A DNA stretch of 24,454 bases, taken from the IMG/VR virus record IMGVR_UViG_3300027760_000079, positions 1 to 24,454 of that record; one strand, 5' to 3'. Numbering within the stretch: the first letter of the stretch is position 1; each line of letters starts with the position of its first letter. Below, piece after piece: positions 1-24,454 of this stretch. The DNA comes from a virus. The notes beneath the pieces are model-generated. The model saw only the letters and a list, made by a program, of their open reading frames with translations, had not been told where the DNA came from and did not search any database. A program made the position numbers and the translations under genes.

Positions 1-351
1 GGGGCGTTCCTCGTCGCGCTTGGTGCCGTCGAGGAACGTCACCTTGTCGGCGCGGATCTCCCAGACCTTGCGCTTGACGCCCTCCTTGTCAGTGTACTCC
101 CGGCTCTCCAACCGGCCCTCGACGTAGACCGAGCGCCCCTTGGCCAGATGCTGGCCGCAGAGTTCAGCCGTCTTGCCCCACACGCTGACCGCGTGCCACT
201 CGGTCCGCTCCTGCCGCTGCCCGTCCTTGTCGGTCCATTGCTCGCTCGTGGCGATGCGCAGCTCGGTGACGGCCTGCCCGCCCTGCGTGTAGCGCACCTC
301 GGGGTCCGCGCCGAGATTGCCGATGAGGATGACTTTGTTGACGCTTGCCAT
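1..351 (-). CDS. ssb: Single-stranded DNA-binding protein (SSB), 3' end missing
   Basis: The ATG at 351 follows AGGAGC, and the frame is open to the window edge, giving the first 117 residues; the C-terminal tail lies outside. The N-terminus [20 protein letters not shown] is the classic SSB start, followed by [13 protein letters not shown], the core [20 protein letters not shown], then [18 protein letters not shown] and [14 protein letters not shown], all of the OB-fold domain that forms tetramers and coats single-stranded DNA. It would protect phage replication intermediates and work with the RecT protein upstream. The acidic tail that recruits partners cannot be seen here. Confidence 0.95.
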
Positions 352-363
352 ATCTGCTCCTGT

Positions 364-714
364 TCAGTGGTAGTACCCGCAGGCGCCCATCGCCCGCAGC
401 TCTCGCCGTACTGCCTCGAGGCGGTCCCGCCCCATGCGATTCATGATGTTTGTCCAGGCGCCGTGCCGGTTCAGCCACACGCCGAAGACGTGCCAGCCGC
501 CCCGCACGCCGGGGTATCCGTCCCACTCGGTCGCCGATTCCTCGTGCTGCTCCTCGGCCTCGACGACCAGCTCGGTCTCGTACTCGCCGCCCATGTCGAT
601 GCTGACGTCGTAGCCATCGGGCGCCCAGCGTCGGTACGTTGGCCGACCCTGAGCGCACCAAGCATCGAGCAAGCGCCGCTTGTGACGCAGCCACGTCTCC
701 GGGTTGTGCGTCAT
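364..714 (-). CDS. Hypothetical protein, 116 aa
   Basis: The ATG at 714 lies in an ATGA overlap with the preceding gene, and the stop is 12 bases before the SSB start. The product is soluble and rich in Trp, Tyr and charged residues (TWLRHKRRLLDAWCAQGR, WDGYPGVRGGWHVFGVWL), with a helical Arg-rich end (RLEAVRRELRAMGACGYY). No family is recognised. Context suggests a replication or recombination accessory protein, but nothing in the sequence proves it. Confidence 0.6.
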   Translation of the reverse strand: MTHNPETWLRHKRRLLDAWCAQGRPTYRRWAPDGYDVSIDMGGEYETELVVEAEEQHEESATEWDGYPGVRGGWHVFGVWLNRHGAWTNIMNRMGRDRLEAVRRELRAMGACGYYH

Positions 715-1145
715 GGTGCACCGTCAGGGTCACCGGGAGGGCCGAAGTCCTCCGCATCCCAATCGGCCGAGCCCGCCGACGAACTGGGCGCGGAAATGAC
801 AACCTTGAAGGGCTTGACGTCCTTGACCCGCGTCACGCGCAGCCGGTCGGCCTCGGGCACCGAGAGCACGCAGCGCTCGGCCAGACGGTCGATGGCCTGC
901 CGCTGCAGTTCCATCTTGTTGAGCGCGTCGGCCTGCATGTCCCAGCACGCCGAGGTCGAGTCGCTGTTACGCACGCCGAGCTCGTCGATGCACTGCACCG
1001 TAGCGCGCTCGATGCTCTTGCCGACCTGCTCGCCGTTCTGCGACCCGACGATGAAGGTGATGGTAGCGCCGAGGCAGGCGCCGAGCGTGACGCTCACCCA
1101 ATCGAAGCCGCGCCCATCCTTATCGCCCACGATGAGGTCAGACAT
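711..1145 (-). CDS. Membrane-anchored hypothetical protein, 144 aa
   Basis: The ATG at 1145 overlaps the end of the previous gene by 8 nt and follows a GGGATGGG ribosome site; upstream readings of the frame to 1307 are rejected. Residues about 16-34 form a membrane segment (WVSVTLGACLGATITFIVG). The long remaining domain has helical parts (QADALNKMELQRQAIDRLAE), two Cys that may pair and an acidic C-terminus (SADWDAEDFGPPGDPDG). No family is recognised. It is the second membrane protein in a row here. Confidence 0.6.
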   Translation of the reverse strand: MSDLIVGDKDGRGFDWVSVTLGACLGATITFIVGSQNGEQVGKSIERATVQCIDELGVRNSDSTSACWDMQADALNKMELQRQAIDRLAERCVLSVPEADRLRVTRVKDVKPFKVVISAPSSSAGSADWDAEDFGPPGDPDGAP

Positions 1146-1368
1146 CTGAGCCCATCCCCAGCGCCTCAAGCTCGGCCTTGTAGCCGCGCATCTGACTGAT
1201 GAGGTTCGAGCGGCTGGGCTCGCTGTCACACCAGATGAGCGCCCCGACACAGACCCCGATCCCGAACACGATGGACAAGTCGACCGCGCCACGCTCCTGA
1301 GCATCACGCGCCGCCTGCATGCACTCGACGCGCAGGACGTCGAGCTCCACTTGCTGCTCCATGGTCAT
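1138..1368 (-). CDS. Small membrane protein, 76 aa
   Basis: The ATG at 1368 follows GAGGG by seven bases; a second in-frame ATG at 1362 is possible. An N-terminal charged helix (MEQQVELDVLRVECMQAARD) leads into one membrane segment at about residues 31-47 (LSIVFGIGVCVGALIWC), then a polar tail. No family is recognised. It is odd to find a membrane protein between the annealing protein and SSB; an accessory role against the host, such as exclusion, is only a guess. Confidence 0.6.
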   Translation of the reverse strand: MTMEQQVELDVLRVECMQAARDAQERGAVDLSIVFGIGVCVGALIWCDSEPSRSNLISQMRGYKAELEALGMGSDV

Positions 1369-1371
1369 GTT

Positions 1372-2181
1372 TCAGCCCTCCCCTTGCGTCTCGTAGGTGA
1401 CCTCGGCGTCCATCGCCTGGTCTCGCTCGGCACGCCACGCAGCCAGCGCAGTCCGGCCGCGGCTCGTCGTCAGGTAGGACACAGCGCCGCGCAGTCGACC
1501 GAGCGGAGCCGTGCCGATGTCGAGGCCATCCCGCGCCAACAGCGTCTCGACGTAGTCGGGCACATCGTCGCCGAGGCCGAGCAGCTCACCCGTCAGGCCA
1601 GACCGCGTGTCGACCGCAACCGGCAGCTGCTCGACCTTGGGCGCTTCCTCGAGCAACTGCACGACCGGCTTGGGCTGCTCGAGCGGGGTCGACAGTTCGT
1701 CGGGGTCGTAGATGCCTGCAACAAGGTCGGGGTAGACGATGCGCGCCAGAGCCGCAGCGCACCGCGCCCGCAGCATCGCCTCGGGGTAGGAGCGCCAGCC
1801 CTGCCCGCCAGTGAGCCCCGCGCGCTGCGCCTGCTCGATGGTCCATGTCAGCGTGGTCGGCTCGGTGTCGCCCTTGCGCTGCGTCGTGTAGGTCGCCTTA
1901 CTGGCAGTCGACTCGACGAGGCGCCACTGGAGGCACTCCCCCGAGCGACGGACCAGCGCAACCGTGGCGTCGGCTGCGAGCGTGACCTTGCCCTTGATGA
2001 CGCCGAGCATGCGCATCGACTGCATCGGGGCGAGGCCCAGTTCGCGACCGGCCATGAGGACGATGAGCGCGTCGTGAGGCTTGCCGCGCAGCGCGTCGGG
2101 CGCCAGCGACGAGGCCGCAGCCACGAGCGCAGTGGGGCCGAGCACGTCGGCCTGGGCGATGATGTCCGTATTGCTTGCCAT
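1372..2181 (-). CDS. recT: RecT-family single-strand annealing protein
   Basis: The ATG at 2181 is five bases after GGGAGA; the longer ORF to 2220 is rejected. The 269-residue protein shows the RecT-type core: GRELGLAPMQSMRMLGVIKG at residues 45-64 continuing into a K-V-T-L-A-A-D-A segment, then GWRSYPEAMLRARCAAALAR near 128-147 and VYPDLVAGIYDPDEL. The acidic C-terminal third is variable, as usual. RecT proteins coat single strands and anneal them during phage recombination and replication. The partner exonuclease is not in this window, and SSB lies three genes downstream. It opens the second operon after the promoter-like gap. Confidence 0.85.
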   Translation of the reverse strand: MASNTDIIAQADVLGPTALVAAASSLAPDALRGKPHDALIVLMAGRELGLAPMQSMRMLGVIKGKVTLAADATVALVRRSGECLQWRLVESTASKATYTTQRKGDTEPTTLTWTIEQAQRAGLTGGQGWRSYPEAMLRARCAAALARIVYPDLVAGIYDPDELSTPLEQPKPVVQLLEEAPKVEQLPVAVDTRSGLTGELLGLGDDVPDYVETLLARDGLDIGTAPLGRLRGAVSYLTTSRGRTALAAWRAERDQAMDAEVTYETQGEG

Positions 2182-2270
2182 GTTGTCTCCCTTGCCGCTC
2201 CCCAGCGGCGTCAATCCCACCGCTCGGTGGCCTCTTGTTTCGTCGTCGTCAGCGCCTTGCTGATGAGGTG

Positions 2271-2301
2271 AATCTATGCGCCTTCACTTGCGGACGCAAG
2301 T
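2271..2301 (-). promoter_or_regulatory. Candidate promoter and operator upstream of the recombination genes
   Basis: The 190-base gap 2182-2371 holds no ORF I can support and is the most AT-rich stretch noticed. ACTTGCGGACGCAAGT (2286-2301) is a 16-base dyad with perfect 6-base arms. On the minus strand TTGCGT (2299-2294) lies 17 bases before TAGATT (2276-2271), a -35/-10-like pair, each partly matching the sigma-70 consensus. The dyad overlaps the -35, so a repressor bound there could block it. Flanking CGCCTT and AAGGCG also pair, so an RNA hairpin is an alternative reading. Confidence 0.4.
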
Positions 2302-2333
2302 AAAAAGGCGAGAGGCGCGCGCTTTTTTGCGCC
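2302..2333 (-). terminator. Weak candidate terminator after the holin-like gene
   Basis: On the minus strand GGCGC (2333-2329) and GCGCC (2318-2314) form a 5-bp stem around an A-rich loop, followed after seven bases by TTTTT (2306-2302). The T-run is too far from the stem for a standard intrinsic terminator. It lies where the late operon should end. Confidence 0.3.
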
Positions 2334-2371
2334 TTGTTCGCAGAGCCTAGAGCCGTGCGGACTTGCGCCGT

Positions 2372-2698
2372 TTACTGCTCGGGCTTGTCGTCTTCGCCTG
2401 CCGTCGTCGCCTTGGCGCCGAACTGGTAGCCGAAGACCACGAGCACGATGGACTTAATCAAGTCGAACAGGCCGCGCCTGAGGTCGTCGCTCATCAGCTG
2501 CACGTCCCACGAGACCATGACGTCCGCGACGAACACGCCCAAGAAGACCGTAAGGACGAGCGCGACGAACCGCGTGAGCCACTCACGTTGACCCAGCGTC
2601 TGCGGGATGATGCTGTTCACGTACCAGACCAGAGCGCCGACGACCGCGACGCTTAGGACGACGCCCGCAATCATGACCCACGCGTCGCCGTGCAGCAT
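2372..2698 (-). CDS. Holin-like membrane protein, three segments, 108 aa
   Basis: The ATG at 2698 overlaps the hub stop (TGATG). Three hydrophobic segments are clear: about 8-27 (VMIAGVVLSVAVVGALVWYV), 44-63 (FVALVLTVFLGVFVADVMVS) and 78-94 (LFDLIKSIVLVVFGYQFG). The C-terminus is short and charged (AGEDDKPEQ). Length and three-helix topology match class I holins such as lambda S (about 107 residues), which form lethal holes for endolysin release. No endolysin gene lies next to it in this window, so the lysis role is probable rather than certain. It is the last gene of the structural operon. Confidence 0.6.
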   Translation of the reverse strand: MLHGDAWVMIAGVVLSVAVVGALVWYVNSIIPQTLGQREWLTRFVALVLTVFLGVFVADVMVSWDVQLMSDDLRRGLFDLIKSIVLVVFGYQFGAKATTAGEDDKPEQ

Positions 2699-5600
2699 CA
2701 GCCGATGCTCTTGGCCGGGTCGGTCCCGCCGATGGTCCCGTCAGGTCGAGCGAGGTACGCGTACCGTCGCACCTGGTCGGTGACGAGCGACCACCCTGCG
2801 TGCTCGATGTCGTCGCCGATGGCGAGGCCGTGCGCGCCGTCGAGCGTGACGGTGACGCCCACGATGCTGACGATGGTGCGGGTTGTGGAGCTCGACCACG
2901 CGCCCGCAGGCACGCATAGGACGACGTCCTGCGAGGCGAAGTACTGCACCGCGCTCGTGCCGAGGTCGGTCTGCGCCTCGCCGGTGCGAGGGTCCGTCGT
3001 GCCGGTGTACTGGTTGACCTCGACCGTGACCGTGACGGGGTCGACAACGGACGCCACGCGCAGGCTCGGCACGTAGCCCGAGGGGCGCCCGCCTGTGCAG
3101 CTCAGCGTCAGGTTGAGCCTGTTCTTGAGCCAGTCGCGTTCGTAGCCCATGACGCGGCATGGCTGCGAGGTGACGCCAATGGTGCCGTCGATGGCGATGG
3201 CAGCGGCCGCCGTGAGGACGACGCAGTCGCCGAGCGCGACCTCATGCGCCCCGGCAAGGTCGAGGCTCACCGCGAGCTGGTAGCGCACGCGAGGCACGCC
3301 CACGCGCTTGCGTAGGTGCTGCACGTAAGGGAGCAGGTTGACGGCCGCGTCTGCCGCGCCACCCTCGAGGACGATGCCGCGCAGGTCAATGTCGAGCTGG
3401 GCGCCAGCGTCGCCACCGGCCGCAGAGATGGCGTCACTGTCGACGTAGGTGATGACGCGCTGCGCCTCGCCCGCGTCGTTGTAGTCGCTCGATAGCTTGT
3501 AGGCGCGGACCACCTTGCCATCGACGGCCGACGTGACCTGCCCATCGACGAGCAGCTCGGCGTCCGTGATGGTCAGCACGGCCTCGCGCTCGTCGGCCGA
3601 GGTGATGGGGGCAAGGGCTACGTACTGCCGCCCGAGGGCGTAGCGCTGCACGACCGACGCGCCGAGCAGGGTCAGGATGTCCCTGATGTTGTCCTCGACC
3701 GTCTCGTTGGGGTCGATGGGGGCGTTGTAGTCACGCAGCACCTCGGGAACAGGGAAGCTCTCGAAACTGCTGGGCAGCACGTCCGTCGCCGCCAAGCCCG
3801 CGCCTACCGGCAGGTAGTCGAGCACGGTCTCAGTCTGGGCGCCCACGGCCGAGACGAGCAGCACAACGGCCGCCCTGCTCGGGGTCTCCTGCCAGAAGCG
3901 CGCAACCGGGGTGACCTGCACCGGGGTCCCTCGGTCGACAATGAACGTGTCGCGCTCGGGTGACCACTGGTCGACCGTCAGCGAATAGCCAACCTGAGCG
4001 CCGGTATCCGGGTCGAGCGCAGGAGTCGAGGCAGAGACGAGGGCGTAGATGACGGACTGTGTGCCGTAGTCGTCGCCGCCCTCAAGTCGCACCCACTGAG
4101 GCGCACCGCCCGCGAAGACGTCGTCAGTCACGAGGAGGTACGTGTCGCCGACCTGCGCCCACGCGAGAGCAGGGCCGCGCACGTCGTAGGCGTCGGTGTC
4201 GTTGTTTCGGTCGAGCGCGCTCGTGTCGACCCGGCGCAGCTTGTTGCTCGGCCACGCGCCAGCATCGAGCGCGCGCCAATCCCAGCCGAGGCATAGGCTG
4301 TTCTCGTTGCCACGGTCTCGGCCGAACCGGACTTGCAGCGCGCCGCCCTGCCCCTGCTCCTGCAGTGCGAGGTGCACCTGATGTGACCCATCACCCGAGG
4401 ACCAGAGGCGCACGTTCGCCCAGCGTCCCTCGACGCCCTGCGTGGTGACAGGTGACCACGTCTCGCACTGCCAGCGGGCCAAGTTCCACGCGCGTTGCGT
4501 GAGGTCTGCGCCCGAGACGACGGAGAGCAGGCGGTCAGGCCAGCGGACAATCTCCCCCGCTCCAGTTGGGTCGACCAGCGAGAGCGTCGAATACTCGGAG
4601 GTGGAGACGTTGCCAGCGTCGCCGACGTTAGTGCCGACCAGCGGGACGGCATTTGGGCTGACGTCGAAGCGAGACTTGCCGCCGCCGGTCAGGCTGCGCG
4701 CCGTGACCTCGTGGACAGTCGACGCGCCCACGCCGTTCTCAAGCTGCAGCCGCCCCTGCCGTGGGTGACCATCGGGCAGCGTGATGTCGAACAGGTTGCT
4801 GTGGGCCGTGTATGCGTTGCCGTCCGTCTCGATGGTGTTGGCGTCGTGCAGGAAGTACGGAGTGCGAACTGCCGCGCCGGTGTCCCACTGCTGCTCGTGG
4901 GAGACCTGGCACCCATCGGCGCCATCTGCCCGAGGCTTGAAGTGATGCCAGCCGCGCACGAGCTGCGCAGATGTCGCGCCGCCCGAGAGCTTCTGGCGCA
5001 TGGCCGCCGTCATGCTCGCGATGCGGAGCGTGAGCGACAGGCCATCGGGCGCCAGCTCGGCCTCTCGGTCGAGGACGCCGCGCCAGATTTCACGGTAGGA
5101 GCCGACACGCTGCCCACCGACGACAGGCGCCGCTTGGACGATGGCCACGCGCCCGCGCCAGAAGATGGGCGCCTCGGTGACGTAGGGCTGCCAGCCGCGT
5201 ATCGCGTCGTAGGTGTGCCGATAGCGCCGGGTCTGGCCGATGATGCGGAGGCAGTTCTGCAACGTGTTGCCCGAGACGCTACCGACCTGCAGCGCCTCAA
5301 GGCCCACGTGGATGATGTCGCCCGCGACGATGCCCGACGAGTCGACCACGTCGACATCCGTGGGGCCGAGCTCGTGAGGGATGGTCGCCGCGATGCGCGT
5401 CTTGGAGGCAGCGCCAGCGGGACCGATGCGCCGGAAGGTCGAGACAGGGTGAACCGTCCACGCCGAGCCCGTCACCGTGGCAGGCGAGACGCGCGCGCCT
5501 TGGGCAAGCAGCTTGACCGTGACGGCTTGCTGCTCGCTCATGCCGGTGACGTCGTCGATGCTGCCACCCTCGGGGCCAAGGTCGAGCACCGCCTCGATGT

Positions 5601-5745
5601 CGCGATAGTCGCGTGGGTAGAGCCCCGCCAGCGTGCCCTCGATGGTCTGCGTATCAGGCGCGGGGCCGGAGTAGTAGCGGTCGGTGACGCCCGCCACGGT
5701 CACGAGGATGGCGAGTTGTCGCCCGCGCAGGTCGTCGAGGCTCAC
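2698..5745 (-). CDS. Tail hub / central tip protein, 1015 aa
   Basis: The largest gene here. The GTG at 5745 makes GTGA with the previous stop and follows GGGGGGAT, so it is preferred over the upstream ATG at 5793. The N-terminal half has hub-like beta segments (DVVDSSGIVAGDIIHVGLEALQ is split by a Gly turn). Near residues 700-800 comes NETVEDNIRDILTLLGASVV followed by YVALAPITSADEREAVL. Around 850-910 VALGDCVVLTAAAAIAIDG and CRVMGYERDWLKNRLNLTL match the end of tail-hub domains, where a D-rich turn precedes the last strands. It would close the tail tip and contact the host. No enzyme motif was recognised. Confidence 0.7.
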   Translation of the reverse strand: MSLDDLRGRQLAILVTVAGVTDRYYSGPAPDTQTIEGTLAGLYPRDYRDIEAVLDLGPEGGSIDDVTGMSEQQAVTVKLLAQGARVSPATVTGSAWTVHPVSTFRRIGPAGAASKTRIAATIPHELGPTDVDVVDSSGIVAGDIIHVGLEALQVGSVSGNTLQNCLRIIGQTRRYRHTYDAIRGWQPYVTEAPIFWRGRVAIVQAAPVVGGQRVGSYREIWRGVLDREAELAPDGLSLTLRIASMTAAMRQKLSGGATSAQLVRGWHHFKPRADGADGCQVSHEQQWDTGAAVRTPYFLHDANTIETDGNAYTAHSNLFDITLPDGHPRQGRLQLENGVGASTVHEVTARSLTGGGKSRFDVSPNAVPLVGTNVGDAGNVSTSEYSTLSLVDPTGAGEIVRWPDRLLSVVSGADLTQRAWNLARWQCETWSPVTTQGVEGRWANVRLWSSGDGSHQVHLALQEQGQGGALQVRFGRDRGNENSLCLGWDWRALDAGAWPSNKLRRVDTSALDRNNDTDAYDVRGPALAWAQVGDTYLLVTDDVFAGGAPQWVRLEGGDDYGTQSVIYALVSASTPALDPDTGAQVGYSLTVDQWSPERDTFIVDRGTPVQVTPVARFWQETPSRAAVVLLVSAVGAQTETVLDYLPVGAGLAATDVLPSSFESFPVPEVLRDYNAPIDPNETVEDNIRDILTLLGASVVQRYALGRQYVALAPITSADEREAVLTITDAELLVDGQVTSAVDGKVVRAYKLSSDYNDAGEAQRVITYVDSDAISAAGGDAGAQLDIDLRGIVLEGGAADAAVNLLPYVQHLRKRVGVPRVRYQLAVSLDLAGAHEVALGDCVVLTAAAAIAIDGTIGVTSQPCRVMGYERDWLKNRLNLTLSCTGGRPSGYVPSLRVASVVDPVTVTVEVNQYTGTTDPRTGEAQTDLGTSAVQYFASQDVVLCVPAGAWSSSTTRTIVSIVGVTVTLDGAHGLAIGDDIEHAGWSLVTDQVRRYAYLARPDGTIGGTDPAKSIG

Positions 5746-6380
5746 AGCGTATCCCCCCAGACAGGACACCACGCGACCGCATGGATGCGGCACGAGGTCG
5801 TGTCGATGCGTAGCAGCGCCCGCGTACCGCGCGCCGTGCCGCCCGTCGTGTCAGTCTCCAGCGCTCGGGGCTGCGTCTTGACCAGACCCGTTGCGAGTCC
5901 AGGGCGCCGCGTCGTCCCACTCCTCGACCACGTGGGCATGATGCGGTAACGGTTCGCCGCGTAGCCGCGCACGTCTGCGACCAGCGAGTTGTCCGCGCGC
6001 GTGAAGATGATGCCGCGGTCGACGGTCGCGCCCGACAGGGTCTGCAGCGTGACGTCAACAGTTGGCGTGATGGAGTAGTCAGCCTGCAGCGAGGACGTCA
6101 GCAGCGCGAGCTCGATGGCGTAGTCGAGTTGCCCGAGCGAGAGCAGCACGTAGGCCGTCTGGTTGATGCCCTCGGTGTTCGATACGTAGCCCTGCTGCTC
6201 GGCCACGACCGTGTCGGCAAACTGCGTCACGTGCGCCGTGTGCCAATGGCGAGACCTGACGCCCGCGAGATGGTTGAGCGCGTTCGCGTGACCCGCGAGC
6301 GTGGGACCGACCACCGGCCGAGCGCTGAACGCCTCGGCCTGCGATGGCTGCGAGAAGATGCCGCGATAAGGGACGCTCAC
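5742..6380 (-). CDS. Tail tip protein 3, 212 aa
   Basis: The start taken is the GTG at 6380, which forms GTGA with the previous stop and has a G-rich ribosome site just upstream; an upstream in-frame GTG at 6392 would add four residues. The product begins MSVPYRGIFSQPSQAEAF, has a His-rich part (NALNHLAGVRSRHWHTAH), a helical middle (AYVLLSLGQLDYAIELALL) and an Arg/Thr-rich C-terminal half. No family is recognised. It probably joins the tail tip because of its place before the hub gene. Confidence 0.6.
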   Translation of the reverse strand: MSVPYRGIFSQPSQAEAFSARPVVGPTLAGHANALNHLAGVRSRHWHTAHVTQFADTVVAEQQGYVSNTEGINQTAYVLLSLGQLDYAIELALLTSSLQADYSITPTVDVTLQTLSGATVDRGIIFTRADNSLVADVRGYAANRYRIMPTWSRSGTTRRPGLATGLVKTQPRALETDTTGGTARGTRALLRIDTTSCRIHAVAWCPVWGDTL

Positions 6381-7453
6381 TGCCACCCCCACACAAGGAC
6401 GCCGTGAATGTCACACGCCGAGGTACCCACAGGCACGTCCCACGTTGCGGAGTCTGGCTGTGGCCAGAGGCTCAGGCCGTGCCACAGCATGCCGACCTGC
6501 TGCGCCGTGATGCTCGGCACGTCGAGCTGCGTTACGGGGTCGAGGGTCTCGGTGTCTCGGACCTTGCCCCCCGCCAGCTGCACTGCGACTTGCCCACCCT
6601 CGCCGCTCAGGTCGGCCGTGCCAGCGTAGCCGAAGCGCAGGACGCCCGCGCCGAGGGGCGTGGAGATGGTCACGCGCACCGAGAGTGTGCGGTCCTGCGA
6701 CTCGGTGTCCGGCATGCGGACGCAGGCCCATCGGTGCTGGTAGGGCTGCAGCTTGTCCTGCCCCGCCACGTTGACGTTCTGCAGGTCGCTGACGTTGACC
6801 GCGACGTGGGGCCGCGCGTTGTAGGCCGTCTCGTTGTCGTGCAGGGCCTGCATCGTGCGAGCGCTGAGCGGGTTGTCCTGGCTGACCTCGCCATCGAACG
6901 CCATGCGTCCGTCTGCCTGTCGACCCGCTGGCAGAGACGTAGGCTGCGCATGCGTGACAAGGATGCTCCACACCTCAAGCGACGACACGCTGTCAGCGCG
7001 CAGGCGCAGGTTGATGCGCTCGTACCCGCCGACCCACGCCACGTTTACCGTGCCGCTGAAAAACTTCACCGTGGCGTTGAGCCCGCTACCGCCTGTCACC
7101 GAGAAGGAGCCACCACCGTTGACGCTCGTGACCTGCAGCAGATGGTTGCTGCCGACAGGGCCGGGTCGCACCTTGCACGCCACGACGACGAACACCTGAG
7201 TGACGCCCGACAACTCGGGGATCTGCCACGTTGCAACGGTGGCCGATGTGTTGGCGATGCGCGCGCAGGGCGTCGTGCCCGTCGAGGCGTTGTAGACGAA
7301 GCTCTGCGAGATGCAGTCGGTGCGCCCTGAGTGCGCGTCGAGCCAGTTGGACGCCGCAGAGAGAGGCGCCACCGAGTCGGCTAGAAGCTTCTCGCCGGTC
7401 AACAACTCCTGCGGGTCGATGGGCGTGTAGCTTGCGGGGATTGGGCGAGGCAT
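6377..7453 (-). CDS. Tail tip protein 2, 358 aa
   Basis: The ATG at 7453 overlaps the previous stop (TGATG). The product begins MPRPIPASYTPIDPQELL, and is dominated by beta-type alternation: TQVFVVVACKVRPGPVG, GSFSVTGGSGLNATVKFF, ERINLRLRADSVSSLEVW. Such Ser/Thr/Gly-rich beta proteins with jelly-roll-like strands are common in tail tips and may bind carbohydrate, but no motif proves this. It is part of a four-gene tail-tip group between tape measure and holin-like gene. No family is recognised. Confidence 0.6.
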   Translation of the reverse strand: MPRPIPASYTPIDPQELLTGEKLLADSVAPLSAASNWLDAHSGRTDCISQSFVYNASTGTTPCARIANTSATVATWQIPELSGVTQVFVVVACKVRPGPVGSNHLLQVTSVNGGGSFSVTGGSGLNATVKFFSGTVNVAWVGGYERINLRLRADSVSSLEVWSILVTHAQPTSLPAGRQADGRMAFDGEVSQDNPLSARTMQALHDNETAYNARPHVAVNVSDLQNVNVAGQDKLQPYQHRWACVRMPDTESQDRTLSVRVTISTPLGAGVLRFGYAGTADLSGEGGQVAVQLAGGKVRDTETLDPVTQLDVPSITAQQVGMLWHGLSLWPQPDSATWDVPVGTSACDIHGVLVWGWQ

Positions 7454-8730
7454 CAGGGCTCCTCGACCAGCGTCATGGCGATGGGCTCAGACCGCACGCG
7501 AGCGCCCGAGAGTCTGACGGGGTAGTCGCTGGCCGAGCTCGCCGCGACCCTTGCCACCACGCGCCCCGCGAGAGGCTCCGTGGTGTACGCGTCGCTGAAC
7601 GCCGGCACGTCCGTCCCATCGAGCAGCGTCTCAAGGAGCCTCGCCCGCCGCGAGTCGCCCCACGTGAAGTCGAGCGTGCAGGGCTGTCCGCGCGTGACGT
7701 AAGGCGCCCAGGCTGCGATGACCTGGCCCTCGTCGTTCTCTGCCGCCGACTGCCCGCGCACGGTGAACTCCAACTCATGCGTGATGGAGTGCCCGACGTG
7801 GCGACCTCGCGCTCGACCGTCCTGCAGCTCGACCACGCCGTCGATGCTGCGGAGCACGCGGCTGTGTCGAGTCAGCCCGCGCTCGAGGACGAGGACGAGG
7901 GGCGTGCGGTAGGTCGCCGTCAACAGGTAGCGTGACGAGACGAGCGCCGGGACCTCTGCGCCTGTAAAGCCGAGCATGCGCCGGAACCGCTTGGAGATGG
8001 CCGTCGCAGGCCAGCCGACGCCCGAGATGCCCACCGGGTAGGACGTCCACACGCGCCCCGTCGTGTCGATGCCCCATCGGATGCGCCGGAACACGTTGTC
8101 GTTGGCGTCGTTGTCGACCTGCTCGAGCGAGTCGGTGGGGAACACGCCGTCAGCCTCGGCGTCATAGGCGCGCAGGGCCACAGGCAACGAATGAACGGTG
8201 ACGTCTTCGTTGTACAAGCCCCCAAAGGTGAGCCCGTCGTTGACGCTGAACGTCTGGCCCACGTTCCAGAGGTCGAGGTTGCCACGCTCCCACGCATCGG
8301 GCGCCGTGACGATCTGGTACGAGCCGACCGTGGTGGACGAGGTCGCACCAGGAGCGAAGCCCCACGGGTTGCCCGTCGCCGACTGCACCGCGAAGGAGGC
8401 GATCTCCGAAGTGAGCACGCGCACGAAGATGCGGTCGGTCTCGTCGATGCCGACCTCCCACGTGGCAGGCACGCCGCCGCCCGCAGTCCAATCAGCGTTG
8501 AGCGCCTCGCTCATCGACTGCCCCAGCTGCGAGCCGTAGCCATTGAGGAAGCTCAGCAGGTCGGGGTATCGCCCGCCGTCGTAGAGCGTGGTCGTGGCAG
8601 GAATGGTGACGTTGCCAGCGCCGCGCGTGAACACGGTCGAGCCCGCGAACTCGTAGACGTCGCATCGAGCAAGCAGCGCAGGGATGGAGCGCGCCGAGGT
8701 AGCCGAGCCGGGAAGGACGATGACAGGCAT
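7453..8730 (-). CDS. Tail tip protein 1, 425 aa (possible distal tail protein)
   Basis: The chosen start is the ATG at 8730 in a TGATG overlap with the tape measure stop; the GTG three bases earlier is an equally close alternative. The protein is rich in beta patterns and aromatic residues (TWEVGIDETDRIFVRVLT, GLTFGGLYNEDVTVHSLP, HELEFTVRGQSAAENDEG). No membrane segment is seen. As the first gene after the tape measure it occupies the place of the distal tail protein or lambda gpM in other long-tailed phages. The role rests on order only; the protein is longer than most distal tail proteins. Confidence 0.6.
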   Translation of the reverse strand: MPVIVLPGSATSARSIPALLARCDVYEFAGSTVFTRGAGNVTIPATTTLYDGGRYPDLLSFLNGYGSQLGQSMSEALNADWTAGGGVPATWEVGIDETDRIFVRVLTSEIASFAVQSATGNPWGFAPGATSSTTVGSYQIVTAPDAWERGNLDLWNVGQTFSVNDGLTFGGLYNEDVTVHSLPVALRAYDAEADGVFPTDSLEQVDNDANDNVFRRIRWGIDTTGRVWTSYPVGISGVGWPATAISKRFRRMLGFTGAEVPALVSSRYLLTATYRTPLVLVLERGLTRHSRVLRSIDGVVELQDGRARGRHVGHSITHELEFTVRGQSAAENDEGQVIAAWAPYVTRGQPCTLDFTWGDSRRARLLETLLDGTDVPAFSDAYTTEPLAGRVVARVAASSASDYPVRLSGARVRSEPIAMTLVEEP

Positions 8731-10388
8731 CACACCACCGCCAATCGTGACGAGGAGAGACTACCAGCGCGGGACTCGCGCTGCGACTGCCGGACGAGCA
8801 CGTTGCTGACCTCGTCTACGCCGAGGACGACCGTGACGTTGACCGGGGCTGCACCGCCGCCGCCCGCGCTGAACGACGACACGCGGTCCTGAGCTCCACC
8901 ACCCGACGCGCCCGAACTGGCCGCGCTCGAGGAGCCGCCGACCGTCGAAGCGCCGAGCGCCCGAGCAGTGCCCGCGAGCAGCAGGCCGGTACCAGCCATG
9001 ACGGCCGAAGCCTGAAAGAGTCCAGGCGCCGTGTATCCAAGCACCGGGCCGGTGAGGGCTGCAGCCACGCCGAGCGCGCCAAGGAATACAGCGTAGCCGA
9101 ACGCCTGCGCGCTCAGACCGGCTGCCACCTGCCCCGCGAGCTTGCCGAAGCTGACGCCCGCCTTGTCGCCGTCGATGACCAGCGTGGCGAGGGCTTGCCC
9201 CGCCGCTTGGCTGAACGACTGCAGCGCGCCCACGCCCATCGACTCAAGGTCCATCGCCGACTCGGTCAAACCGCGCAGGCTCGACTCGGCCGCCGTGACC
9301 TGCTCAGGCGCTACTGCATCAGGGGCGATGAGGTCGCCGAGGGCCTGCTGCAGACTCTGCGTCGGAGGTGGCAGCGACTCGATGAACTGCAGAGGGCTCA
9401 GCGCATCGTATGCCGCGCGCGCCTCGGCTGCTGCCTGCGCTTCCTTCTCGGCCTCGACGATGATGCTGATTTCGCGCGCGTAGGCGTCGGTCGCCTCTTT
9501 GACCGCAGCGGTCCGCGCCTTGGTCGAAGCGGTCGCGCGCTCGTTTGCCTTGGTGGCCTGCTCGACGACCACGGCTTGCTTCTGCTCTGCCTCGCTAACC
9601 ACGCCGAGCGTGGTCTTGAGGTTCTTGATGATGTCGTCCCGCTTGCGCGTGTTGAGCTGCAGGTTGAAGTCAGCAGTTGCGCGCCGGTCCTCGAACTCAA
9701 GCGCCTGCTCGTCTACCCGCTGCGCGAGTAGCGCTAGCTCGAGCACGCTGGCCTCAAGCTGTGCGCCGCGCAGAGTGTCAGCCACTGCGAGTCGTCGCGC
9801 ATCGTCGCGCAGGCTCTCTGCCTTCTGCCGCGCCGCCTCAGCTGACGCTGCATACTCTCGTGCCTGAGCGTCGAACGCTGCGATGTCAGACTCCAGAGGG
9901 GCTGTCTGGACGCTCGCAGCCCGAGCAATCGACAACTGCTCAAAGGTCAGCTTCGCCACGCCAACCGAGGCGATGAGTGCATCGACGTCCGTCTTGGTCG
10001 ACGCCGCCGCCCTGCCTGCCGCCTCAAAGCCTGACCGCAGCTTGTCGACCGCTGGCACGAATAGCTCAGACTCTGCGATGGCCTTGGCGACGCCCTGCGC
10101 CAGTTCGCCGAACTGGCCGATGACCTGCCCGAGCGGACCAGCCAACCCAACGCCGAGGGCGAGAGATGCGATGTCGAGCGCGCCGCTGAACGTGCGCATG
10201 GGCTTCTCGACCGAGTCGACGGCATCGTCCAACCGCTTGACCTGACGCTCAAAGCCAGCGAACAGGCCGCCCGCCTTGTCGGCCTTCTTGCCGGTCGCCT
10301 CGGCAGCGTCCTCGACCTTCTTGAGCTTGGCCGCTGCGTCGTCTGCGCCTTGGATTTTGACGTCGATGGCTAGGCTTGTGACGCTCAC
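8730..10388 (-). CDS. Tail tape measure protein
   Basis: The start is the GTG at 10388, seven bases after AGGAGG and one base after the chaperone stop; the in-frame TTG at 10415 lacks these features. The 552-residue product begins MSVTSLAIDVKIQGADDA, has long coiled-coil helices (residues about 170-340, many Ala, Glu, Lys, Arg), a hydrophobic stretch near 70-95 and another near 430-490 (GYAVFLGALGVAAALTG), then a Gly/Ser-rich tail. This is the classic tape measure pattern; it sets tail length and may form a pore at DNA entry. With the usual rule of roughly 0.15 nm per residue the tail would be about 80 nm, rather short. Confidence 0.88.
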   Translation of the reverse strand: MSVTSLAIDVKIQGADDAAAKLKKVEDAAEATGKKADKAGGLFAGFERQVKRLDDAVDSVEKPMRTFSGALDIASLALGVGLAGPLGQVIGQFGELAQGVAKAIAESELFVPAVDKLRSGFEAAGRAAASTKTDVDALIASVGVAKLTFEQLSIARAASVQTAPLESDIAAFDAQAREYAASAEAARQKAESLRDDARRLAVADTLRGAQLEASVLELALLAQRVDEQALEFEDRRATADFNLQLNTRKRDDIIKNLKTTLGVVSEAEQKQAVVVEQATKANERATASTKARTAAVKEATDAYAREISIIVEAEKEAQAAAEARAAYDALSPLQFIESLPPPTQSLQQALGDLIAPDAVAPEQVTAAESSLRGLTESAMDLESMGVGALQSFSQAAGQALATLVIDGDKAGVSFGKLAGQVAAGLSAQAFGYAVFLGALGVAAALTGPVLGYTAPGLFQASAVMAGTGLLLAGTARALGASTVGGSSSAASSGASGGGAQDRVSSFSAGGGGAAPVNVTVVLGVDEVSNVLVRQSQRESRAGSLSSSRLAVV

Positions 10389-10389
10389 T

Positions 10390-11210
10390 TCACTTCCTCC
10401 TGCGGGCCACCTCAAGTTCGGCGTTCTCGGCCTCCCTCAACGCCCGCGTCAGATGCAACACACCCTCGACCACTGCCGCCGATGCGTCAGGCAGGACGAC
10501 CTCCAGCGGGATACCTGCGCGCCCAGCCTCTAGCCCGTCGATGACGCAGTGCACCCACAGCTGCCGTGACTCGTGCTCGGGGCACGTGACGCTCCATCGC
10601 TCGCGGTCGTACATGTCGACCGCCAGCCACGTCACACCGTCCCGCTGCTCTCGGGCTGCCCACTCGTCGCCGACGCCCCCGCAGTCACCGTCAGCGCAGG
10701 CGCCGCACTCGTAGCGTCGGGCGTTGAGCCGATTGCAGGCACCGGCCCACGCGAGCCAGTCGAGGACGGCGCGTGCGCTTTTCCCAAGGTCGACACAGCC
10801 TCGATGTGCGACGCGATGCCCACGATGACCGACTCGGCGTCGGGCAGTAGCTCCCACAGTCGCTCGACCGGATAGCCCGAGGCATCCCGCTTGAGTTGCG
10901 GCAGGTCACTGAGGCTCACGCAGCACGCCCGCACGATAGCCTCGTGACGACGCAGCACACGCTCAGCAGACACGAACGCCGCCGCGCCCTTGGTGATGTG
11001 GGCCTGCGCCTCAGCAACGCAGACCGCGCGCCGGTCGAGGGGCAGCGCCTCGACCCACGTCGAATCGTCTGGAATGACCAAGCACGCCGGGTCGCGCGTC
11101 TCGATGTACCGTCGCAACGCCTCGACCTCGTTGGCCTGCTGCACCGATGGGTCGCAGATGAGGACGAACCGCGCCGCAACCGCCGTGTTGGTGAGGACAA
11201 CGAGGCCCAT
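10390..11210 (-). CDS. Tail assembly chaperone, frameshifted fusion (GT-type), 273 aa
   Basis: A ribosome that slips back one base on G GGA AAA (10785-10779) leaves the G frame after residue 144 (TLGK) and continues as SARAVLDWLAWAGACNRLN for 129 more residues to TGA at 10390-10392. The T domain carries a Cys cluster (ECGACADGDC, later TCPEH) and helical ends (VVEGVLHLTRALREAENAEL). The reading-frame geometry was checked: codon first bases are 2 mod 3 in G and 0 mod 3 in T on this strand, which is a -1 shift. This matches lambda G/GT logic, where the rare long form links tape measure and tube subunits. Confidence 0.8.
10632..11210 (-). CDS. Tail assembly chaperone, upstream frame (G-type)
   Basis: The ATG at 11210 overlaps the tail tube stop (TAATG). 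Normal translation gives 192 residues. Residues 1 to about 144 are helical and charged, with EALRRYIETRDPACLVIP and VSAERVLRRHEAIVRACC; the last 48 are a low-complexity Ala/Ser/Pro/Gly tail. The switch to low complexity happens exactly at a slippery site, and a second ORF overlaps in the -1 frame. Chaperones of this type bind the tape measure and recruit tail tube subunits; they are not part of the virion. Sequence alone is weakly conserved; the arrangement carries the call. Confidence 0.8.
   Translation of the reverse strand: MGLVVLTNTAVAARFVLICDPSVQQANEVEALRRYIETRDPACLVIPDDSTWVEALPLDRRAVCVAEAQAHITKGAAAFVSAERVLRRHEAIVRACCVSLSDLPQLKRDASGYPVERLWELLPDAESVIVGIASHIEAVSTLGKAHAPSSTGSRGPVPAIGSTPDATSAAPALTVTAGASATSGQPESSGTV
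10779..10785 (-). other. Programmed -1 ribosomal frameshift site, GGGAAAA
   Basis: On the minus strand this reads TTG GGA AAA GCG in the upstream frame, so both tRNAs can re-pair after a one-base slip (GGA to GGG, AAA to AAA). It fits the X XXY YYZ rule and is close to lambda's GGGAAAG. Three bases downstream, CACGCG (10775-10770) can pair with CGCGTG (10753-10748) across a 16-base loop, a possible stimulatory stem, although the spacer is shorter than usual. Confidence 0.85.
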
Positions 11211-12502
11211 TAGGAGCAGAACGCGAGCAGGAAGTAGCCGCCATTCGCGGCCGTTGGCGTACCACTCGTGCCGGTGTAGGGGCTCGACGCCGCCGCGATG
11301 GTGCAGGTGCTGAAGGAGCGCTCGTCCTCGATGGTGTCGCCGGGCAGCTCCTGGACGAACCCGGCCGGGATGATGAGCGCAGCGCCTGCGAGCTCGCCGC
11401 CCTCGATGGGGAACACCCACGTGTTGGTTTCGCCGAGGCGAATCATGTCCCGCAGCGTCGCGCGCACGAAGTCTGAGAAGGTCAACGAAACCGTGACTTG
11501 CGCGCTGGTCACCTCGGCATCAGCCGCGCCCACGATGCTCGTGGTAGCCGAGCCGACAGGGTCGAGCCCGATGGTGATAGTGGCCGTCATGTCGCGCAGC
11601 GTCGCCACGGTCCGCGCGCCGGTGTTGCTCGGGGCGTAGATGGCCTGACCCCAGCGCTTGAGCGCCACGCCGTTCGCCAAGTTCGCCGGACCCGCCAGCG
11701 CAGCCCCGTAGGCCGTGACGGACTTGAACGCGGGCGAGAGCGTGAACGTCATCTCCAGCGTGCGCTTGTCGTCGCCGCTGAACGCGAGGCCGATGTTGTT
11801 CGCGCGGCAGCCGGTGCTCATCACCTCGCGAGCGCGGTCACGGTAGCGCACCGCCAGCGACGTTGCGCCGAGCGCGCCAATCTTCGGGTAGGCCACGGAG
11901 CAGAGCTTGACGCTGTCGCCCGTCTGCGGGTTCGCCGAGAAGGCAGGCCGCACGGTCACCACGTTGGTGCCGCCATTGACGGCCGTGACGATGGCGTACT
12001 CGGTGAGCCGCGCCGCCGACACCCACGCGACCACGTCGCCGGGGTTCACGAGCGCGAGGTCACCCGCGGACACCTCGAACTCAACGTCGCTGACGTCGTT
12101 CGTCACGGTCACAGCAGAGCCGCCCGTCTTGGCCACGACGCCGAGTGACGAGCCGAGCAGCTCCGCGAGACGCGTCGAGGCGAAGTTCGTCCCTTGGGCG
12201 CTCTCACCCTTGAACACGAGGTCGAAGTCACCGAGCTCACGAATGGCAGGCTCGCCGCTCGACAGGTAGGGCGCCTCGGGCTCGGGCACCTGACCCGCGC
12301 CGCTCGTCGAGACGGCCGGCTCAGAGTAGAGCGGGATGGTCGCCGTGGTGGCCTCGTTGCTCGAGGACGCCCGCGTGGGCTTCACGGCGTTGAAGGTCAG
12401 CGCCGACGTGTCGACCAGCGCGTGGTCCGCTGCGTCGGGGCTGCCATAGGTGGACTCAACCGCGATTGCGACCGACTGGCCGCCGAGACGTCCTGCGCTC
12501 AT
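11210..12502 (-). CDS. Major tail tube protein
   Basis: The 430-residue product starts at ATG 12502 (ATGA overlap) and opens MSAGRLGGQSVAIAVESTYG, the common start of long-tail tube proteins, followed by SPDAADHALVDTSALTF. The rest is beta-rich with patterns typical of tube subunits: ATSLAVRYRDRAREVM, DDKRTLEMTFTLS and QVTVSLTFSDFVRATL. It should polymerise around the tape measure to form the tail shaft. It is about twice as long as classical tube proteins such as lambda gpV, so an extra domain is likely. Location just before the chaperone genes and tape measure is canonical. Confidence 0.82.
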   Translation of the reverse strand: MSAGRLGGQSVAIAVESTYGSPDAADHALVDTSALTFNAVKPTRASSSNEATTATIPLYSEPAVSTSGAGQVPEPEAPYLSSGEPAIRELGDFDLVFKGESAQGTNFASTRLAELLGSSLGVVAKTGGSAVTVTNDVSDVEFEVSAGDLALVNPGDVVAWVSAARLTEYAIVTAVNGGTNVVTVRPAFSANPQTGDSVKLCSVAYPKIGALGATSLAVRYRDRAREVMSTGCRANNIGLAFSGDDKRTLEMTFTLSPAFKSVTAYGAALAGPANLANGVALKRWGQAIYAPSNTGARTVATLRDMTATITIGLDPVGSATTSIVGAADAEVTSAQVTVSLTFSDFVRATLRDMIRLGETNTWVFPIEGGELAGAALIIPAGFVQELPGDTIEDERSFSTCTIAAASSPYTGTSGTPTAANGGYFLLAFCS

Positions 12503-12951
12503 ACGCTCACCCTCACTGTGGCTCGGACGCGCAGCACGCGCCCCGTGACTCTGTCCGTGTCGCCGATATCCTCAACCTGAGTGTCGGGGAATACTGCGAC
12601 GTCATTGGCTTGGGATGCCCATACCGACTGCGGCCGGATGGTGCTGATGATGTTGACGGCGTCCTCGACCGCTGCCCGGTATGCCGAGCCCGCGAAGTCG
12701 GCTTCACGGTAGAGCACCGTGATGAGCACCGAGTAAGACGCCTCGTCGATGGGGTCACCGCTCACGAGGCCGGTGTCGATGGGCGCGCCCTCTTGGATGT
12801 AGAGCGCGCGGCTCGGAACTCGGTCGGACTCCTGCAGCAGTTCACCCTCGCTGGCGAAGTCGACCAGCGAGAACGCGAGCCCAGGCGCAGTCGTGGGCAC
12901 GATGCCGAGGATGGCGCCGTTGAGCGCGTCGAGTAGTCCGTAGAGGCTCAC
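12499..12951 (-). CDS. Tail terminator-like protein, 150 aa
   Basis: Start ATG 12951 and stop both lie in ATGA overlaps. At 150 residues, with an N-terminal helix (YGLLDALNGAILGIV) and later strands and a helix (ASYSVLITVLYREADF, AYRAAVEDAVNIISTI), it has the size and alpha/beta order of tail terminators such as lambda gpU, which cap the tail tube and meet the head. Its position immediately before the tail tube gene is the main support. No catalytic motif is expected or seen. Confidence 0.6.
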   Translation of the reverse strand: MSLYGLLDALNGAILGIVPTTAPGLAFSLVDFASEGELLQESDRVPSRALYIQEGAPIDTGLVSGDPIDEASYSVLITVLYREADFAGSAYRAAVEDAVNIISTIRPQSVWASQANDVAVFPDTQVEDIGDTDRVTGRVLRVRATVRVSV

Positions 12952-13520
12952 TGCTTACCTGCCACTGCGCGATTGATGCAGGCGCTGATAATCTCGGGCA
13001 GCGCTGCGACGAGGTCCGCATTGTTGCGAGGGCTGATGCCCCACCAGTTGCGCTTGAGATGCGTCGCGCCAGCGTAGGCCACGGCCGCGCCTCGAGGTGT
13101 GATGGTCACGCCCGTCTTGCTGATGGCCTGCACGCCGATGCTGCGCGAGAGTTGCCCCGAGAGGATGAGGTCGACCTCGACGCTGCGGTCGTTCAGCCCC
13201 TTGCGGCTCTCGGCCTTGTACTGCTTGTAACCGTCCTCATAGAAGCGGCCCACGACGCGCCCCTTGTTCGGGCCTCGCTTGCCCTTCCAAGGCGTGCCGC
13301 CCTTGGGCTTCAAGCGCCGCGCAGTCTCGCTGTTGCGATAGATGACGATCGGCTTGGTGCTGTACGCCTTCATGCCGTTGTCATCGACGTTGAGCCCCTC
13401 GAAGAACGTGCGCTGCACGAGCGACGTGCGCAGAACCTCGGCCACGTCACGCATGGCCTTGAGGTCCCACACGAATGAGGGCCACGTCGCGCCGAAGTCG
13501 TGGGTGGCCTCAATGCTCAT
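12948..13520 (-). CDS. Tail completion protein, HK97 gp10 / Mu gpG-like
   Basis: The ATG at 13520 is in an ATGA overlap with the connector gene. The 190-residue product is basic, with a Lys/Arg/Gly-rich centre (KPKGGTPWKGKRGPNKGR) and a C-terminal part that includes VDLILSGQLSRSIGVQ and later a Gly-rich AVAYAGATHLKRNWWG. A D-L-x-L-S-G-x-L-x-x-S-I pattern and position between adaptor and tail terminator match head-tail joining or tail-completion proteins. The family assignment is moderate; sequence similarity in this group is usually low. Confidence 0.6.
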   Translation of the reverse strand: MSIEATHDFGATWPSFVWDLKAMRDVAEVLRTSLVQRTFFEGLNVDDNGMKAYSTKPIVIYRNSETARRLKPKGGTPWKGKRGPNKGRVVGRFYEDGYKQYKAESRKGLNDRSVEVDLILSGQLSRSIGVQAISKTGVTITPRGAAVAYAGATHLKRNWWGISPRNNADLVAALPEIISACINRAVAGKQ

Positions 13521-14557
13521 CGCTGGTCCGTCACCCGCGCCAGCTCGATGGTCGCCGGGGGCTCTGGGTCCGTGGGGAAACCGATGATGGCCGTGTTGGT
13601 CAACGTCGAGCCGACCTGCCGCGCCAACTGCTGCGACGACGCCGCGTCGATCTCCTCGGGCTCGACCTCGCCGTTGAGGTTGAGGTCCTGCCAGTCGATG
13701 AGGCTGAGCACGTTGTCGAGCTCGGCCGCAGCGCGCTCGCGGTAGTACGTGGCAAGCGCCGTGCGGTCTTGGCCGCCCATGCTCGTGCCATCGAGAATGA
13801 CCGCCGCCGCGAGGTAGGCATGCGCCCGCGCGAACTGCCTACCGGGTAGCACGTCCTCGTGGCGAGGCGAGATGCGCCGCTTGATGTGGCCGATGAGTTC
13901 GTCGAGCGCCGCGTCGCGCTGGAGCTTCCAGCTACCTTGACCAGCGGGCCGCGCTCGCAGGTCAGGCACGTAGCCGAGCAGCTCCGCGTCAGACAGCCGC
14001 GTGGCGAACTCCATCGCTACGACGTGCAGGACGTCCCTGTCTCTATCGTAGGCCAACGGTTCAGCGTTGAACGCGTCGACTGTCTCGTAATCGATGGTCC
14101 ATCGGATGTTGCGCACAGGCGTGGCGCCGATGTGCGCGCTCGGGATGCCCGCCTGACGCTGCAGCCAGTGCAGATTCGCCGGGTTGACCGAGAACGCGAC
14201 CGGATGCGGCACCGGCTCGGCAAGCTCAAGCGTGCCCTCGATGCCATCGTCCGTGACCACGCGCACGACGCGCAGCGAGGCACCGACGAGGCCGATGGAC
14301 TGCAGCACGACGGCAGCGGGTTGGTCGCCGCTGATGGCCGTGGTGGGCGAGCCCGACAGACCCCACGTCACGGTCAGCGTGCGGCGGTCCGTGCTGATGG
14401 CTGTGACCTGGTCGACCTGCCGCGACTGCAACAATGAGTAGGTCTGCACACCCGCTGGCCAATCGATGGTCAGCGTGGGGTTAGCGACGAGCACGCCGTC
14501 TGGATTAGTCCAGCGCCACACATGGTCGAGGCCGGTCAAGAGCTTGCGTGCGGTCAT
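13517..14557 (-). CDS. Putative head-tail connector with N-terminal beta domain, 346 aa
   Basis: The ATG at 14557 follows a 32-nt gap (14558-14589) that holds only the leader. Residues 1 to about 160 look beta-rich with alternating hydrophobics (LTIDWPAGVQTYSLLQ, TLTVTWGLSG). From about 175 the protein becomes helical: VLHVVAMEFATRLSDAELL, KLQRDAALDELIGHIKRR and YYRERAAAELDNVLSLIDW. The helical part resembles small head-tail adaptors of the Mu gp36/HK97 gp6 type, and the location fits. A fusion of a beta domain to an adaptor is longer than usual. The product name is inference from context; a plain virion protein is the alternative. Confidence 0.55.
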   Translation of the reverse strand: MTARKLLTGLDHVWRWTNPDGVLVANPTLTIDWPAGVQTYSLLQSRQVDQVTAISTDRRTLTVTWGLSGSPTTAISGDQPAAVVLQSIGLVGASLRVVRVVTDDGIEGTLELAEPVPHPVAFSVNPANLHWLQRQAGIPSAHIGATPVRNIRWTIDYETVDAFNAEPLAYDRDRDVLHVVAMEFATRLSDAELLGYVPDLRARPAGQGSWKLQRDAALDELIGHIKRRISPRHEDVLPGRQFARAHAYLAAAVILDGTSMGGQDRTALATYYRERAAAELDNVLSLIDWQDLNLNGEVEPEEIDAASSQQLARQVGSTLTNTAIIGFPTDPEPPATIELARVTDQR

Positions 14558-14589
14558 GGCGCAGAGCCTACCACACTGAGGCCCCTACG

Positions 14590-15429
14590 TCACCCGGTCG
14601 CGGCGTTGTTGGCCGTGCGCACGGTCGATGCGTCGGCTTCCTTGTAGCCCCACCGCTTGGCCGTCGCCAAGGGGACAGCGAGCCACGAGTGTCGGCAGTT
14701 GTACCCGCCGCCACTCTCCAAGGGATGAGGCAGGCCGGTCTGTCCGTTGTCGAGCCCGCGCACCAACTCAGGCGAGAACCAGAAGCCCACGCACGCCTCG
14801 CAGAAGGGACGCGTGAGGCCGTCGTCGGGGCCGCCATACGCGAAGCCAACCGGCACGCCGGACTCGTCCGCGTACGCGTTGGAGATGGCGCGCGCGTACA
14901 CCGCCGTCTGCGTCCGCGCCTCCGTCGCTGCCTGCCCGAGAGAGACCTGCAGCCGCTCGGCTAGACGCGTCGATAGCTCGGTGATGCTCTCCAGCCGATA
15001 GCCCTCGCGCATGAGCGGGACAAGGTCCGTGGCCGTCGTCAAGTTCGCCGCTCGGAACGCGTCGTTGGCGTCGCGCCTAGCTGCGTCGATGACCGCCGTC
15101 AATGCCTCGATGTCGACGACGTTGTCGGGGTCGAGACCGACCGAGCGGAGATAGTCAGGAGTCGCGCGCTCGATGTCGTCGAGCCCGTCGAGCCACTGGT
15201 CTTGAATCTCGCCGGTTTCCTCGGCAACCGCCGCCGCGACCTGGTCGAGCTGCACCGCGAGCAGGCCGGTGCGCCAATCGCCGCCGCCCGCCTCGGTAGC
15301 CAGTTCAAGCAGCCGGTCGCGCAGCGTGTCACGCAGGCCGACGAGCTCCGCGCCGATACGGTCACCGAGTCGCGTCAGGTCCGCATCTCGACGACGCAGA
15401 GCCGCACGGATGTCGGCTGGAATCGCCAC
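14590..15429 (-). CDS. Minor head protein, MuF / SPP1 gp7-like
   Basis: Translation starts at GTG 15429 directly after the previous TAA. The first 170 residues of this 279-residue protein are long amphipathic helices. The C-terminal third carries the head-morphogenesis signature: a helix with ARTQTAVYARAISNAY, then GGPDDGLTRPFCEACVGFW, and PHPLESGGGYNCRHSW. The Cys pair (C-x2-C) and the later N-C-R-H are family features that may bind a metal. MuF/gp7 proteins associate with the portal inside the head and can be ejected with DNA. In Mu and SPP1 the gene comes right after the portal; here it follows the capsid gene. Confidence 0.75.
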   Translation of the reverse strand: MAIPADIRAALRRRDADLTRLGDRIGAELVGLRDTLRDRLLELATEAGGGDWRTGLLAVQLDQVAAAVAEETGEIQDQWLDGLDDIERATPDYLRSVGLDPDNVVDIEALTAVIDAARRDANDAFRAANLTTATDLVPLMREGYRLESITELSTRLAERLQVSLGQAATEARTQTAVYARAISNAYADESGVPVGFAYGGPDDGLTRPFCEACVGFWFSPELVRGLDNGQTGLPHPLESGGGYNCRHSWLAVPLATAKRWGYKEADASTVRTANNAATG

Positions 15430-15693
15430 TTAGCCCTTGCGCTTACGCGAGACAAGGACCTTGGGCGCAGATGTGGGGACGGCTGGCGCTTCATCAACAG
15501 GCGCCGCATCGTCCATGAGGGCCGCGATGACCGCCTCGACCTCGGGGGGCGAGCGGTAATCGAGCAGCACCGCATCCGAGCCCAGCAGCGACGACGCAGC
15601 GAGCCACTGCTCGCGGGTCATGTCCACCTCAGCGGGGGCATTGTAGTGCCCCATCTTGGGCAGCGGTCGCAGGAGTCGGACGCGTGCGCTCAT
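15430..15693 (-). CDS. Small hypothetical head-module protein, 87 aa
   Basis: The ATG at 15693 overlaps the capsid stop (TGATG), and the TAA stop is immediately followed by the next GTG start. The product begins MSARVRLLRPLPKMGHYN, has a helical middle (REQWLAASSLLGSDAVLL) and ends in an Ala/Pro linker and a Lys/Arg tail (KVLVSRKRKG). Small proteins of this kind often sit between capsid and connector genes, but no family is recognised. The basic tail could bind DNA or protein. Confidence 0.65.
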   Translation of the reverse strand: MSARVRLLRPLPKMGHYNAPAEVDMTREQWLAASSLLGSDAVLLDYRSPPEVEAVIAALMDDAAPVDEAPAVPTSAPKVLVSRKRKG

Positions 15694-16751
15694 CAGGCCA
15701 CGACCGCCGTGACGAGGTAGCCGAGGTTGGCGTCGAGGACGACCTCGTCGCTGTAGACCTCGCCGGCCACGATGGAGCCGACCGCCTGCGGGGGCGCCGT
15801 CAGGTACTCGCGGACCGAGATGGGCAGCGCGAGGCCGTCCATGCTCAGACCCTGACCCGAGAGGCCGTCCTCGACGAGCAGCAGGGCCGCGACCGCGCGC
15901 GCCATGATGTCGCCCGAGGCGTTCGCGATGGTGTCCGCGTTCTCGAGGCAGCCCATCCACAGGGACTTGCCCCAGAGGTAGGAGCTGCTGAAGGTCGTGG
16001 CGTCGGCCGAGGACTGACGACGAGCGCCGCCGATGAGCAGCTTGAGGCCGAGCTCACCCGCGACCAGCTCCTTGAGGTACGCGTCGGTCGCGACCTGCCG
16101 CGTGGCCGCAGCCGCGCCGCTGGTGACGATGCGGACGCCCGAGGCAGCCATGCTGCGCTGGAAGGCGTCAGCGACCTCACGGCCCATGATGAGCGTGTCG
16201 GGGTCGCGACCGTAGGCCGTGGCGCGCACGATGCTCTTGAGGATGGCGAGGTCTTGCATGGGGGTCGCCGTGACGATGGTGTCCCACTGCGAGCCCGCAC
16301 CGGGGACCGCAGCGAGGGCCGCGTCGGGCCAGTTCGCCGTCGAGAAGAACAGCGAGCTGGTGCGCGCCTCCATGTCGAGGGCGAGCTTGCGACCGATGGC
16401 GCCCGCCTCACGCTCCGTCAGGCTCGTGGGGAACTGCGAGCGGTCGCTCAGCTTCTGGGGGATGACGTCCGAGGCCAGCTTGTATTCCTCACAGCTGTAC
16501 AGGACGGTCGTCGGAGCGCCGAGCGCGCGCCGCGGGTAGTCAGCGCCGAGAGCCGTCGCGACGACCTGGGGCGAGCCCATGTAGCCGCTGGAGTTCTCGA
16601 CGAAGATGGTGCCCTTGCTGGCCGTGGGGACGACCGGCTGGATGGGGAGGAAGGGGAAGACCAGCCCCTGCAGGGACTGCGCGGCGCCGATGGCCGCACC
16701 CGAGAGGATCGGGGAGACCGGGGCGAGTTGGTTCTGATTGGCTGCGCTCAT
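15693..16751 (-). CDS. Major capsid protein (HK97-fold)
   Basis: The ATG at 16751 is seven bases after GAGGA. The 352-residue protein follows the decoration gene and has the pattern of an HK97-fold coat protein: a flexible N-terminal arm, an extended-loop region around YMGSPQVVATALGADYPRR, a conserved EEYKLASDVIPQKL segment, a long spine-like helix (LTEREAGAIGRKLALDMEA) and a P-domain/A-domain region with DPDTLIMGREVADAF. The C-terminal part (VGSIVAGEVYSDEVVLDANLGYLVTAVV) is a beta segment typical of these coats. Family is inferred from position, size and such patterns. Its stop overlaps the next start (TGATG). Confidence 0.9.
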   Translation of the reverse strand: MSAANQNQLAPVSPILSGAAIGAAQSLQGLVFPFLPIQPVVPTASKGTIFVENSSGYMGSPQVVATALGADYPRRALGAPTTVLYSCEEYKLASDVIPQKLSDRSQFPTSLTEREAGAIGRKLALDMEARTSSLFFSTANWPDAALAAVPGAGSQWDTIVTATPMQDLAILKSIVRATAYGRDPDTLIMGREVADAFQRSMAASGVRIVTSGAAAATRQVATDAYLKELVAGELGLKLLIGGARRQSSADATTFSSSYLWGKSLWMGCLENADTIANASGDIMARAVAALLLVEDGLSGQGLSMDGLALPISVREYLTAPPQAVGSIVAGEVYSDEVVLDANLGYLVTAVVA

Positions 16752-16761
16752 GGTTCAGTCC

Positions 16762-17157
16762 TCAGGGAAAGATGGAGTGCTGGAGGTTGATTTCGCAGAC
16801 GACACCATCAGCCGTCGCGCCCGTGCTGGTCGCGCCGCTGAGGATGACGCCGAGGATGCGGTCGCCCGAGGCAGCCGCAACGAGCTTGCCCGCCGCGTCG
16901 GCCGTGACGAACTTGCCGGGGTCGATGACGCCGCTCGCGATGGCGAACGGGCAGTTGCCCAGGACCTGCACGTCGACGATGTCACCCGCGACGCCGCTCG
17001 TGAGAGCGATGCCGACGAGGTACACGCCGCCGCTGGTGGCCACAGCCGCAGCCGCGATGCCACCGCTGAGGCCATCGGCCTTGACGACCTGACCGCGCGT
17101 CACGGTGCCCGTGAGGCGGTACGACTTGATGCTCCCGAGACCATTCACGCTGGCCAT
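16762..17157 (-). CDS. Capsid decoration protein (DUF2190-like)
   Basis: The ATG at 17157 lies six bases after GAGGAG, one base after the protease stop; the longer ORF to 17235 is rejected. The 131-residue product is Gly/Ala/Val-rich with repeated beta-strand patterns: VTRGQVVKADGLSGGI, VYLVGIALTSGVAGDIVDVQ, and GKFVTADAAGKLV with RILGVILSGA. This is the signature of DUF2190-type capsid cement proteins, which bind the outside of the mature shell as trimers and stabilise it like lambda gpD. Its place between protease/scaffold and major capsid protein is the standard one. The name is based on pattern recognition without an alignment. Confidence 0.8.
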   Translation of the reverse strand: MASVNGLGSIKSYRLTGTVTRGQVVKADGLSGGIAAAAVATSGGVYLVGIALTSGVAGDIVDVQVLGNCPFAIASGVIDPGKFVTADAAGKLVAAASGDRILGVILSGATSTGATADGVVCEINLQHSIFP

Positions 17158-17158
17158 G

Positions 17159-17572
17159 TCACACTCCTCGACCCGCGCGGACTCGCGCGAGCATGTCATT
17201 CGCGCGCCGGACCTCGGCAACGCGGGGGTCTTCATTCACAGCATCGGCAGCAGCGCCACCGTGCCCAACAGGGGCCGCGACAGCGACGATGGGCGACAGG
17301 TCAGCGAGCATGCCCGCAACCTCGTCGATGCCCATGCGCATCGCCCGCTCCACCCACTCGCCGCGCTTGGCCTGCGGGATGCGCCCGCCGACCACGTGCG
17401 TCTCGACCATCGCCACCGCATCGCGCCGCAGGAGCTCGTCCTGCGCCTTGTGGGCAGCGTCTTGAATGGCCTGCAGCTGCTCACGCGCAGCCTGCAGCTC
17501 AGCCTGCAGACGCTCGACCTCGCCGAGCGCCGTTGTGTCGACGGCCTGCGCCGTCGTGTTCTCGTCGCCCAT
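17159..17572 (-). CDS. Internal in-frame start: free scaffold protein, 137 aa
   Basis: Met372 of the protease ORF (ATG at 17572) is preceded by AGGGAGG with a 5-base spacer, a strong ribosome site that the protease codons did not need. Translation from it yields MGDENTTAQAVDTTALGE followed by the coiled coil and the C-terminal scaffold region, without the peptidase. Lambda C/Nu3 and Mu I/Z use this same arrangement to make extra scaffold from a nested start. Here it is inferred from the ribosome site and the domain boundary; expression has not been shown. Confidence 0.65.
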   Translation of the reverse strand: MGDENTTAQAVDTTALGEVERLQAELQAAREQLQAIQDAAHKAQDELLRRDAVAMVETHVVGGRIPQAKRGEWVERAMRMGIDEVAGMLADLSPIVAVAAPVGHGGAAADAVNEDPRVAEVRRANDMLARVRAGRGV

Positions 17573-18685
17573 CGGGGCCTCCCTGTCGCCGTCCGAGATA
17601 GACGCGGCAGCCGTGACGGACCGGACACGCCGCTGGTAGTCGAGGGGCATCGAACCCCCAAGGAACATCCAATCGTCTGCATTGGTCGCGATGCGGTCAG
17701 CGAGACCACGCGCCACAGCCTCGTCGGCCGCGTAGACCGAGCCATCACCGAGGGACTCGACAGCCACGCCACGGTCGGCCGCAATCTCACCGAGCATGAT
17801 GCCCGCGAGCTGGTCGACACGACGCTGCAGGGCTGCGATGTAGTCGCTGTCGCTGGTCGACGCACGCTTGCGGGGCGTCTGACTCGACACGACCTCAACC
17901 GTGCTGCCTTCGTCGCCATCGCGAGCGAGCGTGACGACCACGCCCACCGAGCCCGCTTGGGCGAGAGGCGAGAGGACGATCTCATCAGCCGCAGCAGCGA
18001 GCCAGAGTGCAGCGCTGGCAGCCATGCCCGAGACGTACGCGAGGACGTAGACGCCCTGCTCCTGCGCCCGAGCGATAGCGCGCCTGGTCTCGCGCACGCC
18101 CGCCACGTAGCCGCCCGGGCTGTCGACGTGCATCACCACGACCTTCTCGCCCTGCAGCTGCGCGCGCTTCAAGTCGAGCCGCATGCTGTAGTAGTCGATA
18201 GGGTAGAGCGGGCCGTCCACGTGCATGGTGCCGAGCGCGCCTTCGATGTACCGCTTGCCCTTGGCCTGCGCCATTGACGCGAGGTGTGAGGGCTCGACAG
18301 CCAGCGCCGAAACGCCGGGGCTAGGCACGCTGCCTTCCTCCTGCGCACGTCGGACGAGATACAGCTGCTGCATCTCCTCGACCCACTCCGACCCAGCGTC
18401 GCCGCCCCAGAGGAGCCACGCGACATAGCCGGGAGACTCTGCCCCCTCGACGTCGTCGACGCCTTCCTCCCAATCGGCCTCGTGACGAGCGAACCACGCG
18501 GGCGCCTCACTGGTCACCCACTGCTCACTCTGAGGCTCGCCGTTCGCGATGCCGTTGGCGCGCCGGATGGTCTCGGGCTTGATGCCGTCGCCCGACTTGC
18601 CCGCCTCGTGCAGAGCCACGCCCTTGAGCGCCTCGCGCTGCACGGCCTCTGGGGGCGTGAGTTCCTCAGTCGACAGCAACGGCAT
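17159..18685 (-). CDS. S49-family prohead protease fused to scaffold
   Basis: This 508-residue protein has three parts. Residues about 15-105 form a Gly/Trp-rich domain (DGIKPETIRRANG, WFARHEADW, AWLLWGGDAGSEW) that I recall from other phage structural and protease proteins. Residues about 150-335 are an S49 (SppA / lambda gpC-like) serine peptidase: VDSPGG at 188-192, the nucleophile region SGMAASAALW with likely Ser224, GSVGVV, a candidate catalytic Lys273 in TPRKR, and a tail helix ending RGLADRI. Residues about 385-508 are a coiled coil (LQAELQAAREQLQAIQ) followed by a helical region typical of scaffolds. It would shape and then mature the prohead. An internal start probably makes the scaffold separately. 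Confidence 0.88.
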   Translation of the reverse strand: MPLLSTEELTPPEAVQREALKGVALHEAGKSGDGIKPETIRRANGIANGEPQSEQWVTSEAPAWFARHEADWEEGVDDVEGAESPGYVAWLLWGGDAGSEWVEEMQQLYLVRRAQEEGSVPSPGVSALAVEPSHLASMAQAKGKRYIEGALGTMHVDGPLYPIDYYSMRLDLKRAQLQGEKVVVMHVDSPGGYVAGVRETRRAIARAQEQGVYVLAYVSGMAASAALWLAAAADEIVLSPLAQAGSVGVVVTLARDGDEGSTVEVVSSQTPRKRASTSDSDYIAALQRRVDQLAGIMLGEIAADRGVAVESLGDGSVYAADEAVARGLADRIATNADDWMFLGGSMPLDYQRRVRSVTAAASISDGDREAPMGDENTTAQAVDTTALGEVERLQAELQAAREQLQAIQDAAHKAQDELLRRDAVAMVETHVVGGRIPQAKRGEWVERAMRMGIDEVAGMLADLSPIVAVAAPVGHGGAAADAVNEDPRVAEVRRANDMLARVRAGRGV

Positions 18686-20067
18686 CAGATGCCTCCGGGG
18701 AGCGTAGAAGGTGTAGTCGTCGGCCGCACGGTGCGCCCAAGACGCTCACGCTCGGACCGGACCTCGGCTGCCCGCGTAGGCGCAGGCAGTTCGAGCGCGG
18801 ACCGAATCGCCCGCTCGTCCTCGGCCGTGGGAGTCAGGACGCCAGCGGAGAGGAGCGACACGACGTCGCCGACCTTCTCCACCCAGAGCGAAGACCTGAT
18901 GCCCGAGTACGTCAGGCGCGGCAGCTGGTCGAGCGGCATCGGGCCGATGTTCGCATTGACGATGGCGCGCACGTAGGAGCTAAGCCCCTCGGCCAGCCAT
19001 TGACACAAGTCGCCCGCCATCTGCGCTGCGAGCTCCGCGTGAACCTGCGCTGTAGCGTAGGCGCCAGACGAGCCGCTGGAGCCCATCGCGAGGAACTGCA
19101 CATAGAACGCCTGCAGAATCTCGCGCTCGATGTCGCTGACCACCGAGTTGATGGGGTACGCGCCACCGCTCGCCGACGTCGATTCAAAGGAGAGCGACGC
19201 CCACGATGGCAGCACGAGCGCCGACTCCTCGTGCGAGGTGTACCGACGCAGGACGCGGAGCAGCTCGTCGCGCGCAGCCTCGTACTCTTGCTGCGAGGGA
19301 GCCGTGCCACGCTGACGCGCCAATGCGTCCTCGTCGATGGTGACGGTAGGAACCGGCACCGCGTACCTCTGAACGAGCACGTTGCGCAGGTTGGTCGCGC
19401 GTCGGTAGTCGCTCGCGAGGGGCTCGACCTGACGCAGCAGGCCCACGCCCTCGACACCCTCGGAGAGCGAGGGCCAGACGAGATGCACAAGCCGCTCGTA
19501 GGGGATGCGGACCGAGCCAACGCTGGACAGGCCGTAAGGCTCGCGCTGCCACTGGTCGACAGCGACGATGCGCCGTCCCTCGTAGACCCACTGTCGCACG
19601 CTCGACTGGTCGCGCGGCTCAAGGTCGATGTACGTGGTGCCCTCGTAGGGGTAGGCCACCATCTCCGCGAGGGCAAAACCGTAGAGCGCGCCGGTCAGGA
19701 GCTGACGCATGCGCGTCTCCCACGACGGCAGGCTCAGCACTCGACCGTCCCACTCGATGACCGGGGAGGCGTACCCACCGAGACCGAGCGTGCGCCGCAC
19801 GACCTCAGCCGCAGCCTCAGACGCAGGCGAGTCGGGCGCAGCTGCGACATCCCACGTGGCCTGCGTCGCCAGCCCGAGCAGCGCTTGAGCGCCGACTGCG
19901 CAGGGAGCGCAGCGCATCGCCACACGATACGCAGCGATGCGCGGGGCGAGTTGGACGAGGCGTAGGTTGGTCTCGCCGTCATTGACCGGCAGGCTTTGCA
20001 CGCCCACGCCACGACCGTCGACGGCCTCGGGCGCGCTGTACTTGCTGACCTGTACGGAGAGTGCCAT
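18685..20067 (-). CDS. Portal protein (Mu gp29 / DUF935-like)
   Basis: The start is the ATG at 20067 with AGGG eight bases upstream; the longer frame to 20136 runs through the inverted-repeat region and is rejected. The 460-residue protein shows the DUF935-type portal pattern: a region like YGFALAEMVAYPYEG (about 129-143), then an IPYERLVHLVWPS segment, EGVEGVGLLRQVEPLASDYR, and long helices toward the C-terminus. Portals form the twelve-subunit ring at one capsid vertex where TerL docks and the tail later attaches. Position after terL and before the protease is canonical. The stop overlaps the protease start (TGATG), which should help keep synthesis in proportion. Confidence 0.9.
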   Translation of the reverse strand: MALSVQVSKYSAPEAVDGRGVGVQSLPVNDGETNLRLVQLAPRIAAYRVAMRCAPCAVGAQALLGLATQATWDVAAAPDSPASEAAAEVVRRTLGLGGYASPVIEWDGRVLSLPSWETRMRQLLTGALYGFALAEMVAYPYEGTTYIDLEPRDQSSVRQWVYEGRRIVAVDQWQREPYGLSSVGSVRIPYERLVHLVWPSLSEGVEGVGLLRQVEPLASDYRRATNLRNVLVQRYAVPVPTVTIDEDALARQRGTAPSQQEYEAARDELLRVLRRYTSHEESALVLPSWASLSFESTSASGGAYPINSVVSDIEREILQAFYVQFLAMGSSGSSGAYATAQVHAELAAQMAGDLCQWLAEGLSSYVRAIVNANIGPMPLDQLPRLTYSGIRSSLWVEKVGDVVSLLSAGVLTPTAEDERAIRSALELPAPTRAAEVRSERERLGRTVRPTTTPSTLPGGI

Positions 20068-20087
20068 GAGCGGCACCCTAGCACAGC

Positions 20088-20101
20088 GCGTTAGAAAACG
20101 C
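20088..20101 (-). promoter_or_regulatory. Small AT-containing hairpin upstream of the portal start
   Basis: GCGTT (20088-20092) and AACGC (20097-20101) form a 5-bp stem with a 4-base loop about 20 bases upstream of the portal ATG. No T-run follows it on the minus strand, so it is not a simple terminator. It could affect portal translation or mark an RNA processing site. I see no convincing -35/-10 pair here. Confidence 0.25.
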
Positions 20102-20104
20102 ACG

Positions 20105-20201
20105 CCCCCGCCAAGACACGCACGGTCAGTGCTCAAGGCGCCCAGCGGGACCGTCTACCGATGGTCTGGCCGGGACTCCGCGAGCCTTGGCTTGGCGGGG
20201 G
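20105..20201 (-). repeat. Long-range inverted repeat / possible structured RNA before the portal gene
   Basis: The 140 bases between micropeptide 2 and the portal gene (20068-20207) hold no ORF I can support. They contain a perfect 11-bp inverted repeat, CCCCCGCCAAG at 20105-20115 and CTTGGCGGGGG at 20191-20201. Nested inside are CAAGGC (20134-20139) pairing with GCCTTG (20184-20189), and CCAG/CTGG with ACC/GGT around 20142-20169. Together these could fold into a branched hairpin in the transcript. It might be an attenuator, a processing or packaging signal, or a small RNA. GC-rich DNA makes short stems cheap, but the 11-bp perfect arm is notable. Confidence 0.45.
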
Positions 20202-20207
20202 AGACTC

Positions 20208-20273
20208 TCAGATGATGCTGAACAGGCCGCCGTGGCAGGCGATGATGACGATCTTGAGCATGATGGCAGTCAC
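20208..20273 (-). CDS. Micropeptide 2, 21 aa, hydrophobic
   Basis: A GTG at 20273 overlaps the stop of micropeptide 1, and GGAGG inside the end of that gene lies six bases upstream, a correct distance. An alternative ATG is four codons later. The product includes IMLKIVIIACHGGLFSII and is hydrophobic with one Lys. It resembles micropeptide 1: a hydrophobic-Lys-hydrophobic run, then a Cys and His close to Gly-Gly and a Leu. This suggests a diverged tandem duplication. Function unknown. Confidence 0.55.
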   Translation of the reverse strand: MTAIMLKIVIIACHGGLFSII

Positions 20274-20338
20274 AGGGAACCTCCGCAGCTGTGGGCGATG
20301 ACCTTGAAGACGATGATGAGCGACGTGAACGAGACCAT
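20270..20338 (-). CDS. Micropeptide 1, 22 aa, hydrophobic
   Basis: A near-ideal Shine-Dalgarno sequence (TAGGAGGG) ends five bases before an ATG at 20338, giving a 22-codon frame that begins MVSFTSLIIVFKVIAHSC and ends with Gly-Gly-Ser-Leu. Residues 4-15 form a short hydrophobic segment interrupted by one Lys. The ribosome site is among the strongest in the window, which argues for real translation. The stop TGA overlaps the start of a second similar micropeptide (GTGA). No known family is recognised; a membrane-active or regulatory leader peptide are both possible. Confidence 0.6.
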   Translation of the reverse strand: MVSFTSLIIVFKVIAHSCGGSL

Positions 20339-20363
20339 GGGACCCTCCTAGATTGGCCGGGGG

Positions 20364-20498
20364 CTAGGCCAGAGTCAGCACGCGCACCGTGAGCCCATCC
20401 CACGACACGCGGTCGACTCGCCGGACTCGGGCCGCCCCCGAGGTCAAGCTACCACGTTGCCCGAGCGCGTCAAGCTCAGCGCACGTCCATCGGGTCAT
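20364..20498 (-). CDS. Hypothetical 44-aa protein
   Basis: An ATG at 20498 opens inside the last 23 nt of terL, and the frame runs to TAG at 20364-20366. The product is basic, starts MTRWTCAELDALGQRG and ends in a beta-like stretch (DGLTVRVLTLA). Its size and place near the portal faintly recall small gpW-type head-completion proteins, but it is shorter and I see no decisive motif. The Shine-Dalgarno site is weak. It could be a real coupled gene or a chance ORF in otherwise densely packed DNA. Confidence 0.4.
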   Translation of the reverse strand: MTRWTCAELDALGQRGSLTSGAARVRRVDRVSWDGLTVRVLTLA

Positions 20499-21882
20499 GC
20501 TCGACGCGTCGACGCTCAGGAACTGCAGGAGTTGCCTCGCGCCGCGTCGGGTCGGGCAGATACCACAGCACCTCGCGCACGGCATACCGCAGCGTGTCGG
20601 CGTGGTGGTCGTGCGTCCCGTCCTTGGCAGGTCGACCAGGTGCGCGGTCGTCCCAGCGATAGCCGGTCATGGCCTTGGCGAGTGTGCGTTTGCTGGCAGG
20701 CGCTCGGATGCCAGCGTCAAAGAGCGCACGGTCGACCGTCAGAGCGCCGCGCTCGAGCGCCAAGTTCACCCGCGTACAACCGCTGACGATGTCCCGCCGT
20801 TCGGGGTCGCGCTCGATTCGGGGCATGATGCCCAGCCCCTTGGGAGGCGACAGCGCCACGAGGTCGAGGTCGGCGACGCCGGTCTGCGCCGAGCGCGCGC
20901 TGCCTGCAGGGTCGGCCACGACGGCATCGAGCGGGATGCGCTGGCTGCCCTGCTGCCACAGTCGCCGAGGCGTGCACTCGATGGAGAGGCGCGCGAGGAA
21001 GTCGGGCAGCGTCTCGTCGTCGGGCGCCCACTCTCGGGTCACATGCCACCGACCGCGCGTGAGCTCGACGAGGAGCAGCGCGCACGGATGACGCAGGCCG
21101 AAGTCCATCGCAAGCATGGTCCGCATGTAGCTGTAGTCGACCAGCTCCTGCGTCACGCACTTCTCGGGCGCCCACGCGTGAAAGACCGACCCAACCGGGG
21201 GCAACGGCCTGTTCTCGACCAGCGCAGCGAAGTCACGGTCGCTCAGCGTCTCACGCATGCGCTCAAGCCATCCTGCCCCGAGGTGCTGCGCGTTCTCGCT
21301 GCTCTGCGGTAGGTAAGCCTCGCCGCCTATCTCCCGCGTTCGTTCTACCCACCACGCAGGCTCGACCGGGATGCCACAGGTCACGACGACGGGCCGCTGC
21401 ATCTGTCCGCGCTGGTCGGCCACAGGTACACGAGCACGCGACCGCGCCACGTCGAGCACGTCGGGCCGCAGTACCTGGCACTCGTCCACGAGGACGGCAT
21501 GCGCGTTGAGACCCTCGATAGGTGATGAGCCGGGGCCAGAGTTCGCCGGGGTGTCGAGGTGAGCCAAGAGCAGCCGCGACCCTGAGGCCCATACGAACGC
21601 CTGCTCTGACGCCGCATAGGTTACCGACGAGCCCGCGAGCAGGCCGTGCAGATGCGGTAGATGCACGTCACGGAGACGTCTGAACGTGTCCATGCCGACG
21701 ACCACCAGCGCCCCGGGCCGAGTCTCGCAAAGAAGGATGGCGAGAGCACAGAGCGCGAGTGACTTGCCGCTGCCCAAGCCACCACGGACCGCCGCTGCGT
21801 CTGATGGCCATTCACCCGACAAGCCAGCTCGGAGGAACTCGGCCTGCCACGGCAGCGGGTCAAGCTCGCTGATGCGAGGCAT
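20476..21882 (-). CDS. terL: Terminase large subunit (TerL), packaging ATPase-nuclease
   Basis: The 468-residue protein has the two-domain layout of phage packaging motors. The N-terminal ATPase carries a Walker A motif at residues 33-41 (RGGLGSGKS), Walker B with catalytic Glu at 130-135 (VLVDEC, Glu134) and a coupling motif near 165-172 (VVVTCGIP). The C-terminal RNase H-like nuclease has its first acidic residue at Asp260 (MLAMDFGLRHP), a second in VVADPAG near 328, and the last in the HDHHAD motif near 432. It docks on the portal, pumps DNA into the prohead and cuts the concatemer. The ATG at 21882 is chosen because MPRISELDPLPWQAEF precedes a normal N-terminal helix; no strong Shine-Dalgarno site is seen, so coupling to the upstream gene is likely. 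Confidence 0.95.
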   Translation of the reverse strand: MPRISELDPLPWQAEFLRAGLSGEWPSDAAAVRGGLGSGKSLALCALAILLCETRPGALVVVGMDTFRRLRDVHLPHLHGLLAGSSVTYAASEQAFVWASGSRLLLAHLDTPANSGPGSSPIEGLNAHAVLVDECQVLRPDVLDVARSRARVPVADQRGQMQRPVVVTCGIPVEPAWWVERTREIGGEAYLPQSSENAQHLGAGWLERMRETLSDRDFAALVENRPLPPVGSVFHAWAPEKCVTQELVDYSYMRTMLAMDFGLRHPCALLLVELTRGRWHVTREWAPDDETLPDFLARLSIECTPRRLWQQGSQRIPLDAVVADPAGSARSAQTGVADLDLVALSPPKGLGIMPRIERDPERRDIVSGCTRVNLALERGALTVDRALFDAGIRAPASKRTLAKAMTGYRWDDRAPGRPAKDGTHDHHADTLRYAVREVLWYLPDPTRREATPAVPERRRVEHDPMDVR

Positions 21883-22093
21883 GGTGCACGCAGAGATGCA
21901 GGGCGCTGTTGCCCGGCACCGTCTCGACCGAGTGCGCGCTGCAGACCTCTAGCCCGCAGCGGCCCTGCGCGTCGTCGTGGTCGCAGACGTACCGCGCGTG
22001 CTCGTGGCAGTCTGGCAGCTCGCAGGCTCGGCCTGGATGCCAGCCGAAGCGCGTCTCACCGAGGCCGCCTTGCCATGAGAGCAGCACGCTCAC
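21860..22093 (-). CDS. Small Cys/His-rich putative zinc-binding protein, 77 aa
   Basis: The GTG at 22093 overlaps the TerS stop (GTGA) and the gene end overlaps the TerL start by 23 nt, so it is firmly embedded between the two terminase genes. Cysteines lie at 24, 29, 37, 46, 51 and 68, with His at 30, 32, 39, 54, 66, 70 and 71. Pairs such as CELPDC, CDH, C-x4-C-x2-H and C-x2-H-H suggest two metal sites in an interleaved (cross-brace) arrangement, loosely like B-box or RING-type fingers. Metal binding is inferred from spacing only. The location suggests a role in packaging or terminase control, but it could equally be an unrelated regulator. Confidence 0.7.
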   Translation of the reverse strand: MSVLLSWQGGLGETRFGWHPGRACELPDCHEHARYVCDHDDAQGRCGLEVCSAHSVETVPGNSALHLCVHHASHQRA

Positions 22094-22527
22094 GCGTTGC
22101 CGACCTTCTCAGGCTTGGCGCTGACGAGCTTCTGCAACAGAGGCGCAACCTCGGCGCCCTGGTGAACGTGCGTCGTGACCTGCACCTCGGGACGCTGGGG
22201 GAAGTGCTCGGGGTCGTAGCGCTCGAGGAGCCATGCCGAGGCACGCCAGTCATCAGCGCCTGCCGTGGCGATGTTTTGGACCAGCGCTGCCCTAGATCGT
22301 ACGCGCGCGCGTGCCCAACGGTCCGCGAACTTCGCGAACTGCCCACCCTGCGACGCCTTGTTCTGCCAGCTCAGGACCGTGCCCTCACTGACTCCGCACT
22401 CGATGCAGGCGTACTTGCCGACGCCCAACCGCTCCAGCGCATCGCAGAGCTTCTCGATGATTTCATCCGTGCAGGTCGTCGGACGCCCGCCGGGGTTCTT
22501 GCCCTCGGCCTTCTTGCCCCTTGGCAT
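22090..22527 (-). CDS. terS: Terminase small subunit (TerS)
   Basis: The start is the ATG at 22527 (MPRGKKAEGKNPGGRP); longer upstream readings run into the previous gene. The protein has 145 residues. It opens with a basic Gly-rich tail, then a helix-turn-helix region at about residues 18-60 (DEIIEKLCDALERLG, then YACIECGVSEGTVLSW) typical of small terminase subunits that bind phage DNA at the packaging start site. The later WLLERYDPEHFPQRPEV segment is characteristic of this family. It should oligomerise and present DNA to TerL. The position just upstream of TerL, with one small gene between, supports the call. Its GTGA overlap couples it to the next gene. Confidence 0.85.
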   Translation of the reverse strand: MPRGKKAEGKNPGGRPTTCTDEIIEKLCDALERLGVGKYACIECGVSEGTVLSWQNKASQGGQFAKFADRWARARVRSRAALVQNIATAGADDWRASAWLLERYDPEHFPQRPEVQVTTHVHQGAEVAPLLQKLVSAKPEKVGNA

Positions 22528-22916
22528 TACGCCACTCCTAACAGCGCCTCGCGAGCCGTAGCCCGTAGCCGCTGCATCGTCGCCTGTCGCATCGCTGCCC
22601 CCATCTCGGGGACGACAGGTGCTCCGTACACCTGCCCGCTTACTTGCCACCGACCCAGCATGACAGCAGCGACGCCTCGCCGTCTAGCCGCCATGAGCAC
22701 GTGGTCATGGTGCATCTGCTCGGGGCCGCTCTCATGCTCGCCGTCGCCGATGTCCTCGGCCACGAACACAAGGTCGGGCGGGGGCATGTCGTCGAGCTGC
22801 CGCAGCGCGTCGATGACGCGAGAGTGGACCGTGGTTGTCACAGGGCCAAGGAGCGCCGCCGCCTGCCTCAGTAGGTCACGACAGGCGTGCGTCTCCGCGT
22901 AGATGAGGATGTGCAT
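22527..22916 (-). CDS. Hypothetical protein with possible receiver-like fold, 129 aa
   Basis: The ATG at 22916 overlaps the preceding stop (TGATG), and its own stop overlaps the TerS start (TAATG). The sequence alternates predicted strands and helices: MHILIYAET, a helix to about residue 23, VTTTVHS, a helix, PDLVFVAEDI, a His-rich helix (EQMHHDHVLMAARRRG), then VAAVML. This beta-alpha order and the PDLVFVAED element recall CheY-type receiver domains, but the usual acidic pair after strand 1 is not evident. If related, it is degenerate and probably not phosphorylated. This fold reading is inference by eye; no phage family is recognised. Confidence 0.6.
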   Translation of the reverse strand: MHILIYAETHACRDLLRQAAALLGPVTTTVHSRVIDALRQLDDMPPPDLVFVAEDIGDGEHESGPEQMHHDHVLMAARRRGVAAVMLGRWQVSGQVYGAPVVPEMGAAMRQATMQRLRATAREALLGVA

Positions 22917-23191
22917 CAGGCGTCTCCGTCTTGCACCGGCTGCCCGGACAGCCGCGAAATCTCGACCCGCTGGAGGATATCACGCTTCTGCCCGACCATC
23001 CGCTCCGTGAGAGTCTTCGCGCTTACCTTGGACTCGTCGAGGCTCTGCACCCGCGTCTGCAGGGTCGTCACGTCAGCCTGCAGCCGGTCGACGTGGGCGC
23101 GGGTTTGCGCTGCGTGGGCTGCGACGCGCCACAGCACGCCGCCCATGGTGACGCCGAGGCCGGTGAGGGCGATGGCCGTGGTGACCTCCAT
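22916..23191 (-). CDS. Membrane-anchored coiled-coil protein, 91 aa
   Basis: The ATG at 23191 is one base after the preceding stop; longer upstream readings of this frame run through the preceding gene and have shadow-type composition. Residues 1-24 form a hydrophobic N-terminal segment (MEVTTAIALTGLGVTMGGVLW). Residues about 30-75 show heptad-like spacing of Leu/Val with charged residues (VDRLQADVTTLQTRVQSLDE), a likely coiled coil. One N-terminal anchor plus a coiled coil is the layout of inner-membrane spanins (Rz) and of some hemolysin XhlA-like phage proteins. It is shorter than typical Rz, so this stays a suggestion. The neighbouring lipoprotein gene fits a two-component spanin, although the gene order is reversed from the usual one. 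Confidence 0.6.
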   Translation of the reverse strand: MEVTTAIALTGLGVTMGGVLWRVAAHAAQTRAHVDRLQADVTTLQTRVQSLDESKVSAKTLTERMVGQKRDILQRVEISRLSGQPVQDGDA

Positions 23192-23192
23192 G

Positions 23193-23528
23193 TCACTTCC
23201 CCTTACCCAGCACGCGCTCAGTCTCGCGCATCTTGGCCGCGTCGATGGCCTCTTGCTTGCGCGCCCTCTCCGACTCGTCGTCAGACGCGACAAGCCACGC
23301 CTGCGCCGCAGCAGCGAGCGCCACCGAGAACACCACCGCCCCCGCTCGGGCAGAGAGCGCCTGGCACTCGTCCTCGGTCGAGTCGGGACACTGAGCCGCG
23401 ACCGTGGCCGCGCCGGTGCCAAGCGTCACGAGGCCGATGGCGATTGCCCGCTCGACAGGCGAGGGCCTGACGCGTGGCTGCCCCCCGCAGCCGACGAGGA
23501 GTGCGACTGCGAGGATGGCCGCCTTCAT
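23193..23528 (-). CDS. Putative lipoprotein with internal hydrophobic segments, 111 aa
   Basis: The ATG at 23528 lies in an ATGA overlap. The N-terminus MKAAILAVALLVGCGG is a textbook lipoprotein signal: Lys2, a hydrophobic core and the lipobox L-V-G-C at residues 11-14, predicting signal peptidase II cleavage before Cys14. Two more hydrophobic stretches follow (about 31-46 and 66-81), separated by a loop with two Cys (QCPDSTEDEC), which could form a disulfide outside the cytoplasm. The C-terminal 30 residues are highly charged and probably helical. It may act with the membrane-anchored coiled-coil protein just downstream. No family is recognised. Confidence 0.65.
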   Translation of the reverse strand: MKAAILAVALLVGCGGQPRVRPSPVERAIAIGLVTLGTGAATVAAQCPDSTEDECQALSARAGAVVFSVALAAAAQAWLVASDDESERARKQEAIDAAKMRETERVLGKGK

Positions 23529-23734
23529 GCTGCAGGCGTGGTCGGCGGGGTCGTGGGTGGGTGCTGGTCACGGTCAGCCATCGACCGACCGGCCAGCACG
23601 CCGATGATGCCCGCAATCTGGGCGATGGCGCCGTCCGTCGAGCCTTCGCCGTGCATCGCCAAGATGGTGATGGCGACGATGCCGACCACGCCCGCGATGA
23701 GCGTGCGATAGCCTCGCATGCTTACCGCCTTCAC
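23525..23734 (-). CDS. Small membrane protein, holin-like candidate, 69 aa
   Basis: The GTG at 23734 overlaps the previous stop as GTGA. An ATG at 23719, preceded by AAGGCGG, is a possible alternative start five residues later. The protein has one clear membrane segment (about residues 11-27, LIAGVVGIVAITILAM) and a second weaker hydrophobic stretch (about 36-48, AIAQIAGIIGVLAG). A hydrophilic Pro/Thr-rich tail follows (PPTTPPTTPAA). Size and topology fit a small two-helix holin, but many phage membrane proteins look alike. A three-helix candidate also exists at 2372-2698, so the lysis role is only a possibility. Confidence 0.6.
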   Translation of the reverse strand: MKAVSMRGYRTLIAGVVGIVAITILAMHGEGSTDGAIAQIAGIIGVLAGRSMADRDQHPPTTPPTTPAA

Positions 23735-24075
23735 GGGGCCGACTCAGGCGCAGCGAGCTTGGGCACCTCGGCATCTGGGGCCGCACCCGTCGCAGGAGCC
23801 GACGCAGGAACCGACGCAGGCGCGAGCGCAAGGACGCGCTCGCAGCTCGTCGTCACCCGAGCGCCAGCCACGAGCACCGTGGCCGAGATGCCAACGAGCG
23901 GCAGGCCGTGCGCCTCGGGCAGCTCGACCGAGATGGAGCCGACCGGGGTGACGCACTCCCACGGACGCATGCCCGAGCTCGACGACGGGACCGACGAGGG
24001 AGCCGGGACGGGAGGCAGATGCGCGCCAGAGCACGCACCGCAGAGGAGAGCCGCGAAGGAGAGACGAGAGGTCAT
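23731..24075 (-). CDS. Putative secreted or lipoprotein-like protein, 114 aa
   Basis: The chosen start is the ATG at 24075, inside an ATGA overlap with the previous stop. The N-terminus MTSRLSFAALLCGACSG is a short signal sequence (Arg4, then a hydrophobic core). Cys15 is preceded by C-G-A, a degenerate lipobox because position -3 is normally Leu, Val or Ile. A Pro/Ser-rich linker follows (about residues 19-36) and the C-terminus is Ala/Pro-rich. A small lipoprotein with Pro-rich segments, next to membrane proteins, resembles an outer-membrane spanin subunit (Rz1-type), but at 114 residues it is longer than classical Rz1. The spanin idea is inference; export is the better supported part. Confidence 0.6.
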   Translation of the reverse strand: MTSRLSFAALLCGACSGAHLPPVPAPSSVPSSSSGMRPWECVTPVGSISVELPEAHGLPLVGISATVLVAGARVTTSCERVLALAPASVPASAPATGAAPDAEVPKLAAPESAP

Positions 24076-24245
24076 GGTGCTGCGTCCGGCAGAGTGACGT
24101 CGAGCGTCGGATGGACCTCGACAGAGGTGATGTTGCTGTCGCGCCAGAAGTAGCGCGCGCGCGCGTCCACGTCCTCGATGGACCACCCAGCAAAGAGCCG
24201 GATGTACTGCGCGCCGTCGATGATGGCGATGACGAGGTAGAGCAT
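24072..24245 (-). CDS. Small hypothetical protein, 57 aa
   Basis: An ATG at 24245 sits in a TGATG overlap with the preceding gene, and the stop overlaps the next ATG (ATGA at 24072-24075). This tight packing on both sides is the main evidence that it is real. The product starts MLYLVIAIIDGAQYIRLF, a short moderately hydrophobic stretch that is too short and broken to be called a secure membrane segment. An acidic/aromatic middle (around WSIEDVDARARYFW) follows. No family is recognised and no function is proposed. Confidence 0.6.
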   Translation of the reverse strand: MLYLVIAIIDGAQYIRLFAGWSIEDVDARARYFWRDSNITSVEVHPTLDVTLPDAAP

Positions 24246-24454
24246 CAGGGCCTCCCGAAGTAGGTCGTGCGGAACGTGTAGTCAGGCGGGGCATCGTTCA
24301 CCGAGCCGAACTTGACCCACCACCCGCGAATCTGCGTCGTGCGCGTCGCGCTGGTCGACGTGCCGAGACGGACGCTGCCAGACAGCGACGTGTCAGCCGT
24401 CAGGCTCGCGTAGCTGTACGCGTACAGCATGCGCGGACCGCTCCAGAAGTAGAC
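24245..24454 (-). CDS. Unidentified phage protein, C-terminal part only
   Basis: This reading frame is open to the window edge, so only the last 69 residues are visible and the true start lies outside. An internal ATG at 24430 exists but nothing marks it as the start. The visible part is rich in Ser, Thr and aromatic residues (for example GWWVKFGSVNDAPPDYTF) and lacks membrane segments, which fits a beta-rich virion or appendage protein. No family is recognised. Its stop overlaps the next start by one base (TGATG), so it is translationally coupled to the genes that follow. Confidence 0.6.
   Translation of the reverse strand, partial: VYFWSGPRMLYAYSYASLTADTSLSGSVRLGTSTSATRTTQIRGWWVKFGSVNDAPPDYTFRTTYFGRP

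Follow-up and report, generated by a model that had tools for sequence, protein, structure and literature searches.

An uncultured tailed phage with a putative programmed -1 frameshift in its G/GT-like tail assembly chaperone gene

In an uncultured tailed phage, two open reading frames overlap just ahead of the likely tape measure gene, and the second (T) has the appearance of an ORF without a proper start. T could be a gene in its own right or a continuation of the first frame (G); we examined the locus and its relatives. The DNA analysed, called the window in what follows, is a stretch of 24,454 bases from a virus record, with a GC content of 68%. The results point to a G/GT tail assembly chaperone gene with a programmed -1 frameshift, a reading to which we give a probability of about 95% on the basis of sequence comparison.

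The window contains a minus-strand run of genes that proceeds from head to tail. On the head side, PHROGs recognised the terminase small subunit, the terminase large subunit, the portal, the head maturation protease, a head scaffold/decoration protein and the major head protein; the portal is of the Mu type according to Pfam. When the tail-side proteins were scanned with PHROGs and Pfam (2698-14557, minus strand), the genes after the head block gave no convincing family match, and G, T, the tape measure and the tail tube candidate were not recognised by any profile of the two collections. The gene order, head then tail, fits the slot occupied by G/GT between a major tail protein and a tape measure gene, and neither neighbour matches a profile. 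The likely names of these neighbours (Table 1) were taken from their position. Because no profile matched it, the tape measure gene was named from its position and from the AGGAGG ahead of its start; for the major tail protein, which has no profile match and for which structure prediction was poor (pLDDT 43), position served as the basis. A tblastn search with the tail tube protein gave no match among 50,697 phage records, and the protein encoded at 13517-14557 found none in known phages. A scan of genomes with the tail tube alignment returned nothing, and the G and tail tube profiles matched no solved chain by sequence.

Table 1. Features of the putative frameshift locus and of its two neighbours, in window coordinates.
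Feature	Coordinates	Strand	Remarks
Likely major tail protein (tail tube candidate)	11210..12502	-	Adjoins G upstream; conserved in 26 contigs; no profile match, poor model
Zero-frame, G-like ORF of 192 aa (tail assembly chaperone G)	10632..11210	-	ATG at 11210, stop at 10632; dN/dS 0.19; fold nearest 2ob9
Slippery heptamer G GGA AAA	10779..10785	-	In phase for a -1 shift; zero-frame codons TTG GGA AAA
T-like frame entered by the shift (GKSARAVL...), 131 codons and stop	10390..10785	-	dN/dS 0.12; often no start codon
Predicted GT fusion, 273 aa (142 + 131)	10390..11210	-	Read from the sequence
Low-complexity zero-frame tail of unshifted G (50 codons)	10632..10784	-	No sign of amino-acid constraint
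AGGAGG, likely ribosome binding site for the next gene	10396..10401	-	Read from the sequence
Likely tape measure protein	8730..10388	-	Named from position; probable start GTG 10388-10386, AGGAGG 7 nt ahead; no profile match

The ATG of G overlaps the stop codon of the upstream gene (TAATG), and the open stretch of the T ORF begins 120 nt before the heptamer and ends at 10390. The coordinates of the two ORFs confirm that they overlap and that T is in the -1 frame relative to G, as the preliminary description had stated. The perfect X XXY YYZ heptamer that it had reported is indeed found in phase on the minus strand, and the length foreseen for the fusion, 273 residues, was recovered from the number of codons on either side of the shift. 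When G is read to its own stop, the zero-frame tail comprises 7 codons in the lineage of L014 and 44 or 50 codons elsewhere. As an observation on its composition, the C-terminus of unshifted G is an Ala/Ser/Thr/Pro-rich tail of 44-50 residues in three lineages, and a tail of 7 residues in the L014 lineage.

Relatives were obtained from IMG/VR, where a scan that took the likely tail tube protein as its query gave 26 contigs at 45-100% identity. The heptamer site is covered by 22 of them; L011, L025 and L029 end before the site, and L034, whose contig ends within the tail tube gene, was left out of the site check. L009 is the same as the window over the site, L014 is identical to L017, and L027, L028 and L030 are identical to one another, so that 19 distinct sequences, including the window, were available. 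These fall in four lineages and were used for folding, for the tree, for RNAalifold and for the dN/dS calculations. Their identity to the window is 41-90% for G and 32-97% for T. The relatives all come from one small group of contigs. Profile scans with the G, T and tail tube alignments led to the same contigs and to no further relatives.

The layout of two overlapping ORFs with the second in the -1 frame is common to the window and to all 22 covering contigs. Furthermore, an in-phase X XXY YYZ heptamer is present at the same place in 22 of 22, which is what the conservation of the heptamer in relatives, proposed earlier as a check, had been meant to reveal; among these contigs we found none in which the heptamer was destroyed and both ORFs were kept. 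The background frequency of such sites was evaluated on the phage's other genes. In draws of 90 codons, any in-phase XXXYYYZ appeared in 3.9% of the draws, and an in-phase GGGAAAN or CCCAAAN site in 1.2%. The other minus-strand genes contain one single other in-phase X XXY YYZ in 6194 codons, and the AAA codon is very rare in them (3 AAA against 111 AAG). A second GGGAAAA was noticed just after the T stop in L014, L015, L016, L017, L022 and L032, 823 or 825 nt into the compared stretch; being out of phase with the next gene, it was dropped as a chance occurrence.

Two forms of the heptamer were observed among the 22 contigs, GGGAAAA in 13 and CCCAAAA in nine, and CCC occupies the X triplet in 7 of the 19 distinct rows. 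L021 carries CCC despite a G that is 85% identical to that of the window. On a tree of G and T from which the site residues had been removed, the X triplet changed between GGG and CCC at least two times, and the grouping of the CCC rows as one clade was rejected (log-likelihood 37 lower, p-AU 1e-5). The exchange swaps the zero-frame glycine for proline and the preceding codon CTG/TTG for CTC, and the slippery pattern is never broken. In addition, the third bases of both zero-frame slippery codons (GGA/CCA and AAA) are A in 19 of 19 rows, unlike the third positions at offsets -3, -6 and -9, which are variable. Invariant A third bases, together with the exchange of a whole triplet in which the pattern is kept, are what selection on tandem tRNA slippage would predict. 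The residues directly before the heptamer (V-S-[TS]-L, encoded at 10786-10797 on the minus strand of the window, and in the relatives) are conserved; the serine is strongly held through multi-base codon changes, since both classes of serine codons, TCN and AGC, are used, even within one lineage.

The same exchange bears on a transcriptional origin of the shift, in which the RNA polymerase would slip on the A run and add or drop a base. The invariant part shared by the two forms of the heptamer is AAAA, as this explanation would have it. However, four A are fewer than the runs named for such slippage in passages of PMC3711429 (A n>7), and the block change between GGG and CCC fits tandem tRNA re-pairing and is irrelevant to a polymerase slipping on A4. 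We regard a transcriptional shift as extremely unlikely, and return to the ribosomal -1 frameshift.

The frame under selection was followed by dN/dS on the 19 sequences in four lineages, using within-group pairs only. With pairs that are not independent of one another, the values upstream of the heptamer were 0.19 for the G frame against 2.99 and 2.03 for the other two frames, and those downstream were 0.12 for the T frame against 2.20 and 3.37. Within the G/T overlap, the T frame gave 0.10 and the G frame 2.05; the residues of the zero-frame tail therefore show no constraint. The direction of constraint between the G and T frames was the same in each of the four lineages, and, in bins of 15 nt, the phase of the commonest changes moved at the heptamer from the third positions of G to the third positions of T. 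Purifying selection jumps frame at the heptamer. This result also concerns another explanation of the layout, namely that a sequencing or assembly error, or the decay of the gene, split one ORF in two. No observation in its favour was found. Both parts are under purifying selection, each in its own frame, and the same two-frame arrangement recurs in the 22 contigs, which together with the window make 19 distinct sequences, so that we give to an error or a decayed gene a practically negligible probability.

A further alternative treats T as a gene of its own that starts within G, and the heptamer as a coincidence. The window offers a sole candidate for such a start in the T frame, a GTG located 72 nt upstream of the heptamer, which L012, L013 and L021 share; the lineage of L023 has further GTGs in this frame. 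However, no Shine-Dalgarno-like sequence was found ahead of the window's GTG, whereas the next gene has its AGGAGG, and over the last 72 nt before the site the T frame shows no constraint (dN/dS 4.2). Moreover, the T frame of 10 of the 23 sequences (9 of the 19 distinct ones) is free of ATG, GTG and TTG between its opening and a point 60 nt past the site, and a heptamer kept in every covering contig is hardly coincidental. Because of these missing start codons and of the GTG devoid of a Shine-Dalgarno-like sequence, a separate T gene is very unlikely. An independent strong start for T was looked for in the 23 sequences and was not found, and the earlier remark that the second ORF lacks a proper start was borne out. 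As judged from these features, the T frame is very probably translated as an extension of G and not from a start of its own. Together, the heptamer kept in 22 of 22 contigs, the constrained frame that switches at it and the lack of a T start among the sequences searched support the programmed -1 frameshift put forward initially.

One element of the preliminary description was not supported, a possible stem 3 bases downstream of the heptamer. All 19 distinct sequences were folded and compared with dinucleotide shuffles, RNAalifold was applied, and base pairs were counted for two candidate stems. In the window, the downstream fold was no better than the shuffles (z -0.33 over 45 nt, 0.58 to 0.60 over 70 nt), RNAalifold found no consensus structure in the 19 sequences, and covariation was absent in both of the stems tested, that of L019 and that of the window. 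There appears to be no downstream structure conserved across the whole family. Only for L018, L019 and L020 did the 45-nt fold clearly beat the shuffles (z -3.0, -4.0 and -3.6); this lineage has a strong GC stem that the window does not share. Over 70 nt, two folds in the L014 lineage gave z -2.0 to -2.4 and one in L033 z -2.2. As L018, L019 and L020 carry a strong local stem, a lineage-specific stimulatory structure is possible. A candidate Shine-Dalgarno-like stimulator was seen by eye in 15 of the 19 rows, as a GAGG tetramer 11-13 nt upstream of the heptamer; it is missing in L018, L019, L020 and L021.

Tentatively, and with somewhat more doubt than belief, we propose that in this group of phages the slippery site would do without any RNA structure downstream of it, and would work about equally well with the glycine (GGA) or the proline (CCA) tRNA before AAA. 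The passage between GGGAAAA and CCCAAAA would then take place by three base changes, and selection would act on the slippery pattern and not on the residues. If this is true, the family would provide a natural paired test of the tRNA features that set G:GT ratios in high-GC hosts.

The proteins were examined as well. An AlphaFold2 model of the G core was computed from the 19 rows (pLDDT 79, pTM 0.73, the other four models being at 47-60). By Foldseek, the HK97 tail assembly chaperone 2ob9 ranked first of 350,542 PDB chains for this model, with a weak E of 2.3. VIA-align 2 gave a Z of 6.3 with 2ob9 (100 residues aligned to the 107-residue chain, rmsd 4.6), a middling Z of a kind that is common, and its second-best chain was 3fgx (Z 5.8). 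In BFVD, the best hits had no functional name (E 8e-4 and 1.4e-3), and several entries named tail assembly chaperone came lower down, at E 0.1 and above. With an identity of 10-12% and this Foldseek E value, the model suggests, and does not demonstrate, that the fold of G resembles that of the HK97 tail assembly chaperone. These weak fold matches agree with the position of the gene and with the anatomy of the frameshift. The T domain (10393-10785, minus strand), for its part, has a C-x2-C pair in each of the four lineages and, about 30 residues further on, a second cysteine pair, C-P-x-[CH]. None of the 19 rows departs from C35, C68 and P69, numbered as in the T of the window. The pairs are like those of a zinc ribbon and may bind a metal; a literature search gave nothing obvious on metal binding by a T domain.

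From these data, we infer that slippage occurs at a low rate and supplies two products with distinct roles. Most ribosomes would stay in the G frame up to its stop and release free G, the main product. On G GGA AAA, the tRNAs placed on GGA and AAA (CCA and AAA in some relatives) would, in a minority of ribosomes, slip back by one base and re-pair with GGG AAA, and translation would continue in the T frame to yield the GT fusion. The analogy with lambda suggests that the G part would have the tape measure protein as its partner, and the T part the tail tube protein.

A conserved recoding event would in this way be extended to a group of phages for whose tail proteins the PHROGs and Pfam families tried gave no match. 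Gene callers would report two unrelated ORFs at this locus; recognition of the frameshift allows genes left without a name to be called tail chaperone, tail tube and tape measure. As an evolutionary argument for a slippery site, obtained without experiment, the double exchange between GGG and CCC is a clean one. A literature search, with most subscription journals outside its scope, returned no paper pairing CCCAAAA with a tail assembly chaperone gene, and we make no claim that the pairing is unreported. The standard survey is that of Xu, Hendrix and Duda (2004).

In lambda, the heptamer is GGGAAAG. The Z base is A in this phage and G in lambda, and, among the relatives, the X triplet is exchanged between GGG and CCC. 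Passages of PMC5009743 describe G/GT frameshifting and the shift-prone sites G_GGA_AAG and C_CCA_AAG, which fit the mutual replacement of the GGG and CCC triplets, the last base being always A here. The 50-codon zero-frame tail of the window lineage also differs from lambda. In the window, 150 nt separate the site from the zero-frame stop; PMC10885494 reports averages of 26 and 36 nt for known sets, and the difference speaks against the frameshift. The long tail is likewise far from the average of the training set of one published predictor described there. Unlike lambda, G and T of this phage have no detectable sequence similarity to any PHROGs or Pfam family, and its T carries the conserved C-x2-C / C-P-x-[CH] pair of motifs. 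The haloarchaeal tailed viruses HCTV-1, HCTV-2 and HCTV-5, compared by description only, differ in the last heptamer base and in virus group, and HK97 provides the top-ranked solved structure for the G model. As reported in passages of PMC5009743, the binding partner of lambda G is the tape measure protein, that of T is the tail tube subunit, and the G:GT ratio is about 30:1. Shared with lambda, which has counterparts in other long-tailed dsDNA phages, are two overlapping ORFs just before the (here likely) tape measure gene and a T frame without its own start; -1 slippage at X XXY YYZ and a G made alone and as GT are predicted for this phage, the lambda features being drawn from the same passages of PMC5009743. 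The predicted frameshift adds a new and highly diverged case to the lambda G/GT kind, in a phage group that has drifted beyond the reach of profile searches, and its mechanism is not new.

Follow-up and report, generated by a model that had tools for sequence, protein, structure and literature searches.

Several small membrane peptides and phage accessory proteins invite comparison with the locus described here. Among the type I toxins, IbsC has 19 aa and ShoB 26 aa; peptides such as IbsC can exert their effect at the inner membrane, and a stretch of 15 residues is enough for IbsC toxicity if at least 10 of them are hydrophobic (PMC8309996). Morons and superinfection-exclusion proteins such as SieA of P22 and Ltp are optional, patchily distributed and likely membrane products (PMC10883804, PMC3952083), and global small-protein catalogues (GMSC, PMC11364881) hold short conserved ORFs that are overlooked by routine annotation. 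The tandem genes pepA and pepB share features with all of these. Like IbsC, ShoB and TisB (PMC8309996), their products are shorter than 60 aa, have a single hydrophobic stretch and would be expected in the inner membrane, but they are encoded by two translationally coupled genes with strong Shine-Dalgarno sequences, end in a conserved Cys/Gly-Gly motif, have no antisense promoter-like site in a strict scan and show no sequence relationship to these toxins in the searched libraries. As with SieA and Ltp, the presence of the pair is optional and patchy, but pepA and pepB sit between terL and the portal gene and are known here from sequence alone. In contrast to the catalogued small proteins, they are coupled to each other and their mobile context is defined.

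The pair lies in the window, the whole 24,454-nucleotide stretch of viral DNA that was analysed. From terL to the portal gene, in the direction of transcription, the following features were assigned:

20476-21882, minus strand: terL (PHROGs terminase large subunit, E 1.4e-16)
20446..20473, minus strand: promoter-like TTGACG-N17-TAGCTT, directly after the terL stop
20359..20439, minus strand: RNA A, a structured leader element with predicted folds, between the promoter-like site and pepA
20344..20349, minus strand: Shine-Dalgarno sequence of pepA, AGGAGG, 5 nt upstream of the ATG
20270..20338, minus strand: pepA, a 22-aa hydrophobic micropeptide, MVSFTSLIIVFKVIAHSCGGSL (ATG 20338, stop ending at 20270)
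20280..20284, minus strand: Shine-Dalgarno sequence of pepB, GGAGG, 6 nt upstream of the GTG, within the Gly-Gly codons of pepA
20208..20273, minus strand: pepB, a 21-aa hydrophobic micropeptide, MTAIMLKIVIIACHGGLFSII (GTG 20273, stop ending at 20208)
20105..20201, minus strand: RNA B, a conserved element bounded by inverted repeats, placed after pepB and before the promoter-like motif of the portal
20075..20103, minus strand: portal promoter-like motif GTGCGT-N17-TAGGGT, 7 nt upstream of ATG 20067
20067 to 18685, minus strand: portal, likely ATG at 20067 (Pfam Portal_Mu, E 4e-22; PHROGs portal, E 2e-34)

The initial annotation had described two tiny frames with a GTGA overlap at 20208-20338 and named no strand; both frames are present on the minus strand, where the pepA stop and the GTG start of pepB overlap by these 4 bases. 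The portal gene probably starts at ATG 20067 rather than at the mechanical TTG 20136, with a spacing of about 140 nt from pepB. The ribosome sites had been counted among the best of the window, and rightly so: their anti-Shine-Dalgarno duplex energies are -10.7 kcal/mol for pepA and -10.2 kcal/mol for pepB, an equally good duplex is found at 0.4% and 1.1%, respectively, of the 727 ATG/GTG codons of the minus strand, and a stronger site precedes only one of 22 gene starts compared (the start at 1368). In a first-order Markov model of the gap, at least one comparable ORF arose in 4.9% of 20,000 draws, and a comparable tandem pair in 0.015% (~1.5e-4).

Relatives were collected by terL searches of viral contigs, which yielded about 60 related contigs, mostly 66-100% identical, and peptide-pattern searches contributed further ones (L057/L103, L059/L098 and L110); most are short contigs, drawn from a limited number of metagenomes. 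In total 59 terL-portal gaps of 53 to 1318 nt were compared, that of the window and those of uncultivated relatives. pepA is present in 16/59 and pepB in 20/59, while 39/59 hold neither; pepB occurs without pepA in L012, L103, L020 and L098, but pepA without pepB in none of the 59 gaps. Since near-identical contigs are among them, the numbers of distinct DNA versions, 8 for pepA and 11 for pepB, are the better measure. The exact 4-base overlap is retained in 16 of 16 pairs, pepA measures 63 or 69 nt including the stop, and length differences in either gene are always multiples of three. The products are MFALVVKFSVLAIHICGGSL and MTAIVVKAFVLFGCNGGLYGLLA (or MTAIAIKALVLFGCNGGLYGLLG) in L095 and L110, whose terL shares about 75-79% identity with that of the window, and the overlap is again present. 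Looser pepA and pepB patterns run against viral contigs found nothing beyond the same group and L110. Neither the pepB pattern nor terL relatives were found in bacterial and archaeal genomes, so we name no host and no prophage. Among cultured phages the best terL is about 25% identical (Kagunavirus-like phages) and the portal about 26% identical in two mycobacteriophages, values too low to be informative for the gap.

The pattern of substitution among these relatives bears directly on translation. For each pair of sequences the base changes were kept, their positions were randomised in 5000 draws and the outcome was scored with BLOSUM62. The true frame beat 5000/5000 randomisations for pepA, with 21 changes, and likewise for pepB, with 29 (P<0.0002 each), where the sequence pairs share some ancestry and are only roughly independent; the five other frames, which serve as the control against general bias, gave P values from 0.07 to 0.99 in the same test. 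Between the pepA versions of L019 and L095, 8/8 base changes are silent, including a six-fold serine switch from AGC to TCG, and the silent changes among the versions comprise serine switches between TCC, AGC and TCG. Such frame-specific conservative substitution argues that pepA and pepB are real, translated genes. The reading in which the DNA is conserved for a role as RNA or DNA, with incidental reading frames, could draw on the conserved structured RNA elements that flank the region, but a conservation limited to one frame of six per gene, together with silent changes that include the serine switches and with length changes that stay in frame, makes it barely credible.

Within the codons the second position is nearly invariant, and the first varies in the hydrophobic core, exchanging V, I, L and F, which points to selection on hydrophobic character plus the conserved ends. 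The latter read H-x-C-G-G-S-L in pepA and T-A-I...K...C-(H/N)-G-G-L in pepB. Note that the conservation of Gly-Gly in pepA may in part derive from the pepB ribosome site, which is made of the same bases; the G-rich stretch that forms it is retained in all loci with both genes. The search for short ORFs with Shine-Dalgarno sites and synonymous-biased change in relatives, proposed with the initial annotation, was thus positive, and a relative that keeps the DNA with broken frames was not seen among the 59 gaps. It had also been remarked that annotation normally misses such genes, in agreement with the usual length cut-offs, which would skip genes of 20 residues; as the present case illustrates, genes of this size can be established using metagenomic relatives alone.

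Both peptides share the layout initially ascribed to them: the residues are for the most part hydrophobic, a single Lys stands about midway, and the C-terminus is of the Cys-(His/Asn)-Gly-Gly type. Of the proposal that they represent a conserved duplicated micropeptide, the first part holds, as relatives keep both frames, whereas the origin of one from the other by duplication is weakly supported by their alignment (P=0.02-0.15 against composition shuffles). All variants of pepA and pepB have 20-23 aa, a GRAVY of 1.3-2.0, a net charge of +1 and a best 19-residue mean of 1.36-2.15, and are far smaller than SieA or Ltp. The conjecture that the products are membrane-active is plausible for peptides of this hydrophobicity, although with a Lys, a His and two Gly among its 20 residues such a stretch makes a marginal transmembrane helix. 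A lipobox was considered for pepB (LIAC) and set aside: the window version has IIAC, L095 and L110 have LFGC, and none fits in pepA. Neither peptide matched Pfam, the window peptides found no match in PHROGs (best E=0.15, for a variant), and the pepB consensus none among 50,697 phage records; pepA and pepB hence represent a family to which Pfam, PHROGs and deposited phages offer no counterpart. Because neither has a database relative, our reading of their function relies on composition and context.

The main rival to that reading is that pepA and pepB are membrane-depolarising type I toxins of the Ibs/Sho kind, silenced by an RNA that perhaps stems from the same gap. Their size and composition fit IbsC (19 aa) and ShoB (26 aa; PMC8309996). 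Hydrophobicity, a length under 60 aa and a potential helix in the membrane are features that they share with this class, and the terL-portal gap is rich in structured RNAs. The opposite strand, however, has no promoter-like site from 19950-20600 in a strict scan, which also misses the likely forward promoter; the RNA A type beside the pair varies, and RNA B may accompany it or be missing, as in L095 and L110; and the strong Shine-Dalgarno sequences suggest high, unrestrained expression. On balance we consider a toxin function unlikely.

The SHP peptides of Rgg/SHP quorum sensing are hydrophobic, measure about 20-23 aa and contain a Lys as well as a GG close to the end, features in which pepA and pepB are similar to them. 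Given this likeness the pair might encode precursors of secreted signals, comparable to streptococcal SHP pheromones or phage arbitrium peptides, with the Cys-Gly-Gly tail in the mature signal. The gap holds no Rgg/AimR-type receptor gene, and no regulator gene adjoins pepA and pepB within it, where they are flanked by terL and RNA A on one side and by RNA B and the portal gene on the other. A tandem coupled pair in a phage structural region likewise differs from SHP, and conservation extends to the N-terminal ends (TAI in pepB), where it would be needless in the part of a precursor that is cleaved off. A signalling role thus appears quite improbable.

The distribution of the pair among relatives reveals a further property. 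On a tree of portal proteins (57 rows), its presence or absence changes at least 12 times. Identical portals are accompanied by different cargo, the pair in L005 and two other RNA elements in L003, L004 and L041. The terL/portal DNA of L005 and L025 is 75% identical, yet their pepA agrees in 65/69 and their pepB in 65/66 positions, and for L020 and L025 terL/portal identity reaches 93-95%, yet their pepB agrees in only 57/66. With cassette identity at odds with terL/portal identity, the comparison argues that pepA-pepB is an accessory cassette of the terL-portal gap that is exchanged between lineages; like a moron, it is patchily present at a fixed site among close relatives. General recombination in intergenic DNA can also bring about exchange near the gap, with no value of the cargo involved.

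These data also weigh against the initial suggestion of a regulatory leader for the portal gene, in which the peptides would control it by attenuation or translational coupling. Although the pair lies upstream of the portal gene on the same strand, with strong ribosome sites and RNA structure on both sides, its association with the portal is not a fixed one: it is absent in 39/59 gaps, some of them beside identical portal proteins, and it comes and goes along the portal tree. pepB and the portal are set apart by about 140 nt and by another conserved promoter-like motif, apparently the portal's own, and what is conserved in the peptides is the sequence of their ends rather than a run of codons. 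We regard a leader function as very improbable, still more so than signalling.

The motif in question, GTGCRT-N17-TAGnnT, occurs once in the window and is found 6-7 nt upstream of the portal start in 53/59 gaps in its strict form and in 4 more in a looser one, which suggests a leaderless portal mRNA from its own promoter with an unusual -35 element. On the terL side, 20446-20473 is the only match on either strand of the window to TTGAC-N17-19-TA[GT]nnT (also written TTGAC-N17-TAnnnT). A similar TTGACG-type sequence is present in many relatives, including cassette-free ones. As a strict promoter scan listed neither the terL-side site nor the portal motif, we infer both at the level of a consensus backed by conservation.

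RNA A shows compensatory double changes in 10/24 predicted pairs of its main hairpin across 12 diverged relatives. Besides the window it is carried by L012, L019-L025, L085, L089, L095 and L110, mostly directly 3' of terL, with or without micropeptides, and a conserved GGCGAGTCAA stands beside the covarying hairpin. Since it also occurs in micropeptide-free relatives, RNA A is not a dedicated pepA leader; it is a candidate for a new phage RNA class. In RNA B double changes affect 6/28 predicted pairs, and its structure is moderately supported by them. A search of the gap, RNA A and RNA B included, and of the relatives' loci against Rfam returned no family, only chance-level snoRNA matches. The GGTAGAC loop of RNA B was considered as tRNA-like and dismissed, ARAGORN being negative in all 12 sources.

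Taken together, we favor, with a probability of roughly 0.6, a reading of pepA-pepB as a coupled accessory cassette for inner-membrane peptides that serve superinfection exclusion, host takeover or counter-defence. The cassette would be carried by a group of uncultivated GC-rich phages, with the terL-portal gap as a slot for optional cargo. Transcription would probably start at the sigma70-like site directly after terL and run through RNA A, and the strong Shine-Dalgarno sequences would drive translation of pepA and then of pepB, the latter aided by the GTGA overlap. Both peptides most likely insert into the host inner membrane, given that they are mostly hydrophobic, have 20-23 residues, a Lys in the middle and an end of the Cys-(His/Asn)-Gly-Gly type. 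The optional nature of the cassette, its swapping between lineages and the other non-structural cargo of its slot make an accessory membrane effect, directed at the host or at rival phages, the likeliest role; the host, a rival phage or lysis timing could each be the target. The sequence comparison itself documents conservation of the kind expected for translated genes, the coupled layout, the modular occurrence and the exchange between lineages; membrane insertion, transcription start and biological role are what we infer for the pair in this way.

In relatives the gap is otherwise occupied by a membrane-type protein of 114 aa, by additional structured RNAs or by other small genes, so that this constant interval between two core genes of packaging presents itself as a site where tiny membrane genes and structured RNAs are traded; the same approach could reveal cargo slots in further uncultivated phages. 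A far more ambitious reading, to which we give limited credence, takes the gap for an exchange slot dedicated to conflict of phages with each other or with the host, in which a new structured leader RNA is paired with interchangeable cargo, pepA-pepB for a new class of two-component membrane micropeptide effectors that act together via their conserved Cys-Gly-Gly ends, and a CRISPR-repeat-like RNA of relatives for an alternative counter-defence cargo.

This last element, RNA C, lies in the gap of L003, L004, L017, L025, L027 and L028, with a single copy in L020/L098. It consists of two hairpin repeats ending in GGCCCCATTGA(A/G)(G/A)C that are exactly 72 nt apart with a variable 37-38 nt between them, resembles CRISPR repeats and is flanked by a stem of GCGCGTCTC and GAGACGCGC. 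The in-between stretches had no protospacer match within the loci compared, and RNA C could be a mini-CRISPR, an RNA anti-CRISPR (compare PMC10651486) or a mere structured RNA. RNA D, in the gap of L003, L027, L080 and L083, forms a strong hairpin (CCCTCGGGCGCATAAGCGCTCGGGGGTTTGCCTTTTT) and resembles an sRNA equipped with a terminator of its own. In the window, positions 2372-2698 (minus strand) encode a 108-aa membrane-type protein with a 76% identical homologue in the terL-portal gap of L016, L019 and L042, and cargo of the slot therefore also occurs elsewhere in the genome. In a distant clade (L034-L043, L097, L101, L104 and L105) the gap contains a conserved lipoprotein-like small gene (MGRFILAALVVAGCSAQWQSS...) along with others.
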